Shown here: positions 1 to 64,000 of the stretch, piece by piece
Layout of the letters: each line of letters opens with the position of its first letter
How positions within the stretch are numbered: the stretch's first letter is position 1
Assembly (NCBI GenBank): GCA_015056585.1
Contig: SVFZ01000006.1
Location: forward strand, 1 to 64,000
Direction of reading: 5' to 3'
DNA: 64,000 bases
Source of the DNA: Butyrivibrio sp.
GTDB taxonomy: Bacteria > Bacillota > Clostridia > Lachnospirales > Lachnospiraceae
The notes under the pieces: model-generated
Told to the model about the DNA's origin: nothing
What the model saw: the letters and a program-made list of their open reading frames with translations, nothing else
Database searches by the model: none
Made by a program: the position numbers and the translations under genes

Positions 1-1307
1 ATAACCTCTTCAAGAACGTCCCATACTTCCGGCTGAAGCTTGTCTACCATCTTCTTTGCAGCCTTGATATTGTTGGCTTTTTCGTAATCGCAGAGTTTCT
101 TCATAACGAAAGGCTTGAAGAGCTCAACAGCCATTTCCTTAGGAAGACCGCACTGGTATATCTTAAGCTCAGGACCTACGACGATAACCGAACGTCCTGA
201 ATAGTCAACACGCTTACCAAGAAGGTTCTGACGGAAACGTCCGGACTTACCTTTAAGCATGTCTGACAGAGACTTAAGTGCTCTGTTACCGGGGCCTGTT
301 ACAGGTCTGCCTCTTCTGCCGTTGTCAATAAGTGCATCAACAGCCTCCTGAAGCATTCTCTTCTCGTTACGCACGATGATGTCAGGTGCGCCAAGATCAA
401 GAAGTCTCTTAAGACGGTTATTTCTGTTGATAATTCTTCTGTAAAGATCATTAAGATCTGATGTTGCAAAACGTCCGCCATCAAGCTGAACCATAGGACG
501 AAGATCAGGTGGAATTACAGGGATGCAATCCATGATCATCCATGCAGGATCATTGCCTGACTCTCTGAAAGCTTCTACAACCTCAAGTCTCTTGATAATT
601 CTTGCTCTCTTCTGTCCGCTTGAAGTGTCAAGACCTTCCTTAAGTTCCTGATACTCAGCCTCAAGATCGATAGCCTGAAGGAGTTCCTTTATGGACTCAG
701 CACCCATTCCTGCGCGGAACTTGCCGCCCCACTCCTCTCTGGCATCCTGATATTCCTTCTCTGAGAGAACCTGCTTGTACTCAAGTGTTGTCTCTCCGGG
801 ATCAAGTACTATATAAGAAGCAAAGTAAAGTACCTTCTCAAGAACACGGGGAGAAAGGTCGAGAATAAGACCCATTCTGCTAGGTATTCCCTTGAAGTAC
901 CAAATATGTGATACAGGAGCTGCAAGCTCAATATATCCCATTCTCTCACGACGTACGCTGCTCTTTGTGATCTCAACACCGCAACGATCACAGACAACGC
1001 CTTTATATCTGATCTTTTTGTACTTACCGCAGTGACATTCCCAGTCCTTGGTAGGTCCAAATATCCTTTCACAGAACAGACCATCACGCTCAGGCTTAAG
1101 TGTTCTGTAGTTGATTGTCTCAGGCTTGGTTACTTCACCTGCATGTGGGTCATTGTCATTTCTATGAGCCCAGCTTCTGATCTTCTCAGGTGATGCAAGT
1201 CCAATCTTGATAGAATCAAATGTCATTGGCTGATAGGTCTGCTGAAGAGAGCTCCCTCTGCCGCTTGACGCTTCATTTATCGCTTTATTCATTGTTGAAT
1301 CAGACAT
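1..1307 (-). CDS. rpoC: RNA polymerase subunit beta' (5' part)
   Basis: This is the N-terminal 435 residues of the beta' subunit; the gene runs off the left edge, so the catalytic NADFDGD loop is not in view. The start ATG at 1307 follows an AGAGG ribosome site. The N-terminal zinc ribbon is present, with Cys at about 91, 93, 106 and 109. Further on come the conserved segments with [10 protein letters not shown] and [19 protein letters not shown]. The gene lies 90 bases after rpoB in the usual rpoBC order and is very probably cotranscribed with it. Identity is certain from the conserved blocks. Confidence 0.98.
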
Positions 1308-1362
1308 TCGTAACCTCTTTTCTGTATATTTATCGTTTACTATAAGTTACTTATATGGTGCC

Positions 1363-1382
1363 TGACCGGTCAAAACCGGTCA
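1363..1382 (-). promoter_or_regulatory. Perfect hairpin in the rpoB-rpoC gap
   Basis: An 8-bp perfect inverted repeat (TGACCGGT / ACCGGTCA) with a 4-base loop sits just after the rpoB stop. No T-run follows in the direction of transcription, so it is not a standard intrinsic terminator. It could be an mRNA processing or stability element that sets the rpoB:rpoC ratio. The structure is seen; the role is inferred. Confidence 0.5.
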
Positions 1383-1397
1383 AACACTTATTTCCGA

Positions 1398-4300
1398 TTA
1401 CTCATCTTCAGATGGATCAAAGTCTTCATCAAAAGAATCCTCTGATTCAAAATCTTCTGTTTCTTCAGATACAAGCTCTCCGCTGTCATCAAAGTGCTGT
1501 TTGGAATAGCCGTTAGCCTCAAACTGCTCCTGACCATAATCGCGAGCCACATCACCTTCCATCTCGAAACGATAATCAGAGTCTGTATAATCAACGCTCT
1601 CCATAATCTCAACTTCAGTATTGTCTTCACGAAGAACTTTAATATCAAGTCCCAGGGACTGAAGCTCTTTCAAAAGAACCTTGAATGACTCAGGTACACC
1701 GGGCTCAGGAATGTTATCGCCCTTAATGATTGCCTCATAAGTCTTAACACGTCCTACAACATCGTCAGACTTAACTGTAAGGATTTCCTGAAGTGTATAA
1801 GCTGCACCATAAGCCTCGAGGGCCCAAACTTCCATTTCTCCGAAACGCTGTCCACCGAACTGAGCTTTACCACCCAGAGGCTGCTGTGTTACAAGAGAGT
1901 AAGGGCCGGTTGAACGAGCATGGATCTTATCGTCAACCAGATGATGGAGCTTAAGGTAATGCATGTGTCCGATAGTTGTAGGGCTGTCAAACTTCTGACC
2001 TGTTCTACCATCGCGGAGCTGTACCTTTCCGTCTGATCTGATAGGTACTCCCTTCCAAAGCTCTCTGTGGTCTCTGTTCTCATAGAGGTAATCCATTATT
2101 TCAGGATGTACGAGATCCTTGTACTTAGCTTCGAACTCTTCCCATGTGCTGTTTACGTAGTCATTGGCAAGTTCAAGAGTATCCTGAATATCTATCTCGT
2201 TTGCACCATCAAAGATTGGTGTTGCAATGTTAAATCCAAGTGCCTTCGCTGCAAGAGAAAGGTGAATCTCCAGGACCTGTCCGATATTCATACGGGAAGG
2301 AACGCCCAGAGGGTTAAGCACGATATCAAGCGGTCTGCCGTTTGGAAGATATGGCATATCTTCGATAGGAAGAACTCTTGAAACGACACCCTTATTACCG
2401 TGACGGCCAGCCATCTTATCACCAACAGAGATCTTTCTCTTCTGGGCAATGTAGATACGAACTGCCTGATTTACTCCGGGTGAAAGCTCATCTCCGTTAT
2501 CTCTTGTAAATACCTTGGCATCAACTACGATACCATATTCTCCGTGAGGAACCTTAAGGGAAGTATCACGTACCTCTCTTGCCTTCTCACCAAAGATTGC
2601 TCTCAAGAGTCTTTCTTCAGCTGTAAGCTCTGTTTCGCCCTTAGGTGTAACCTTACCAACGAGGATATCACCGGCACGAACCTCAGCACCGATACGGATA
2701 ATTCCGCGATCGTCAAGATCCTTAAGTGCATCATCACCTACGCCGGGAACATCACGTGTGATTTCTTCCGGTCCAAGCTTGGTCTCACGAGCCTCTGCCT
2801 CATACTCTTCGATATGAACAGATGTAAATACATCATCACGAACAAGTCTCTCAGAAAGAAGAACAGCATCCTCGTAGTTGTAACCTTCCCATGTCATGAA
2901 TCCGATAAGAGGGTTCTTACCAAGACCAAGTTCTCCCTGTGATGTTGAAGGTCCATCTGCTATAACCTGTCCTGCTTCAACATGATCGCCCTTAAATACA
3001 ATAGGTCTCTGGTTGTAGCAGTTACTTTGGTTAGATCTCTGGAATTTGATAAGATGGAACTCTTCCTTCTCGCCATCATCATATGTCATCTGGATAAGCT
3101 TACTGTCTACAAAGTCGATAGTGCCGGCTTTTCTTGCCACTACACATACGCCTGAGTCAACAGCTGCCTTACGCTCCATACCTGTACCAACAGCAGGAGC
3201 CTCTGTAGTTAAAAGAGGTACCGCCTGACGCTGCATGTTTGATCCCATCAGCGCACGGTTAGCATCGTCATTCTCAAGGAATGGGATAAGCGCTGTAGCT
3301 ACTGAGAATACCATACGAGGTGATACGTCCATATACTCAACCATTGTCTTAGGGTACTCGGATGTCTCATCCTTGTAACGGCCAGAAACAGTCTTTCTCT
3401 TGAAGTGGCCTTCCTCATCAAGCGGAGTATTAGCCTGAGCTACATGGTAGTTATCCTCTTCGTCGGCAGTAAGGTATTCAACCTCATCTGTAACAACAGG
3501 ATTTTCAGGATCTGTTCTGTCTACCTTACGATAAGGAGCCTCAACAAATCCATAGTCATTTACTCTTGCATAGCTTGCAAGAGAGTTGATAAGACCGATG
3601 TTAGGTCCTTCAGGTGTCTCGATAGGACACATACGGCCATAGTGTGTATAGTGTACGTCTCGAACCTCGAATCCGGCTCTGTCTCTTGAAAGTCCACCGG
3701 GACCAAGAGCTGAAAGACGTCTCTTATGAGTAAGCTCACCAAGAGGGTTGTTCTGATCCATAAACTGTGAAAGCTGTGATGAACCAAAGAACTCCTTAAC
3801 AGCTGCCTGTACAGGCTTGATGTTGATAAGAGTCTGAGGAGAAACCTCTTCGGTATCATGGGTTGTCATTCTCTCACGAACTACTCTTTCAAGTCTTGAA
3901 AGACCGATTCTGTACTGGTTCTGTAAAAGCTCACCTACGCAGCGGATACGTCTGTTACCCAGATGGTCGATATCGTCATCATTGCCGATACCATACTCAA
4001 GGTGAATATTATAGTTAATAGAAGCAATGATGTCTTCCTTAGTAATGTGCTTTGGAATAAGATCATGAACGCGCTTCTTGATAGTCTCTGCAAGGCCTTC
4101 AGGATCATTCTTGGCTGTATACTCTTCAAGGATTTCCTTAAGTACCGGATAATAAACATTCTCGTTGATTCCAAGTTCCTTAGGATCACAATCAATGAAG
4201 TTTGTGATATCAACCATCATGTTGGAAAGAACCTTAACGTTTCTCTCCTCTTCCTGAAGAATGACATAAGGAATAGCCGCATTCTGGATCTCTGTCGCAA

Positions 4301-5267
4301 GGGCTCTGTCAACCTTGGTACCTGCAGAAGCAATCATCTCGCCTGTTGTCTCGTCAACAACGTCCTCTGCAAGAACATGTCCATTAATACGGTTCTTGAA
4401 GTGTAACTTCTTATTAAATTTATAACGTCCAACCTTCGCAAGATCATATCTTCTCGGATCAAAGAACATAGCATTGATAAGGCTCTCTGCGCTTTCAACA
4501 CTAAGAGGTTCACCGGGACGGATCTTTCTGTAAAGTTCAAGAAGTCCGCTCTGGTAATCCGTAGAAGAATCCTTGGAAAAGCTTCCCTGAATCTTGGGTT
4601 CATCGCCGAAAAGTTCAAGAATCTCTTCGTTTGTACCTATACCAAGAGCTCTGATGAGTACAGTTACAGGAACCTTTCTGGTTCTGTCTACTCTTGCATA
4701 GAATACGTCATTAGGATCGGTCTCGTACTCAAGCCATGCGCCTCTGTTAGGAATAACAGTGCAGGCCATAAGCTGTTTACCGATCTTATCGTAAGTAATA
4801 TCGTAATAAATGCCGGGTGAACGAACAAGCTGGCTGACGATAACTCGCTCTGCGCCATTGATAACGAAAGTACCTGTCGCTGTCATCAAAGGAAGATCGC
4901 CCATGAATATCTCATGCTCTGTAATCTCGTCCTTTTCCTTATTATGGAGACGAACTTTAACCTTCAAAGGTGCAGCAAATGTTGCATCTCTCTCCTTGCA
5001 CTTCTCAATCGTATTTTTATTCTTGTCGATCTCGTCCTCGCAAAGCTTGAAATCAACAAATTCCAGACTGAGTTTGCCGCTGTAATCCTCAATTGGAGAG
5101 ATATCGTCAAAGACTTCTTTTAAGCCTTCGTCAAGAAACCACTGATATGAATTCTTCTGTACTTCAATCAGGTTTGGCATCTCCAGGACTTCCTTCTGGC
5201 GCTGGAAACTCATACGGATATTCTTACCCGAGCCAGTAGGATGTAATCTGTTTTTTTCCATTGACAT
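1398..5267 (-). CDS. rpoB: RNA polymerase subunit beta
   Basis: This 1289-residue protein is the beta subunit of RNA polymerase. The rifampicin-pocket region reads [20 protein letters not shown] followed by [11 protein letters not shown], with the D, H and S residues that are changed in resistant mutants all in sensitive form. [19 protein letters not shown] and [13 protein letters not shown], both near-universal, are present. The C-terminus is a strongly acidic tail ([16 protein letters not shown]). The start ATG at 5267 follows GGGGTG. Upstream there is no rplL: the neighbour is a divergent acyltransferase. rpoBC must therefore be driven from the 185-base divergent gap, where no clear consensus promoter was found, or from elsewhere. 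Confidence 0.99.
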
Positions 5268-5452
5268 TCACCCCGTTCTTTATATTTTTGGTAATTCCTC
5301 TTGCATATGCCAAGAAGAATTAGTACAATTTAAAGAGTCTCTTAAAAAAGTGCGCAAAAAGACCCACTGCACCACAATAGTGCATTATCCATTGTAAGCC
5401 TAAGCAAATGAATTTGTCAAGGGGTTTTTTTGATATAGTGGAGAACATAAAA

Positions 5453-6529
5453 ATGAAATATGAAAGAGCTAATCAACTACAGTTTTGGCGCTTTTTAGCA
5501 TTTTTAATTATTTTCCAGTGTCACGCAAGTCAATGGGCGCCATTCCAAATTGATAATATCAGAGCCCTTCTGGGCGTTTTCTTCTTTGTTCTTCTAAGCG
5601 GAGCTATGTCTTCATATGCCCTGCACCAGAAAGCTTTCCGCAATGACTCAAAGGGCATTTTGGATCATAAGATCAAAAGTGTTATCAGAGCATATCCGCT
5701 ATATATAATCACAAATTGCTTTACTATGGCTTATTTAATTCCAATTGATTTAGTTACAAGCCATAGCTTTAAAGATCTCGCCAAAGAATTCATCAATTTT
5801 ATTCTTACAGCAACCATGCTTCAGCCCTGGTTTTTGAAGACAGAATCCTTTAATGCCACCAGCTGGTACGTCGCATCAGTTTCTTGGATTGGTATACTAA
5901 GCATTCCCGTTCATATCTTCTCAGAAAAAAAACTGGGCAGTAAGCGCCCAGTGATTCTAATGTCCATATTAGCATTAGCCGGAGTCCTATATACGGCAAT
6001 AATGACTTTTGGAGCATCATACATATTAAAGATTGATATTACTACAGTACCAATACTATACCACCCATTAGTCCTGCTAGGGTTGTTCATAAGCGGAATG
6101 TCTTTAGGTTTTATTGCCATTATCCTTATAGACAGAGCATCTGAGCGCAAAACCAAAAGTAGCGTATTCACTATGCTTGAAATTATTCTTACCGTTTTAT
6201 GGCTCTCTCTATTATTCTATCCATCGACAAATATTGGAATATTCCCTGTATTGTCGATCGTGGTTGACTATTTCCTGATCTTAGTCTTTATCTTTGGAAG
6301 AGGGAAATTGTCTGATCTATTCAGACTATCCCCTCTTGTTCACCTTGGCAATATTACTTTTGAGACATATTTGGTTCATCAGATTATCATTTTTGCATTT
6401 TGCTTTAGAAACGGGTGGAGCAGCTTCTCACGTCTGGGAAATCTGTTCGCACTCTCTTTATGCATGTTTGTCACCCTTGTAATATCTGATTTCCTGCATT
6501 CAATGGTAGGTAGACGAACAATGAAATGA
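5453..6529 (+). CDS. Acyltransferase-3 family membrane protein (OafA/YrhL-like)
   Basis: A polytopic membrane protein of 358 residues. It begins with the acyltransferase-3 signature of an R-F segment followed by a membrane helix with a conserved His (FWRFLAFLIIFQCHA). Family members transfer acetyl or other acyl groups to extracytoplasmic sugars. The ATG at 5453 is chosen over the in-frame ATG at 5408 because GTGGAG lies at good distance before it. It is one of the few plus-strand genes here. It is divergent from rpoB and convergent with the next gene, leaving only four bases between the stop codons. The likely role is O-acylation of the locus polysaccharide; substrate unknown. Confidence 0.85.
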   Translation: MKYERANQLQFWRFLAFLIIFQCHASQWAPFQIDNIRALLGVFFFVLLSGAMSSYALHQKAFRNDSKGILDHKIKSVIRAYPLYIITNCFTMAYLIPIDLVTSHSFKDLAKEFINFILTATMLQPWFLKTESFNATSWYVASVSWIGILSIPVHIFSEKKLGSKRPVILMSILALAGVLYTAIMTFGASYILKIDITTVPILYHPLVLLGLFISGMSLGFIAIILIDRASERKTKSSVFTMLEIILTVLWLSLLFYPSTNIGIFPVLSIVVDYFLILVFIFGRGKLSDLFRLSPLVHLGNITFETYLVHQIIIFAFCFRNGWSSFSRLGNLFALSLCMFVTLVISDFLHSMVGRRTMK

Positions 6530-6533
6530 TACA

Positions 6534-8171
6534 TCACTCACTGTACAGATAGTACACATCATAACTATCGTCACTATAATCCAGCTTTTTCCATAATGAA
6601 TTAGCAGCTTCCAATCCACTTCTAATCTTATTCGGGTCACATGTTTTGCATGCATACACTATCAGATTGTCATTATCGCTCAAAGCTTGATTTAATGTAA
6701 CCTTGAAATTATCCTCCATAGTAGAAAAATACATAGGATGCGCATAATTCATTTCAATCTCGCTCTTATACGAAGTCCCTTCCGGATCAACCAACATGGC
6801 ATTAACTCCGGAGTATTGGGATATATAATCAATCCTTGCTGAATCGTTGTACAAATAATAAGGTTCCAGCCTTTTTTTCCAATGGATACAGCATAATACA
6901 GAAAAAGCTATCAGGACTGCACCACATGCATGCGGATTCTTTATTACAAGCTTGGCGGTTTTCCATAATGTCAAAACTATCAGCATGCTTATCATTGGCA
7001 TAACCGGCATCTGATACCTATCCACAACCCATGGTGATAATGCAGCAACTACAATATAATACACAGCAGCAGGAATCGCTATATAAAAGTACTTTTCATA
7101 CTCTTTTAATCCACCGTCTTCTGCCCTTCTGATAAGCTTACATGCACTAACAGCTATCCACAGAATCATCAAGGTCATAACACCAGCAATAAGCTTTTTG
7201 CTCCCTGCAAACAGTGACATACATAGCCACCATAAATAGCTTTTCAATCTATATATCAGTCCTACCAGTCCAATATTCCCCGCTACATCCTGACCTCTAT
7301 TTGAAAATAGAACCTGACTTATAGAAAAAGGCCAGACAACAATATAAATCACCCCCGAAGCTATTAAATTTCTGATGTACTTCCTTGGCGAAGTACTTCT
7401 TCGCAACATATAAACCACATTCAGAACAACTATAGGGAAAACAAAAAACGCAGCAAAATACTGCGTGAGCATTGCCATAAAAACAACCAGACAATGCTTG
7501 ACTATTTCATGACTCTCGTTACCATATCCTCTCAGGCACCAGCTTATAGACATATACAATAACAGCGCTAGCCAAAAAGCAAGCATTGCATACATCCTAA
7601 AATATGTTGCATTATTCACGAATTCAAAACTCAATCCATAGAATAACGCAGCCGAACATGCTATTAAAGATTTGTCTTCGCCAAGTACAAGCAAAATAAT
7701 CTTAAATATCAAGACGCACGTAAACAGCAAGAAAAAAATGTTAATAAGATATCCTGTCCATTTTATCGATAGATTCGGAAAAAAGGACGAAAAAGTGTTT
7801 AGGAAAAAATAGTATAATGGTGGGTGGACATCTTGTGACAGTATTATGTACATATTCAAATAATTGAATTTTCCCGATGCCCCTGTAGTATATCGTTCAA
7901 TAACTTCTTCATGAGTTTCCCATCTTTCCACCGGAAATCTCATATCATCAAAATCAGCCACAACATCTGAAAGGTCTGATGTCCTTATACCCTCTAAAAT
8001 CCTGCTGGCAGATGTACAATACACATTTGAAAAAAGGAACGAACAGGTTTCATCCAAAAAGAATCCATTTTTCTTTTGCATATAAGAATATGAATTAAGA
8101 AATACGACACCAATAATCATCAAAACAATAATGACGTTAATAAGATTCTTTTTTACACCACCACTTTTCAT
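6534..8171 (-). CDS. GT-C type membrane glycosyltransferase-like protein
   Basis: A 545-residue protein with many membrane helices. It has an early extracytoplasmic acidic motif (LDETCSF, about residue 38) and a DVHPPLYYF motif after a long first loop, the pattern of PMT/ArnT-like GT-C enzymes that use polyprenyl-phosphate sugars. A second protein with the same architecture lies at 56155..57639 (LDEIWNY, DVHPPLYYI), so the two are paralogs at opposite ends of the locus. It starts five bases after the preceding ligase and is the last gene of a long minus-strand operon. No terminator was seen after it. Likely transfers a sugar side group outside the membrane. Confidence 0.75.
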   Translation of the reverse strand: MKSGGVKKNLINVIIVLMIIGVVFLNSYSYMQKKNGFFLDETCSFLFSNVYCTSASRILEGIRTSDLSDVVADFDDMRFPVERWETHEEVIERYTTGASGKFNYLNMYIILSQDVHPPLYYFFLNTFSSFFPNLSIKWTGYLINIFFLLFTCVLIFKIILLVLGEDKSLIACSAALFYGLSFEFVNNATYFRMYAMLAFWLALLLYMSISWCLRGYGNESHEIVKHCLVVFMAMLTQYFAAFFVFPIVVLNVVYMLRRSTSPRKYIRNLIASGVIYIVVWPFSISQVLFSNRGQDVAGNIGLVGLIYRLKSYLWWLCMSLFAGSKKLIAGVMTLMILWIAVSACKLIRRAEDGGLKEYEKYFYIAIPAAVYYIVVAALSPWVVDRYQMPVMPMISMLIVLTLWKTAKLVIKNPHACGAVLIAFSVLCCIHWKKRLEPYYLYNDSARIDYISQYSGVNAMLVDPEGTSYKSEIEMNYAHPMYFSTMEDNFKVTLNQALSDNDNLIVYACKTCDPNKIRSGLEAANSLWKKLDYSDDSYDVYYLYSE

Positions 8172-8176
8172 AAGTT

Positions 8177-9589
8177 TTATCTCTTAATTTTTCCAAGTTC
8201 TGTCTTTTCAAATTCTGTATCCCTGAACTCAACATGATAAATTCTCTTATAGATAGGAAGTGTCTTGTTAAGCTCAGAAACAAAATCTTTAACTTCTTCC
8301 TGAGAATCACTGTCACAATAAACGCCCAAATTAATTCTATCGTCACGCTCAAATGCCAGACACTCTTTAATCTTAGGGCATTTACCTACAAGCCTTTCCA
8401 ATTCCTCAGGGCTTACATTCTCTCCGCTGGAAAGAATGATTAGGTTCTTCTTTCTGCCTGTGATGTACATGAAGCCATCATCAGCAATATAGCCCAAGTC
8501 TCCGGTGTGAAGGAGCCCATCTTTATCCAATACCTCTGCTGTTCCTTCCGGATCCTTGTAATATCCGAGCATAACGCCATGGTAGCGGACACAGATTTCT
8601 CCATCAACAATTAGCACTTCGCAGCCATCAACCGGAAGCCCAACTGAATCCATATGATTTATTACGTCAAAGTTACATGTAATATTGCCGGTTGTCTCAG
8701 TCATTCCGTAATACTGGCCAAATCCGATTCCATTCTCGAGGAATGTTTTAATAACATCAATATCTGGCTTCGCACCACCCGTGAGGGCCAGCTTAAGACC
8801 ACCAAGACGTTCTATATGTCCCTTTTTAATGCAATTCTGCCAAAGATTCAAAATGCCCGGAGTAACAAGCCCGATATCAACCTGCTCGCCTTCAAGATCG
8901 GAAAGTACGTTCCTGGGATCAGCACTCAGATAAGTTGTAGCTCCCTGTTCAATTCTGTAGAGCCATCCATTGATTCCTGCAACATGATAAAATGGGAAAA
9001 CATTGTAGACTCTTTTTCCTGAAATTGCTATCTCTTCCTCTGAATAATCATCATTATGGCCCTCTACAACAAATCCAAGGAGGTTGTTTACTGAAAGCAT
9101 AACGCCCTTTGAAAGGCTTGTTGTTCCCGAAGTAAATATAATAACAGCAAGATTTTCTTTCTCTTCATCTGTAAAATCCTTAAGCTCAAGGCTTCCGTTA
9201 TTCACGTCGAGCATCTCAGCCTTATCGGCAATCTTAATGTTTGCAGGGGCCTTATCCCTGTACTTATCTTCTACAATAAAGCCGTCAAGATCTGACTTAT
9301 AGATTGCAGCTGCGATGTTCTCAGGTGTCTCTAGAAAGTTTACCGGGACAATAACACCTCTGCTAAAGAGGATTGCTCCAAGAAGTACCGTGTACTCATA
9401 GTTACTGTCAGCCATAATACCAATATGCTTACCGGCAAGATTCCCAAAGGTATTCTTAAGATTATAAGCGCATGCCTTCATCTTATTAAGATACTCTCTG
9501 TAAGTCACCTCATAGCTGTTCTCGCCATCAAGATTCTTAAAAGCCGGAGCATCACCATAACTCTCCATAAGTTTCAATAATTCAACCAT
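8177..9589 (-). CDS. Adenylate-forming ligase (acyl/aminoacyl-ACP type)
   Basis: An ANL-superfamily enzyme of 470 residues. The A3 loop is FTSGTTSLSKGV, with Ser where Gly is usual. The YYGMTETTG segment, the HTGDLGY Asp motif and the C-terminal lysine region (KTELGKIKR) are all present, so it should adenylate a carboxylate. It is closely similar in order and motifs to the ligase at 13050..14465, including the GENSY and KKNLIILSSGENVSPEELE segments, so they are paralogs. The ATG at 9589 follows GGAG with 9-base spacing and is preferred to an upstream in-frame codon. With two ACPs in the same operon, thioester loading of an ACP is the likely use; the acid is unknown. Confidence 0.85.
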   Translation of the reverse strand: MVELLKLMESYGDAPAFKNLDGENSYEVTYREYLNKMKACAYNLKNTFGNLAGKHIGIMADSNYEYTVLLGAILFSRGVIVPVNFLETPENIAAAIYKSDLDGFIVEDKYRDKAPANIKIADKAEMLDVNNGSLELKDFTDEEKENLAVIIFTSGTTSLSKGVMLSVNNLLGFVVEGHNDDYSEEEIAISGKRVYNVFPFYHVAGINGWLYRIEQGATTYLSADPRNVLSDLEGEQVDIGLVTPGILNLWQNCIKKGHIERLGGLKLALTGGAKPDIDVIKTFLENGIGFGQYYGMTETTGNITCNFDVINHMDSVGLPVDGCEVLIVDGEICVRYHGVMLGYYKDPEGTAEVLDKDGLLHTGDLGYIADDGFMYITGRKKNLIILSSGENVSPEELERLVGKCPKIKECLAFERDDRINLGVYCDSDSQEEVKDFVSELNKTLPIYKRIYHVEFRDTEFEKTELGKIKR

Positions 9590-9625
9590 TTCATATTTCT
9601 CCTTTAACACACACAACAACAGTTC

Positions 9626-10750
9626 TTATTTATAATACTTCTTATACCACTCTGCAAACTTTCTAAGTCCGTCCCTAAGTGGTGTTGACGGCTTAAATCC
9701 AAAATCATTGGCAAGCGGAGTTACATCAGCATAAGTAACTTCCACATCTCCAGGCTGCATCGGAACAAGCTCTTTATGGGATTCAAAGTCATAATCCTCA
9801 GGAAGCACTCCCGCCCTGATAAGCTCCTGCTGAAGGATATCAACAAAATCAAGGAGGTTTACAGGATCGTTATTGCCAATGTTATAAACCTTATATCTGA
9901 CTCCGTTCTCATTCTCTGAAGGTGCAACCTGCATTACATTGATGATTCCTTCAACGATATCATCAACATATGTAAAGTCGCGTTTACAGTTCCCATAATT
10001 GAATATCCTGATATTCTCTCCCTTAACAAGCTTGTTCGTAAATCCAAAATAGGCCATATCCGGTCTTCCAGCCGGACCATAAACAGTAAAGAATCTAAGC
10101 CCAGTGCTTGGGATACCGTAAATTTTGGAATAGGCATGAGCAAGAAGTTCATTGCTCTTCTTGGTTGCTGCATAAAGTGATACAGGATTATCCACCTTAT
10201 CATCCGTACTGAACGGAATCTTTTTGTTCGCGCCATAGACGCTCGAGCTTGAAGCATATACGAGATGTTCAACGCCTTGATAGCTGTCAGTCCTTGCGTC
10301 ATATGAATGCCTGCAGGCTTCGAGAATATTACAGAAGCCAATAAGATTGGACTCTACATAAGCGTATGGATTGTCTATAGAGTAGCGAACGCCTGCCTGC
10401 GCAGCAAGATTAACAACAACCTCCGGCCTGAACTCTGCAAATATCCTGTCGATAATTCCTTTGTCAGCAAGGTTCCCTTTAACAAAAGAGAATCTTTCCT
10501 CCCCAGAAAAGTTGTCAGGAAGCCCATACTCGCCAAGCTTCCTGCCGCCCAGATCAAGCATAGCTGCTATATTCTTAAGACGGTCCTCCTTGATTCCAAC
10601 GTCATAGTAATCATTCAAGCTGTCCAAACCGAGTATTCTGATATCCGAATACTCCATAAGAAGCTCCATGCACAGGTTTGATCCGATGAATCCGCCTGCA
10701 CCTGTCACAAATATTCTTTTCCCGCTAAGATTAATGTTTTTATCAAGCAT
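9626..10750 (-). CDS. UDP-glucuronate 4-epimerase-like SDR enzyme
   Basis: An extended short-chain dehydrogenase of 374 residues. The nucleotide-binding motif is TGAGGFIGSN (residues 16-25) and the active site is Y193-x3-K197 in LYAATKKSN. The SSSVYGANKKIPF, LRFFTVYGPAGRPDMAYF and NYGNCKRDFTYVDDI segments are typical of UDP-glucuronate 4-epimerases, which make UDP-galacturonate in the cytoplasm. Its presumed substrate is supplied by the UDP-glucose dehydrogenase at 52060..53292. The ATG at 10750 follows GGGAAAAG and is preferred to a GTG 21 bases upstream. It lies between a GH16 enzyme and a ligase in the same operon. Confidence 0.88.
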   Translation of the reverse strand: MLDKNINLSGKRIFVTGAGGFIGSNLCMELLMEYSDIRILGLDSLNDYYDVGIKEDRLKNIAAMLDLGGRKLGEYGLPDNFSGEERFSFVKGNLADKGIIDRIFAEFRPEVVVNLAAQAGVRYSIDNPYAYVESNLIGFCNILEACRHSYDARTDSYQGVEHLVYASSSSVYGANKKIPFSTDDKVDNPVSLYAATKKSNELLAHAYSKIYGIPSTGLRFFTVYGPAGRPDMAYFGFTNKLVKGENIRIFNYGNCKRDFTYVDDIVEGIINVMQVAPSENENGVRYKVYNIGNNDPVNLLDFVDILQQELIRAGVLPEDYDFESHKELVPMQPGDVEVTYADVTPLANDFGFKPSTPLRDGLRKFAEWYKKYYK

Positions 10751-10786
10751 TTCTTTTCCCGTCCAATTCACAAATATTTGTCTGCC

Positions 10787-11533
10787 TTATTTCATATCCT
10801 CCGGTTTGGAGTACGAAACCCAATCATAATATGCGTAAAGCGGAGTTTCTCCATCATAATTTCCAAGCCAGCTTTCTTTTCCACTTGCCCATACATCCAT
10901 ATTGATACTGGCCTCGATCTTTGGTATATCACTTGCATGTACCTCATAAGCAAGCACTCCGTCAACATACCAGTAAATCGCATCGCTTGTCCAATAGAAG
11001 GCATAGTCATGATACTCCTTGGACGCATCAAATCCAAGATCGTATAAGTATTCATGTCCTCCAACGCCATCGGTGTGATAATTGAACTGAACCTTAGTAG
11101 TATCAGAGCCCAAAAACTCAATATCAATCTCTGTAGATTTTCCTGTAGCATCATCTCTGGCATAATTAAAAAACGCTGAAACAACGCCATTGTGACTGAT
11201 CGGCTTCATCCTTGTCTGATAATACCCATATCCGAACGTCTGATAAGTACGTACTTCCCCTGCTGTAAGATATCCTTTGACCCTGTCAATGGACAGCACC
11301 ATTTTCCCATCCTTGAACTGTACATTATCAGGGTACCAGATAGCGTCCGGTAGTTCCCCGGATGGCCAGGAAGACTTCATAAAGTTTAAAAACCAAAAGT
11401 TACCCAGGTCACTATAAAATGTTGATTTATACTTAGGGGCAGATGCCCGGCTTTCACTGAATCCGGCACCAAACAACACCAAAAGCACCGCCAAAACCAG
11501 TATTGAAATCATGCCAACAAATCGCTTCTTCAT
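10787..11533 (-). CDS. Secreted glycoside hydrolase family 16 enzyme
   Basis: A 248-residue exported beta-glucanase fold enzyme. An N-terminal signal sequence (KKRF then a hydrophobic stretch to about residue 24) is followed by a compact GH16 domain. The catalytic ExDxE motif is STEIDIEFLG with E135 as nucleophile and E139 as acid/base; HDYAFYWTSDAIYWYVDG matches the usual later segment. The ATG at 11533 has GGAGG 8 bases upstream. GH16 members include licheninases and polysaccharide-length-controlling depolymerases such as those of succinoglycan loci. Inside this operon it most likely trims the locus polysaccharide, although digestion of plant mixed-linkage glucan cannot be excluded. Confidence 0.85.
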   Translation of the reverse strand: MKKRFVGMISILVLAVLLVLFGAGFSESRASAPKYKSTFYSDLGNFWFLNFMKSSWPSGELPDAIWYPDNVQFKDGKMVLSIDRVKGYLTAGEVRTYQTFGYGYYQTRMKPISHNGVVSAFFNYARDDATGKSTEIDIEFLGSDTTKVQFNYHTDGVGGHEYLYDLGFDASKEYHDYAFYWTSDAIYWYVDGVLAYEVHASDIPKIEASINMDVWASGKESWLGNYDGETPLYAYYDWVSYSKPEDMK

Positions 11534-11577
11534 ACCCACACCCTCCTAACCGGTAAGAAAACATAGAAATGTATCAT

Positions 11578-13050
11578 TTAATTCACCGCATCAATAATAA
11601 AACTATTAAAACCATAATATTCCGCAAGCGCCTTATTCATCCAGTTCTTCGGATTACCTGGGTCTTCATAATAATAAATATTTATAGTATTCTCAACAGG
11701 CTTTGGCATGTCATCCAGGGCAATCTTTACATCAGTTCCTTCAGGAATGGAATCGAGCTTATCTAAAAACGCAACGCATTCCGAATAGTACTCCTGTATT
11801 TCGCCATTTACAAGCTGTTTCCTAAGCTCAGTAAACTTATTATCCAAAGCACTTCCAGGCAAAATAACAAAACTGACCATCGCACCTATTAATAGAACTG
11901 GTATAACGTATCTAGCCATCTCTCCCAAAATAATTGATAACTCGATTCCCACTACTGCCGCTGCAAAAAGTGTCGTTCCAATCAATATACTGTGCAGGAC
12001 AAAATCGCATCTGTTATTAAGCCCGTCATAGGCGTTATATCCAAGCGTTGCTGGAAAACAGGCAAACCACATGGCCGCTGGTGATAAAACAGCAGCCACC
12101 AGCAATAAAGCATTTGAACGTATGTCTGCTCTACTCTTTTTGTATGCCAATCCGATTATGATTCCCATGACCAGAAAGATAACTGCCACTTCAAAAAAGC
12201 ATCCTGATACAATAAGAATTTTGCAATTATGCTTACAGATGCGAAAAGAATTCTTTATGGCATCTAATACTTGAAGTCCTTCTCCATATGAACTCTTTCT
12301 AAGGAAATTACCGGGGGCGATCGTATTTATCAGTGCCCCTATAAGCCACCATATGAATATATTTCTGCCCTGTTTATCAACCTTTTTATCCTTTGCAGAA
12401 TGGTATGCTACCGTCAACAACGTCAAATAGCATCCCGCCCCGGCAATCATCAGCGTTCCGCCACATGCCAAAAAGCCTATTATTTTTGAGGCTTTAGCAT
12501 ATTTCTTTTCCTTAAGTCTGTAATAGCGAAAAAGGAATACAAGTCCCAGCAGAAAGAATGAAAAAGGGAAGCCATATGATGTACTGCCTGAATACCAGAA
12601 AAAGACTTCCTGATATGTTGTAGTTCCAAGCAAAACAAAGTACAGCAACGCGCTCACAAAAGGAATCAAAAATCTGAATTCTTTGCTTAAATTGCTAAAG
12701 AGCTCATAAATCAGCACTATGCCAGATATAATGATCAGCAACAAGTTCAGTATCATAACAACTCTAAGTTGCGTAAATTCCAACCCATTCACCGGGCTCA
12801 AAAGTGCCTGAATAAACATGGCAAAGAACGTTCCTTGCCAAGTAAAATAGGTCATGATACTAAATCTAACAGAACTTATCACTCTTAAATGCAAGTTCTC
12901 TAAAAATCTTCCAAATGTTACCCCATGAGAAAAATCATCTGCAGACAAAACCGAGTATGCACTTGCCCACAAATAAATCGCAATCATATATACAAGCGCT
13001 GCAATTGAGGCCACCATCAGTATTCTTTTTATAATCTGACATTTACGCAT
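11578..13050 (-). CDS. Polytopic membrane protein, DUF6056/GT-C-like
   Basis: A 490-residue membrane protein with about ten to twelve predicted helices. After the first helix comes SADDFSHGV, and a later loop reads INTIAPGNFLRK. This acidic loop plus APGN-x2-R pattern is that of the DUF6056 group, which resembles GT-C glycosyltransferases. Its ATG overlaps the stop of the upstream ligase (TAATG), so the two are translationally coupled. It probably acts on lipid-linked sugars at the outer face of the membrane; the donor and acceptor cannot be told from sequence. Confidence 0.6.
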   Translation of the reverse strand: MRKCQIIKRILMVASIAALVYMIAIYLWASAYSVLSADDFSHGVTFGRFLENLHLRVISSVRFSIMTYFTWQGTFFAMFIQALLSPVNGLEFTQLRVVMILNLLLIIISGIVLIYELFSNLSKEFRFLIPFVSALLYFVLLGTTTYQEVFFWYSGSTSYGFPFSFFLLGLVFLFRYYRLKEKKYAKASKIIGFLACGGTLMIAGAGCYLTLLTVAYHSAKDKKVDKQGRNIFIWWLIGALINTIAPGNFLRKSSYGEGLQVLDAIKNSFRICKHNCKILIVSGCFFEVAVIFLVMGIIIGLAYKKSRADIRSNALLLVAAVLSPAAMWFACFPATLGYNAYDGLNNRCDFVLHSILIGTTLFAAAVVGIELSIILGEMARYVIPVLLIGAMVSFVILPGSALDNKFTELRKQLVNGEIQEYYSECVAFLDKLDSIPEGTDVKIALDDMPKPVENTINIYYYEDPGNPKNWMNKALAEYYGFNSFIIDAVN

Positions 13051-14465
13051 TAACCCTGCCTCTTGATTTTCCCGGTTCCGGTCTTTTCAAACTCTTTATC
13101 CCTGAACTCAACACCATAGATTCTCTTGTACAAAGGCAGCTTCTTGTTAAGCTCTGCAACATGGGCCTTTACACCATCCTGTACTGATTCATCACAGAAA
13201 ACAGCCACATGGATTCTGTCATCTTTCTCAAAAGCAATACATTCCTTGACATTTGCATTGGCATACATATATTTTTCAAGCTCTTCAGGGCTTACGTTTT
13301 CACCACTTGAAAGAATGATAAGATTCTTCTTTCGACCTGTGATATAAAGATATCCATCTTCATCCAGATATCCAAGGTCGCCGGTAAAGATCATTCCATC
13401 TCTGAGGATTTCTTTAGTCTCGTCTTCATTCTTGTAGTAGCCCATCATGTTGCCCCAGTAATTGATACCGATCTCGCCATCAATGATCTTGATCTCTGCA
13501 TCATCATAAGGGCGGCCTACTGAAGCCATATGATGTTCCATATCAAAGTTGAATGTAGCATTTCCGCCGGTCTCAGTCATTCCATAGTACTGACCAAATG
13601 CAATACCATGAGAAGTGATATCCTTAACATCTTCAACACTTACAGGAGCACCGGCTGTGCAAAGGATCTTGACATTACCAAGCTTTTCCATATGGCCTCT
13701 CTTGATAGCCTTAAGCCAAAGCTTTAATACTCCGGGAAGAACACAGGCATAGTCGATTTCTTCTCCAATAAGATCCTCAAGAATGTTCTCCGGGTGAACA
13801 CTCTGATAAAATGTGCAGGCATGTTCCGACCATGTGATAAGAGCCAGGAGTCCGCCAATATGGTACAACGGGAAGTTCGTGTAAACAGGCATTCCGGGAT
13901 ATGGCTCAAAGCCATTTGAATACCCCTTTGGAAGAGCAATCTTCTCACCACCGAAAATATTACCACAGGAAAGCATTACTCCCTTTGAAAGGCTTGTAGT
14001 TCCTGATGTATAAACGATCATCATAAGATTGCCGGCTTCATCATCTGTAAAGTCAGCTAAATCAGCCTCCTCTGCATCTCCATCAAAAGCTGCCTCAAAG
14101 CCATAGGATTTAACTTCATTTAGGAAGCTGAACTTCTCAAGATCATCAGCAAAAAGGCACTCTGCATCAGAATCCTTGACAGCAAACTTAAGGTTCTCTT
14201 CCATCTCGCGGAAATTGAGAGGAATGCATACTGCTCTGCTGAAAATTATGGCCATTACAAGGACAACGTATTCGTAGCTGTTGCCGCCGATAAGGGCAAT
14301 GTGCTTACCTTCAAGATGGCCTAATACCTTTTCAAGTCTCGTTGAGCATTTTTTAATATCGCTGAGATATTTTTCAAAAGTAATATTATAAGAGTTTTCT
14401 CCATCAAGATACCTGAATGCATTAACATCTTTTCCCTGTTTCAAAGTCTCTAAATATTTGTACAT
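13050..14465 (-). CDS. Adenylate-forming ligase (acyl/aminoacyl-ACP type)
   Basis: A 471-residue ANL enzyme and a clear paralog of the protein at 8177..9589. Motifs include YTSGTTSLSKGVML (again Ser for Gly in the A3 loop), FGQYYGMTETGG, FTGDLGYLDEDG and the C-terminal lysine region KTGTGKIKR. It lies 30 bases downstream of an ACP gene and overlaps the next membrane-protein gene. The ACP-ligase-membrane-protein arrangement recalls the DltA/DltC/DltB logic of D-alanylation, but this is not a recognisable DltA. It probably activates a small carboxylic acid for transfer to its ACP neighbour. Confidence 0.85.
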   Translation of the reverse strand: MYKYLETLKQGKDVNAFRYLDGENSYNITFEKYLSDIKKCSTRLEKVLGHLEGKHIALIGGNSYEYVVLVMAIIFSRAVCIPLNFREMEENLKFAVKDSDAECLFADDLEKFSFLNEVKSYGFEAAFDGDAEEADLADFTDDEAGNLMMIVYTSGTTSLSKGVMLSCGNIFGGEKIALPKGYSNGFEPYPGMPVYTNFPLYHIGGLLALITWSEHACTFYQSVHPENILEDLIGEEIDYACVLPGVLKLWLKAIKRGHMEKLGNVKILCTAGAPVSVEDVKDITSHGIAFGQYYGMTETGGNATFNFDMEHHMASVGRPYDDAEIKIIDGEIGINYWGNMMGYYKNEDETKEILRDGMIFTGDLGYLDEDGYLYITGRKKNLIILSSGENVSPEELEKYMYANANVKECIAFEKDDRIHVAVFCDESVQDGVKAHVAELNKKLPLYKRIYGVEFRDKEFEKTGTGKIKRQG

Positions 14466-14495
14466 TTTTGCCCTCCTTGTAAAACAGAAGCATTG

Positions 14496-14729
14496 TCACT
14501 GTAAAGAATCAACATATTTAATAAAATCAGCCAAGGTTTCAATAGCCATAAGCTTTTTTTCGTTCATCTTAATTGAAAATGTCTTTTCAACTTTTGCGAT
14601 TATAGACATAATCTCCAATGAGGCAAGATCAAGATCATCCATTAGATTACTATCCATATGGATATCCTCTCTAGGAATATCCGCTATATCCTCGATGATT
14701 CCTGCTATTTTTTCAAAAGTCTCGTTCAT
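14496..14729 (-). CDS. Acyl carrier protein
   Basis: A 77-residue acidic four-helix carrier protein. The phosphopantetheine site is DLDLASLEIM, with Ser37 as the attachment residue; the canonical core is D-S-L, here A-S-L. Length and the MDDLDLASLE context fit DltC-like or specialised ACPs rather than the fatty-acid ACP. Its ATG overlaps the stop of the acyltransferase gene (ATGA), so synthesis is coupled. It is one of two ACPs in this operon and the likely thioester acceptor for the ligase that follows. Confidence 0.85.
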   Translation of the reverse strand: MNETFEKIAGIIEDIADIPREDIHMDSNLMDDLDLASLEIMSIIAKVEKTFSIKMNEKKLMAIETLADFIKYVDSLQ

Positions 14730-15847
14730 TTCTGCTCCTCTCTCTGGTATTTATCCATATACCGGGCCTTCATCCAGACATAACCCTTAGTTGCCATATA
14801 TACTACAATTGTTCTTACCAAAAATATGATAAGGCTCCGCAATGAAACTGAGCCTTTATAAACATTTACAAAATCCATCTGAAGAATTCCACCAAAGCTC
14901 ATGAATTCTATCGTATGGATACATAGAATATACAAAGAATACCTGCCGACATTTCTCAAAAATCCATATACCCGTCCATCAAATCTGTTAAGACGCAAGA
15001 ACATGTAAATAATGGCAATTCCAAGCAGGCAACTTGCTATAATGGAGAGCGGTCCAAAAGCATATTCACTGTCGGCCATATTGTTGTTTCCAAACTGGCT
15101 CAGGAAAAGCGAAAACAAAATAGTAGCTATTATAGCAGCTATCGTCCTGAATCCTCCGGTAAGTTTCTCAGTGAAAATCTTTTCTTTTTTTGCAAAATAG
15201 CCGATGCACACATACAAAGCAGCTACCAGCCCTTGCGAAATGCACCATGGGCAATGTTTTATAAAGCTTAATCCCCATCCCAAACAGGCCGAAGCAAAAG
15301 CCATGGCTAAAAGCTTTTTGCCACTAAATCTACCAAGCAGCTCATTAAATACAACCAGGCTTATGAACATAGCCATCAAAAACCATACCGGGCCGCACCA
15401 GGATAAGGTAAATCTCTCCATTTCCACCGTTTTCGGAATGCCAAGCAAAAATCCCAGCGTAATCCAAAGTGCCTTCTTTACCGCCTCGCGGAAATATCTG
15501 TATCTAAAATAAAATGAAAAAAAGGCTAATACAGCCGAAGCAGCCCCGGTAACCGCATATGGTCTAAGCAGCAGCTCCGCCTGCTTTTTTACACACTTTT
15601 TAAAGGTAGTTTTCCTAAAGCCATAGCCACTTAGCATAAAAAGCACCGGCATCATGGTCTCGCCAAAAATTTTCAGAAAGCCGATAAGATAGCCAGACAA
15701 TAACGAATCTGCCTTTATCCCATCATATAACCCATAAGTGTGGGCAAGCATTACCATTAGCAGTACCACACCCTTTAGAAGGTCAAACATTCCTATGGTA
15801 TTCTTGATTCTATATTGTCCTTTTTCAAATATCTTCAGGTTTTTCAT
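14726..15847 (-). CDS. Acyltransferase-3 family membrane protein
   Basis: A 373-residue polytopic membrane protein of the acyltransferase-3 family. The diagnostic FDLLKGVVLLMVMLAHTYGL start places the conserved His in the first helix, and PVLFMLSGYGFR follows. The ATG at 15847 is preferred because AGAGGG precedes it and it overlaps the WbqC gene by only 23 bases; a longer frame upstream would overlap more. It is flanked by WbqC and an ACP in one coupled block. The simplest reading is that it takes acyl groups activated by this ligase/ACP set to a sugar, as DltB-type proteins do for teichoic acids, though DltB itself is MBOAT. Confidence 0.8.
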   Translation of the reverse strand: MKNLKIFEKGQYRIKNTIGMFDLLKGVVLLMVMLAHTYGLYDGIKADSLLSGYLIGFLKIFGETMMPVLFMLSGYGFRKTTFKKCVKKQAELLLRPYAVTGAASAVLAFFSFYFRYRYFREAVKKALWITLGFLLGIPKTVEMERFTLSWCGPVWFLMAMFISLVVFNELLGRFSGKKLLAMAFASACLGWGLSFIKHCPWCISQGLVAALYVCIGYFAKKEKIFTEKLTGGFRTIAAIIATILFSLFLSQFGNNNMADSEYAFGPLSIIASCLLGIAIIYMFLRLNRFDGRVYGFLRNVGRYSLYILCIHTIEFMSFGGILQMDFVNVYKGSVSLRSLIIFLVRTIVVYMATKGYVWMKARYMDKYQREEQK

Positions 15848-16568
15848 ATCCCTCTTCCAATGTAAACTGTGTAAGCAGGTCTGCAATCTCTTCTTCTGAG
15901 CAGAACATCATCACGTCTATAATAGACAAGCTCTGAGTAAAGTCATCCGTGAACTGCTTGTACCTTACACTATCATTCATCTTGACAAATTTAAGTCCCA
16001 GTCCATTTTCCCTAAAGAACTGTTGGAAGTATAACCCGGTTCCACCGCTTGCATTATAGTAATCCGTAGCATTTCTCTTTTTGCAATAGGCAACAACCAT
16101 ATGCTCCTTCTTATATTCACCGTCCAAATGAACATCTTTGGAGGTTCTTAAGATAGGTGTTGTAATTCCCAGCTTTTTCGCCGTAAGTCTGTTGGCATTA
16201 TCAAGAAAATCAGCTAGATTGCGGCCTTCAGGTGTTAGCCCGAATTCAAGTACCTCTTTGACATGTGAATAGGTATCTTCGAAATACGGCGCTTTTGCAT
16301 AAGAGCTCTTAAGCGTAACAAGAAGCTTATTTACCGTTGCCTCATCAAGCCCCTGCTCATGCTCACATATAAGCCTGTTCTGTGATGCTTTCCGGACAGG
16401 GATCCCGAAGTAAAAGGGTTCACCATTGACAAGAATTCTGTTTCTGTTAATGTATCCACCTTTTATATAATTAACATCATCTATTATCAGATATTCATCT
16501 ACTGCATTCATCAGCTGCCAGTAACCCAAAAATGGGAAAAAATATGGCTGCATTATCCCTATGACCAT
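15825..16568 (-). CDS. WbqC-like family protein
   Basis: A 247-residue soluble protein that opens with MVIGIMQPYFFPFLGYWQL and continues with DEYLIIDDVNYIKGGYINRN, the hallmark of the WbqC-like family found in O-antigen and capsule loci. The biochemical function of the family is not settled; members often lie with amino-sugar and acyl-activation genes. The ATG follows GAGGTG. It is sandwiched between an ACP and an acyltransferase, with overlap on the downstream side. I infer that it takes part in acyl or aminoacyl transfer to a nucleotide sugar. Confidence 0.8.
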   Translation of the reverse strand: MVIGIMQPYFFPFLGYWQLMNAVDEYLIIDDVNYIKGGYINRNRILVNGEPFYFGIPVRKASQNRLICEHEQGLDEATVNKLLVTLKSSYAKAPYFEDTYSHVKEVLEFGLTPEGRNLADFLDNANRLTAKKLGITTPILRTSKDVHLDGEYKKEHMVVAYCKKRNATDYYNASGGTGLYFQQFFRENGLGLKFVKMNDSVRYKQFTDDFTQSLSIIDVMMFCSEEEIADLLTQFTLEEGYEKPEDI

Positions 16569-16577
16569 AATTTCACC

Positions 16578-16808
16578 TCACTCTTCTGTCATTTCCTTGA
16601 TCAGATCTTCCAATTCGCCCAACGTAGTGATCCTGGGAAGATCCTCCTCTGAAAACTCTATTTCAAATTCTTCCTCTAATTCCATTACAATTTTTACAAC
16701 TTCCAGAGAATTGAGTCCTAAATCCATAAGCAAGGATGTATCTCTGTTCATTTTACTCTTGTCATATTCAGTGTGCTCAGACAGAATATCAACTATTTTT
16801 TCAAACAT
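16578..16808 (-). CDS. Acyl carrier protein
   Basis: A 76-residue acidic carrier protein with the prosthetic-group site LMDLGLNSLEVVKI; Ser34 is the expected phosphopantetheine attachment. It differs clearly from the ACP at 14496..14729. Its ATG directly follows the TAA of the upstream ligase, and WbqC follows nine bases after its stop. The pair ligase (16809..18443) plus this ACP looks like one activation unit, and the other ACP with its ligase a second. Confidence 0.88.
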   Translation of the reverse strand: MFEKIVDILSEHTEYDKSKMNRDTSLLMDLGLNSLEVVKIVMELEEEFEIEFSEEDLPRITTLGELEDLIKEMTEE

Positions 16809-18443
16809 TTAATTTGCTCCTACTTCACTTCTTTTTATTTTTTGGGCAGAATTCTTCAGAAATTCCGTATCTCTGACAATTACCTTTGAAATTCTGGCAT
16901 AAGCCGGAATCTCTTTGTTTATCTGATTAACGCAATCCTCGCAACTCTTCTTCACATCCGTGATATTGTTTTTGGCGATATAAGAAGAATTCGGGAATAT
17001 CTCAGCTACTATGCTATTATCAAACTGATACACAACAGTCTCTTTGATGATCATGAATTTGATCAGCTTATTCTCCAAATATTCCGGAGATATGTTCTCA
17101 CCATTACTCAGAATAATAAGATTCTTACTCCTTCCGGTGAGAAAGAGCTGTCCATTAGAATCAAGCCTTCCCAGGTCTCCGGTATGAAAAACTCCATTTC
17201 TTAAGGCTTTCGCCGTTTCATCCGGTCTGTTATAATACCCATTCATTACCATGGGGCCTTTAACACAGACCTCTCCGATCCCATTTTCATCAGGTGAATC
17301 TATAATAACATCAACACCTCTGATCGGAGCACCAACGGAATTAGGCACAATATCTTTGTAATCATTGACAGTAACTATTGGTGCACACTCAGTTATACCA
17401 TACCCCGAGACGATACCTATTCCCCATGTGCTGAAGGCATCAACTATTGTCTGATTGATTGGCGCACCACCTGTAACTATTACCTCAAGATTTCCGCCCA
17501 CTCTCTCAAGTATCTGCTTAAAGAAAACCCGTCTGCAATCGATGCCCATCTTTAACAGAGTATTAGACAATACACATAAGGCTTTATACGGAAGTTGAAG
17601 ATGTTTTGCTTCAAGCTCACTCATAACTTCCTTATAGACTGTCTCCATAAACATCGGAACTATAGCAATAATATCCGGCCGAACAGTCGTCATATCTGTA
17701 AAAAAGTGTTTGATTCCTTTGCAAATAAAAGCCGTTCTTCCTTCAGGAAAAATCTCACACATAGTACTGAGCGAAAGCGCATGCGTAAGCGGAAGGATCA
17801 ACATGAAAAGATTCTTCTTGGTAGAATCACACAGCCTCTCGCCACAGGACTGATAGTTATATGCCAGATTCCTCTGAGTAAGCACTACGCCTTTCTGGCT
17901 CCCGGTTGTCCCTGACGTAAAATAGATGGCAGCAGCATCATCCGGAAGCACTTCTTTTTGTGCAAAAGAGCTGTCGCCACCTCTGATGGCACTTCGTCCC
18001 TCCTCTATGTATTTTTCCATTTCAGCCATAGAATGAAGGTCCAGATCCATTGAATCATTATTATTTATCATTGATTCAATGACTCTTTTGCTATTCCTGG
18101 AATAGAATACTGTATTGCAGTCAACATTCTTCAGGTTCTCAGCTATTATCTCCTGTCCCAGATCTCTGGCTATTGGAACACAAATATTACCGCTAAAAGA
18201 AATAGCGAAAAACAGCCTTATCCAATCATAGGAATTCTCAGAAATAATCGCAATGCGGCGCTTATAATATCCTTTATTTATCAGATATGTTCCAAGTTCT
18301 TCAATATCCTCAGAAAATTTCCCGTAGGAAATACATACCATTTCGCCACTTTTGTCATAGAATTTGTATACAGTCCTATCGGAATACACCTTAGACTTTT
18401 CCAATATGAAGTTTCTTAAAGTATCAAATTCGAAAAGCTTCAT
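16809..18443 (-). CDS. Adenylate-forming ligase, acyl-CoA synthetase-like
   Basis: A 544-residue ANL enzyme, longer and more FadD-like than the other two ligases of this operon. It has a canonical A3 loop (YFTSGTTGSQKGVVLTQRN), SGYGITECAP, FHTGDLGRLDSNG, a hinge segment SKNLIILSNGENISPEYLE and the terminal lysine region SAQKIKR. It starts five bases after the ABC exporter gene and its stop abuts the ACP start, so it probably loads that ACP. The acid substrate is not predictable; the insertion around residues 235-300 resembles long-chain acyl ligases. Confidence 0.85.
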   Translation of the reverse strand: MKLFEFDTLRNFILEKSKVYSDRTVYKFYDKSGEMVCISYGKFSEDIEELGTYLINKGYYKRRIAIISENSYDWIRLFFAISFSGNICVPIARDLGQEIIAENLKNVDCNTVFYSRNSKRVIESMINNNDSMDLDLHSMAEMEKYIEEGRSAIRGGDSSFAQKEVLPDDAAAIYFTSGTTGSQKGVVLTQRNLAYNYQSCGERLCDSTKKNLFMLILPLTHALSLSTMCEIFPEGRTAFICKGIKHFFTDMTTVRPDIIAIVPMFMETVYKEVMSELEAKHLQLPYKALCVLSNTLLKMGIDCRRVFFKQILERVGGNLEVIVTGGAPINQTIVDAFSTWGIGIVSGYGITECAPIVTVNDYKDIVPNSVGAPIRGVDVIIDSPDENGIGEVCVKGPMVMNGYYNRPDETAKALRNGVFHTGDLGRLDSNGQLFLTGRSKNLIILSNGENISPEYLENKLIKFMIIKETVVYQFDNSIVAEIFPNSSYIAKNNITDVKKSCEDCVNQINKEIPAYARISKVIVRDTEFLKNSAQKIKRSEVGAN

Positions 18444-18448
18444 TTACA

Positions 18449-20200
18449 TTAAAACTCATCCATAAGTTTTCTTATGTCATCGTTTCCAATTACAGTTGTT
18501 GTCTTGCCTCCGATTCTATACACCCTGTTGCACATTGAAAGAACCGTAGGTCTGTGGGTAGTAAGAATAACAGTTTTCTGTGGATCGTTCTTCATAATGT
18601 TGTTGAGAACATTTCTCTCTGTTGCCACATCAAGCGCAGAAGTTGCCTCATCCAAAAGCAGTATTGGTGCATCCTTCAAAAGAGCTCTCGCAATAGACAA
18701 TCTCTGGTTCTGACCTTCCGAAAATCCAAGGCCATTTTCTCCCAGCTTGTGTTCAAGCCCATCAGGAAGCTTTTTTACAAAGTCATAAATACATGCCGTC
18801 TTAAGTGCTTCAATCACCTGTTCCTCAGTCGCATCAGGATTAACCAGCTTCATGTTCTCAATTATTGTTCCTGCCATCATGGTATTTCCCTGTGGAACAT
18901 AAGAAATGAGCTGTCTTGTCTGTTTGCCAAGAGGTAGTACCTTATCTCCGCTTATGGCCTGGACAGCCCCTTTAAATGCTGTAACTATGCCCAAAATAAT
19001 CCGGAGCATAGTGGTTTTTCCTTCACCAGAAGGTCCCACAAGAGCTACAATCTCTCCGGGATTAGCCTCCATCGAAGCTCCCTCAAAAACACTGTAGCCA
19101 TTCTTATACTTAAAGTGCATATCTTTAAGCTTTACACTTACTCCACTTTCAGAAGCACTCCTAGAAAAGTCTTCTATTTCATCAGGAGCTGTGTTTTCTT
19201 CCTCATCGTTTAGTACAAGCAGTTTTTTAACTCTTTCAGCAGATGCCATATACTCCATGATTGTAGGAATGAGATTGAGCAACACCTTCATGGCTCCGCC
19301 TATCTGAAATGCAAGAAAGGCAAGAACTGACAACGAACCAAAGGTTAGTATTCCCTCATGCACTCTGTAAAACATCCATCCAATGCACACCGTAGCGGCA
19401 AAAAGCCCCGCAACAAAAGATATCGCCCAGGAACTGACCGAATACTTATTTGACCTAAGATCCGCGTTCTTCCTGTCAATTTCCAAGACATTCATTCTGT
19501 CATAAAAAACATTTCCAAGGTTGAATGCCTTGATTGCCTGGATATTATTGAAGGTCTCTTTGTTGTAGGAATTAATCCTTGACTCAATGCTCTTGATATC
19601 CATCTGAGCCTTAAATATCTTACCCATATAGATTCTGGAGGCAATCAGAATAACCGGAGCGACCACTACCGCCACGAACACCATCGAATAGTCCAGGATT
19701 ATTATATATATTCCTGCAAAAACCATCAGTGTTAACCTGGAGATCATTGTAGGCACAAGACCACTGGTGTTACCCGCAACAGTCTTGATATCTGAAGCGA
19801 GCCTGGTGATAAGGTCTCCGGTATGATACTCTGTAAGTTCCTCCCAGGAGGAATTCATTATCTTTCTGTAGACCTTTAGTTCAAGGCAGTTATACATACC
19901 ATTATAGTTCTTGGCGGAAAAGCGATTGGATGTCACGCTGATCATAATGTCAACCGCGTACAGCCCCACAAAAAGTACGCCTGTCCTAATCAGCTGATCC
20001 ATATCATCGACAAGAGCCAGGTCTATAATATTTCCTACCATACTGGCGATAAATATCTCGTACAATGCCTGCAGCATCAGAATCACAATATAAATGATCA
20101 GGCGCGCCTTGTATCCGGACAGTTCGCTAAGTGCCCAGTGCAGTGTCCTGAATATATTGACAAAAATGTTTAATTTATCATTTTTTTTAGGAAAGTTCAT
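18449..20200 (-). CDS. ABC exporter (fused permease and ATPase)
   Basis: A 583-residue half-transporter. Six membrane helices occupy roughly residues 25-310. The ATPase then shows Walker A (LVGPSGEGKTTML), a signature with unusual spelling (FSEGQNQRLSIARAL instead of LSGGQ), Walker B (PILLLDEATSALD) and the H-loop (ILTTHRP). The ATG at 20200 follows GGGAG; an upstream in-frame start would overlap the aminotransferase gene. Such exporters flip lipid-linked saccharides (PglK type) or export peptides and lipids. In this operon a lipid-linked glycan substrate is most likely. Confidence 0.85.
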   Translation of the reverse strand: MNFPKKNDKLNIFVNIFRTLHWALSELSGYKARLIIYIVILMLQALYEIFIASMVGNIIDLALVDDMDQLIRTGVLFVGLYAVDIMISVTSNRFSAKNYNGMYNCLELKVYRKIMNSSWEELTEYHTGDLITRLASDIKTVAGNTSGLVPTMISRLTLMVFAGIYIIILDYSMVFVAVVVAPVILIASRIYMGKIFKAQMDIKSIESRINSYNKETFNNIQAIKAFNLGNVFYDRMNVLEIDRKNADLRSNKYSVSSWAISFVAGLFAATVCIGWMFYRVHEGILTFGSLSVLAFLAFQIGGAMKVLLNLIPTIMEYMASAERVKKLLVLNDEEENTAPDEIEDFSRSASESGVSVKLKDMHFKYKNGYSVFEGASMEANPGEIVALVGPSGEGKTTMLRIILGIVTAFKGAVQAISGDKVLPLGKQTRQLISYVPQGNTMMAGTIIENMKLVNPDATEEQVIEALKTACIYDFVKKLPDGLEHKLGENGLGFSEGQNQRLSIARALLKDAPILLLDEATSALDVATERNVLNNIMKNDPQKTVILTTHRPTVLSMCNRVYRIGGKTTTVIGNDDIRKLMDEF

Positions 20201-20217
20201 TATTACAGCTCCCGATT

Positions 20218-21351
20218 TTAAAACATTTCCTTTAGAAGATTGCATATCTCGACCACAGTTTCCTTTTCCAGGTCTGCATAAAAAGGCATAGTAAGCACCT
20301 GTCTAGACAATCTCCTTGCAACAGGCGTCTCGCCATTATATCCTAAAGACTTATAGCAGTCAAATTCACTGGTGAGAGGATAGAAGTACTTTCTCGTAAA
20401 AATATTGTGCTCAGCCATCTTCTTATAAACAGTATCCCTTGAAACACCAAGAACTTCTTCGTCATAAAATACAGGGCAATAAGAATAGTTTCTCTCCACA
20501 TCCCTCCTGTAAGGCTTAAGCATTCTTATACCATCTATGCCTGCCAGCTCGCGCTCATATATCTCGTAAACCGCCTTTCTCTTAAGCCTGTTTTCTTCAA
20601 AATGTACCAGGTTGCAAAGACCCATAGCAGCTTCAAATTCGTTCATTTTAGCATTTGCGCCCACAAAGGCAACATTTTCTTCGCCCATGATTCCAAAATT
20701 TATAAGCTGATAAAATCTTACAGCAACGTTATAATCTTTTATAACAGCGCAGCCACCTTCTATGGTATTAAAGGACTTGGTTGCATGGAAGGAAAACATT
20801 GAAACGTCACCGTAAGAAGAAATGTTCTTTTCGCCAATCTTTACACCAAATGCGTGAGCCGCATCATATATTACCTTAAGCCCATGCTTCTTTGCGATTT
20901 TTTCGATTTCTTCAACGTTGCAAGGCATACCATATACATGAACTGGCAAAATTGCAACAGTCTTATCTGTGATCAGGCTCTCAATCTTTTCCGGATCCAT
21001 TGTACAGTCTGATTCCCTTACATCGCAAAAAACAGGAGTACATCCGTTTCTCACTATCGCATGAGTAGTAGATGCAAAGGTATATGGAGTTGTTATGATC
21101 TCGCCCTTTAGATTCAATGCCTGAAGCGCCAATTCCAACGCCATATGACCATTGCAGCTTGGAACACATATATCAACGTCAAGAAATTCAGAAAGCTTTT
21201 CTCTGAATTCCTCATGAAGCGGCCCCATATTGGTCAGCGTACTCTTTTCCCATATTCTCTTCAAATATTCGACATATTCTTCAAGCGGAGGAAGTGAAGG
21301 CTTAGTAACAAATACACCTTTTCTGTCATCTGAATATTTCTTTACGTACAT
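20218..21351 (-). CDS. DegT/DnrJ/EryC1 nucleotide-sugar aminotransferase
   Basis: A 377-residue PLP enzyme of the DegT/StrS family, which puts an amino group on keto-sugar nucleotides. The lysine that binds PLP is K192 in FSFHATKSFNTIEGG, and D163 in VIYDAAHAFG contacts the cofactor. A GNAT acetyltransferase gene lies immediately upstream in the operon, the usual aminotransferase/N-acyltransferase pair for N-acyl amino sugars. No dTDP-glucose synthase or dehydratase is in the window, so the keto-sugar must be made elsewhere. Confidence 0.9.
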   Translation of the reverse strand: MYVKKYSDDRKGVFVTKPSLPPLEEYVEYLKRIWEKSTLTNMGPLHEEFREKLSEFLDVDICVPSCNGHMALELALQALNLKGEIITTPYTFASTTHAIVRNGCTPVFCDVRESDCTMDPEKIESLITDKTVAILPVHVYGMPCNVEEIEKIAKKHGLKVIYDAAHAFGVKIGEKNISSYGDVSMFSFHATKSFNTIEGGCAVIKDYNVAVRFYQLINFGIMGEENVAFVGANAKMNEFEAAMGLCNLVHFEENRLKRKAVYEIYERELAGIDGIRMLKPYRRDVERNYSYCPVFYDEEVLGVSRDTVYKKMAEHNIFTRKYFYPLTSEFDCYKSLGYNGETPVARRLSRQVLTMPFYADLEKETVVEICNLLKEMF

Positions 21352-21363
21352 ATTACATCTCTC

Positions 21364-21849
21364 CTATTTTTTGAGCATTCTTCCTACCAGATCATCAAAA
21401 TCCATCGCCATATATAAGGTTCCATCGCCTTTTTCGGGTAAATACTTAAATCCAAAAGCCTCATACAGCTTCCTTGCTTTGGTATTGCTCTCGGCCACTT
21501 CAAGCTTTACACTGGTCATTCCCGCCTGGCTTGCGATCTTAACGCCTTCCCTGAATAGTCTGAACAATGTTTTCCCTTTACCTATTCCAAGATTTTCGTC
21601 AAGAGCAAAGGCCGTGATATAACCTGTCTTAGTCACTTTATCATTACTGTAGAAGCAGATAAAGCCTACAGATTCGCCATTTCTTTTTTCAACTATTGTA
21701 TGACCGTTCTCTAGCAGCTTTTTAGCATAACTAACTTTTGTCTCTTCGTCTTTCATAAAGGTAAGTGTTTTACAATCCTTAAAAGCATCGAAGACGCAAA
21801 GCATATCTTCAAGCTCCTTAACCTCATATACGTTAATTTCTGCCTTCAT
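21364..21849 (-). CDS. GNAT-family N-acetyltransferase
   Basis: A 161-residue GNAT protein. The acetyl-CoA loop region is FALDENLGIGKGKTLFRLF, matching the Q/R-x2-G-x-G/A motif, and it is followed by VAESNTKARKLYEAFGFK near the C-terminus, as in RimI-like enzymes. The gene lies 12 bases upstream of the DegT aminotransferase. The likely job is N-acetylation of the amino sugar that enzyme makes, although a general small-molecule acetyltransferase cannot be excluded. Confidence 0.82.
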   Translation of the reverse strand: MKAEINVYEVKELEDMLCVFDAFKDCKTLTFMKDEETKVSYAKKLLENGHTIVEKRNGESVGFICFYSNDKVTKTGYITAFALDENLGIGKGKTLFRLFREGVKIASQAGMTSVKLEVAESNTKARKLYEAFGFKYLPEKGDGTLYMAMDFDDLVGRMLKK

Positions 21850-21869
21850 AGTTCTTTTCCCATCTTAGC

Positions 21870-22808
21870 TTATGCCTTATGTCTTTCTTGCATAAAGGCA
21901 TTAAAATCTCTTTTGTCCTTATACCATAACCAGATAAAAAATCTGACTGCATTGATTGCGATCATTGGCATCTGTCCTTTATAGCAGGCAATTTTCTCAA
22001 ATTCACTCTTACGTCTTTCGTCAAATGAAAGAGGAACTCCCAGCCTTTTGGCAACTCTTTCCATTTCTTTCATGCCATAGAGGAAGAAAATTACATTTTT
22101 AAAGCTATAGAAGTCATGTTTCGATGACCAAGAGCCGCTTTCCTTTTTCAAAATATATCTATAAGCCGCATAAACGTCAGTACTTGTATCTATTTTTCCC
22201 TTAGAGAGCATTCCCAAAACCAGAAAACGATCTATTACCGGGACTCTCGGCATCAGTCTCCAGTCCTTCTTGATCTGGGAAAAAAGCTGATCTACAGCAC
22301 TTTTCCTATACATCACCGTAGCTGTCTGACCAGGAAGGTAGTAGTTTTCAAATTCTTCGGCAGTATAAAGTCCCCCTTTAAACCATGGGATATACTGTTC
22401 TATTTCCTCTTTGCGATCGTTATTCTCATCTACAACAATACATTTTCCAAAGGATGCCACATAGTCCTTGTGGGAATCCAGAAACTCCACCTGTTTCCGG
22501 AGCTTGTTTTCATCAATCCAGTAGTCATCGCCTTCAAGAAATGCAAGATACTCTCCCTGCGCTCTGGAATATAAATCCTTAAAATTCTTAAATGCACCTA
22601 AATTTTTCTCTCTTGCTATTGCCTTAATTTTTCCCGGATGCGCATCGCCATATTTCTTGACAATTTCGCCTGTTCCATCGGGAGAAGCATCATCTCCGAC
22701 AATTACCTCGTAATCAAAGTCACATTTCTGCGTCAGGATACTATCCAGGGCCTTTCCTATATATTTTTCCTGTTTATAGGTCGCAACTATCACGCTTACC
22801 TTTATCAT
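21870..22808 (-). CDS. Family 2 glycosyltransferase
   Basis: A 312-residue cytoplasmic GT-A enzyme. It begins VSVIVATYKQEKYIGKALDS, has the nucleotide-binding GDDASPDGT segment and the metal-binding acidic cluster AFLEGDDYW. The C-terminus ends with a basic, amphipathic segment (NAVRFFIWLWYKDKRDF) that may touch the membrane. Its start overlaps the stop of the upstream fusion gene (ATGA), so they are coupled. It probably adds one sugar to the lipid-linked repeat unit. Confidence 0.88.
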   Translation of the reverse strand: MIKVSVIVATYKQEKYIGKALDSILTQKCDFDYEVIVGDDASPDGTGEIVKKYGDAHPGKIKAIAREKNLGAFKNFKDLYSRAQGEYLAFLEGDDYWIDENKLRKQVEFLDSHKDYVASFGKCIVVDENNDRKEEIEQYIPWFKGGLYTAEEFENYYLPGQTATVMYRKSAVDQLFSQIKKDWRLMPRVPVIDRFLVLGMLSKGKIDTSTDVYAAYRYILKKESGSWSSKHDFYSFKNVIFFLYGMKEMERVAKRLGVPLSFDERRKSEFEKIACYKGQMPMIAINAVRFFIWLWYKDKRDFNAFMQERHKA

Positions 22809-24706
22809 TTGGCCATTCCTTCAATTCTTTTTATTCTCTTCACATACATCTTAGGACTGAAAATAGCTAAAAAGTATTCCTTCTTCTGATGTCTGTCAAG
22901 TTGGTCGTAGTGTTTTATGCATTCAGAAAACATGATCTTTCTGAATCTGCTGCTCAAATGATATCTATCATAATCTTCAAAACTATATCTGAGCATCAAT
23001 TGTATTATTTCCTCGAACATTGAATAAACGATAAGCCTGTAAAAGTCACTGTAAATCTGCTTTTTACAGCAACTCACCCTGTCTCTGTGCGCATCTACTA
23101 TATCAAAATGCCGAAGATCCGCCTTGTTCCTGGCGCCGGTAATACTTGTAGTTCTAACCACATAATGATAAAGCACATCCGGAATTGTAACCACAATATC
23201 TGACTCATCAATTATTCTGTGTATCGTAAACTCGTCTTCGTGTATTTTTCCAACCTTAAAACGAACGTTGTCAAAAACAGTTTTCCTGAACAGCTTGTTA
23301 CAAGCAATAACCATGAGAGTGTATTCTTTTGGAAAAATGACCCCAAGTACTCTCATCGCAGCTGTTCTTGATAGAGTTTCATAAGAATCATAGCCAATTT
23401 TCTCAACAATATTTGTTTCTTTGTAGTAGCCACAGTTTACAATATCAGCGTCTTTTTCCAATGCCGCGATCAAAAGCTTTTCAATAAAAGTACTGTCAAT
23501 GTAATCATCAGAGTCTATAAAGGCGATATATTCCCCGGTTGATGCCTCTATGCCGCTATTTCTGGCCACAGACAAACCTCCATTGCTCTGGTGGCAATAT
23601 AAAAATCTTTTATCCTTTTGAGAAAATTCCTTTGCAATGGATCCCGACCGGTCTGTTGAGCCATCATCTACCATAATAACCTCGATATTTCTGTAAGTTT
23701 GGTTCTGAATGGATTCCAAGCACTTATCCAAATAGTTTTCGACATTGTATATAGGAACAACCACACTCACTAAGGGCTCACTACCGCAATGATGTCTTGC
23801 TGCAGATTCTTTCCCGGGGGAAATCTTCTGTTCCAGTGACCTTACAAGCTCAGGCTGTCTGGTATATGAAATCTTTCTGGCAAAAAACTCCTTGGCACCA
23901 AGCAACTGAGGTAAGTCTTCGATAGTATACTCATAAGGGTCACCTCGTTTCCAGTCAATACATCGTAAGCTTTCATTTTCTATACGATCTTTATATTGTG
24001 AATTTATTGCAAGGGATGCCATAAATACTTCATCCGGAGTATTCATGAAACGGCTCATCTTAATTATTTGCCGTCTACATGCAATAATATATCTTGCAAA
24101 ATCATCTGTTATAGAAAACCAATTGCAGCCTTTTACAAACTGAAAATCTTTATATCTTTTAGTGCGATCGATTCCCCACTCTTTTTGCTTTTCAACTATC
24201 TTCCATTGCCAGAAAGACAGAGTACGTCTTATGGCATTCTTTATGCCAGGACCGTCAAAGCCCCCTTTTCCACACCATCGCATGAAGGGATGATAGTACT
24301 TGATCTTATGCATATAATCATCCCCATATTCACCAGGATAATGATATGCCAGGAATTCTCTGTCCTTATCACTCAGATACTCGTGTATCTCATCCTGAGA
24401 TTTTAAAGGAAAATCTATTCCTGATAAAAGATGATAATAATGATATTGTCCATGCAATGTTGCTTGCTCCAACAAAAGAAGCTCACATTCTACCAGGCTT
24501 GTATGTCCCCATCTGACATCCATTCTTGGAGTAAAGAATAGTACTGACTCTTTTACCCATGTTCCGATTTCCTGCTGATCTACAAACCAGGTCTTCGCAT
24601 CTATATGAAGATAAATATCATTTCTCTTATCATCAATGGCAGCTAATAGATGTTTTAATGATCCAAAATCATTGTGAGCCATAATAAGGTATGCATGTTT
24701 TTTCAT
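22805..24706 (-). CDS. GT14 (Branch) - GT2 fusion glycosyltransferase
   Basis: A 633-residue two-domain protein. Residues 1 to about 290 match the Branch/GT14 family: KHAYLIMAHNDFGSLKHLL, IYLHIDAKT, then RWGHTSLVECELLLLEQA and HLLSGIDFPLKS. Such bacterial proteins are related to beta-1,6-N-acetylglucosaminyl- or xylosyltransferases. Residues about 312-630 form a GT2 domain (SVVVPIYNVENYLDKCLES, VDDGSTDRSG, AFIDSDDYI). It is the first gene of a long operon, with a promoter 49-77 bases upstream. Joining two transferases should let two successive linkages be made by one protein. Confidence 0.88.
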   Translation of the reverse strand: MKKHAYLIMAHNDFGSLKHLLAAIDDKRNDIYLHIDAKTWFVDQQEIGTWVKESVLFFTPRMDVRWGHTSLVECELLLLEQATLHGQYHYYHLLSGIDFPLKSQDEIHEYLSDKDREFLAYHYPGEYGDDYMHKIKYYHPFMRWCGKGGFDGPGIKNAIRRTLSFWQWKIVEKQKEWGIDRTKRYKDFQFVKGCNWFSITDDFARYIIACRRQIIKMSRFMNTPDEVFMASLAINSQYKDRIENESLRCIDWKRGDPYEYTIEDLPQLLGAKEFFARKISYTRQPELVRSLEQKISPGKESAARHHCGSEPLVSVVVPIYNVENYLDKCLESIQNQTYRNIEVIMVDDGSTDRSGSIAKEFSQKDKRFLYCHQSNGGLSVARNSGIEASTGEYIAFIDSDDYIDSTFIEKLLIAALEKDADIVNCGYYKETNIVEKIGYDSYETLSRTAAMRVLGVIFPKEYTLMVIACNKLFRKTVFDNVRFKVGKIHEDEFTIHRIIDESDIVVTIPDVLYHYVVRTTSITGARNKADLRHFDIVDAHRDRVSCCKKQIYSDFYRLIVYSMFEEIIQLMLRYSFEDYDRYHLSSRFRKIMFSECIKHYDQLDRHQKKEYFLAIFSPKMYVKRIKRIEGMAK

Positions 24707-24754
24707 AATTTCTCTTTCAAAATTAATAGAATTCCGCTCATAAATCCGCGCGTT

Positions 24755-24783
24755 ATTATATCATCATTACTATTTATTGTATA
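24755..24783 (-). promoter_or_regulatory. Promoter of the long ligase/ACP operon
   Basis: Minus-strand TATAAT (24755-24760) with TATACA (24778-24783) as -35 and exactly 17 bases between them. It sits between the terminator of the upstream unit and the GT14-GT2 gene, so it probably drives the block from 24706 down to 6534. Confidence 0.6.
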
Positions 24784-24843
24784 TTGATAATATTGTTGTA
24801 ATATCTTGTGAATTATGTATCTTTTTTGTGAACTATTACACAC

Positions 24844-24893
24844 AAAAAGACCTCCAAAGGGCTGTTACTTATAACAAAATCCCCCCAGAGGTC
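24844..24893 (-). terminator. Intrinsic terminator after GT2 gene 24896..25975
   Basis: GACCTC/GAGGTC arms (24849-24854 and 24888-24893) enclose a smaller TGTTA/TAACA hairpin and are followed on the minus strand by five T. It begins three bases after the GT2 stop codon and separates two polysaccharide operons. Confidence 0.75.
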
Positions 24894-24895
24894 AA

Positions 24896-25975
24896 TCAGT
24901 ACGGCATTTTCCACCGCTCCAGTGGTTCCCTCCCCCGGAGCCTTCTGTAGCAATCATAGAAAAACTGCACAAATCTGTCTCCAATATCACCTTCATCAGT
25001 CATTCTTGTTCTGACCATCAGATGATACCTATACTTAATTTTCGCAATTTCCACCGGATATATTGATATTATTTCATCTTTAAAAGCATCAATTTCCGTA
25101 TATCGTTGTTCCATAAAGCTAATATCAGATATTTCCTTAATAGCCTCCACTATTTCGCACGGAGAATGTCCTACATAGGAATGTTCGATCATCTTGACGA
25201 ATAGCACCGGAAACTGTTCAAAAAACGATTTTTCAGAATAATCCCCGGCATATTCCCATACATCCATCGTAAGGAGCATATCCTCACTAATCTTATCCGA
25301 AAGCTTCTTATGGCTTCCCATTGCAGAATCATTTCTTATCGTATACCTAATGCACCTGTCTGCAACATTGTTCATTTTCGACACATGCATCAAATACTTG
25401 ATATTAAACGCAAGATCCTCACCAATTCTGCATTTATCCGGAAATCTTACATTTTTTTCTTTTATGATATCGGTTTTAAACAACTTGTCCCAAACTTCAA
25501 ATCCCACATGGTAGTCTAAGAGTTCTTTAATCAAAAAACTTATGCGGTCCTTTTCCGAAGAAAAAACTCTCTCTCCCACAATGAAGCCATAGTCTTCAAG
25601 CCTGGTTCCTGCATCGTCCCATCTGGAGTACTGACAAGATACCATATCTGCCCCGGCATCTTCCATTGCCCTTACCAGAACTTCAATGCAGTAAACCTCC
25701 ATCAGATCGTCGGGGTCAAAAAAGAAAATATACTCCCCTGTTGCCTGCTCAATCCCATGGTTTCTGGCAGAGGACACTCCGCCATTTTCCTTGTGGTAAA
25801 CCTTAATTCTTTTATCTGCCATGGCGTACCTTTGAGCAATCTCTAAGGTCGTATCCATTGAGCCGTCGTCAACTATGATTACCTCTAAATTCTTGTAGGT
25901 CTGGGCAATCACAGAATCCAGACTTTTTCCGAGATACTTCTCCATATTATAGGCCGGAATTATCACTGAAACCAT
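24896..25975 (-). CDS. Family 2 glycosyltransferase
   Basis: A 359-residue GT-A enzyme: MVSVIIPAYNMEKYLGKSLD, VDDGSMDTTLEIA, GGVSSARNHGIEQATG and the metal-binding FFFDPDDLM. The C-terminal half (IGEDLAFNIKYLMH, YRIRNDS-like region) is of the kind seen in capsule GT2 enzymes such as EpsJ/WcaA. It is the last gene of the 30167..24896 operon and is followed at once by a terminator. Donor and acceptor sugars are unknown. Confidence 0.88.
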   Translation of the reverse strand: MVSVIIPAYNMEKYLGKSLDSVIAQTYKNLEVIIVDDGSMDTTLEIAQRYAMADKRIKVYHKENGGVSSARNHGIEQATGEYIFFFDPDDLMEVYCIEVLVRAMEDAGADMVSCQYSRWDDAGTRLEDYGFIVGERVFSSEKDRISFLIKELLDYHVGFEVWDKLFKTDIIKEKNVRFPDKCRIGEDLAFNIKYLMHVSKMNNVADRCIRYTIRNDSAMGSHKKLSDKISEDMLLTMDVWEYAGDYSEKSFFEQFPVLFVKMIEHSYVGHSPCEIVEAIKEISDISFMEQRYTEIDAFKDEIISIYPVEIAKIKYRYHLMVRTRMTDEGDIGDRFVQFFYDCYRRLRGREPLERWKMPY

Positions 25976-26000
25976 TAATTATAAATGCTCTACCTTTCAT

Positions 26001-26948
26001 TTAAGCAGCATCATATCTCAGCTTAGATTTTAAAACTCTTCCAAGTCTCTGAGCTAATATCGCAAAAGCGATGGCTACTGTAAGAGAGACAATCAAAACT
26101 ACGGAGTTGTGCATACTGATTCTAGATACTGACCAAATACACAATTGATGAAGCAGGAATATTTCCCAGGAATACTTCCCCAGAAATTCAAAAGTTTTCG
26201 ACTTTATATTTATCTTCATAATAACCAAAATAATAAGAAATGCTCCGGTTGTAGAAGAGACTATAGTACTTGCAGGAAATAAAATCCAATTATACGCGAG
26301 TCTTGTAGAAACGGCAAAGGTAATCCCAACAACTATGGTATATAAGTAATATCTCTTGCCTCTTAGATAGCGTATAAGTTCCTCTCTATACAAAGCAAAT
26401 GCTGCTCCGAAAGCATACGTAAAGACATCGTCATACCAATAAGCCTCTTTACCAATCAAAATACATAGTATAATAAACAATACATTTCCAAATGTTATAA
26501 ACATCAACCTTCGATTATTTGAATTAAAAAAAACAAAGGCTAAATCCGTAAATATGAAGAAAAACAATAGACCGGAAAGAAAATTGTTTATAATAATTGA
26601 AAAAATTACTATCGGAAGGTATAACCTCCAGCATCTGTTTGACCATATCTTTTTTAGGTTCAGATCTTTCTTTCTCATATGTCCGGCCATAGTAACATAT
26701 CCTGCCAAAAGAAAAAACAAACCTACCGAATACTGTGCCACTCGATACGAGTGTTCTATCCACTGAGTATTATTTACCATCTGTGAAAAATGGTGAAAAA
26801 ATACAACTATCGTCATTATTCCTTTCAATGTGGTAGTCTGTCTCTTGGACATAAACTCTATCTCAAATTCATCATTTTCGTATTTATGGCCTAAAGCTCC
26901 CAAAACTAAAATAGGAAAAATAATTAGGGAAATTATATTAGATAACAC
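26001..26948 (-). CDS. Acyltransferase-3 family membrane protein
   Basis: A 315-residue polytopic protein. After an N-terminal helix comes the family core, LKGIMTIVVFFHHFSQM, with paired His, and then SVGLFFLLAGYVTM. The start is GTG at 26948, supported by GAGGAG five bases upstream. It lies between two GT2 genes in one operon and is expected to O-acylate the growing or finished glycan at the membrane. It is one of five acyltransferase-3 genes in the window. Confidence 0.82.
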   Translation of the reverse strand: MLSNIISLIIFPILVLGALGHKYENDEFEIEFMSKRQTTTLKGIMTIVVFFHHFSQMVNNTQWIEHSYRVAQYSVGLFFLLAGYVTMAGHMRKKDLNLKKIWSNRCWRLYLPIVIFSIIINNFLSGLLFFFIFTDLAFVFFNSNNRRLMFITFGNVLFIILCILIGKEAYWYDDVFTYAFGAAFALYREELIRYLRGKRYYLYTIVVGITFAVSTRLAYNWILFPASTIVSSTTGAFLIILVIMKINIKSKTFEFLGKYSWEIFLLHQLCIWSVSRISMHNSVVLIVSLTVAIAFAILAQRLGRVLKSKLRYDAA

Positions 26949-26980
26949 GTTAGCTCCTCTTTAATAAAATATTTGTGTAA

Positions 26981-28033
26981 TCAGCCTTTAATTATCTGAT
27001 AAATCCCCCTCAGTAAAAAGAAAATCTCAAATGAACCAATTTTTAAGCTAAAATATCTGATTGAGCTAATCTTTTTTGCTCTGTAAACTTCAGTAAGAAT
27101 TGTCTGAAACTCACTGCTTCGAAGTTCATCGCGAAGCTTCTGTTTAACCAATGCTCTGTATTCCCCTTTGTGATACATCACATAAAAAGCGGTCAATCTC
27201 CTAACCCAGTCTGTTATATATATTCTTTTGACAATAAGGACATTATCTTCTGTAGCGCTTTCCTGTGTAGCCTCCCAAGTTACCAGTCTCCTGTAGATTT
27301 CTTTAGTATCCTCAATATCCCCATCATGATAAGATATAGAAAGGCTACTGTCAGTTCTCTTGACATAATGATACAAAGGGCTATTAATCATACCAATAAA
27401 TCCATCCCGTTTATCAAGATAATCGAGATTAAACTTTAGATCCTCTCCAATCTTTATATCATCATCAAAAGCTATTGAATTATTCTTAATAACCCTACTG
27501 TCATAAAGTTTATTGGTAACAAAATTGAACAGTTCAAGCCACGATAGTGTAGCTGCCGAGCTTCGCCCTAGGAGATAATTCTCTCCACGGATATATCCAT
27601 GGGCAGATTCTAGCGTACGCTCAATACTGCCCCCATTTTTGTTGTACAGATTATCCACATACATTCCACAAACAATCATGGCGACATGCTTATTCTTCCA
27701 CTGCTCATTTGCCTCCATATATCTTTGGATTATGTCATCCTCAGGATAATCATCTGCATCAAAAAAGACTATAAAATCGCCTTTGGCATGCCTTATGCCA
27801 CGATTTCTAGTAGCTGAAACTCCTGCGTTTGAATGTGTATATACTCTTATTCGATCATCCCGGTCTGCATATGTCTTGCAAATTTCGAGCGTCGAATCGC
27901 TTGAGCCATCATCCACCACAATAATCTCTATATTCCGGTAAGACTGTCTTATAGTTGCCTCAATACAATCTTTTATAAACTTTTCTGCGTTGTAGGTAGG
28001 TATTACTACCGATACAAGTATCTCAGAATTCAT
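26981..28033 (-). CDS. Family 2 glycosyltransferase
   Basis: A 351-residue GT2 enzyme with VSVVIPTYNAEKFIKDCIEA, VDDGSSDSTLEICKTYA, GVSATRNRGIRHAKGD and VFFDADDYP. The ATG at 28033 is chosen because it lies three bases after the stop of the upstream fusion gene, where translation would re-start. A longer frame to 28090 would overlap that gene by 53 bases and add residues unlike the family. The C-terminus holds a hydrophobic stretch (FEIFFLLRGIYQII). Confidence 0.87.
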   Translation of the reverse strand: MNSEILVSVVIPTYNAEKFIKDCIEATIRQSYRNIEIIVVDDGSSDSTLEICKTYADRDDRIRVYTHSNAGVSATRNRGIRHAKGDFIVFFDADDYPEDDIIQRYMEANEQWKNKHVAMIVCGMYVDNLYNKNGGSIERTLESAHGYIRGENYLLGRSSAATLSWLELFNFVTNKLYDSRVIKNNSIAFDDDIKIGEDLKFNLDYLDKRDGFIGMINSPLYHYVKRTDSSLSISYHDGDIEDTKEIYRRLVTWEATQESATEDNVLIVKRIYITDWVRRLTAFYVMYHKGEYRALVKQKLRDELRSSEFQTILTEVYRAKKISSIRYFSLKIGSFEIFFLLRGIYQIIKG

Positions 28034-28037
28034 ATTA

Positions 28038-30167
28038 TTAATATCTAATATACTTCCATAACCATAGTGACAGTTTCTTTTTCCCCCCAAGAACTCCAGG
28101 CAGTTTACTCATACTAACACTCTCATCGTACAAGCTGGTAAGTCTTTTTTTATCCTGACCGTCTTCCACATTTCTATAACAATACTTAATCTGTTCTAAA
28201 AGCGATATCATGGCATGTTGTGCAAGCCGCATATCACCGTTTTTCTCATAAAAGCTAATTCTGTCCTTAAGAGCCATAATAATATCCTCATACCGCCTTA
28301 TAATTCCAATCCCCATAATACCACTTGCCCGCTGGTAGTATTTATAAAAAGTCTTAGATGTATAAGATACCAGCTTAGCTTTATATAACAGCTTGTAGGT
28401 TGTCGCTTCATCCTCGTGAAGTACCCCCACCGGAAATCTTACTCCGTCAAACAGTTCCCTTTTATAAAGCTTGTTCCAAACAACTGTGCATATATTATTA
28501 CTGCGCATCATCTGAACAGAAGCCTCTTTTCCACTCCATGTTCCCGGCTTGCAGTTTGTAAATACTTCTTCTCTACCCATTTCTGTATAATCATCCCACA
28601 CGTAAGAGAAGCCACAAGCCACGATATCTGCATTATCTCTGCAAAGCTTTTCATGCATGTAAGCCAAAGTGTCTTTTTGCAAAAAATCGTCGCTATCGCA
28701 GAAAAAAATATATTTTCCGGTAGAATTATCCAACCCCATATTTCTTGCCCCGGATAACCCCATGTTCTTCTGATGAATTACCCTGATGCGGGAATCAACT
28801 TGCGCAAAACCATCGCATAGTTTTCCGGAACCATCCGTTGAGCCATCATCAATAAGCAAAACCTCAATATTAGTATAGGTCTGCCCTAGTAATGACCTTA
28901 CACATCTTTCAAGATAATCCGAAACATTATACACCGGAACAACGATAGATATTTTATCATCGTCTATTTTTTTGTCAATTATTTTAATAAAATTAGGATA
29001 ATAATTTTTTATGTCAAAAGCAGAAACTTCTCTAGAGCGCTCATATGCTCTTTTTCCCAGCTCTTCCCTGGCCGTTTTGCTCTTGGCAAGCCTAAGCATA
29101 GCCTCTGCAAGATCATCTGTAAAATTGCTGCTTCTGCTAACAATAACGGCCCCGTCACCAACAACCTCCGGAAGTGCCCCAGAATTGGTAACAATTAGCG
29201 GAATGCCCTTACTCATAGTTTCTAATGCCACCAGCCCAAAAGGTTCTTCATTCATGGTAGGCATGACTACTATGTCATATTCATTGTACATGCGATCCAT
29301 ATCTGCTGTAGATACACGCTTTTTGCAACTAATTCTGTCACTAATTTTGCCTGCTTGGGCCTCAACTTTATTCTCATATTTTGTAGCATTACAAGAAAAG
29401 CCAATTATATCCAGCCTATAATTTGTTCTGTCATTTACATCCACCATGCCTGTGAACTTGGCAAAGGCTTCAGCCAACTCAAGAACGCCTTTTTCAGGAA
29501 TGACGCGCCCCGCGTATAAAAAACGGATTTCCTTTCCGGTAGTTTTATGTTCATCAACTTTCGCATCAACATCTCTGTCTTTTAATTTTGTTCCATTATA
29601 GAGCAAATGAACCATGGCATCGGCATCACAGCAAAGAATCTGCTGCTTTATATAATTGCTTACCGCAATAAACTGAATGCCAAGTGCTGTAAGATCTCTT
29701 ATACCCTTCGGGCTTCTGTAAATATCCACATCATTATGCATATGAAAGAAAATCGGTGATTCATAACTGCCTCTACATACAGCAGCTATTCTTTTTGCAA
29801 TTGAAATCTGGTTTTCCACAATTACAGCATAATATGGCTCATCTAAGCTTGATAGCCTCTCCTCAAATGCTCTTTCTATGTCTTTATCAAATAGTCTGTA
29901 ACTCTGCTCAACAGCAATCGTCCTCTGGAGTTTATCAAGCACCCTGTCAGCAAACTTCTGGCTTTTTTTATACTTAATACCGATTACTCTCGTGTTATTC
30001 AAATAGTCATACACTTCGGCATCATCCATCACGGAAAAAAGGTCGATCATGAAATCATCATTCAATTCATTATCATTTACTATCCTTGTTATCAATTCTT
30101 CCACTGCCCCCCCCTCTGTAGCAGGTACGGGAAGAATACAGGGTGTAACGATTGCAATATGTTTCAT
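28038..30167 (-). CDS. GT4 - GT2 fusion glycosyltransferase
   Basis: A 709-residue bifunctional protein. The N-terminal half is a GT-B GT4 domain (APATEGGAVEELI-like entry loop, FLYAGRVIPEKGVLELAEAF, NEEPFGLVALETMSKGIPLI with the E-x7-E motif). From about residue 408 a GT2 domain follows (ISIVVPVYNVSDYLERCVRS, IDDGSTDGSG, FFCDSDDFL). It is the first gene of its operon. The two domains have different folds and probably add different sugars in sequence. Confidence 0.88.
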   Translation of the reverse strand: MKHIAIVTPCILPVPATEGGAVEELITRIVNDNELNDDFMIDLFSVMDDAEVYDYLNNTRVIGIKYKKSQKFADRVLDKLQRTIAVEQSYRLFDKDIERAFEERLSSLDEPYYAVIVENQISIAKRIAAVCRGSYESPIFFHMHNDVDIYRSPKGIRDLTALGIQFIAVSNYIKQQILCCDADAMVHLLYNGTKLKDRDVDAKVDEHKTTGKEIRFLYAGRVIPEKGVLELAEAFAKFTGMVDVNDRTNYRLDIIGFSCNATKYENKVEAQAGKISDRISCKKRVSTADMDRMYNEYDIVVMPTMNEEPFGLVALETMSKGIPLIVTNSGALPEVVGDGAVIVSRSSNFTDDLAEAMLRLAKSKTAREELGKRAYERSREVSAFDIKNYYPNFIKIIDKKIDDDKISIVVPVYNVSDYLERCVRSLLGQTYTNIEVLLIDDGSTDGSGKLCDGFAQVDSRIRVIHQKNMGLSGARNMGLDNSTGKYIFFCDSDDFLQKDTLAYMHEKLCRDNADIVACGFSYVWDDYTEMGREEVFTNCKPGTWSGKEASVQMMRSNNICTVVWNKLYKRELFDGVRFPVGVLHEDEATTYKLLYKAKLVSYTSKTFYKYYQRASGIMGIGIIRRYEDIIMALKDRISFYEKNGDMRLAQHAMISLLEQIKYCYRNVEDGQDKKRLTSLYDESVSMSKLPGVLGGKKKLSLWLWKYIRY

Positions 30168-30472
30168 TGTAGCCTTTCTAAATCTATCTTATTCAACCTG
30201 CCAAATTCTAACCTTTTTCCCACAAAATGCCATCCCATATTTAAGGCAAGTAGCATAATTATAGTATTTCAATTGACTTTCATATTTTTTATCAGTAATT
30301 TGCTCAGACCGGAAAAGAAGCCATTAAGAATCAAATAATATCTATATTCTCTGTATTCGTGATAAAAAGACAACGGGATATTTATTCATATATTTTCAAC
30401 AACATCCTTATGTCCCATTATTTCCAGATTCGTCTGCATTTGAATCCCCCATATTCGCTGACATTCTAAAAC
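30168..30472. other. Intergenic region upstream of the GT4-GT2 operon
   Basis: About 300 bases of AT-rich DNA without a convincing reading frame on either strand. It holds a minus-strand TATAAT at 30258-30263 that could be the -10 of the 30167 operon; no good -35 lies 16-18 bases upstream of it. On the plus strand TTGACT (30273-30278) is seen but faces no nearby gene. Confidence 0.5.
30258..30263 (-). promoter_or_regulatory. Possible -10 element of the GT4-GT2 operon
   Basis: A perfect TATAAT on the minus strand, about 95 bases before the ATG at 30167. The -35 position is poor, so an activator or an extended element may be needed. The call rests on the -10 match and its position only. Confidence 0.4.
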
Positions 30473-30502
30473 AATTATAGCGCCGCAGTTTAAGCGGCGC
30501 TA
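30470..30502 (-). terminator. GC-rich terminator hairpin after the 304-residue surface protein
   Basis: A 9-bp stem (AGCGCCGC/GCGGCGCT at 30479-30486 and 30494-30501, plus one flanking A-T pair) with a 7-base loop. On the minus strand it is followed by ATAATTGTTTT, an imperfect T-tract. It closes the Wzz-like/kinase-like/surface-protein operon. Confidence 0.7.
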
Positions 30503-30542
30503 CTCTTTTCTCGCGATATCCTATGTATATTGCGTACTCAAA

Positions 30543-31457
30543 TTATTTCTTCTTGATATACAGAATTATTGCAACAACGGCAAGGATTAATCCCAATGCA
30601 GAAATGCCTCTACCAATCCAAAGTATCATTTCTTCATTTTCATTTGAAATAGTGATAACCTGATTCTCTTCTACTTCAACGCTGTACTTACCAAGGTCAG
30701 TTTCAACTCTCTGTCCATCAACATCAGTATATGCAAATACCAATTCAATTTCCTGATCGCCTGCCTCAGTAAACTTAATGCGAAGGTCTTCAGAATAGTT
30801 CTTGTTGGCTTTAATTGTTCCAAGTGAAATCACTTTGCTGTCAGGGGAAACAGTACCCTTTACGAGTATTTCTGCATCTGTAACTTTTTCACTTGTCAGG
30901 TTTACAAAACTGATACTAAGAAGGGATTCTCCATTAACAGTTGCATGAGTGCTGACATTTGTGGACTTAACCTCTATTGAGCCGCCACCAGAGTTAGGTA
31001 TTACAACTGTAGCCGTATTTGACATCTTTGCATTCATACTTGCATAATCAAACTTGCACACAAGATCCAACATCTCTGAATTATAGTTTGGTGCTATAGT
31101 GACCGGTACTGTCAATGTTTCCGACGACCCTGCCGCGATAGTTCCAACAAAAAATTGGTTATCACTACCATAAGAAGGATAAATAAGTCCTGTACTACTC
31201 GATACTGTCATAAGTACGTTAGTGGCTGCAGCAGTCCTGCTGGTATTATGAAGTGTCAGTTCAACAGATATTTCCTTACCTGCTGCCAATGTACCACCTT
31301 CAATAGAGTAGCTGTCAATAACAACAACCGCCGCGCTAGGACTAACAGTCTCAACTTCAGTAGCCTGCGCCGTTACGTCGAAACCTGCTCCTCCTATTAG
31401 CATCGCAAGGAGACATGCAAAACTCGCTTTAAAAAACAATAGAACCTTATTCATCAT
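30543..31457 (-). CDS. Membrane-anchored surface protein with CARDB/COG1361-like repeats
   Basis: A 304-residue exported protein. A signal peptide covers about residues 1-31, ending near VTAQA. Two beta-sandwich-like segments follow (GKEISVELTLHNTSRTAAA; ESLLSISFVNLTSEKVTDAE), each of the kind found in CARDB/NEW3-type adhesive domains. A single C-terminal helix and KKK tail anchor it to the membrane. Its ATG overlaps the TGA of the BY-kinase-like gene and its ribosome site AAAGGAG lies inside that gene, so the two are translationally coupled. This makes it a probable partner of the Wzz/kinase pair rather than a bystander. Function unknown. Confidence 0.7.
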   Translation of the reverse strand: MMNKVLLFFKASFACLLAMLIGGAGFDVTAQATEVETVSPSAAVVVIDSYSIEGGTLAAGKEISVELTLHNTSRTAAATNVLMTVSSSTGLIYPSYGSDNQFFVGTIAAGSSETLTVPVTIAPNYNSEMLDLVCKFDYASMNAKMSNTATVVIPNSGGGSIEVKSTNVSTHATVNGESLLSISFVNLTSEKVTDAEILVKGTVSPDSKVISLGTIKANKNYSEDLRIKFTEAGDQEIELVFAYTDVDGQRVETDLGKYSVEVEENQVITISNENEEMILWIGRGISALGLILAVVAIILYIKKK

Positions 31458-32170
31458 CTGTCTCCTTTCTTATTTTTTCTTGCCTTCTTTATATACTTTT
31501 CATTCTGGAAATAGTCGTAGTCCTTATTAAATGAAGCATACTGATCCATATCCATCTTATTGATAATTGTTCCAATGAGATTAGCTTTTACCTCAACGAG
31601 TGAATTTGCAGCATCTACAAGACCTCTCTTGGACGTCTCACCAACAGAAGAAACCAGAATGGTTGCATCTACATTAACAGCAAGAACCTTGGCATCCATG
31701 GCAGCATTTAAAGCCGGCATATCATAGATAATAAAATCATAGGTCTGCGCCAGTTCATCCTTAACCTCCGCCATTTTACTCGAGCACAGAAGTCTCACAG
31801 GATTGTCTATAAGCTCACCACAAGGAATGTAATAAAGGTTCTCTGTGGTAGTCTCATATACGACCTTGTCAAGAGAAGTCTTATTCATAAGATAGTCTGA
31901 CAGGCCGTTTCCGGCATTTTCATTAAGTCTCTTATAGCGATTTTTCTTTCTCATATCGCCATCAATAAGTACTGTCTTCCATCCAGAACTTGCTAGACCT
32001 GCTGCCAAATTAATTGCTACAGTTGTTGTTCCATCACCAGTCTCACATCCACAGATGACAAAGCTCTTATATCCCTTTTGCTTCCTAAGGATATGAAGGC
32101 TCATAACTGACTGATCAAATGCATTATTTAATACATAATTATCACTTTTATAAATTTCAAGCTTATTCAA
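31454..32170 (-). CDS. cpsD: CpsD/CapB-like BY-kinase homolog with altered Walker A
   Basis: A 238-residue cytoplasmic P-loop protein of the bacterial tyrosine kinase family. Walker A' (VLIDGDMRKK), Walker B (FIIYDMPAL) and a Tyr-rich C-terminus (four Tyr in YASFNKDYDYFQNEKY) are present. The Walker A reads GCETGDGTTTVAIN (residues 41-54): the invariant Lys of GKS/T is replaced by Thr (codons GGA ACA ACA ACT). The start is TTG at 32170, with AGGAGG seven bases upstream. It lies 17 bases after the Wzz-like gene, its usual activating partner. Kinase activity cannot be assumed; it may be a pseudokinase that controls chain length by binding only. Confidence 0.8.
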   Translation of the reverse strand: MNKLEIYKSDNYVLNNAFDQSVMSLHILRKQKGYKSFVICGCETGDGTTTVAINLAAGLASSGWKTVLIDGDMRKKNRYKRLNENAGNGLSDYLMNKTSLDKVVYETTTENLYYIPCGELIDNPVRLLCSSKMAEVKDELAQTYDFIIYDMPALNAAMDAKVLAVNVDATILVSSVGETSKRGLVDAANSLVEVKANLIGTIINKMDMDQYASFNKDYDYFQNEKYIKKARKNKKGDR

Positions 32171-32187
32171 TTTAGAACCTCCTCTCC

Positions 32188-32901
32188 TCAATCCTTATAA
32201 TCTGGTATTATTCCAATAACAGGAATATTTCCTCTGATTGTTGCTTCTCTAACTGTTCGAACCTTAGTATCAAGTATCTCGCAGAAAATAACTATCAAGC
32301 ATGCAAGAATAAATCCTACAATACCAAATAAGATTCTTACCTTCCATGCTTCGAAATCAGCATTATATGATTTGCTATATGTATAGGCATTATCAAGAAC
32401 TTTAACAGATTCCTTATTAAGAATATCATTCATTTCCAATGCATAAGACTGAGCCATGGCATCCGCCATCTCCATCGACAGTTCAGGATCTGTAGACGAT
32501 GAATAAAAAGAAATTATCGTTGCCGAACTGTTCATAAAGCTGGCAGTTGTTGCTGCTTTTGAAGCTTTTGCAGATGTACTGACACTTGTTGCAGCCTGCA
32601 GATCCTCCGCTGAAACATCTGCTCTACCTATAATGAGCGCTGCCCTCTGACAAATCTTGTATGAACTTGCAACATTCAGATATGCATTCATAGCAGTAAC
32701 AGCGTTCGTAGCATCAGAATAATTACCATCTGTTGCCGCATAAACCGTTGCTACCGCAGAGAATTTGTCCTGTTCAGGATTTAGTGTGAGGCCAACTCCA
32801 GTTATAAAAGACAAAAGCGCCATGAGAAGGGTAAACGATACTCTCTTAATTAGCGCACGCATACATCTCCCAACATCGATTTCCAAATCATTCTTATACA
32901 T
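32188..32901 (-). CDS. cpsC: Wzz/CpsC-like chain-length determinant
   Basis: A 237-residue protein with the two-helix Wzz topology. The first helix is near residues 20-43, an extracytoplasmic domain of about 140 residues rich in Ala/Ser/Thr follows, and the second helix covers about 190-212. After that helix a cytoplasmic tail ends in the ...NIPVIGIIPDYKD motif that contacts the kinase in this family. The ATG at 32901 follows GGAAGGAAG. It regulates polysaccharide chain length together with the CpsD-like protein encoded next. It is the first gene of its operon, divergent from the beta-helix gene. Confidence 0.85.
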   Translation of the reverse strand: MYKNDLEIDVGRCMRALIKRVSFTLLMALLSFITGVGLTLNPEQDKFSAVATVYAATDGNYSDATNAVTAMNAYLNVASSYKICQRAALIIGRADVSAEDLQAATSVSTSAKASKAATTASFMNSSATIISFYSSSTDPELSMEMADAMAQSYALEMNDILNKESVKVLDNAYTYSKSYNADFEAWKVRILFGIVGFILACLIVIFCEILDTKVRTVREATIRGNIPVIGIIPDYKD

Positions 32902-32946
32902 ATAGACTTCCTTCCTTTGTACATTTACCAACAGGCAACTTCACGC

Positions 32947-32955
32947 ATTATAGCA
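32947..32955 (-). promoter_or_regulatory. Extended -10 promoter of the Wzz-like operon
   Basis: On the minus strand TGCTATAAT forms a full extended -10 element (TG-n-TATAAT), 46 bases before the ATG at 32901. A TTGACA lies only eight bases further upstream, too close to act as the matching -35. Confidence 0.6.
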
Positions 32956-33244
32956 TCAATGTCAAAAAAAGTATATGTTTTTTTTAAAAATAAACCAATG
33001 ATAAATGTGTTTTTTTTTGTTGGATTTCACCAAAAATTAACTAATCACATCCACTTCACATTTTCTTCACACCCCGTGCACCAAGGTTAGTTATACTTTG
33101 TTAATAAACTTTTAAACGTGATAATAATACAAAATACTTTATTAATAGATTTTTAAGCAAAATAATATTACATTTTCCACACATGTATTTGATAATTAAT
33201 ATGCGTCTTATCAACGACTCTATTTCCAAGGAGGGAATTATTCA
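32956..33244. other. AT-rich divergent intergenic region
   Basis: About 290 bases between the Wzz-like operon and the beta-helix gene, with long A/T runs and no reading frame of note. It contains an inverted TTAACTAA...TTAGTTA pair (about 33038 and 33086) and the promoter candidates of both genes. The spacing of this pair over about 50 bases could suit a looping regulator. Confidence 0.4.
33098..33125 (+). promoter_or_regulatory. Possible promoter of the beta-helix protein gene
   Basis: TTGTTA (33098-33103) and GATAAT (33120-33125), 16 bases apart, about 120 bases before the ATG at 33245. The AT-richness of this stretch makes chance matches likely. Confidence 0.35.
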
Positions 33245-35314
33245 ATGAACTCTTCTTTATCAAAATTCTTTTCACGGATTATCCCAATCGTAGCTCTTGC
33301 TTTACTTATTGTATTATATTTTTTTACAAATTCACGTCTTCCAAAAGGATCATCCATCATTATTGATGATGACGTCCCTTTAGCCTCTTTGGCAGATGCC
33401 TACTTCTATGTTATTCATGAAGGTGTATCATTTGAGGATTTGGCTGCCATATCGGAAGATATGTTTGATTATGTTGGAGAAGGCACAGTCCTATATTCAG
33501 CTGACATATATAACAATTCATTTGCCGCTCAAAATGCCATAGCAACGGCTCCTGATTTAAGCGCTATTAATGCTGATGGTAAAGATGTCGAATGGAGCTA
33601 CATTATTAAATTAGACCAGTTCGTTGTTGTTGCAGGTACCTACACCGATTATGTCCCATCTCCTGTTGATGCTGATTTCTATCTTTATAATCCTGAACAT
33701 GATACTTTTTTTACTAACGTTATTCCTGATATGGCTGAGTTTATCGGTAATGGACAAATACTCTATTCCGAGGACGTTTACAATAAAGTAGATTCCGTCT
33801 GGTCACAGGTAACTGAAGAGCCGGAATATTCTGCACCTGACGGATACTACATTGAATGGGAATCAGCTTACAAATATCACAATAAATACGTTGTCGTAGG
33901 AAGATACGTTGAAGGAGAAAAACCATCTATTTTAGACAAATCGAATGAACTATATGCCGATTCTGATTCTATGATGTCTGACGATACTACTTTAGATAGC
34001 GCTGACCAACCAATCCCACAGGAAGAAGTTGCAGTTGATATAATTCCAAATCTCTTTGCAAATGTTGAGGAGCTAAAAGCTGCCAACCTTGAGTCAGGCG
34101 AAATTGTTACCACTAAGGGATATTATTATGATGGCGATGGTGGTGCTTCTGAATACTTGATTTCGGCAAACGAAGACAAGAATTCCCTTCAAAACATTCA
34201 ACTTAATAACGGACTATATGCTGTACTCCAGGTCAATGATGTATTAAATGTAAAACAGCTCGGCGCTGTTGGCGATGGCATATCTGACGACACTGACATT
34301 CTGAAGAAAGCTTTAAAAGCAAAAATTCCCACAGTTGATTTTGCTCCGGGAACATATTTATGCACCAAGCACCTCATCATCAATACTACCAATCTTACTA
34401 TAAATGGAAACAATAGCACAATAATCTCAGATAACAACTTTAATGCCTCCTATAGAGAATGGTTTATAACATTCTCAGGTTCAAACATAACCGTAAATAA
34501 TCTTCAATTTAGGTCAAATGAAACAATTAAACCCAAATTTAAAACTCAGGTTGGCATCAGGGATATAACTAACTTTAATATGTATGGATGCAAATTTATT
34601 ATTCCCGATACTGTTATATCTGATACTAAAGATGCCCCTATTGAGTATTCTAATCTAGACATTTACTGTAATTGGCATTATGTCACAATTGACCACTGCA
34701 CTTTTGATAACTACTCAGGTGATTATGCAGGAGTCAATGCCGAGATTCGAGATATCAAAATGTCTGGGTGCGACCATGCCGTATTTACTAACAACATATG
34801 TCATCACAATACACGAGACGAGATATTTTCACTGTTTACTTTGGGAGACAAGAACACCATCACCGATGTTACGATCATGCATAATCAATTCTACGAGTTG
34901 CCTTGCCCAAAATACACACGCTTCATAGGAATGTCTTTGGGATATGATTCTTACGGACGTGGTGCAACTAACGTTACATTTACAGATAATTACTTCGAAG
35001 GTTATTCCGACTATAATTTCTTAAAACTAGCATATTCTGAAAATATTTTAGTTGAAAGAAACGAATTTGTATGTCACATTGAAGACGGCTCATCCACGCT
35101 TATACTTGTTCAAGGCTGTCCTGAAGATACTAATGCACACGTTCAAAACAACAGCTTTGTCATAAATAATGACGGCTTCAAGAAATTAAAATCCGTAGCA
35201 TCCGGAAAGGTAACATTATCAAATAACAATATAACCACTTACTTAAAATTTAATAACACCTTATTTGAAAAAAATGCTGTAGATAATAATAACATAATCA
35301 CAAACGCAAATTAA
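33245..35314 (+). CDS. Membrane-anchored right-handed beta-helix protein (pectate lyase superfamily)
   Basis: A 689-residue protein with an N-terminal uncleaved helix (about residues 11-27) that would hold it at the outer face of the membrane. Residues about 45-220 hold two copies of a short repeat (YNNSFAAQNAI / YNKVDSVWSQV, each before a YIxWxxxxK-type segment). From about 335 the pectate-lyase-3 type beta-helix starts with NVKQLGAVGDGISDDTDILK and runs in NITVNNLQF / VTIDHCTFDNYSGD / NVTFTDNYFEGY coils to the end. The ribosome site AAGGAGGG precedes the ATG. Such folds belong to polysaccharide lyases, epimerases and hydrolases. Trimming or remodelling of the exported polymer is likely; no catalytic residues could be assigned. 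Confidence 0.78.
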   Translation: MNSSLSKFFSRIIPIVALALLIVLYFFTNSRLPKGSSIIIDDDVPLASLADAYFYVIHEGVSFEDLAAISEDMFDYVGEGTVLYSADIYNNSFAAQNAIATAPDLSAINADGKDVEWSYIIKLDQFVVVAGTYTDYVPSPVDADFYLYNPEHDTFFTNVIPDMAEFIGNGQILYSEDVYNKVDSVWSQVTEEPEYSAPDGYYIEWESAYKYHNKYVVVGRYVEGEKPSILDKSNELYADSDSMMSDDTTLDSADQPIPQEEVAVDIIPNLFANVEELKAANLESGEIVTTKGYYYDGDGGASEYLISANEDKNSLQNIQLNNGLYAVLQVNDVLNVKQLGAVGDGISDDTDILKKALKAKIPTVDFAPGTYLCTKHLIINTTNLTINGNNSTIISDNNFNASYREWFITFSGSNITVNNLQFRSNETIKPKFKTQVGIRDITNFNMYGCKFIIPDTVISDTKDAPIEYSNLDIYCNWHYVTIDHCTFDNYSGDYAGVNAEIRDIKMSGCDHAVFTNNICHHNTRDEIFSLFTLGDKNTITDVTIMHNQFYELPCPKYTRFIGMSLGYDSYGRGATNVTFTDNYFEGYSDYNFLKLAYSENILVERNEFVCHIEDGSSTLILVQGCPEDTNAHVQNNSFVINNDGFKKLKSVASGKVTLSNNNITTYLKFNNTLFEKNAVDNNNIITNAN

Positions 35315-35336
35315 GAAGTGCAAAATATTAGATGCG

Positions 35337-35380
35337 CACAAAAAACGGGCCTCGCTAACTAGAAGCGAAGCCCGTTTTTG
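35337..35380. terminator. Bidirectional intrinsic terminator
   Basis: AAACGGGC-c-TCGCT and AGCGA-a-GCCCGTTT arms with a short loop and T-runs on both strands. It lies between the convergent stops of the beta-helix gene (plus) and an acyltransferase gene (minus) and can serve both. Confidence 0.9.
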
Positions 35381-35386
35381 TTTATT

Positions 35387-36409
35387 TTATCCAAGAAGCA
35401 ACCTCTTTACAACACATAAACGCTTGCTCTGTAATATCTTATCAATAAGTAATGGTACTACTATGCAGCAAACAAATGATAAGACTATGCAGATAACAAC
35501 ATTAAGATGTAATTGTCCATAAAGTATAGTTCCCATTCCAGAAGCTAAAAATGGTTGATGGAATAGATAAATCGGGAAAGATTTTCTTCCGAGATATGAA
35601 AGCACTTTCCCTTTTTTATCATCCAGTAATTGAGAAACCGCTACAACAAACAAAATTATCCAAAGAACAATAAATATATATACTAATCGTCCCAAGTCAA
35701 AAGGAAAACCCATCTTGCCAACAGTTAATCTAAAAAGAATCAAAAGTGGCAGACTTAGCATCAGCCCTATTCTTATCTTTTTATCCCAAACCTTACGTGT
35801 ATTAACAAAAGTACCTGCGATAAACCAGATTCCCTCACCGGAAACCATCCTAAGAATCATTGGTGTCTCATCCTTATAAAAGAACCACCACGCCATAAAA
35901 AGAGGAAAAATTAAAATGTAATTATACTTGTCTCCGAATGCACGTAAAGAAATAAAACCTATGAGAGAGAGAATGAATAGTGCATAAATAAACCATAAAT
36001 GAACACAATACGAATTATCGCCTATGATCATTTCATATATCCATTGCCCCAAACTGATTCTTCCATATCCTACTCTCTCCATAATTGAGCCTATTTTAGG
36101 AAGTGAATTAGCAATGAAAAAAATTATATAAATCAAAATAGAATATGAAACATATGGAACCAAAAGCTTCTTAGCTTTTTTTGATATAAAATCAGAAACA
36201 AGACTAGCCTTATACCTATTACAAGAAGCATTAAAAGCCACACCCGAAACAAAAAACATCAACGGCATATGGAAATAATAAATGTTTTTGTACAAATCAA
36301 GTGCAAATTGAAAATCACGTCTAATCACGGTTGTCAACGTATGCCCTATGATTACCAATATAATTCCGATGCCTCTCGCAACGTCGATCCAACCTAATCT
36401 GTTTTTCAT
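35387..36409 (-). CDS. Acyltransferase-3 family membrane protein
   Basis: A 340-residue polytopic protein of the short acyltransferase-3 type (NolL/OafA relatives). The start WIDVARGIGIILVIIGHTL has the conserved His at the end of helix 1, followed by YFHMPLMFFVSGV. The ATG at 36409 follows GGAAGG and is preferred to a TTG nine bases upstream. It is the last gene of the assembly operon, before the bidirectional terminator. Probably acetylates the polymer at the membrane. Confidence 0.85.
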   Translation of the reverse strand: MKNRLGWIDVARGIGIILVIIGHTLTTVIRRDFQFALDLYKNIYYFHMPLMFFVSGVAFNASCNRYKASLVSDFISKKAKKLLVPYVSYSILIYIIFFIANSLPKIGSIMERVGYGRISLGQWIYEMIIGDNSYCVHLWFIYALFILSLIGFISLRAFGDKYNYILIFPLFMAWWFFYKDETPMILRMVSGEGIWFIAGTFVNTRKVWDKKIRIGLMLSLPLLILFRLTVGKMGFPFDLGRLVYIFIVLWIILFVVAVSQLLDDKKGKVLSYLGRKSFPIYLFHQPFLASGMGTILYGQLHLNVVICIVLSFVCCIVVPLLIDKILQSKRLCVVKRLLLG

Positions 36410-36423
36410 TAATAACAACCTTC

Positions 36424-37608
36424 CTACTCTTCAGAGAGTTTTTGCTGCGCTCCACATAAAGAATAATAAATAAACGGAACAGCCACGACAGCATTGGGGT
36501 ATGTATAGAGCATATTAAAGAAAGCATTAAAGTAGATTATTGTATAGAATCCCATCAAAGGAATAAAAGCTTTTTTCTGTCCTTCTTTTGCTCTGTTTAC
36601 AAAATTGTACAATGCCCAAAAATACACAATCATACCAAGAAGACCATTTGAGCATAATAGATTAATATAATCATTGTGCGCATAAAGAGGTCTCTGGAAT
36701 ACTCCATTCATAGATACTTGATAAACAAAATTGGCTCCATTACCAACCAGTTTTCTAATGATATCCAAATCCCAATATGCTGCCAAATCCTCAGACCATA
36801 ATATACTTCTTCCGCTAGTTAATGTGGCCCAGAATCCATAATATCCTTCACCCTCGAAACCTATAGTAAATTTTGTTCCGATAGGAGTTAACAATATGAC
36901 CAAGATTCCTATTCCAATAATAGGCAAAATACTGTAATAGAATATTCTCTTTTTTTTGAGACTTACATAAAATAAGCAAATTACATAAACAAATCCTATT
37001 ACCAAATAGGTTCTGGCGCCACAGAAAAACATTCCCATGTTTATAGCCAAGAAATGAATGATATACCTTTTATTTAAAGTATTAATATAAAGCACAGCGA
37101 CAAAAGCCATCATCGCAAGACAGGAACTCGCAAACCTATGAGCGCTTCCTGCAAAAGAGGTAAAGTATTTATCATTCCATTCGTAGGAGTAACTACGGCT
37201 GAAAAAGATTGACACAAATACAACTACTTCCCACACTATAAGCGCTTTTCTGAGAAGCGCTTCTTCCTCTGTAAGAAGGGCAATGAATTCTTTATAATCT
37301 CTAGCCATTACTACAAAAAACAGAATCCAAAAAGGATAATATATCATAGGATTAAAATACATAGGTTTTCCGGTCAAGATTATAGCAATCACAGCCATAG
37401 CCGTTCCACTGACAAGCACAGCAAACTCCCTATAGCCAATAGGATTAGAAAACAATCCGATTATCAAAAAAAGGATCAATCCAAACATGATTACTCTATT
37501 AATACTATCAAAAACACTTATTCCCTGGAGAACTGTTGCAACAGGAAAAGACGCAATCAGAAATGCCATCGCCTTTTTATACCGAAAACTAACGTATAGA
37601 TTATCCAT
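36424..37608 (-). CDS. wzy: Wzy-type polysaccharide polymerase / O-antigen ligase family
   Basis: A 394-residue protein with ten or more membrane helices and a large extracytoplasmic loop. Near the C-terminal half lies AHNDYINLLCSNGLLG, the H-N-x-Y/F...G-x-x-G motif of the O-antigen ligase/polymerase family. It is in an operon with a flippase and glycosyltransferases and is the only clear polymerase candidate in the window, so it should join lipid-linked repeat units at the outer face. Wzy proteins are poorly conserved, so the call rests on topology, motif and position. Confidence 0.78.
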   Translation of the reverse strand: MDNLYVSFRYKKAMAFLIASFPVATVLQGISVFDSINRVIMFGLILFLIIGLFSNPIGYREFAVLVSGTAMAVIAIILTGKPMYFNPMIYYPFWILFFVVMARDYKEFIALLTEEEALLRKALIVWEVVVFVSIFFSRSYSYEWNDKYFTSFAGSAHRFASSCLAMMAFVAVLYINTLNKRYIIHFLAINMGMFFCGARTYLVIGFVYVICLFYVSLKKKRIFYYSILPIIGIGILVILLTPIGTKFTIGFEGEGYYGFWATLTSGRSILWSEDLAAYWDLDIIRKLVGNGANFVYQVSMNGVFQRPLYAHNDYINLLCSNGLLGMIVYFWALYNFVNRAKEGQKKAFIPLMGFYTIIYFNAFFNMLYTYPNAVVAVPFIYYSLCGAQQKLSEE

Positions 37609-37637
37609 TCTAAAATTACCTTAACCCTCTGAAAAAC

Positions 37638-38603
37638 TCACTTATTTTTTCCATTAAGAATAGGAATAAACCTATTTATTAACACAACCAAAAAGCAACT
37701 AATTACAAGCACTGTTACAGTTGTACACACCAATTCAACGAACCAAGGAAGACTGATATGGATAAATATTTCTTCGCATATCTTAATTAATGGCTTATGA
37801 GTAGCAAATATGGCCAAAGTATTTGACCCCACAAATTCCAAAAACTTATTTTCTAACTTCCCATTATCAAGAAGTTTCGAAATCCCATAGATCATAAGAC
37901 AGCCGCATATAGAAACAACAAAAAACAGGAACGGATTTCCAACATAACGACGAGCCATGAGGACATACCCATTTTCTTGCACGACATTGAACCTAAACAT
38001 CATTGTTCCAGCAGCACCAACAGCAAAGAAGATAAACATAACAATTTTAGATTTGTTATACAAAAGCTGATCCACTAAAAATCCAAGCAAAATAAATGCC
38101 GCAGCCAAAAGTGAGACATCTATGCACCAAGGGTAACCCAGTTCATATTTCGGAATTGTAATACCAACCATCCCCAAAATACATATAGACAGTACTTGCA
38201 GATACGACTTATTTAGAATTGTGATAACAAACTGCGCAGCAACTATACCAAAAAACATAGCCGGAAGAAACCAAAGAGATGTCAGCGAATTAGCTCTCTT
38301 AAGCGTATCATAACTACCATATACAATATATGCAATGTTTTTGATAGTTAATTCAGAATAAATAAGCCCCCATAAAACAAATGGAAGCAGCAGCGTCTTT
38401 ACTTTTTTTGACAGAAATGTTCTATCAACAACAGCACTTTTCATCACCAACCCTGAAGAAAAGAAAAATAATGGCATATGAAATGAATATATCCATCCTT
38501 TAATACCCAAATTGGAATTAGCAAAGTTAATATGTCCAATGATAACTAATATGATACCTATTGCTTTTATATAATCAACGTATGCTTTTCTCAAAACAAT
38601 CAC
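37638..38603 (-). CDS. Acyltransferase-3 family membrane protein
   Basis: A 321-residue polytopic protein with the family start DYIKAIGIILVIIGHINF and YSFHMPLFFFSSGLVMKSAV. It closely parallels the acyltransferase two genes downstream, and the two may act on different sugar positions. The start is uncertain: a GTG at 38603 or a TTG nine bases later, the latter with AGGGTG before it. It lies between the polymerase and a flippase. Confidence 0.82.
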   Translation of the reverse strand: MIVLRKAYVDYIKAIGIILVIIGHINFANSNLGIKGWIYSFHMPLFFFSSGLVMKSAVVDRTFLSKKVKTLLLPFVLWGLIYSELTIKNIAYIVYGSYDTLKRANSLTSLWFLPAMFFGIVAAQFVITILNKSYLQVLSICILGMVGITIPKYELGYPWCIDVSLLAAAFILLGFLVDQLLYNKSKIVMFIFFAVGAAGTMMFRFNVVQENGYVLMARRYVGNPFLFFVVSICGCLMIYGISKLLDNGKLENKFLEFVGSNTLAIFATHKPLIKICEEIFIHISLPWFVELVCTTVTVLVISCFLVVLINRFIPILNGKNK

Positions 38604-38617
38604 CCTATTATGTTGTA

Positions 38618-40090
38618 TTAGTTCTTTGAAGACCGCTTTTTCTTGATTGCTTTAATAAACAAATCCTTCAAAAACATCGCAGTTTCAAGTTTTAATAAAA
38701 ATGCTCCGGCTGCATAAAAAGCTGCGCCCACAATAATCTGAGTAAACAAAACAACAACTATGGGCATTCCACTTGGAAATGGAAGTATATAAATAACAAC
38801 TCCCATTGCAATCGACAGTAGAAACGATGGCATAACGTCTTTTATTTGTTCCAGATAACTATAATTCAAAAGCTTTTTATTAGGAAATGCATTTACTACA
38901 CTTGCAAAAATAGTATATACTGCTGATCCTAAACCGATAGCCAGAACACTAATATTCATAGTCCCTAATATTATTAGGATACCAACTGTTTTCTTTATTA
39001 TTTCCAGTCTAAGAAAAATGTCACTTCTACCTTTTGCTTTAATAGCATTCAGATTGGCTGTATGTATTGGTTGCATGCCGCTAACGAAACAAAAAATATA
39101 CAGATATGGCAAACTTGGAAGCCATTTTTCAGTGAGAAGTAAAGTAAAAAGATTCTTACCTGTGGCTGACAATCCCACCATAAGCGGCCACATAATAAAA
39201 CTGCTTGTCATTATAGCCTTTCTTGTCATTCTCTTTACTCGTTCAGCGTCATCCTGAACCTCAGACATGACGGGAAGTAAAACACTATCTATAGAAGAAT
39301 TGATATTCTGCACAACAAAATTAGGAAAGGTTTTACCCCTGTTGTAAAACGCCAAATCCTCTCCAGAGTATACTTTACCTATAATCAGCTGCCTAACATC
39401 ATTATATACTGTATTAATAAGACTTGAGACCAACATTCGCCAACCAAAAGAATATAGTCCTTTTAGTCTTTCAAAAGAAAAAATAAACTTAGGTCTCCAT
39501 TTTACAGTTATCCATAAAATGACGGTGTCGATAGTTGCATTTATAAGCTGTTGCGCCACCAACGCCCATACACCATAGCCCATATATGCAAAAATAACAC
39601 CAACAACGCCAGCTGTTATTGTGCCCAATAATGTCGCAAAGAAAAATTTCTTAAAAATCAACTTCTTGGAAACATAAGCCTGCTGGACATTTTTTACTCC
39701 AGAAATCAAAATAGTAATTCCAAGAACTCGTATCACAGGTATAAGATCATCGTTACCATAAAATGCAGCTAAATATGGAGAAATCATAAACAAAACTGTA
39801 TAAATAACTGCACACATACAGATGTTGAAGAAAAAAATTGTTGAAAAATCCAAATCATCTGCATCTTTTTTCTGAATTAAAGCTGTTCCTAGGCCTCCAT
39901 CCACGAAAACCTGGAAAATTGATAGAAAAACCGTTACCAGCGCTATAGTTCCATACTCAGAAGGAGATAACAATCTAGCTAATACAATAGAAACAACAAA
40001 ACTGATCCCCTGCGCTCCGACTCTTTCAGCATAACGCCAAATAAGATTCGTTACCGTCTTTCTCTTCATGCTACTATTACTTTGTTCCAT
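38618..40090 (-). CDS. Wzx-type polysaccharide flippase
   Basis: A 490-residue MOP-superfamily transporter with about 12-14 helices. The N-terminus ...GISFVVSIVLARLLSPSEYG is typical of the PST/Wzx group, as is the VFVDGGLGTALIQK segment. It moves undecaprenyl-linked repeat units across the membrane for the polymerase two genes downstream. A second flippase of a different subgroup lies at 44039..45610 in the same operon. Confidence 0.85.
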   Translation of the reverse strand: MEQSNSSMKRKTVTNLIWRYAERVGAQGISFVVSIVLARLLSPSEYGTIALVTVFLSIFQVFVDGGLGTALIQKKDADDLDFSTIFFFNICMCAVIYTVLFMISPYLAAFYGNDDLIPVIRVLGITILISGVKNVQQAYVSKKLIFKKFFFATLLGTITAGVVGVIFAYMGYGVWALVAQQLINATIDTVILWITVKWRPKFIFSFERLKGLYSFGWRMLVSSLINTVYNDVRQLIIGKVYSGEDLAFYNRGKTFPNFVVQNINSSIDSVLLPVMSEVQDDAERVKRMTRKAIMTSSFIMWPLMVGLSATGKNLFTLLLTEKWLPSLPYLYIFCFVSGMQPIHTANLNAIKAKGRSDIFLRLEIIKKTVGILIILGTMNISVLAIGLGSAVYTIFASVVNAFPNKKLLNYSYLEQIKDVMPSFLLSIAMGVVIYILPFPSGMPIVVVLFTQIIVGAAFYAAGAFLLKLETAMFLKDLFIKAIKKKRSSKN

Positions 40091-40114
40091 TTATCTTAAT
40101 TCCTTAAAATATCG

Positions 40115-40543
40115 TCAGTCCTTTATTGCATTTTCTTCAACGACACGAAGTATTGTACTGCTTATACCATCAGTATGCTTCAAATAAACAACATCGACTC
40201 CATATTTAGCTAGTACTTTTTCTGTCTCATTCCATCTCTCAGAGCCCTTCCAATCATCACCAATAAAGATAGCATCATAGTGAAGTTTAGCCAAGGTTTC
40301 CTCTTTGTCTAATGTATCAGTTATAATTACATCATCAACAGCCTTAATGTTCTTTACAATAATAGCCCTTTCTTGCTCGTTGATTACCGTCTTCTTTTTT
40401 TTGTATTGTTCTACCAATTTATCCGAATTTACACCAACAATTAAATAATCACAATATTCCTTGGCATGATTGATCAAATTAAGGTGGCCAATATGAAACA
40501 TATCATAAACCCCCTGTGTATAACCAACTTTATATTTTTTCAT
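40115..40543 (-). CDS. tagD: TagD-like glycerol-3-phosphate cytidylyltransferase
   Basis: A 142-residue nucleotidyltransferase. It has TQGVYDMFHIGHLNLI with the HxGH motif at residues 17-20, NSDKLVEQYKKKK, and the closing GISSTIL motif that corresponds to the GISTT/RTEGIST box of TagD. It should make CDP-glycerol or a related CDP-activated polyol. Two CDP-glycerol glycerophosphotransferase-like genes follow upstream in the operon, which fits. Other small alditol cytidylyltransferases look similar, so the exact polyol is not certain. Confidence 0.82.
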   Translation of the reverse strand: MKKYKVGYTQGVYDMFHIGHLNLINHAKEYCDYLIVGVNSDKLVEQYKKKKTVINEQERAIIVKNIKAVDDVIITDTLDKEETLAKLHYDAIFIGDDWKGSERWNETEKVLAKYGVDVVYLKHTDGISSTILRVVEENAIKD

Positions 40544-40559
40544 GAAAACTCATTACCTC

Positions 40560-41837
40560 CTAATCATTTATAATTTCTTCAAATATTTTTTTGCCTATTT
40601 CTCCAGTTTTGCTCGGTAACAGTTCTTTGATCAATGACTTTCTTAAGTCATACAGATCATCGCGACCGCTCATGATAAGATCTATATTTGCAGTAATCTG
40701 ATCAAAGTTTTCCCCCATGTATGCTAACGCACAAATCTTACTGCCCTCATCGTTGAGCCCATCCGCAGAATCACAATATATTATAGGCTTCCCCATCATA
40801 AAAAACTCTGCAATAAGTGATGTATAGTCAGCAACAAGAATATCGGAATCAGTAAGGGTGCAAGTATAATCCTTATTTTCGTCTATTTCGATATTAGGTG
40901 CATTCTTGCATCTGTCTTTAAAAGCATTAACCTCATCTTCCGTCATAATCCCATTAGATATATAACTTGAAAACATCAATGGATGTGGTCTGATAATCAA
41001 ATTCATATCTGAATGGGTCTCAAAGTATTCCAAAAACTGCTTATAAAAAGCCATAAAGTGACTTGGCTTTTGATCGGGTTTATCATCCGTAGCCCATCTA
41101 GGCATCCAGGCAACAGTTAAGTTTCTTTTATTGTAATCTCTGTTAGGATCAGCCTTTGGGCAAAAATCAAATCTTGAGAAACCTAGGAATCTAAATCTAT
41201 CAGTCAGAGCTTTTCGATAAAAGGGCTGTTCCTTAGCATATGCCACCCTACGTGAATCATTAGCAAAGAAAATCTTATGCATGGTAAAAGTGAAGTTTTC
41301 CGGTAATACAATAGAAAGCATTTTATCACCCAACATACCATATGCATAAGGGACATAAAAGCACTTTGCAAACTGACATACATTATAGGATTTATACATA
41401 GTAGGTGCATATTGATTATACGACCTGATATAAATAACATAATCTGGATTATAATCCCTTAAATCAAGCCAACGCCCATCTTCTGTATTGGCTTTTATCG
41501 CATCAACGTCTGTTCCCCTAAAGAACTCATAAGCATCATTTTTTCTGCCGGCAATATCAATACTATCATCCTCTCCAGCTTTTAACTGCGGCACTGCAAA
41601 TACCAAGACATTTAAATCATCATGTTTTACAGCTTCGTCATATATACTTTTTACAGATTTCCAAGCCTGAGGAAAATTAATCAAGAATATCATTGTCTTC
41701 TTGTCGTTTTTCCTTTGATTAACTAGCTTAACTCCATTATTATACTTCGCACTAAGCTTATAATATCTAAAAAAAGATTTGACTATATGTCCCACTTGCA
41801 TAACTATTGGCGGTAACTTTTCCTTAAATTCACTCAT
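40560..41837 (-). CDS. CDP-glycerol glycerophosphotransferase-like protein (TagB/SpsB type)
   Basis: A 425-residue protein of the TagB/TagF family. The C-terminal GT-B half shows IRPHPLMFSS, with the conserved His-Pro, and LVADYTSLIAEFFMMGKPII, the D-Y-x-S acidic/Ser motif. The ATG follows AGGGAG. Family members attach glycerol-phosphate or ribitol-phosphate from CDP-alcohols. It is 17 bases upstream of the TagD-like gene and next to a second family member, so a glycerophosphate side group or short polymer is likely. Confidence 0.8.
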   Translation of the reverse strand: MSEFKEKLPPIVMQVGHIVKSFFRYYKLSAKYNNGVKLVNQRKNDKKTMIFLINFPQAWKSVKSIYDEAVKHDDLNVLVFAVPQLKAGEDDSIDIAGRKNDAYEFFRGTDVDAIKANTEDGRWLDLRDYNPDYVIYIRSYNQYAPTMYKSYNVCQFAKCFYVPYAYGMLGDKMLSIVLPENFTFTMHKIFFANDSRRVAYAKEQPFYRKALTDRFRFLGFSRFDFCPKADPNRDYNKRNLTVAWMPRWATDDKPDQKPSHFMAFYKQFLEYFETHSDMNLIIRPHPLMFSSYISNGIMTEDEVNAFKDRCKNAPNIEIDENKDYTCTLTDSDILVADYTSLIAEFFMMGKPIIYCDSADGLNDEGSKICALAYMGENFDQITANIDLIMSGRDDLYDLRKSLIKELLPSKTGEIGKKIFEEIIND

Positions 41838-41863
41838 AAAAACTCCCTGTAAACTATTCCCAT

Positions 41864-43060
41864 TTACTTACCCAAGGCTATGATTGCCTTGAACACTCTT
41901 TCACAATTATTGTGATCACGAAGAGTAAAGAATTTATCCATTCGTTCTGTATATTGGGTATCAGCTTTCCAATCATTGTCCGCTATTTTTTTTATTTCTT
42001 GTATCACTTCTAATTCCTCTGTAACAACCGGACCAAAGCCATCATTCTCATATGAGAAATAACCCTCTGCATAATGTCCCTTACGATAGTTTTCTTTATC
42101 AAACTGATAGTATATTTCAGGTTTATTCATATATGCAAAATCAAAATAAACACTAGAATAATCTGTAATCAGTACCTTGGATTCAATAAGAAGTTGTTGT
42201 ACATCATATTCTTTAAATGACCCCAAAATCACTCTATCAGAGCCAACTTTAAACAAGTTGAGATACTTTTGAAACTCTATATGTGGGTAGAATACTAACT
42301 TCAAGTCATTTTTTTCAAGAAAATCTAGCAAATCTCTATTATTGATCAAAGAATTGAATTTTTTATAATAATCCGTCTTAACGAAATCCGCATAACCAGA
42401 GCATTGACTTGATATATTCTGTCTCCAGGTAGGCATTACCAGAATTTGATGCTTTGTTCTGTCGTCAGCATCAAGTTTATCGTATCTACACATTCCCAAT
42501 AATCTGATTGTTCCCTCCGGATGCCCATATGTATTCTTGATATACTCATATTCAGGCTTAGCTGAAGTATTGAAAATATCCACAGAAATATGCGGATAAT
42601 GATTAAAGAGCATATCATCTTTTATTATTCCGTGTTGAAGGAATATCTTCTTACCTTTAATGATATGAAGTATTCTATCAAGCCATACAAATGCAATCAT
42701 ATTAGGAGTATATCCCATTATGTGTGTGCTGATATTATATTTGGCCAAGCTCAGCATAACATAATGTTCAAAGCTTTTATATTGAACGCACTTTCCCAGT
42801 TTTCTAACTTTTTCATAATCCGCAGATTTATTATCTATAATGAATCTAGCATTAATCTCCGGATGATTATTGCAAATGTACTCCCAAAAGACATAGCCAT
42901 TATCTCTGGCATCAATACCTCGTTCACTAATCAGCCATAAGTCCTTGTATTTATCGTCATTAAACGAAATGATTAATCCGTACACTTTTGCAATTTCATA
43001 TTTTATCAGCATACTACTGGTAATAGCCAACATCTTTAACTTGTGAATTACCTTATTCAT
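41864..43060 (-). CDS. CDP-glycerol glycerophosphotransferase-like protein (TagF/TagB type)
   Basis: A 398-residue family member with LWLISERGIDARDNGYVFWE at the start, a common opening of capsule TagB/F proteins. FLQHGIIKDDM carries the first catalytic His, LVFYPHIEFQKYL the second His, and VLITDYSSVYFDFAYMNKP the D-Y-S-S motif. The ATG at 43060 follows GGAGAAGG. The motif set is more complete than in the neighbour at 40560..41837, suggesting primer and extender roles, but this division is inferred. Confidence 0.85.
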   Translation of the reverse strand: MNKVIHKLKMLAITSSMLIKYEIAKVYGLIISFNDDKYKDLWLISERGIDARDNGYVFWEYICNNHPEINARFIIDNKSADYEKVRKLGKCVQYKSFEHYVMLSLAKYNISTHIMGYTPNMIAFVWLDRILHIIKGKKIFLQHGIIKDDMLFNHYPHISVDIFNTSAKPEYEYIKNTYGHPEGTIRLLGMCRYDKLDADDRTKHQILVMPTWRQNISSQCSGYADFVKTDYYKKFNSLINNRDLLDFLEKNDLKLVFYPHIEFQKYLNLFKVGSDRVILGSFKEYDVQQLLIESKVLITDYSSVYFDFAYMNKPEIYYQFDKENYRKGHYAEGYFSYENDGFGPVVTEELEVIQEIKKIADNDWKADTQYTERMDKFFTLRDHNNCERVFKAIIALGK

Positions 43061-43073
43061 GTCCTTCTCCAAA

Positions 43074-44018
43074 CTAAATCATCCCATACCTGAATAAAAA
43101 AAATTTAAAATTTTCTTTTACTCGGATAAATTTTAAGAGCCTAGTGCTTACATTATATGTTTTCTTAAAATCCTTTTTTACCTCTTCAGCTCTTCCTTTC
43201 TCTCCCATTGCAATACATTCTTTGTAGAAGAAAACCATTTGATTTAAAATATCATATGTGACTAATCTATTTAATGTATCATCATTTTTCTTAATCAAGA
43301 ACTCATATCTGTCAATTGCTGCCTCATAGTCTCCATTCGCAGTCTTAAAACTTCTCGTACTAGTTATTCCGTCGTTACTGATAAAATATGTATACCCCCA
43401 TGAATTAAGATAAACAATTTTCTTTGCCTTATCTAAAATATGATGCATGGCTCTTTTATCTTCATATGTAACTCCAGGCATAAATCTGATACCATCAAAT
43501 ATTTCTCTTTTAAACAACTTATCCCAAAGAACTGTTGTCATACTTCTATGTACTTCATCAAAGAAATTATCAAAGACTCTATCATGATTTGAGCCCTCAT
43601 ATACAACTTCCTTTTCGCGCATTTTAGGCAAAGTCTCTATGCCATCTTTAAGCAATCTATAATACTCACATACAATGTCAGCCTGATACTCTTGTATCTT
43701 TCTATGCAACCTAGAAAGCATGTTTGAATCCATCAAATCATCAGAATCACACCAAGCGATAAATTTTCCCTTGGCCAAATCCAATCCGGTATTCCTTGCC
43801 ACAGAAACACCGGAGTTTTTTAAATGCTTTACAACCATTTTATCAGGATATTTTTCCATAAATTCATCACAAATAAACGGAGTTCTATCTGTAGATCCAT
43901 CATCTATCAATATTATTTCCAGATTTTCATACGTCTGTCCTATAACAGACTCTAATGTATGTTGTAATCTGTCCTCTCCGTTGTAAACAGGTATAATTAC
44001 TGAAATCAAATCACTCAT
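43074..44018 (-). CDS. Family 2 glycosyltransferase
   Basis: A 314-residue GT2 enzyme: ISVIIPVYNGEDRLQHTLES, IDDGSTDRTPFICDEF, GVSVARNTGLDLAKGK and AWCDSDDLM. The ATG at 44018 is chosen because GGGAG lies five bases before it; the frame continues upstream into the flippase gene. It lies in the assembly operon between the flippase and the TagF-like gene. Confidence 0.88.
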   Translation of the reverse strand: MSDLISVIIPVYNGEDRLQHTLESVIGQTYENLEIILIDDGSTDRTPFICDEFMEKYPDKMVVKHLKNSGVSVARNTGLDLAKGKFIAWCDSDDLMDSNMLSRLHRKIQEYQADIVCEYYRLLKDGIETLPKMREKEVVYEGSNHDRVFDNFFDEVHRSMTTVLWDKLFKREIFDGIRFMPGVTYEDKRAMHHILDKAKKIVYLNSWGYTYFISNDGITSTRSFKTANGDYEAAIDRYEFLIKKNDDTLNRLVTYDILNQMVFFYKECIAMGEKGRAEEVKKDFKKTYNVSTRLLKFIRVKENFKFFLFRYGMI

Positions 44019-44038
44019 ATATGCTCCCAAAAGATTCT

Positions 44039-45610
44039 TTAGCCACACGAATTCATACCCAAGTAATCAAGAACTATTCGTATTTTACCTTCCGTCATCT
44101 TATCAACTAACTGTAATGTTTCCTTATACTCACATTTCTTTCTATACGCTAACAAAAACAAAAGGTTTGGCAATATGCAACATATAATTCCTCTATAAAG
44201 AATTGACTGTATCGGTGCATAAGCAATCTTACTACAAATAGTCAAAGTCAGGCAACTTACTACTACAGCGTACAGACAATAACCACCTAATTTTTTCAAA
44301 TATCCCTTCAGATATTTCTTCTCAAAAACCACCGTAAAAAGATTATGCAACAGCCATGGAACCCCAATAAAGACCATTGATAAAACAGTAGAAAGGATAA
44401 CTCCATAAAGCCCAATGAATTGTACCATTATCAAGTTCAATAACAAATTTACCCCAGCTGATATTAGAGGTCTAAATCTGTCCTCATGCCATATTCCAGC
44501 TGCATCTTTATATAAATTTAACATTGAATCTATTTGCTTAACAAAAAAATAAGTAACAAAACAAACCACAGCAAAAAGATCCAACATTAAATCCTTTCCA
44601 ACCCACAGTTCCATAAATGGCTGATATAGGCATAATAAGCATGCCGAACAAAAAGTTGCCATCCAACAAATAATAAATGAAAATCTATTCAGATCATGAA
44701 AATTCTTCTCCTTTGTTTCTATAGCAACACTATTTCCAATGCCGGCTCTGCAAGCATGAAATATCACACTCATAAGTCCGCTTATTGCACCCATAACAAA
44801 AAAATAGTTTTGATAAACTGCAAGCGAAGTCAACCCTAAAAAGGACGAAATAACAATAGCGTCTGCCGAATCATAAATCACTGCCCCTAACTTGGAAGTA
44901 AAAAGATCTCTTATCTGGTTAATAATTATCCTAACAGTGTCGCTTTCAACAGTCCCTTTCGGTTTAAATCTAGGGTAAAGCTTGTTGGCATAATATGCAG
45001 TAATTACATTTGTCATCACCTGGGTGAACAACAAAACTATAACAAAATAATAATAATTCCTAAAGAACCATAAAACAAAAATCTGTAATGCATACTGTAC
45101 AGTACTTGTTACTAATGTTACCTTACTAATAACATCGACTCGCTGATGCGCCTGTAAAATGCTATTTTTATATGAAAAGAGCCAATAAGAAAGAACAGTA
45201 GCGCCTAAATTCAAAAGGTACAGAATATAAACATTTAATTCTCCGGGCAAATCATTCTTTATCAGCTGCGGGATAAAAGGTGTCAAACATCCGCCTACAA
45301 CAGCTATAATAAGACCAATTACACGATAAAAAAGACGATATAATTTCATCAAAGCGCATATTTGTGCTTCATCGTCCTCCGCAATAGGTTTATACATACT
45401 AAATACCATAGCAGAACCAACACCTAGTTCTGCCAGGTTCAGAACTTGCAGGATTGATGTGAACAGACTATTCAAGCCTAAATACTGCACACCCATCAAA
45501 TATATCATCGCTGTTCTCATTAAAAAAGGAACAACCATCTGATAAGCTTTGAGAATCATTCCAAACGTAATATTCCGAGTAGCATTTTTCGTTCGCTCAA
45601 TCTTCGCCAA
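44039..45610 (-). CDS. Polysaccharide flippase (Wzx family, second type)
   Basis: A 523-residue MOP-type transporter with about 12-14 helices and the segments YLMGVQYLGLNSLFTSILQ and LNLAELGVGSAMVFSMYKP, characteristic of a Firmicutes capsule flippase group. The start is TTG at 45610 with AGGAG five bases upstream; that site overlaps the stop of the GT4 gene before it. Having two flippases of different subgroups in one operon suggests two lipid-linked substrates. Confidence 0.85.
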   Translation of the reverse strand: MAKIERTKNATRNITFGMILKAYQMVVPFLMRTAMIYLMGVQYLGLNSLFTSILQVLNLAELGVGSAMVFSMYKPIAEDDEAQICALMKLYRLFYRVIGLIIAVVGGCLTPFIPQLIKNDLPGELNVYILYLLNLGATVLSYWLFSYKNSILQAHQRVDVISKVTLVTSTVQYALQIFVLWFFRNYYYFVIVLLFTQVMTNVITAYYANKLYPRFKPKGTVESDTVRIIINQIRDLFTSKLGAVIYDSADAIVISSFLGLTSLAVYQNYFFVMGAISGLMSVIFHACRAGIGNSVAIETKEKNFHDLNRFSFIICWMATFCSACLLCLYQPFMELWVGKDLMLDLFAVVCFVTYFFVKQIDSMLNLYKDAAGIWHEDRFRPLISAGVNLLLNLIMVQFIGLYGVILSTVLSMVFIGVPWLLHNLFTVVFEKKYLKGYLKKLGGYCLYAVVVSCLTLTICSKIAYAPIQSILYRGIICCILPNLLFLLAYRKKCEYKETLQLVDKMTEGKIRIVLDYLGMNSCG

Positions 45611-45618
45611 GATAACTC

Positions 45619-46713
45619 CTAGATTTCTTTATACGCATTTAAGTAATAATCACTGAGTAGCTTGTAAGTCTTATCTATATCATATTTATCCTCATCCACA
45701 TTAATTTCACAGCGAGGTGGACACTTAGATAAATAGTCGCATATCTTTGATGCCCATATATCAGGCGTGTCTGTCAAATCAATAAATGAAGTAGCTTCGC
45801 TAAACTTTACTTCTTCCGGCACTCTATCAGAGAAAAAGCATGGCAATTTAGAATACTGTGCTTCAACGCCTACCACTGGTACTCCTTCAAAGAATGATGG
45901 CATTACAAATGCATCCATCGCCTGATAAAGTTCATTTACGTCAGTTCTCTTTCCAAGGAAATAAACCTTGTCATTTATGCCTAGCTTAGAAACCAGACTT
46001 CGAATCTCCTCTTCCTTCTCTCCGACACCTATGATCAGAAGCTTAGAATTTGGTCTGAGCTTTGCTATACTATTAAAAATCTGAACTAATAATCTGTGAT
46101 TTTTCTGGTAAGATATTCTACCAATATGCCCTATAACTAAATCATCGCCCAAGCCCAACTCCTGTCTTTTCTGTTTTCTTATCTCTTCGTCAAACAAGAA
46201 CGGTTTCTTCTCAATGGCATTTGGGATTACATCAAACGTTCTTCCTTTAAACAAGAACTGTCCCGCTTTCTCACCACACGCAAGGAAGTCAGTAGCGACA
46301 CCGGTGATGCACTCTCTATAATACATCTTGAGCCAGTACTTCATATCTCTATCAATTGAAGTATTATGGCTGTGGGCAATTCTTATAGGAACACCCGCTT
46401 TCTTACCTGCTTTAAGCGGAAGATAACTCATGGAATCTATATGAGAATGCATTATCTTGTATTCTGGATGCTCCGCAAAAAACCTATGCATATAAGCATA
46501 ATACTGTGGCAGCTTATGTGGATAAAGTCGAGGAGCGTAATATACTTTTCCTCCTAATAACTCAATCTCATCATCATAGTCTGCTCGTTCAGGTCTATGC
46601 GTCAAAAAATCAAACTGAATCATCTCCCTGTCAATTCTTCTATAATAATTCATTAGCATAGTTTCAAGACCAGCTCTATGCATATTATTGACACATTGTA
46701 ATACTCTAATCAT
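45619..46713 (-). CDS. Family 4 glycosyltransferase (EpsF-like)
   Basis: A 364-residue GT-B enzyme. The entry segment is VLQCVNNMHRAGLETMLMNY, the donor site has IGHIGRISYQKNHRLLVQIF, and the E-x7-E-like region is PSFFEGVPVVGVEAQYSKLP. The family uses UDP- or other nucleotide sugars with retention. It is the first gene of the long assembly operon and lies about 90 bases after a good promoter. Confidence 0.88.
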   Translation of the reverse strand: MIRVLQCVNNMHRAGLETMLMNYYRRIDREMIQFDFLTHRPERADYDDEIELLGGKVYYAPRLYPHKLPQYYAYMHRFFAEHPEYKIMHSHIDSMSYLPLKAGKKAGVPIRIAHSHNTSIDRDMKYWLKMYYRECITGVATDFLACGEKAGQFLFKGRTFDVIPNAIEKKPFLFDEEIRKQKRQELGLGDDLVIGHIGRISYQKNHRLLVQIFNSIAKLRPNSKLLIIGVGEKEEEIRSLVSKLGINDKVYFLGKRTDVNELYQAMDAFVMPSFFEGVPVVGVEAQYSKLPCFFSDRVPEEVKFSEATSFIDLTDTPDIWASKICDYLSKCPPRCEINVDEDKYDIDKTYKLLSDYYLNAYKEI

Positions 46714-46802
46714 TTTTCTAATTCTTCCAATCTACTCGTATAGTAAAAAAATTTACCATCAAACAGTTTCCTTCAGTTGTTTTGGCATTATTAATCTTGC
46801 GA

Positions 46803-46832
46803 ATTATACAACTAAAATGTCCACTTTGACAA
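46803..46832 (-). promoter_or_regulatory. Promoter of the assembly operon
   Basis: On the minus strand TTGTCA (46827-46832) and a perfect TATAAT (46803-46808) with 18 bases between them, 90 bases before the ATG at 46713. It should drive the ten genes down to 35387. Confidence 0.7.
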
Positions 46833-47250
46833 CTAGCAAAAGATATAAAATCATAGATTTAAAGATACTTTTTTTGTGTATCATGTCTTACAATTCGCCA
46901 AATAGTGAACGAAAGGGCAATTGTGACAGATACACAAGTTTACTATTCATGATATAGCAATATGCACTCCATCGAAATAAACTTTTTCCAGCTTCAAAAT
47001 ATTAAACTATTGTCGAACAAAGATTTTTTAATTCATTTTGTATAATAATACATAAACTCACCAACATAAACCCTGTCCTTATTGCTGCCTGATTAATGAC
47101 AAACGCCTAGAATATTGGTGCCATTCCATTTTCTATAATCATCAGTATTCAAATATAGCTCTTTTCCACCCATGATGATGACAAGCAAAAAATTGGAAAG
47201 CACAATCCCAAAAAGATTGTGTAAAACGTATAAAAAATCATAGCGAAATG

Positions 47251-47265
47251 TTTCATTTTATGAAA
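47251..47265. promoter_or_regulatory. Possible operator of the radical SAM gene
   Basis: A perfect 6-bp inverted repeat, TTTCAT-TTT-ATGAAA, ends ten bases upstream of the -35 box of the radical SAM promoter. The position suits an activator or repressor site. No candidate regulator gene is in the window. Confidence 0.4.
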
Positions 47266-47275
47266 TATTTTTCTG

Positions 47276-47304
47276 TTGAGAGTATTATGTTCTTAGTGTA
47301 TGAT
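47276..47304 (+). promoter_or_regulatory. Promoter of the radical SAM gene
   Basis: TTGAGA (47276-47281) and TATGAT (47299-47304) with 17 bases between them, each one base off consensus. The start codon is 60 bases downstream. Confidence 0.7.
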
Positions 47305-47363
47305 GTTTAAAGTTTTATTTTGGAAATTTTATTTCTAAATATAGTTGTATAGGAGAATTAAAA

Positions 47364-48323
47364 TTGAAACAAAAACTGTATCTGCCTCATGCAGAAATAC
47401 CTGTTGTTGAGCACTGCAATATGAATTGTGCATTATGCAACAGCCATGCATACCTGATTAAAAAAAGTTTTTATCCTTTTGAGCAATATAAAAAGGATAT
47501 TGATGTTTTGTCCAAGCATATTCACTTTGGTCTGGTTACATTTATGGGAGGGGAACCACTTCTTCGCGAGGATTTGATTGATTTCATTGCATATGCTAAA
47601 GCCAAGAAGATTGGTGAAATATATAGAATTCTAACTAATGGCATTTTGGTAAAAAGCATGTCTGCTGATCTTATGAGTATTATTGATGTGCTGGAAATAT
47701 CTCATTATCCTCAAATGAAAGAAACTCCCAAGGAATTAAGCAAATACCTTGCTCCACTTGCCCAGAAGTACAATTTCACTTTTTATATTAAAGAAATCAA
47801 CTATTTCAACAAAATTGATACTATTTCATTGGCAGATACTGCCGCGCAAAAGGGTTATGATAATTGCATGCAGCGAAAAGATGGCTGCAGTATATTTAAT
47901 GGTCATTATTACAAGTGCATGAGACCCAAAACCACAAATCTATATCTAGAAAAAGAATGCGGAATCAAACTTGAAAACAATCTTCGCATCACTGACAGTC
48001 TCGAAATTGGAGGAGAAGATTTCGGAAATCGCTTAAAGGTTTATTTAGCAGACACAAATAGACTTGAAGCTTGCAAGTATTGCCTAATGGGACAGGAAAA
48101 AGAAAACTCTATATTTCTTAACCTGAAGCATAAAGCTTATCAACATCCTGCCCTTATCAAAATGTACTATAAGAATATGGTATTCTATCATTGTTTTAAG
48201 AATGCAAAAAAAATATTTACTTTTGACGAAGGTGCCCATTCAAACAACAATGATTGTATTAAAACTCAGGAACACAAAGTAAAATGCTTGGGATCAAAAA
48301 AAGATTTTGAAGTTTATCTGTAA
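47364..48323 (+). CDS. Radical SAM enzyme with a Twitch/SPASM-like C-terminus
   Basis: A 319-residue protein. The CxxxCxxC cluster site is HCNMNCALCNS (Cys18, 22, 25) and the SAM-binding GGE motif is FMGGEPLL. Further Cys (DNCMQRKDGCSIF, GHYYKC, ACKYC) resemble the auxiliary-cluster ligands of Twitch/SPASM enzymes, including a G-x4-C element. The start is TTG at 47364, with AGGAG eight bases upstream. It is transcribed alone from its own promoter, against the flow of the locus. Enzymes of this type modify peptides or carry out sugar epimerisation and oxidation. Here a sugar or a small peptide are both possible; the substrate is unknown. Confidence 0.82.
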   Translation: MKQKLYLPHAEIPVVEHCNMNCALCNSHAYLIKKSFYPFEQYKKDIDVLSKHIHFGLVTFMGGEPLLREDLIDFIAYAKAKKIGEIYRILTNGILVKSMSADLMSIIDVLEISHYPQMKETPKELSKYLAPLAQKYNFTFYIKEINYFNKIDTISLADTAAQKGYDNCMQRKDGCSIFNGHYYKCMRPKTTNLYLEKECGIKLENNLRITDSLEIGGEDFGNRLKVYLADTNRLEACKYCLMGQEKENSIFLNLKHKAYQHPALIKMYYKNMVFYHCFKNAKKIFTFDEGAHSNNNDCIKTQEHKVKCLGSKKDFEVYL

Positions 48324-48383
48324 CATAATGACAAGATTTTGTTATATCAGACAAATCCCTAAACAGATATTGTTATAGAGCGC

Positions 48384-48417
48384 AAAAACAGAGCCACCTC
48401 AATTCGAGGTGGCTCTG
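48384..48417 (-). terminator. Intrinsic terminator of the large repeat-protein gene
   Basis: A 12-bp perfect stem (CAGAGCCACCTC/GAGGTGGCTCTG) with a 5-base loop and five T on the minus strand. It stands just after the stop of the large surface-protein gene. On the plus strand no T-run follows, so it serves mainly the minus gene. Confidence 0.92.
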
Positions 48418-48428
48418 CTCAATTATGT

Positions 48429-51400
48429 CTATTTAACATTTCTTCGAACTATCTTGTATGGAACTTCTTTGGTACCTACATATCGTCCCTGGCCTTCTAT
48501 CACTAAGGTTGCTTTTCCAACCCCTTCGCCAGAGTTCACATTAACGATTACATAATCCGATTCACCAAGTGCAACGGCTTTTTTCCCTGAACCAATTGTA
48601 ACCACTATATCATTTCTATCCGGAACCGCAGGATTTCCGTTGCGATATTCCTGATCTTTTACTGTGACCTTAGCCTTATCTATTGACATTTGCCCCATAC
48701 GATATGTCACTGAAAACTCTACAGGAATATAATTCCCTCTGGCATCTTTATCACTCGTGTAGTTCTTGCTCTTTGGCGAAGGGATAACACTAAATTTCAT
48801 ATTTATTTTAGCCCCCGCATGGACTACCTCATTAGCCGGAATCAAGGCTCCTGCTTTTCTGGAATATACTATTTTCCCGGAAGTATTTCGCTCAGTTATA
48901 CCCTCGGCGTAATAACAAGTCGGTGAATCAGCATACACATAATCAGAATTCAGTTTGAGCTTTACCCCATCATTGTAAAGCACCGGGGTGGATTTAAAGT
49001 AATTTTTACCTGCGTTTTCCTTATATACCAGGTCATTCGCAGCCACCTCTATTGAATCACTGTCCAGTCGTAAACGCGCCACTGTAAAGGTTAATACTTT
49101 AGAAAGCTTGCCCTTATAATTACCATCAAATTTTACTGTTATTGTAGCTTTCTTTCCCGCCGCATTATTCTTGGCATATGAAACAACATAGTCCTTATCT
49201 TTAATAAGCTCTTTTCCATCATTAAGCACAACTGCTATGTCCGGGGTAGCAAGCCCTCCAACAAGTGGAACCGCCGTCGGATCAAGCTCCGGGTCCAAGA
49301 AGCTGACCTTCACATCCTTCGATGTAAGTTTTGTTTTCACAATCTTAATTTTCTTTGAAACACTTCCAGTAGTACCTTTGCTTGGTATACCTTTAAATTC
49401 TACAGTAACTGTTCCAACGTCATATCTGTCATAGGTCGTTGAAATAGTAAAGCGATCACTTGATAGAACCTGCTTGTTGGAATTAACGATGACTGCGCCT
49501 AACCTTTCAACGGACGCCTGGGTATCAATATCAAAATATCCATCTCCATCATCATCCTTGTCTGAATACACAAGGACATAATTGCCATCATAATTAAGCT
49601 TTGTATTTATACTCTTTATAGAAATCTTGGATCCCTTTATTTCAAAGAAAACATTGTATGAACCGGCAAGTCTGTTAAACTCAGGGTTATCAGTTGGTAC
49701 AATAGTTATATAATTGTCTTTACCAACATAACGATTGATATCCGGATTTTCAATCGCAGGGTCAACTATGCTGTAATAGTATCCCTCCTCAGAAATAGCA
49801 GAATTGGCTGCATCATCTTCTATATAGGTAAGTTCCTGCCTGCCTATTTTTACTTTTATTTTGCCTTCCTTAAAAAGCTTTATTACATCTTCAGATACCG
49901 ACATCGGTATTCCATTATCGTCTTCCCTATATTCCAAAGCAGCAATCTTTTTTGACAGCTTTGCTTCATCAAGCTGAAGATAATTTGCCTCAACCGATGT
50001 CTTAGAGAGAACCTGAAGTCTGGGAGCCCAGGTTTCTCCGCTTGAAGCAAGAACACCTGTAAAGTTCTTTTTTCCTTCTATGTTAACTAGATAAAACAGA
50101 TCTTCATCCGGATTATCTTCCATGCAATTGTTAACATCTTCTTTTACCTCTTCTGCTGTTAACGGATTATCAAAATCTATGATTTCTTCGCCATCTTCAA
50201 TAGTTATCTTATTGTAGAAAATCTCATAGTCATTCTTATCTGAAAGAGTAACAGTCTTTCCGCTTGGAAGGTCTGCCTTTACGACAGGATTCTGAGCAAA
50301 AGATTTATCGTAATAACGGCCTGTCAGATTTGATGAAGATGCCAAATATGCATCAGAAATGTCCATGGCATTTATATCAAAATAAACAGTGGCCGTACCT
50401 GTATAATTACCGGTCAGCGCAAGTTTGACAGCCGGTGCATTAAGTGTTTCCTTGTCACTCTCGTCAACTCCATCTGAGGTAACAAAAGCATCCGTATTAT
50501 CTGAATATGAAACAGTATAATCCGTTCCCGCCAACAGTTTTTTTCCATTATAATAAACCCTTAGATCGTCCTCACTGTAAGTAATTTCATCGCCAGTGTA
50601 TTTTTTTGCATATAAACTGCTAACCACGAGACCACTACTTGCAATGTCGACATCTTCAAATAATGCCCGGTCTTTTTCGTCTATTTCAAAACTCTGTACA
50701 GGCTCAGGTTCCTCCGCCGGTTCATCATATGCATAATCAACAGGTTCTTCAGTAGAAGATTCCTCAGACATTCCATCTTCTGCATCTGAATTCTGTGCAG
50801 GTATTTCCTGATCCTCCAGCTCTTGATTTTCTAAAGATATATCTTTAGAATCCTCTGAATTGTCATAGTTTGAAGTGTCTCTATAGGGATAATCTCCATC
50901 CATCGACTCCTCATAGGGAATATCCTCGTACCCTGTGTCCTCGCTCAATAAATCCCTTTGCTCAAACTCGCCATCTGTTACTTCCTGATTTTCAGGCTCA
51001 CCCGCCCCAGTAAGTTTCCTTACAATCGCCGCCAAAACATCCTTTATATTAAACGGGACATCAACCGAAGTTCTTCCCGTTGGAACTACTTCCTCAGCAT
51101 ATGCAGGGGAAGCATCATTGTACTTTGCATACAGGATAATGTCGGAATTTAAGCTGATTCCTTCACTGAAATCAACTTTCTCCGTTAACGCCTCATCATA
51201 GTACCAGCCATCAAATTCTTTGCTACCATCGGGAACTGCCAAGGTGAAATCAAATGACCTTAAAGCGTTCTCGGAAGCATAGACATGTAAAGTCATTATT
51301 CTTTCAACAACGTCATACTCCCAATACTTAATATCCTCACATAACCCCAAACTGCTAATCAACTGACCTTCACCGGGATAGAATTTAATTGAATATGTGA

Positions 51401-51770
51401 TATCGCTTTCAGATTGATCATCCAAAGCATAATCCTGATTCTGTATATCCAGAGAGCCATCATCTCCGGTATCCAGCTCAGCGTCAAACAGCCCTCTATC
51501 AATTTCAAGTCCATCCTTAAGTACATTTTCTCCTATTATATCTTCATCTTTGTCTTCATCATTGCCGTCCTCAGACAAAGTTGCATCTTCTTCAGTGTTA
51601 TCATCCAAAGTTTCACTTTCTTCAGTGTTATCCTCTAAATTTTCACTTTGTTCATCAAAAAATAGAACGTCTCCACCTTCAGACGCGTAGGCTGTGACAC
51701 CCTTCACATTAATACAAGATAATACCAATACCCCAGCAATAATGATTGCAAACAATCGTCGTCCTAACAT
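48429..51770 (-). CDS. Large secreted acidic repeat protein (InlB-type repeat and Ig-like repeats)
   Basis: A 1113-residue exported protein. A signal peptide (MLGRRLFAIIIAGVLVL, cleavage near YASEG) is followed by a very acidic linker. An InlB/Listeria-Bacteroides type repeat comes next (about residues 120-220, ending EFDGWYYDEALTEKVDF...ILYAKYN). A second acidic, low-complexity region (about 260-370) follows. The rest holds several copies of a module with the pattern K-x-L-x-x-G-x-D-Y-x-V-x-Y...GNYTGT (for example DLRVYYNGKKLLAGTDYTVS and DYVVSYAKNNAAGKKATI). There is no LPXTG signal or C-terminal helix, so anchoring may be by charge or polysaccharide binding. The ATG at 51770 follows AAGGAGG. 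Likely a cell-surface adhesive or matrix protein. Confidence 0.8.
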   Translation of the reverse strand: MLGRRLFAIIIAGVLVLSCINVKGVTAYASEGGDVLFFDEQSENLEDNTEESETLDDNTEEDATLSEDGNDEDKDEDIIGENVLKDGLEIDRGLFDAELDTGDDGSLDIQNQDYALDDQSESDITYSIKFYPGEGQLISSLGLCEDIKYWEYDVVERIMTLHVYASENALRSFDFTLAVPDGSKEFDGWYYDEALTEKVDFSEGISLNSDIILYAKYNDASPAYAEEVVPTGRTSVDVPFNIKDVLAAIVRKLTGAGEPENQEVTDGEFEQRDLLSEDTGYEDIPYEESMDGDYPYRDTSNYDNSEDSKDISLENQELEDQEIPAQNSDAEDGMSEESSTEEPVDYAYDEPAEEPEPVQSFEIDEKDRALFEDVDIASSGLVVSSLYAKKYTGDEITYSEDDLRVYYNGKKLLAGTDYTVSYSDNTDAFVTSDGVDESDKETLNAPAVKLALTGNYTGTATVYFDINAMDISDAYLASSSNLTGRYYDKSFAQNPVVKADLPSGKTVTLSDKNDYEIFYNKITIEDGEEIIDFDNPLTAEEVKEDVNNCMEDNPDEDLFYLVNIEGKKNFTGVLASSGETWAPRLQVLSKTSVEANYLQLDEAKLSKKIAALEYREDDNGIPMSVSEDVIKLFKEGKIKVKIGRQELTYIEDDAANSAISEEGYYYSIVDPAIENPDINRYVGKDNYITIVPTDNPEFNRLAGSYNVFFEIKGSKISIKSINTKLNYDGNYVLVYSDKDDDGDGYFDIDTQASVERLGAVIVNSNKQVLSSDRFTISTTYDRYDVGTVTVEFKGIPSKGTTGSVSKKIKIVKTKLTSKDVKVSFLDPELDPTAVPLVGGLATPDIAVVLNDGKELIKDKDYVVSYAKNNAAGKKATITVKFDGNYKGKLSKVLTFTVARLRLDSDSIEVAANDLVYKENAGKNYFKSTPVLYNDGVKLKLNSDYVYADSPTCYYAEGITERNTSGKIVYSRKAGALIPANEVVHAGAKINMKFSVIPSPKSKNYTSDKDARGNYIPVEFSVTYRMGQMSIDKAKVTVKDQEYRNGNPAVPDRNDIVVTIGSGKKAVALGESDYVIVNVNSGEGVGKATLVIEGQGRYVGTKEVPYKIVRRNVK

Positions 51771-51850
51771 ATTATCTGCCTCCTTTTTAGCATGCATCAA
51801 TTAAGGATTTTTAACACAAGAAGCATCCTTGCTCCAAGATATAAATAATA

Positions 51851-51891
51851 AAAAGAAAATGTGCTTGTAGCATAACTACTGCAAGCACATT
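51851..51891 (-). terminator. Intrinsic terminator of the GT4-ugd unit
   Basis: A 10-bp stem (AATGTGCTTG/CAAGCACATT) with a smaller inner hairpin, followed on the minus strand by TTCTTTTTATT. It is about 170 bases after the ugd stop and about 80 bases upstream of the next start codon, so it insulates the repeat-protein gene. Confidence 0.75.
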
Positions 51892-52059
51892 AATTGTAAC
51901 ATTATTGCGATCATTCATTATTAAGATTATGTTAAAATTCCATTATTTATCAATAACACGCCGTCGCTTAATGCGATTTCTTTGGGATGGCTTTCTTGAT
52001 ATTATTTCTATCAGACATTCATCGGAATTATGTATATGTTTCCAACTACAACCAACTAA
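51892..52059. other. 3' untranslated region of ugd
   Basis: About 170 bases between the ugd stop and its terminator. No reading frame or clear structure was found. Confidence 0.4.
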
Positions 52060-53292
52060 CTAATCTCTTCTGAACAAATCCCTTGTGTAAACTTTATCTG
52101 CCACGTCATCAAGACAGCTGTCATAACGATTAGCTATGATAGAATCACAACTATTTTTAAAACGTTCAAGGTCATTTACTACCAGCGATCCAAAGAATGT
52201 TTTATCATCAGGAAGGGTGGGCTCATAAATTATTACAGTAGCCCCTTTAGCCTTAAGACGTTTCATAACGCCCTGAATACTGGATTGCCTGAAATTATCG
52301 CTGTTGCTCTTCATTGTCAGTCTATAGACACCAATTGTAATAGGGCGCTCCTTTTCCACATTCCACATTGAGTTCGCCGTGTAATATCCAGCCTTTTCAA
52401 GCACCATATCTGCAATGTGATCTTTTCTCGTTCTATTACTTTCAACAATAGCTCTGATAAGATCCTCAGGTACATCCTGAAAATTAGCAAGAAGCTGTTT
52501 GGTATCCTTCGGAAGACAATATCCGCCATATCCAAAACTTGGATTGTTGTAATGTGATCCAATTCTGGGATCCAGACAAACTCCGTTGATAATGTCCACG
52601 GTAGAAAGTCCCTTAAGTTCAGCATAAGTGTCAAGCTCGTTAAAGTAGGACACACGGAGTGCAAGATATGTATTTGCAAACAGTTTAACAGCCTCAGCCT
52701 CTGTGAACCCCATTGTAAGAACACTTACATCCTTTTTTTCAGCTCCTTCAACCAAAAGACCGGCAAACTTTTCCGCACTCTCTTTGCTATTTTCATCACA
52801 GCCTACAATAATGCGGCTAGGGTAAAGATTATCATAAAGAGCCTTGGATTCTCTAAGAAACTCAGGACTAAAAATAATTCTGTCTGTACCAAACTGTTCT
52901 CTAACCTTCTTGGTATAACCAACAGGTATTGTAGACTTTATGACCATTATAGCCGAGTCAGAACTGTCAAGTACAAGCTGAATAACAGCTTCCACGGCAG
53001 AGCAGTCAAAAAAGTTCTTCTGTGGATCATAGTTTGTAGGAGCTGCAATAATTACATACTCTGCATCCCTATAAGCTGCTGCCCCATCTGTTGTTGCCTT
53101 AAGTTTAAGATTTCTTTCCTCATGTTCAGCAAGGTACTTTTCAATATAATCGTCCTGAATCGGGCTTCTCCAGTTATTTATCATATCAACCTTTTCAGGC
53201 ACAATATCGACAGCCGTTACATCATTGTGCTGTGATAAAAGCACTGCCAAACTAAGTCCAACGTAACCTGTTCCCGCTACCGCAATTTTCAT
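52060..53292 (-). CDS. ugd: UDP-glucose 6-dehydrogenase
   Basis: A 410-residue NAD-dependent nucleotide-sugar dehydrogenase. The N-terminal Rossmann motif is [18 protein letters not shown] and the catalytic Cys259 lies in [30 protein letters not shown] and [16 protein letters not shown] are standard for Ugd. It oxidises UDP-glucose (or a close UDP-hexose) to UDP-glucuronate in the cytoplasm. That would feed the UDP-glucuronate 4-epimerase encoded at 9626..10750. GGAAGG precedes the ATG. It is the second gene of a two-gene unit with a GT4. Confidence 0.95.
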
Positions 53293-53328
53293 TTCTTGCC
53301 TTCCTTCCCCAACATATCCTGTTTTAAA

Positions 53329-54531
53329 TTATTCTGAATAAATCCTCATTATTTTTTCAAGGTATTCATCTATATTATCAAAGCTTAGTTCCCTGCATGC
53401 TTCATGCATTTGCTCTGATTTCTTATCATCCTGCCATAAAGTATGGATTGCATTGCATAATTGCTCAACATCTCCGCTATTATATAATAACCCCGTCTTG
53501 CCAACTTTGATAAGTTCAGGAATTCCTCCTATATTAGCTCCTATCACAGGTGTTCCGTAGAGCTGTGATTCCATTACTGAGAATGGACAGTTTTCATACC
53601 ACTCTGATGGATAAACAGACATTCTTGCCTTACGGATAAGATTCTCAAGATCCTTCCCGCTCTGGAAACCTACATTCTTAATGTTCGGAACTTCGGCAAG
53701 AAGATCCTCCAGTGGTCCTTTTCCTGCGAACACAAAATCAACCTCGGGCATTCTCTTAGCTGCCTCTAATAAGGTTCTGATACCTTTTTCCTCAGAATAT
53801 CTTCCGAAATAAAGAACGTAATCTTCCTTCTCGACTTCAACCCAGGGAATCTCATCAATAAAGTTATGTATTGCCACAGTCTTAGGAGCGAAAAGAGGAT
53901 TACTATCAAGCTTACTCTTCATGAATTCGCTACAGCAAATGAATTTATCTATATATTTATATGTTCCCTTAAGCTTCCAGAAAGTAGCTTCCATGGTTCC
54001 AATGGCGCTCTTAGCAGTACTTCCGTGAATGCATTTTCCCTTGGTGCAATTTATGAACTTTCCACTGAGACATTTCTCACAGTTCTCTCTGGTATTTGGA
54101 TTATTGCACATGTGATTAGGGCAAACCAACTGATAATCATGAGCTGTAAATACTATTTTACAAGCATGGTCATTTTCTTTTCTCCACTTAACAATCTCCA
54201 GAATAATTGACGGTGTAAGCTGATAATTAAAATTGTTGAGGTGTACTACATCAGGCTTAAAGTCCTCAAGTACGAGCCTGATTTTTTGACGAGCATCCTT
54301 AGAATATATGGTTTTAAAAGGATATGTCATCTTTTCAAGTTTGCTGGCGTTATGAAAGTCCATATCCTGAGTATATGCATTTACTCTGTTACCAACACAT
54401 CTGCCCTCGTGCTCCATGCCAAAATACTGAACCTCATGTCCTTTAGCCATTAAAGCTTCGCCCAGCTTAAAAATATAAGTTTCAGATCCTCCATTAGGAT
54501 AAAGAAACTTGTTTACCATCAATATTCTCAT
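53329..54531 (-). CDS. Family 4 glycosyltransferase
   Basis: A 400-residue GT-B enzyme with MRILMVNKFLYPNGGSETYI at the start, VLYFGRYSEEKGIRTLLEAA and ENCPFSVMESQLYGTPVIGA (E-x7-E region). A Cys-rich insertion (CPNHMCNN...CEKCLSGKFINCTKGKC) around residues 130-160 looks like a metal-binding loop seen in a subgroup of GT4 capsule enzymes. The ATG at 54531 follows GGAGAG; an ATG 15 bases upstream overlaps that site and is rejected. Paired with ugd, it may transfer a uronic acid. Confidence 0.87.
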   Translation of the reverse strand: MRILMVNKFLYPNGGSETYIFKLGEALMAKGHEVQYFGMEHEGRCVGNRVNAYTQDMDFHNASKLEKMTYPFKTIYSKDARQKIRLVLEDFKPDVVHLNNFNYQLTPSIILEIVKWRKENDHACKIVFTAHDYQLVCPNHMCNNPNTRENCEKCLSGKFINCTKGKCIHGSTAKSAIGTMEATFWKLKGTYKYIDKFICCSEFMKSKLDSNPLFAPKTVAIHNFIDEIPWVEVEKEDYVLYFGRYSEEKGIRTLLEAAKRMPEVDFVFAGKGPLEDLLAEVPNIKNVGFQSGKDLENLIRKARMSVYPSEWYENCPFSVMESQLYGTPVIGANIGGIPELIKVGKTGLLYNSGDVEQLCNAIHTLWQDDKKSEQMHEACRELSFDNIDEYLEKIMRIYSE

Positions 54532-54783
54532 AATATCTCTCCACATACGCTACTTTAGTATCTTTTCAGCAAAGAACAAGTAGCCAAAACTAAAAACTGT
54601 TATCACTATCCGCAAAAGTATACAGCTAATTACTAATCTTGGCAATTGACAGTATTTAAAAATAATAATCCGCTTTTACGATAATCATATGTTAATTTTA
54701 ACAATTATCACTTAAGCATTAACAAAATATGGCAATCATTATTCCTGTCATTCTCCTACACGTATTTCCTTAAGTTATTTCGC
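54532..54783. other. Leader of the GT4-ugd unit
   Basis: About 250 bases without a gene between the GT4 start codon and the terminator of the Rpn gene. It holds the GT4-ugd promoter (54617-54645). The rest is AT-rich, and nothing else was recognised. Confidence 0.5.
54617..54645 (-). promoter_or_regulatory. Promoter of the GT4-ugd unit
   Basis: Minus-strand TTGCCA (54640-54645) and TATACT (54617-54622), 17 bases apart, each one base from consensus. The start codon is about 85 bases downstream. Confidence 0.75.
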
Positions 54784-54814
54784 AAAAAGAAACTTCACAG
54801 ATAATTCTGTGAAG
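54784..54814 (-). terminator. Intrinsic terminator of the Rpn gene
   Basis: A 9-bp perfect stem (CTTCACAGA/TCTGTGAAG) with a TAAT loop, followed on the minus strand by TTTCTTTTTG. It is 70 bases after the stop codon. Confidence 0.88.
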
Positions 54815-54883
54815 CTCCCATTTAAGGACACATATTTGTCCTATCATTTTCAGTTTTAAGCAACTTATTAGGCTTTCAGTCAA

Positions 54884-55144
54884 TCAGTTCTTTTCAGACA
54901 GTTTATTGTAAGCCTTCACGGCCATTACTTCTTCTGTTAAGCAGCCGCAAAGATCAGCAATCTCTTCCGGAGCCATATCCTTTTGAAGCATATTTGCTAT
55001 AATTCGGTTTTTTTCCTCATCAATGCCTTTGATGCGTCCTTCTTCAAGACCTTCTTCACGACCTTCTTCGCGTCCCTCCTCAAAGGCCTCTTCCTTAATG
55101 ACTTTCATATGACCGGCTTTGTTGTATTCATATAAACTATACAT
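54884..55144 (-). CDS. Possible intragenic small protein from the Rpn gene
   Basis: Inside the Rpn gene, in the same frame, an ATG at 55144 is preceded by AAGGCGG (55150-55156) with 5-base spacing, close to a full ribosome site. Starting there would make an 86-residue protein: the GREE repeat plus the C-terminal helical region, without the nuclease core. E. coli rpn genes are known to make such in-frame C-terminal products (RpnS) that inhibit the full-length nuclease. Whether this site is used is inference. Confidence 0.4.
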   Translation of the reverse strand: MYSLYEYNKAGHMKVIKEEAFEEGREEGREEGLEEGRIKGIDEEKNRIIANMLQKDMAPEEIADLCGCLTEEVMAVKAYNKLSEKN

Positions 55145-55837
55145 AATGACCGCCTTTCTTTCACGTAACAAGAAATCCTTAAGTATATCGTGATCAATAC
55201 AATAGTCCACAGCCTTGGGTACAGCTTTGTTTAGTGATTCATTTTCCGAGAATTCCCGAACCTTCGCCACATACATAGAGTACTCATTGAGTTTCCTGCA
55301 GCTTTGCATCAGTGATGGATTCATTCCCTGATTGATGTTAAGAACTTTCACTGTCAGTTCAAGATTCGGCGATTCTGAAAGATTCTGATACAGTTCTGAC
55401 AGTCTGTAGGTCATTTCCTCCGGCATTTCATCTGTTCCATTATAAAACATCACAAAATGAGGCTCCGGAATCTGAATACGCTTACTGCCGTATATTCTAT
55501 CCTCGTCAACCAGTTGAGAAAATAGGCTACTAACATACAAAAGACATCTAAAAGGCATATTGGGGCACTTACTTGATTGATGCTCATAAATGTTCAGGTG
55601 AGTATCAATTATAAATGACAGATCATTATGCATACCCATAAAAATTGCATTGTCCAAAGTGTTGATGATAAGATCGTCAGGATTCTCATAATGCGAGTGA
55701 TTAATGGCATTGTAGAGATCCAAAAGTGCTTTTCTGTCCTCCTTGAACAGTAGTCTGAATACTGTGTCCTTGTACTTCCTGTTAGCCCATGGCCATCGAA
55801 GTTTCGTAAATATAAATTTATCTATCCTGTTTCCCAA
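54884..55837 (-). CDS. Rpn family PD-(D/E)XK nuclease (recombination-promoting nuclease)
   Basis: A 317-residue protein. DTVFRLLFKEDRKALLDLYNAI opens the family domain, and the nuclease core D-x5-D...EHQSS sits near residues 72-88 (NDLSFIIDTHLNIYEHQSS). The C-terminal part has a tandem GREE repeat (EEGREEGREEGLEEGRIKG) and a final helical segment. The family is often labelled transposase, but it lacks an RNase H core and cuts DNA. E. coli members are toxic nucleases linked to phage defence. Here it is a single-gene unit flanked by hairpins on both sides, a typical mobile or accessory gene slot. A possible internal start is described separately. Confidence 0.85.
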   Translation of the reverse strand: MGNRIDKFIFTKLRWPWANRKYKDTVFRLLFKEDRKALLDLYNAINHSHYENPDDLIINTLDNAIFMGMHNDLSFIIDTHLNIYEHQSSKCPNMPFRCLLYVSSLFSQLVDEDRIYGSKRIQIPEPHFVMFYNGTDEMPEEMTYRLSELYQNLSESPNLELTVKVLNINQGMNPSLMQSCRKLNEYSMYVAKVREFSENESLNKAVPKAVDYCIDHDILKDFLLRERKAVIMYSLYEYNKAGHMKVIKEEAFEEGREEGREEGLEEGRIKGIDEEKNRIIANMLQKDMAPEEIADLCGCLTEEVMAVKAYNKLSEKN

Positions 55838-56055
55838 TTATTGCATCCTTTCCGCATTAATGCAGAAAAGACATATAGAACCTATCTACACTAATACTAT
55901 CATATTTTTTATTTTTTGTTGGGAAAAAGTGATTACGAAAGATAATCACTTTCTGTTTGGTAGAATACCGATTGAACTAATATACAATAATTAGCATCTT
56001 ATTGTCAATGCATATGGCTTAAAGTGTCAAATACTGAATGATCGACGCAAGCCAC
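55838..56055. other. Upstream region of the Rpn gene
   Basis: About 220 bases with no gene. It contains a perfect 9-bp hairpin (AAGTGATTA/TAATCACTT, 55927-55951) with five T after it on the minus strand. Weak -10-like AT sequences lie between the hairpin and the ATG. No clear promoter could be assigned. Confidence 0.45.
55924..55951 (-). terminator. Terminator-like hairpin upstream of the Rpn gene
   Basis: A 9-bp stem with a 7-base loop and a T5 tail on the minus strand, about 90 bases before the Rpn start codon. It could insulate the gene from read-through or act as an attenuator. Confidence 0.55.
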
Positions 56056-56096
56056 AAAAAATCCACATTGCGAGCCTAATGGCCACAAAGTGGATT
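56056..56096 (-). terminator. Intrinsic terminator of the GT-C gene 56155..57639
   Basis: Arms AATCCACATTG and CAAAGTGGATT (10 pairs with one mismatch) enclose a GCC-TAAT-GGC hairpin and are followed on the minus strand by a T-run. It is about 60 bases after the stop codon. Confidence 0.75.
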
Positions 56097-56154
56097 GTTT
56101 ATACATAGAAATTTAATAATTTAGTTATTATATTTTATTCGTTTTCATTTTTGC

Positions 56155-57639
56155 TCAGTGCACATAAAAATAATAACTCGAGCCTGTCTTGTATAAAAGC
56201 TCAGCATCAAGTCCCTCTATTACAGACTCAGGCTCAGATGTGTAAGTCAGCAACATATAGTCTTTTTTAGCGTCAACAACATCCTGTGCAGTGTTTTCAT
56301 CAACAATACAATAACTCTTTGCATGAAGGAGTGGCTCAAAGAAACAGAAGCTGTTCCAATCTTCATTTATGTAAACTACTGCTTCCTTATCTTCCATATA
56401 ATTCATCGTAGAGTTCAGTTCTTCATTGTGATAGCAGTTTGGGACACAAAAGCCTCTTGAAATCAGATTTCCTGTATTTATAATCAAAAAAACTATAAGC
56501 GCAATGCAGGATGCATATCGAGCGCCAGCAAACACTGTAACAAGCTCTGAAATGATCAAATATCCAATCAAAATAAATCCAAAAGCTGTGCACATGACAT
56601 ACCTGGCAGTTGTAAACGGAGCAATCTTGCCGACTACAAGAACATATAATAAACAGCTTAGTAAAAGTGCCGCCTCAAACCCCCAAAGTTTTTCTTTTTT
56701 CTTAAATTTCAGAAGAATCAATACTGCAAGTGCTATTGCAAAAACCAAAAGAAGCCCCCAAAATCCTTGCTCGTTAAGAGCTTTAAACAAACCCTTAGCA
56801 CCTTTAAAAAGGCCTCCGAAAGAAAGAGCCTTAGAAATAGCCTGTCTTCCTCTATATCCTCTGAAAAGGTGACCAACAATGTGATACCAGATTATCAGGT
56901 AAAAGATTCCTGATCCTGCGGCAGTAAAGATGCTCGTGCGAAGTTCCTTATATTTTCTGTTCATTTTAAGATTTATGGCAAAACATACACAAATAAAGAA
57001 AGAGAATATAAGGAAATAGTAATGAGTAAGCATTCCCAGAACTATAATAGCAGAGAACAATCTATAGAATTTTTTATCCAGTTCTTTATCCCAATAGTGC
57101 TTAATCAGATATGAAAGCGCTATCGTAAAAAACGCGAACTGAGTATACATTCTGATGAACATAATAGTATTCAGGAATATTACTGATGTCCCGTAAGCCA
57201 ATATGATTCCAAAAGACATAAACTCGCTTCCCGTAATTTCTTTAGCCAGCTTATAAAGCAAATACATAATGGCAATCATCCACAGAATATTCACTGCTAT
57301 TCCATACCACTTGCTAAACGTATTCGGAAAGAATGAACATACAGTATGGAAAATAATATAATATAGCGGTGGATGCACATCTGCCGCTTGATTTTTCCAT
57401 ACATTCACGTAGTTAAATCTCTGTCCTGAATTAACCTCCATATAGTCTTCAAAGGGCCCCATTCCTGAATATTCTTGTCCACGTTCAATCTTCGGTGTAA
57501 TGCCGCCTACATGATTGGCCAGTCCATAATTCCATATTTCATCCAGATTATATCCAACCTTTTTGAAGCCTAAAAAGACAGACATAATGGCAACTACGAT
57601 GATCACTACCCCAATCATTATTCTTTCCCGTGCTTTCAT
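56155..57639 (-). CDS. GT-C type membrane glycosyltransferase-like protein
   Basis: A 494-residue polytopic protein, paralogous to the one at 6534..8171. It has the first-loop acidic motif NLDEIWNYG, then AADVHPPLYYIIFH, then a series of helices and a soluble C-terminal end (YTSEPESVIEG...YFYVH) like that of its paralog. This is the pattern of PMT/ArnT-like GT-C enzymes using lipid-phosphate sugars. It has its own strong promoter and terminator, so it is expressed separately from the adjacent HprK-like cassette. The sugar is unknown. Confidence 0.75.
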   Translation of the reverse strand: MKARERIMIGVVIIVVAIMSVFLGFKKVGYNLDEIWNYGLANHVGGITPKIERGQEYSGMGPFEDYMEVNSGQRFNYVNVWKNQAADVHPPLYYIIFHTVCSFFPNTFSKWYGIAVNILWMIAIMYLLYKLAKEITGSEFMSFGIILAYGTSVIFLNTIMFIRMYTQFAFFTIALSYLIKHYWDKELDKKFYRLFSAIIVLGMLTHYYFLIFSFFICVCFAINLKMNRKYKELRTSIFTAAGSGIFYLIIWYHIVGHLFRGYRGRQAISKALSFGGLFKGAKGLFKALNEQGFWGLLLVFAIALAVLILLKFKKKEKLWGFEAALLLSCLLYVLVVGKIAPFTTARYVMCTAFGFILIGYLIISELVTVFAGARYASCIALIVFLIINTGNLISRGFCVPNCYHNEELNSTMNYMEDKEAVVYINEDWNSFCFFEPLLHAKSYCIVDENTAQDVVDAKKDYMLLTYTSEPESVIEGLDAELLYKTGSSYYFYVH

Positions 57640-57715
57640 AAATCTCCTCTTTCTTAATCTGTAGTTACTCTTTATTATTGTTTAAGCAGCCATTATTTAT
57701 ATGCAAAACAGTGAA

Positions 57716-57744
57716 ATTATACTATTTCTCCCCCCTAATAGCAA
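57716..57744 (-). promoter_or_regulatory. Strong promoter of the GT-C gene
   Basis: Minus-strand TTGCTA (57739-57744) and a perfect TATAAT (57716-57721) with exactly 17 bases between them, 77 bases before the ATG at 57639. It lies between the HprK-like gene and the GT-C gene. Confidence 0.8.
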
Positions 57745-57789
57745 CACTTATCATAAATGCCTGTTTAATATTCCTGTTTAATTCGATTT

Positions 57790-58701
57790 TTATTTCCCAA
57801 AAATAGTGCTGATATGCCTTATGACTTCGCCAAGGGTATCCTTCCCTTTCGGCCTTGTAATCTGATATATCTGTACAATCGCTGCAATCTTAAGACAGCT
57901 TTGCATATATTCAGGAGGAACTCCCCAGAATTTAAATCCGTCTTCGCCACGGTAAATGTTTCGAAGAATAAGCATAAGCTTCTCGTGACCAGTAATTTCC
58001 CGAAAAGAAAGATCCTCTTCATTTGAAAGCATGATCTCAAATAGATAATGAAAGTCCGCCCCCTCAGGCAAAAAGCCATCTTTCAGCCTCAAAGCATATT
58101 TATCCCTGTCTTCATTTATATAAATCAGTTCCGAAAGATCATAGCCTTTTTTTGCAGCCGCATCTCTACACAACTTTTGCTGAGGATATGCCATGTTGAT
58201 GTGTGGTCTTTCTCCTTCCACGGAAATCGAACAAACATCATCAGCAATAAATAAAAAGCCTTTTTCCAAAAGAGCATCCGTCACAGTTGATTTTCCGGCT
58301 CCGGACTCTCCGGTTACGATTACACCCTTTCCGTCCTTTGCAACAGCTCCTCCATGTAAAAGCACTTGCTTCCTTAGAAGCATGCAATATCCAAATCCGC
58401 TTCCCAATAAAAAACTTCTTATCTGTTGATGATCAGCTCCGCGCGAAGGTGCAACAGTGATAGAATCTTTTGTAACCCAATAATCCCCTACTCCCGGAAT
58501 TCTATAAACCATTGTGTCCTTCGAAAAAGCTACAAACGGTTCATCTTCACTTTTGTCCTCAAACAGGTCAAGAGCCTCCTTTGGCATATCTCCGATAACA
58601 ATTCTCACATCGGATTTATCAGGAAACTCTCTTTCGTATGCCTCCTCTATCTGGATTTCAGATTCAACATTTAAGCCATATAAAAAATATTTATAGTTCA
58701 T
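57790..58701 (-). CDS. HprK-like P-loop kinase (lasso-peptide kinase relative)
   Basis: A 303-residue protein of the HPr-kinase-related family. It has LLHGGAVAKDGKGVIVTGES with Walker A GESGAGKST at residues 131-139, then FIADDVCSI, the D-D pair of HprK-like active sites. It lacks the full HprK/P signature and the N-terminal domain. Relatives (PadeK/ThcoK type) phosphorylate the C-terminal Ser of lasso peptides, and others occur in exopolysaccharide loci without a known substrate. It is the third gene after the nucleotidyltransferase and B2-type protease. The 81-base gap before it holds no convincing precursor gene. Confidence 0.82.
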   Translation of the reverse strand: MNYKYFLYGLNVESEIQIEEAYEREFPDKSDVRIVIGDMPKEALDLFEDKSEDEPFVAFSKDTMVYRIPGVGDYWVTKDSITVAPSRGADHQQIRSFLLGSGFGYCMLLRKQVLLHGGAVAKDGKGVIVTGESGAGKSTVTDALLEKGFLFIADDVCSISVEGERPHINMAYPQQKLCRDAAAKKGYDLSELIYINEDRDKYALRLKDGFLPEGADFHYLFEIMLSNEEDLSFREITGHEKLMLILRNIYRGEDGFKFWGVPPEYMQSCLKIAAIVQIYQITRPKGKDTLGEVIRHISTIFGK

Positions 58702-58782
58702 GGTCGCATTTCCTCACGAAAGCAAAATAGTCCTAATAATGTGCAATCCCAAACACAACCGAATTATAGTCACAGTCATATA

Positions 58783-59190
58783 TCACAGGCAAAACTTGGC
58801 AACAATCCCGTAGCCATCACCATTGCCTCCAGTGGCATACAATTTTCCACAACGAAGCCATGAATGCGCAATCATTTTGCCGTTCTCATCTTTGCCCACC
58901 CCAAGATACATTGTTGAAGTAATGCCTTTTCTTCGTAAAAAATATCTGACTGTCAACGCTCTCACCAGACATTTGCTCTTCCAGGGGGTTTTTCCAGCGA
59001 TTCTATTTACATCAGTAGAGACATCATAGGCATATTTATAATTCCATGATGTGTCATCCGCAGGAGATTCCTCCCCTCTTTTCCCCCACCTTTTTTCAAG
59101 TTTTTTTGATGGAATCAATAGCATCTGTGCTCTGTAGAAGGCTGTAAGATACCAGATTGCCACAACTCTCCTAATATTTTTATTCTTCAT
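58783..59190 (-). CDS. Lasso-peptide B2-type cysteine protease (transglutaminase-like)
   Basis: A 135-residue protein that matches the stand-alone B2 leader peptidase of lasso peptide pathways. TPWKSKCLVRALTVRYFLRR has the catalytic Cys74 in the W-x3-CLVRA motif. STMYLGVGKDENGKMIAHSW then has the catalytic His109, and the segment continues as LRCGKLYATGG. The Asp of the triad is probably in the last 15 residues. No PqqD-like (B1) domain is fused or encoded next to it, and no lasso cyclase is in the window. Its ATG overlaps the end of the nucleotidyltransferase gene by 11 bases, so the two are coupled. Confidence 0.88.
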   Translation of the reverse strand: MKNKNIRRVVAIWYLTAFYRAQMLLIPSKKLEKRWGKRGEESPADDTSWNYKYAYDVSTDVNRIAGKTPWKSKCLVRALTVRYFLRRKGITSTMYLGVGKDENGKMIAHSWLRCGKLYATGGNGDGYGIVAKFCL

Positions 59191-60427
59191 CTAAAAGTCC
59201 CACGCTTCCAAGAAGCCCTAACCTGGATTCAACAATTTCCACCTTCTGCATCCCTGTAAATGATTCTTTATTCCTTATAAAAAGTTGCCACAGTACTTTT
59301 CGCACCGCTCTATGAACCCACGCTATAGGAAGAAGCGCCGGCATTTTCTTGGCATATTCATAATTTTCATTAAGTTCACAGGGCCTTGGAAAAAGAAAAT
59401 TGATTGTCCTCGCCAGCTTACTCTTTTTAATTTTCGTCCTCTCACCCACAAAATACGGCTCAAGTGTGCTTGTTAACTGCCACTGTTCTGTTCTGAGCTG
59501 ATTTTCATCTCCAATATAAATAAAATCCACAAGAAGGGCATCCAGTATTTGTTCATCAGTCTGCATTTCATGACCGTTTAATATGAATTCCTTCATACCA
59601 AATTTTGTGATACAGATGGTAAAGAAATTCTCACAAAACTTTGTATAGCCACATTTTTCCATTACATCCCAGAAAAATACCGGATTGATATTATCCGAAT
59701 TCTTATCAACAAACAGAACAATATCCGTAAAGAACTTAATGCTCGCTCCTTCGAGAATAAAATGCTTTATCATATGAAACACCAGATATACAAGATGTTC
59801 ATTTACTCCGAAGGTTCTGATCTTGCCTTCTTTTAATCTCACGTTAATTCTATGCTCAGGTCTATCTATACCTGCGCCCCTGATAATTTCTATCTTAGAG
59901 CCCTTGTAGTCCTCAAAAACGCTGGTATGCAGCTCTATCTTGTGTCCGGTGTGCTCATTCTTATAGACAAAAACCTGCTCTTTGGTTTCATGCTCCATGA
60001 TCGAATAGCCTCTTCTTTCAATCATTCCGCAAACCTTTACTCTGTCGCTGGGATCCACCAGAATATCCGAGTCGGACGAAATCCTGTAAAGAGGGTTGGG
60101 ATAGCAGGCTGCAACTATCGGTCCCTTAAATACAGCATAATCTATTTTTGCCTCATTCATTTCAAAAAGCAAATCCATAAGAGCATGCAAGTATTTTGCC
60201 TGCCTTATGTATATCTGAAGGCGAGTCGCTTCCCACTGTTTCAAAAGATCATCCGGAATTTCCCCTACTTGTCTCGCCACATCCAAGACAACCGCAGCAA
60301 GACCGTTTTTGTAAGCCAGTTCCAAAATGCCTTTCCAATCAGCACAATCAAAAAAGCCATCATTTCCAGGAATCTGGTTGATGGCTCTATTTGTAAGTTC
60401 AATAAAATCTCTCTCTATATCCTTCAT
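59180..60427 (-). CDS. NTP_transf_5-type nucleotidyltransferase
   Basis: A 415-residue protein of the minimal-nucleotidyltransferase-like family that accompanies lasso and other RiPP genes. AKIDYAVFKGPIVAACYPNP is followed by YRISSDSDILVD, with the D-x-D metal ligands at about residues 119 and 121. After VYKNEHTGHKIELHTS a long helical C-terminal half follows. It is the first gene of a three-gene unit and starts 100 bases after the rplL terminator. No strong promoter was seen in that gap, so expression may need an activator or read-through. The reaction is unknown; AMP or other nucleotidyl transfer to a peptide or sugar is possible. Confidence 0.82.
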   Translation of the reverse strand: MKDIERDFIELTNRAINQIPGNDGFFDCADWKGILELAYKNGLAAVVLDVARQVGEIPDDLLKQWEATRLQIYIRQAKYLHALMDLLFEMNEAKIDYAVFKGPIVAACYPNPLYRISSDSDILVDPSDRVKVCGMIERRGYSIMEHETKEQVFVYKNEHTGHKIELHTSVFEDYKGSKIEIIRGAGIDRPEHRINVRLKEGKIRTFGVNEHLVYLVFHMIKHFILEGASIKFFTDIVLFVDKNSDNINPVFFWDVMEKCGYTKFCENFFTICITKFGMKEFILNGHEMQTDEQILDALLVDFIYIGDENQLRTEQWQLTSTLEPYFVGERTKIKKSKLARTINFLFPRPCELNENYEYAKKMPALLPIAWVHRAVRKVLWQLFIRNKESFTGMQKVEIVESRLGLLGSVGLLDEE

Positions 60428-60526
60428 AGCAAAACAATCCCACTCTGTAACGGTAATTTCATTCCTGTCCAGTTAACAGTTTTCCTAATCTATCTTCACA
60501 TAAAAACATCAATTCTTTTATAACAT

Positions 60527-60557
60527 AAAAAAAGAGCAGATGCAAAAACGCATCTGC
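60527..60557 (-). terminator. Intrinsic terminator of rplJL
   Basis: An 8-bp perfect stem (GCAGATGC/GCATCTGC) with a 6-base loop, followed on the minus strand by TCTTTTTTT. It ends the ribosomal operon 30 bases after rplL, where rpoB would normally follow. Confidence 0.93.
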
Positions 60558-60588
60558 CCTTGTATGATCTGTTATTAAGAAGCAAGAA

Positions 60589-60966
60589 TTACTTAAGAGT
60601 AACCTTAGCGCCCTCAGCCTCAAGCTTAGCCTTGATGTCATCAGCCTCAGCCTTAGCAGCGTTCTCCTTAACCATCTTAGGAGCTCCATCAACGAGATCC
60701 TTTGCTTCCTTAAGTCCAAGACCTGTAAGCTCACGAACAACCTTGATAACCTTAACCTTGTTAGGACCAACCTCTGTAAGCTCTACGTTGAACTCAGTCT
60801 TCTCCTCACCAGCTGCTGCTGCGCCAGCACCTGCTGCTGCAACTACAACGCCTGCTGCTGCAGATACGCCGAACTCTTCCTCACAAGCCTTTACAAGATC
60901 GTTAAGCTCAAGAACTGTAAGCTCTTTGATAGCATCGATAAATTCTGCTGTTGTTAACTTTGCCAT
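60589..60966 (-). CDS. rplL: 50S ribosomal protein L7/L12
   Basis: A 125-residue stalk protein with the N-terminal dimerisation helices ([19 protein letters not shown]), the Ala/Gly-rich hinge (about residues 36-54) and the C-terminal factor-binding domain ([20 protein letters not shown]...GAKVTLK). GGAGG lies nine bases before the ATG. It follows rplJ by 69 bases and is closed by a strong terminator instead of leading into rpoB. Confidence 0.98.
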
Positions 60967-61035
60967 TATTATATACCTCCATATAGTATAATTTCTGAAT
61001 TTGTGTTGTTAAAAAAACTAACTAATCTGTACAGA

Positions 61036-61611
61036 TTACTCTGCTGCAGGTGCTTCTGCAGGAGCTTCTTCTGTAGCAGGTGCCTCTGCTGTCTCAGCAG
61101 GAGCTTCCTCAGCTGCAGGAGCTGACTCGCCGCCTTTCTCTGCGATCTGATTGATAACGCGAGCGAAGTTTGCGATAGGTGACTGCATAGAACCAAGCAA
61201 TCTTGAAAGAAGAACTTCCTTTGAAGGTATGGAAGCAATCTCAGTCATTGCTGATGCATCATAGAATTTACCTTCTATAACACCACCCTTAATCTCAAGA
61301 GCCTTAGCCTGCTTAGCAAACTCGTAAAGAACACGAGCCGGAGCTGCCGGATCTGTCTCAGAAACAGCCATTGCTGAAGGACCGTTTAAAAGGTCAGAAA
61401 GCTGCTCGAAATCAGTTCCCTTGAATGCGAAGTTCATCATCGTATTCTTGTAAACCTTATATGTTACGCCTTCTTCACGAAGTTTCTTACGAAGCTCAGT
61501 ATCCTGTGCAACAGTAAGTCCGCGGTGATCTACAAGTACGACAGCCTGTGCGTCTTTAATCTTTGAAGAAATCTCTTCAACTACAGGCTTTTTAAGTTCA
61601 ACCTTTGCCAT
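61036..61611 (-). CDS. rplJ: 50S ribosomal protein L10
   Basis: A 191-residue stalk-base protein. VELKKPVVEEISSKIKDAQA and VVLVDHRGLTVAQDTELRKK are typical; the C-terminal helix that binds L7/L12 lies near 130-165. The last 30 or so residues form a low-complexity Ala/Glu/Pro tail (EEAPAETAEAPATEEAPAEA) beyond the usual length of about 165-175. AAGGAGG lies seven bases before the ATG. It is controlled by the L10 leader and attenuator upstream. The rplK and rplA genes that usually precede it are not here. Confidence 0.98.
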   Translation of the reverse strand: MAKVELKKPVVEEISSKIKDAQAVVLVDHRGLTVAQDTELRKKLREEGVTYKVYKNTMMNFAFKGTDFEQLSDLLNGPSAMAVSETDPAAPARVLYEFAKQAKALEIKGGVIEGKFYDASAMTEIASIPSKEVLLSRLLGSMQSPIANFARVINQIAEKGGESAPAAEEAPAETAEAPATEEAPAEAPAAE

Positions 61612-61644
61612 TTTTTTACCTCCTTATAGAATTTACCGCCAAAG

Positions 61645-61676
61645 AAAAACCTCTCAACGTCAAAGACATTAAGAGG
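61645..61676 (-). terminator. Attenuator hairpin before rplJ
   Basis: A long stem read on the minus strand as CCTCTTAATGTC-ttt-GACGTTGAGAGG (with G-T pairs), followed by TTTTTCTTT. It lies between the L10 leader and rplJ and would stop transcription when the leader is bound. Confidence 0.85.
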
Positions 61677-61782
61677 TAAAAAAGTCTGTTCAAACTTTTC
61701 CTCGGCAGGCGTTTTCACATTATGTTCCTCATAAAGGAACACCTGCTGTCTTCGGCATGTTGTCTTATCTCATCTGACAACC
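61645..61782 (-). ncRNA. Ribosomal protein L10 leader
   Basis: The 5' untranslated RNA carries the L10-leader core, CCGAAGACAGCAGGTG and later CGCCTGCCGAGGAAA, which pair to form the L10(L12)4 binding site. A GTTGTC/GACAAC stem comes first, and the attenuator hairpin ends it. This is autogenous feedback control of rplJL by L10. Confidence 0.9.
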
Positions 61783-61788
61783 TTAAAT

Positions 61789-61817
61789 AGGTTATCACAA
61801 TTGAAATCAGTTGTCAA
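61789..61817 (-). promoter_or_regulatory. Promoter of rplJL
   Basis: A perfect TTGACA (61812-61817) and TAACCT (61789-61794) with 17 bases between them on the minus strand; GATAAC two bases nearer is an alternative -10. The predicted start is at the first base of the L10 leader. Confidence 0.75.
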
Positions 61818-61880
61818 TACACAAATTATTGACGTCTCAATTACGTCTTAATCCTCAGCCCCAAAATCAACTCCATGTCC

Positions 61881-62273
61881 TTACTGCGTTACTACTTTTT
61901 CTTTTTTCATTTCTACTGTTTTCTCAAGATTGTTAAGTTTTCTCTCCAAATAGCTAAGCCTTATACGAAGCATTTCAACTTCATTGTAAGGAGTCATAGC
62001 AGCTTGCAGATTCCTTGATAAATCCAGATGACCCTCGGCAACGATTTGGATATTCTTACAGATCTCATTCTCAATTCGAAGGTTAATCTCAGTTATATCC
62101 TTTTTTATTGCCTTTATATCTCTCTGGGTTTCAGCAATATCCTTGTCCATTCTCTCAAGTTTATTATCCATCTGTTCGAATCTCTTATCTACCTGCTCGA
62201 ACCTCTTATCTACCTGTTCGAACTTCTCGTTCATAGTCTGTAATATCAGATCAAGTTTTTCATTTATATCCAT
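61881..62273 (-). CDS. Coiled-coil protein of unknown function, LexA-box promoter
   Basis: A 130-residue, nearly all-helical protein. Residues 18-38 are three copies of a seven-residue repeat (FEQVDKR FEQVDKR FEQMDNK). Heptads continue to about residue 75 (MDKDIAETQRDIKAIKKDI), and a second coiled coil lies near 98-125. No membrane segment or catalytic motif is seen. The ATG at 62273 follows GGGAGAG; an ATG 24 bases upstream is rejected. Its strong promoter contains a LexA box, so it is probably induced by DNA damage. Function unknown; a structural or scaffolding role in the SOS response is a guess. Confidence 0.7.
   Translation of the reverse strand: MDINEKLDLILQTMNEKFEQVDKRFEQVDKRFEQMDNKLERMDKDIAETQRDIKAIKKDITEINLRIENEICKNIQIVAEGHLDLSRNLQAAMTPYNEVEMLRIRLSYLERKLNNLEKTVEMKKEKVVTQ
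62158..62222. repeat. 21-bp tandem repeat in the coiled-coil gene
   Basis: Nearly identical 21-base units (CTCTTATCTACCTGCTCGAAC and relatives) in tandem encode the repeated FEQVDKR heptads. Such repeats can change copy number by slippage. Confidence 0.7.
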
Positions 62274-62335
62274 AATTTCTCTCCCAATCAATTTCAAATT
62301 AAAACGGACTGCATTCGAATGTGTCGTGCCAATAT

Positions 62336-62364
62336 ATAATATAGGAACATTTGTTCGATGTCAA
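62336..62364 (-). promoter_or_regulatory. Strong promoter of the coiled-coil gene
   Basis: A perfect TTGACA (62359-62364) and TATTAT (62336-62341) with 17 bases between them on the minus strand, about 65 bases before the ATG. Confidence 0.88.
62344..62357. promoter_or_regulatory. LexA (SOS) box
   Basis: The minus strand reads CGAACAAATGTTCC, which fits the Bacillus-type LexA consensus CGAACRNRYGTTYG at 13 of 14 positions; the GAAC-n4-GTTC core (62345-62356) is perfect. It fills the spacer between -35 and -10, the ideal place for repression. Confidence 0.82.
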
Positions 62365-62405
62365 TGATTAAATTTTTTATCTTTCAAAATCAATTCATCT
62401 TTTGA

Positions 62406-63041
62406 CTATCTGACGTTTATTGTCGAAGCACTTGTATCGAACATCTCCCGGCATTCGTCATCTTCAGCCATCTGGTAACTGATAGTAAATGTCTTATACT
62501 TTGACAGAATAATGTATACAGTCTGATATACCATTATATTACTGTCGGTATTGAATTCCGCCATGATTTTGTATCCCGGGAATCCATCAAAATCCTTTGT
62601 GGTAAAATCAGTGACCTTATACCCCACATCCATCCCATATGCTTTCTCATAGGCCTCTGCCAAAATAGACTGGTAAATATCTTTTGTCAGATTAATACTA
62701 TCCTCGACAGATAAAAAACTGCCATTGGCGGCTAAAGTTTTCTTCTCTCTATTGGTCAAAACTTTATCCTTACCGTTTTCATAAATACTATATTTAATGG
62801 ATGAAGATTCCATTGGATAGTTCTTATTTATAAACAGTCCCGATTCATTACCCGGGACAAAGTCCGAAGGAATAATAAAAGAGCATTGAGTAGCAACTTC
62901 CAGCTCATTATTCGAAGCAGCCTGAGAACTTATAGCAGTATTAAAAAAAATATACGCAACAAGCAGAGCCACTATAGCAAATCTCACCCCTGCCATTACA
63001 CAGTATGGTAGTCGTTTTCTCAACATATCGCGGTCTTCCAT
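62406..63041 (-). CDS. Exported protein of unknown function
   Basis: A 211-residue protein with one N-terminal helix (about residues 17-37, FAIVALLVAYIFFNTAISS) and a possible signal-peptidase site at SQAAS. It continues as a mixed alpha/beta domain of about 165 residues (QCSFIIPSDFVPG, KVTDFTTKDFDGFPGYKIMAEF, TVYIILSKYKTFTISYQM). This layout resembles small extracytoplasmic lipase-like or PsbP/DUF-type domains, but I do not recognise the family. The start may instead be the ATG at 63026, which has GGAAG upstream. It lies between thrS and the SOS-controlled gene. Confidence 0.6.
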   Translation of the reverse strand: MEDRDMLRKRLPYCVMAGVRFAIVALLVAYIFFNTAISSQAASNNELEVATQCSFIIPSDFVPGNESGLFINKNYPMESSSIKYSIYENGKDKVLTNREKKTLAANGSFLSVEDSINLTKDIYQSILAEAYEKAYGMDVGYKVTDFTTKDFDGFPGYKIMAEFNTDSNIMVYQTVYIILSKYKTFTISYQMAEDDECREMFDTSASTINVR

Positions 63042-63054
63042 TATTACTTAATTC

Positions 63055-63091
63055 AAAAAATATGCACAGCGAAATTCATCGCTGTGCATAT
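63055..63091 (-). terminator. Intrinsic terminator of thrS
   Basis: A 13-bp perfect stem (ATATGCACAGCGA/TCGCTGTGCATAT) with a 6-base loop and six T on the minus strand. It lies about 110 bases after the thrS stop and only 14 bases before the next start codon. Confidence 0.93.
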
Positions 63092-63092
63092 T

Positions 63093-63101
63093 ATTATATC
63101 A
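63093..63101 (-). promoter_or_regulatory. Possible extended -10 promoter next to the thrS terminator
   Basis: The minus strand reads TGATATAAT, a full extended -10 element, immediately before the hairpin. A start about seven bases downstream would fall inside the terminator stem. Confidence 0.45.
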
Positions 63102-63202
63102 TGACATTAATATGAAAAGTATCATTGAATCTGCCGAAAAATATTATGCTTTTTTAGCTCAATTTATGCTTTTCAAATTCAAAATATTGCATAGTATTTC
63201 TT

Positions 63203-64000
63203 TTATTCAGACAATCCTTCGATAAGTTCCAATGAATGTTCTTCATTTAGTTTCTTGCACATCTGAACAAAAGCATCAAGCGGAACGTTCTGAATCTGCT
63301 TGTTGGAACCGCGAACATTGATGGAAACAGTTCCTTCAGCAGCTTCCTTGTCACCTACTACAAGAATGTATGGATCCTTGTAATTCTTGAACTTCTTGAT
63401 CTTCTCCTTCATGTTGTTGTCTGAATAGTCAGCCTCAACACGAACGCCTGCTGCCATAAGCGCAGCCTCAACCTTCTTGGCATATTCATTGTGCTCAAGA
63501 CGGATTGGTACTATACCTACCTGGTACGGGCTGAGCCAGAACGGGAATACGCCCTTGAAGTTCTCGATGATGATACCGATAAATCTCTCAAGTGATCCGT
63601 AAATAGCTCTGTGGATAACTACAGGCATCTGCATGCTGCCATCCTGAGCCTGATATGTAAGGCCAAAGTTATGAGGAAGCTGGAAGTCAAGCTGAACAGT
63701 ACCGCACTGCCACTCTCTTCCAAGCGCATCCTTTATCTGAAGATCGATCTTAGGTCCGTAGAATGCACCATCTCCTTCGTTGATCTCATATCCGCCCTCG
63801 CCGTACTTATCGTCGAGAATTTCCTTAAGAGCAGCCTCAGCTCTGTTCCAGACTTCGATATCTCCCATGAAATCCTCAGGTCTTGTTGAAAGCTCAGCTC
63901 TGTAAGTAACGCCGAATGTGGAATATATCTCATCTGCGATTGAGATTACATCTGCAATCTCATCCTTGATCTGTGATTCCATTACAAATGTATGGTCATC
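63203..64000 (-). CDS. thrS: Threonyl-tRNA synthetase (3' part)
   Basis: The last 265 residues of ThrS; the gene runs off the right edge. Core class II motifs are seen: GDGAFYGPKIDLQIKDALGR (motif 2 region), CGTVQLDFQLPHNF, HRAIYGSLERFIGIIIENF (motif 3) and the anticodon-binding domain (PYQVGIVPI, ADYSDNNMKEKIKK, YILVVGDKEAAEGTVSINVR). The enzyme charges tRNA-Thr. Any T-box leader would lie outside the window. Confidence 0.97.
   Translation of the reverse strand, partial: DDHTFVMESQIKDEIADVISIADEIYSTFGVTYRAELSTRPEDFMGDIEVWNRAEAALKEILDDKYGEGGYEINEGDGAFYGPKIDLQIKDALGREWQCGTVQLDFQLPHNFGLTYQAQDGSMQMPVVIHRAIYGSLERFIGIIIENFKGVFPFWLSPYQVGIVPIRLEHNEYAKKVEAALMAAGVRVEADYSDNNMKEKIKKFKNYKDPYILVVGDKEAAEGTVSINVRGSNKQIQNVPLDAFVQMCKKLNEEHSLELIEGLSE

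Follow-up and report, generated by a model that had tools for sequence, protein, structure and literature searches.

A lasso-type maturation cassette without a recognised cyclase in Butyrivibrio, and a candidate precursor peptide encoded elsewhere in the genome

A nucleotidyltransferase (NTP5), a B2-type leader peptidase and an HprK-like kinase encoded side by side in Butyrivibrio may, together with a nearby B1 (PqqD) protein, be understood as the remnant of a paeninodin-type lasso operon that has been kept as a cyclase-free peptide pathway, a reading we hold with somewhat better than even confidence. The rumen bacterium would then probably make straight, C-terminally phosphorylated (perhaps glycosylated) peptides and not knotted ones. 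We propose the following steps: 1) B1 would bind the WxxP leader of a peptide encoded on an unlinked contig. 2) The kinase would phosphorylate its C-terminal serine. 3) NTP5 would decorate the phosphate with a nucleotide or sugar, as reported for PsmN in pseudomycoidin. 4) B2 would cleave the leader shortly after a conserved threonine. 5) The linear peptide would leave the cell via a putative transporter. Below, the window is the whole 64,000-nucleotide stretch of DNA analysed, G000 its genome, C64 the contig that carries it and C73 the unlinked contig of the same assembly.

The cassette and its surroundings

The three open reading frames of the original prediction were recovered intact on the minus strand where it had placed them (Table 1), with the start of the B2 frame lying within the last 11 nt of the NTP5 frame. 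An assembly-wide search with PF13471 returned B2 as the sole match above the cut-off, the other match being a 369-aa frame at 22.6 bits. Against TIGR00679, the full-length HPr(Ser) kinase/phosphorylase model, the kinase scores 41 bits (cut-off 240) over residues 109-161 only. Its AlphaFold2 model (pLDDT 86.5) has PEPCK and HPr kinase/phosphatase as best Foldseek matches (E 1e-7), and for that of NTP5 (pLDDT 84.5) the closest PDB structures, all of them weak matches, have nucleotidyltransferase folds (MenT1, LnuA and ANT(2''), E 3e-4 to 4e-3). The catalytic residues, of which those of B2 and the Walker A motif of the kinase had been given as intact from the outset, are kept in all homologues aligned. 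B2 has Cys74 and His109 in each of 22 homologues, and the kinase His116, Lys137, Asp154 and Asp155 in each of 19; for NTP5, 21 homologues agree at 20 positions, Asp119 and Asp121 included. A distant B2 (G105) and kinase fragments no longer than 280 aa had been set aside before these counts. As judged from sequence, the trio encodes the enzymes for leader removal and tailoring in a lasso pathway of the paeninodin type, and its neighbourhood suggests that NTP5 is a PsmN-like tailoring enzyme.

Table 1. Features of the cassette, its surroundings and the candidate precursor gene
Feature	Position	Strand	Evidence and remarks
Surface-type protein, 1123 aa	48429..51800	-	List_Bact_rpt (Flg_new) repeat, PF09479
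Glycosyltransferase family 4	53329..54546	-	PF00534, E 1e-27
Weakly PMT_2-like membrane protein	56155..57639	-	PF13231 (E 4e-4) and NF047440 (49 bits), both below cut-off
HprK-like kinase, 303 aa	57790..58701	-	Pfam Hpr_kinase_C (PF07475), E 1e-9, 38.7 bits (cut-off 33.3), match limited to residues 110-164, the Walker A region; Walker A GESGAGKST (131-139)
B2-type leader peptidase, 135 aa	58783..59190	-	Pfam Transglut_core3 (PF13471), E 3e-18, 66 bits (cut-off 26); NCBIfam NF033537 lasso_biosyn_B2, 72.7 bits (cut-off 33)
NTP_transf_5 nucleotidyltransferase (NTP5), 415 aa	59180..60427	-	Pfam NTP_transf_5 (PF14907), E 2e-37, 129 bits (cut-off 31.2)
Terminator-like stem-loop	60532..60561	-	after rplL, upstream of NTP5; 13-pair stem, then T-run
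Genes we take from their sequence to be rplL and rplJ	60589..61611	-	
B1 (PqqD)	C64:66463-66792	-	outside the window; NF033536 lasso_PqqD_Bac, 83.8 bits (cut-off 80)
Candidate precursor, 37 codons	C73:41594-41707	+	beside a sulfate permease gene, unlinked to the cassette

Orthologues of rplL and rplJ also lie upstream of the cassette in three related genomes (G070, G515 and G517), providing a conserved chromosomal anchor, and the terminator-like stem-loop between rplL and NTP5 suggests that transcription of the cassette may be independent of rplJL. On the other side, the PMT_2-like membrane protein takes the position held by the cyclase in G515 and G517. The family 4 glycosyltransferase is downstream of the cassette in 4/4 genomes of this clade, with a mutual identity of 83-90%, and the surface-type repeat protein has a relative in G070. 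No exporter adjoins the cassette; an ABC exporter is present 40 kb away in the same polysaccharide island. This 55-kb island, its glycosyltransferases and the repeat surface protein would accord with a re-purposed system that modifies a surface protein, a polysaccharide or HPr itself. We regard such re-purposing as highly improbable: linear polyphosphorylated peptide (LPP) and paeninodin clusters commonly show polysaccharide neighbourhoods too, by the account in PMC13381572, GT2-type genes occur in most of the complete Butyrivibrio loci mapped, and the kinase falls far under the HPr kinase cut-off. Glycosyltransferases are likewise given for 36% of the clusters of PMC7533575. Action on a surface component, as first entertained, is not supported, its sole pointer being the polysaccharide neighbourhood, one that is common for such clusters.

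Descent, selection and the missing cyclase

Cyclase and precursor are indeed absent beside the trio, as the original prediction held for the window; the B1 that it likewise found lacking there lies 6 kb upstream on the same contig and strand, just past the edge of the window. In G070 (Butyrivibrio sp. RGIG1500, a metagenome-assembled genome from goat abomasum), B1 is contiguous with the trio and scores 82.6 bits against the same model. G070 was the one relative returned by a genome scan with NTP5. The scan of a viral collection gave no relative, and among the matches listed from 397 genomes of the family (drawn evenly, with few of the genus) none outside G000 exceeded 35% identity.

No lasso cyclase was found in the G000 assembly (94.5% complete, 128 contigs), where the proteins matching Asn-synthase are AsnB, GuaA and two amidotransferases of the MCGI type. 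A 10-cyclase profile (E <= 1e-20) had a single match of 101-103 bits in each of G000 and G070 (94% complete, listed with 8% contamination), in both cases an MCGICG amidotransferase; these two proteins share 91% identity. With this profile main-type cyclases score 385-918 bits, and the divergent ones that lie next to precursors reach about 88-165 bits, so that both kinds should have shown. Nor did a search of G000 reveal a complete lasso cluster elsewhere, in keeping with the view of the trio as an orphan, and our first leader profile found no lasso-type precursor at E<=1 in either assembly. An ordinary pathway, with its cyclase and lasso precursor hidden in the unassembled part of the genome, would fit the fragmented assembly and the scattered precursors and extra cyclases that are common in the genus. 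We consider it very unlikely, because the same absence in G070, with other genes after HprK there as in G000, would call for an improbable double chance gap, and the leader search was negative in both assemblies. G071, considered as a further cyclase-free case since it has no cyclase within about 20 kb, was dropped as one lies about 30 kb away.

The cassette is not of unknown descent, because in G515 and G517 an orthologous operon occupies this site behind rplJ-rplL, and there HprK is directly followed by a cyclase and two precursors. G000 and G070 lack these last genes, and other genes follow HprK on both contigs. The four genomes form one clade in the trees of both B2 (100/99) and HprK (100/99). 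Within it, the B2 tree pairs G000 with G517 (96/95), whereas G000 pairs with G070 in the HprK (98/96) and NTP5 (97/92) trees; given this conflict, that G000 and G070 owe the lack of a cyclase to one common loss appears likely rather than proven.

Between G000 and G070, PqqD, VanZ, NTP5, B2 and HprK have pN of 0.11-0.30 and pS of 0.67-0.76, with no internal stop in either genome, and to judge by such comparison the five genes are under strong purifying selection. Departures from residues on which all other homologues agree number 1/18 in B2 (an N-terminal alignment gap), 0/19 in HprK, 0/20 in NTP5 and 0/15 in PqqD for G000, and 0/18, 0/19, 0/20 and 1/15, respectively, for G070. The end branches of G000 and G070 are 0.28 and 0.16 for B2 (0.23 and 0.27 in the cyclase-bearing relatives) and 0.23 and 0.33 for HprK (0.25 and 0.24). 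These values bear on the main rival explanation, a decaying remnant that lost cyclase and precursors recently, perhaps independently in two lineages, and whose remaining genes are intact and make nothing. Such decay does occur in the genus, as the B2 of G055 has three stops, with no leader peptide at E<=10, and the B2 and cyclase of G037 are truncated; moreover, the B2 tree lends no support to one shared loss. We judge it unlikely, though by a good deal the most serious of the alternatives, as all five genes are intact in both genomes at near-saturated synonymous sites and low pN, the conserved residues are kept, the end branches are much like those of cyclase-bearing relatives, and a syntenic leader-bearing gene is retained in G000 and G070.

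A candidate precursor on a separate contig

This gene, on C73, encodes a peptide with a WxxP...T leader (MKKEWIEPEIEMLELEDTES), a C-terminal serine and no ring acceptor. It is preceded by a strong Shine-Dalgarno sequence and followed by a stable terminator-like fold (z -4.5 in G000 and -4.9 behind its G070 counterpart), one that a simple terminator scan did not list. A lasso-type precursor has an amine donor at residue 1 and Asp/Glu at 7-9; the C73 core, like that of the G070 peptide, has no Asp/Glu at these positions for any of the starts considered, 1-4 residues after the threonine. With no cyclase found, its product should therefore not become a canonical lasso.

Searching 79 Butyrivibrio genomes with the C73 peptide gave G070 as the best non-self match (E 0.0025; next best E 0.54), and the G070 gene stands in the same neighbourhood. 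Between the two peptides the leader is kept and the core has diverged, with a C-terminal serine in both. The 20-codon leader has 5, 3 and 12 differences at the three codon positions, a pattern that, with differences few, suggests coding constraint. Both peptides match the paeninodin precursor model NF033524 (E 0.0058 for C73 and 0.0024 for G070) at 16.3 and 17.6 bits, below its cut-off of 27, and no other NCBIfam model at E<=1. With the leader profile alone, the C73 peptide reaches E 1.68 in its own genome and the G070 peptide is not found at E<=10. A leader regular expression combined with a Shine-Dalgarno sequence, written with the C73 peptide already known, matched 0/72 small ORFs in 457 kb of DNA that had not been selected for precursors, and 43/496,000 shuffles.

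Genes syntenic to the C73 gene in G061, G513 and G039 stand beside an HprK-like kinase, the Pfam match of two of these kinases being below the cut-off. At this sulfate-permease site in G513 and G039 a divergent cyclase adjoins a precursor of similar type, and G061 has a divergent cyclase at a distance of about 18 kb, accompanied by a precursor of its own, so that the C73-type family is not always cyclase-free. The 79-genome search missed the syntenic genes of G061 and G513 and reached that of G039 only at E 1.06; it hence cannot show absence from other genomes.

That the trio processes a peptide encoded elsewhere, one of the options first raised, is now the best reading, and the C73 gene is its concrete, putatively linked candidate. 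A functional cassette might instead act on another, unrecognised peptide, with the C73 gene belonging elsewhere. The weak C73 leader score and a kinase Pfam match confined to the Walker A region would fit this, but the PqqD is of the lasso type, the C73 pair matches the paeninodin precursor model (below its cut-off), and the syntenic genes of the three other genomes adjoin an HprK-like kinase, all of which makes it quite unlikely in our estimation.

Other candidates fared less well. A small conserved ORF beside the cassette was rejected, the best 60 short-ORF matches between G000 and G070 all being within or antisense to larger genes. Motif scans of the window, L010, L054 and their flanks brought up no convincing leader, and across nine loci no small ORF with [YWF]xxP had one. 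M-K-x-W leaders were sought with a DNA pattern, which cannot match the C73 gene because one extra residue precedes its tryptophan; it hit 16 places in G000 and 18 in G070 (reversed control, 3 and 3), and the loci for 7/16 and 7/18 of these had no match to the leader expression. Peptides with cysteine at core position 1 (L047 and L043) were considered as a novel class without cyclase, but their cores carry Glu/Asp at position 8 or 9 and their genomes encode cyclases, so that they are better read as lasso-like.

Relation to known systems

With the paeninodin/pseudomycoidin-type clusters reviewed in PMC9266682, the Butyrivibrio system shares B1, B2, an HprK-like kinase with His-Lys-Asp-Asp, a nucleotidyltransferase and the WxxP leader class. 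It differs in that no cyclase was found and the cluster holds no precursor, the candidate lying on another contig without a ring acceptor. The LPP of PMC13381572, there regarded as linear counterparts of phosphorylated lasso peptides, resemble it in lacking a cyclase and in having an RRE, an HprK-like kinase and an NTP transferase linked to polysaccharide loci. LPP have, however, a signal-peptidase-like LppS, a YxxPxVLxHQxIxFETxxS leader, which the C73 leader does not match, and an RRE clade of their own, whereas G000 has B2, a WxxP leader, a lasso-type B1 and an unlinked peptide gene. The score of this B1 above the lasso_PqqD_Bac cut-off would argue against an RRE of the LPP clade. Proteins scanned around the cassette and the C73 gene included no SpI-like LppS, and the words Butyrivibrio, Lachnospir- and Clostridia are absent from the main text of PMC13381572. 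It seems to us an evenly balanced proposition that a Butyrivibrio lineage converted a lasso pathway to linear phosphopeptides, dropping the cyclase and feeding the B1, B2, kinase and nucleotidyltransferase, retained under selection, an acceptor-less precursor from the distant but conserved sulfate-permease site; this would be a second origin of LPP-like peptides, with B2 replacing the signal peptidase. Among the open-licence papers listed in literature searches, we recognised none describing a B1/B2/kinase system that lacks a cyclase and has its precursor gene elsewhere.

Lasso enzymes are thought of as a knot-tying set; here only the knot-tying step and its precursors are gone, and the genes for leader recognition, leader cleavage and C-terminal phosphorylation or decoration appear to be still under selection, which makes for a natural comparison. 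If our reading is correct, selection on these polysaccharide-linked peptides may favour the decorated C-terminus and not the knot; what such peptides do is not known according to the discussion of PMC13381572. Since leader-bearing precursors in the genus can sit far from the B2 cassette, cluster-based mining would label such systems incomplete.

The precursors of G517 are identical to those listed for Butyrivibrio sp. YAB3001 in Table 3 of PMC7533575, and by this identity the YAB3001 cluster resembles the G000 cassette in its orthologous B2 and HprK and its rplJ-rplL site. It differs in having a cyclase, two lasso precursors and an adjacent ABC transporter, and no NTP5 or PqqD was recognised in the 80 kb examined. 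The pairs G000/G070, without a cyclase, and G515/G517, with one, open the question to direct comparison in vitro.

The cassette and its orthologues at rplJ-rplL

All three ORFs of the originally predicted trio are present at the stated positions on the minus strand: an NTP_transf_5 protein (NTP5; 129 bits, Pfam), a Transglut_core3/lasso leader peptidase (B2; 66 bits with Pfam, 72.7 bits with NCBIfam) and an HprK-like kinase (HprK; 38.7 bits, Pfam), whose match is limited to the Walker A region. In AlphaFold2 models built from small alignments, HprK (pLDDT 86.5) resembles PEPCK/HPr kinase structures (E 1e-7), and NTP5 (pLDDT 84.5) has weak matches to nucleotidyltransferase folds. A terminator-like stem-loop lies between rplL and the cassette, which is included in a 55-kb polysaccharide/surface island between rplJ-rplL and rpoB; in the relative G513 these two flanks are directly adjacent. 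Among other genes of the island are two for AMP-binding (adenylation-type) proteins with one for a DUF6056 protein, and a radical SAM gene (PF04055) oriented opposite to its polysaccharide neighbours. Downstream of the cassette, before the GT4 gene is reached, lies an Rpn-family gene resembling recombination-promoting nucleases/transposases (TIGR01784, below cut-off), possibly a relic of rearrangement.

Coordinates of the features discussed (C64, contig whose bases 1-64000 form the window; C73, contig of the candidate precursor)
Feature	Contig	Position	Strand	Remark
rpoB	C64	1398-5267		Pfam
Polysaccharide/surface island	C64	5267-60589		cassette included
AMP-binding and DUF6056 genes	C64	11578-20245		
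ABC exporter	C64	18449-20245		beside AMP-binding/DUF6056 genes
Genes with orthologues beside the second G515 locus	C64	26981-32931		
Radical SAM gene	C64	47364-48323	plus	PF04055
Rpn-family gene	C64	54884-55837		TIGR01784
NTP5-B2-HprK cassette	C64	57790-60427	minus	
PqqD (B1)	C64	66463-66792	minus	past the window end
Candidate precursor	C73	41594-41707	plus	

Orthologous loci were found in three Butyrivibrio relatives (G070, G515 and G517), and in all four genomes, counting the window's own (G000), the cassette lies downstream of rplJ-rplL. The four B2 proteins are 67-74% identical in pairs and form one supported clade; other full-length B2 proteins are at most 56% identical to that of the window, and a truncated piece in G037 is 68% identical over 65 residues. 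The gene orders are rplL-PqqD-VanZ-NTP5-B2-HprK-GT4-repeat surface protein in G070, rplL-NTP5-B2-HprK-cyclase-two precursors-UGDH-GT4 in G515 and ABC-B2-HprK-cyclase-two precursors-GT4 in G517, where both precursors are those published for Butyrivibrio sp. YAB3001 (PMC7533575 Table 3). On the plain reading, the cyclase and precursors were lost in G000 and G070.

Distribution of B1 and cyclase, and selection on the remaining genes

In the G000 assembly (3.44 Mb, 128 contigs) B2 and NTP_transf_5 are each single-copy at the curated cut-off. Both the PqqD-like leader-binding protein B1 and the cyclase had been noted as absent from the window. The first has a counterpart past the window end, the one PqqD found in the genome, on the same 88,614-base contig and strand as the cassette and above the cut-off of the NCBI lasso_PqqD_Bac model (83.8 vs 80); downstream on this strand follow a VanZ-like gene, a SEC-C protein gene and a gene that we take to be thrS. 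The absence of the second extends to the whole 94.5%-complete assembly, where the Asn_synthase matches include no lasso cyclase and comprise two MCGI-type amidotransferases (C61), AsnB (C80) and GuaA (C108). In G061, G019, G039 and G513 the lasso cluster adjoins SEC-C/thrS and, where seen, dapF, the site at which G000 has PqqD-VanZ alone.

Across 116 genomes (72 of the genus, including the window's own, and 44 of the order) B2 was detected in 21 at E <= 2.5e-10, and 24 of 79 Butyrivibrio genomes have it at E <= 1e-10. The comparison of loci covered those of the 20 genomes other than G000, with flanks for some, plus those of G513, G515, G516 and G517. By inspection of matches, 21 of these 24 encode a lasso-type cyclase somewhere, a count that takes in a partial copy (G037), one split between frames (G062) and one of a divergent kind (G041). 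In G055, B2 carries three stops, the sole cyclase-like match is an MCGICG amidotransferase, and a profile of 23 leaders found no leader peptide; an intact B2 without cyclase occurs in G000 and G070. GT2-type glycosyltransferase genes are found in nearly every mapped locus.

The remaining genes of G000 and G070 appear constrained: 1) pN/pS between the two is 0.11/0.70 for PqqD, 0.30/0.73 for VanZ, 0.22/0.74 for NTP5, 0.19/0.67 for B2 and 0.21/0.76 for HprK, with no internal stops in any of the five; 2) the cyclase-bearing pair G515-G517 gives 0.19/0.85 for B2, 0.23/0.69 for HprK and 0.29/0.73 for the cyclase; 3) departures from residues invariant in other homologues number 1/18 (B2), 0/19 (HprK), 0/20 (NTP5) and 0/15 (PqqD) in G000, and 0/18, 0/19, 0/20 and 1/15 in G070. 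If the two genomes share the cyclase loss, selection has acted since then without a cyclase; if the losses were independent and recent, this argument is weaker. In the HprK and NTP5 trees G000 is closer to G070, and in the B2 tree it is joined with G517; for hisC and a 159-aa membrane protein, pN between G000 and G070 is 0.07 and 0.10, versus 0.17-0.22 to G517.

A candidate precursor and a possible cyclase-free pathway

Leaders of the relatives follow the pattern MKxWxxP....L....T. With a profile of 15 leaders, 16 of the 116 genomes show a hit at E <= 1e-3; all 16 have B2, and G000 and G070 are not among them. The 23-leader profile (run on 8 genomes) gave one weak small-ORF match in G000 (E 1.68, contig C73), the other match being inside a 2692-aa frame. 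The C73 gene, a solitary gene with a sulfate permease gene on one side and a flagellin gene on the other, has 37 codons (MKKEWIEPEIEMLELEDTES-VLDKFVPGPALLSIQFS), a strong Shine-Dalgarno sequence (aaggagg) and a stable, terminator-like 3' fold (z -4.5) not listed by a simple terminator scan. With the C73 peptide as query, matches at E <= 10 occur in 12 of the 79 Butyrivibrio genomes, the best non-self one in G070 (E 0.0025; MKKEWVEPQIESLDLGETTA-LKNDLTSISPVFMLLTDHWRPSDQS) and the next in G513 (E 0.54). The G000 and G070 genes share the neighbourhood trpG-trpE-GH8-sulfate permease-peptide-small protein-HerA-like, to which G000 adds two genes, one for flagellin and one of 684 aa. They also have an identical upstream box, tatgtaaggaggga, and a conserved leader; the cores are not convincingly alignable. 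Their only NCBIfam match is the paeninodin-precursor model, below its cut-off (E 0.0058 and 0.0024). A leader regex with Shine-Dalgarno, composed once the C73 peptide was known, recovers 36 of 284 distinct small ORFs, both syntenic peptides included, from loci many of which were chosen for containing precursors; it matches 0/72 small ORFs in 457 kb not so chosen and 43/496,000 shuffles. A C-terminal Ser ends 15/36 matching ORFs versus 25/251 non-matching ones.

In G061 this site holds an HprK-like kinase and a precursor whose core is of the TEVL kind; the 16 kb examined contain no cyclase, and a divergent one with its own precursor lies at a distance of ~18 kb. In both G513 and G039 the precursor and kinase are accompanied by a divergent cyclase and a second precursor. 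Two of these kinases, when scanned, gave 24 bits for Hpr_kinase_C against a cut-off of 33. G000 and G070 have the precursor alone, hence any kinase for it would need to be supplied from another locus, most simply the rplL cassette.

We lean somewhat towards a cyclase-free pathway derived from a lasso operon, in which B1 would present the WxxP leader of the C73 peptide, HprK would phosphorylate the C-terminal Ser, NTP5 would decorate the phosphate and B2 would remove the leader. Our confidence is slightly reduced by the omission of the C73 fold from the terminator scan and by the nearness, within 18 kb, of a divergent cyclase to the precursor in G061. The paeninodin/pseudomycoidin kinase is described as acting on the precursor's C-terminal Ser and requiring His-Lys-Asp-Asp, and PsmN as adding hexoses to the phosphorylated Ser or nucleotidylating it (PMC9266682). 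Lasso clusters of rumen bacteria that include kinase, PqqD and nucleotidyltransferase genes, some complete and others 'incomplete', are catalogued in PMC7533575 and again for the Hungate1000 collection (PMC13289728). Linear polyphosphorylated peptides (LPP) are described as cyclase-free peptides of Bacillota with a signal-peptidase-like enzyme, often near capsule loci (PMC13381572). The G000 system, as read here, follows LPP logic, yet has the lasso B1 class, B2 and an unlinked candidate precursor; we file it as neither LPP nor lasso cluster but a separate variant.

Other lasso-type loci

The sulfate permease-flagellin/HerA-like interval is a recurrent home of lasso-leader precursors (loci L134, L152, L156, L158, L160), and in some Butyrivibrio genomes also of a kinase and divergent cyclase. 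The divergent cyclases share 22-25% identity with the main group, begin with MSGI/MSSI in place of MCGI, and adjoin precursors, mostly far from B2 (L153, L156, L158, L159, L161, L163, L164, L165, L166). At the rpoB end of its island (contig C99, L136 3770-6075) G515 has a second lasso-like locus, which adjoins orthologues of window genes and in which a cyclase (32%) accompanies a precursor (MKNWEQASIVELKITETEHQWAFQWSLDGG...). Judged from sequence, three lasso-type leaders (L047 4184 and 12731; L043 18107) possibly precede Cys1 lasso peptides: the next residue is Cys, and a core beginning with it would have Glu/Asp at position 8 or 9. Trp1 lasso peptides are possibly encoded by cyclase-neighbouring precursors (L064 6877, L068 2367, L136 3941) in which Trp could be the first core residue and Asp would then stand at 7 or 8.
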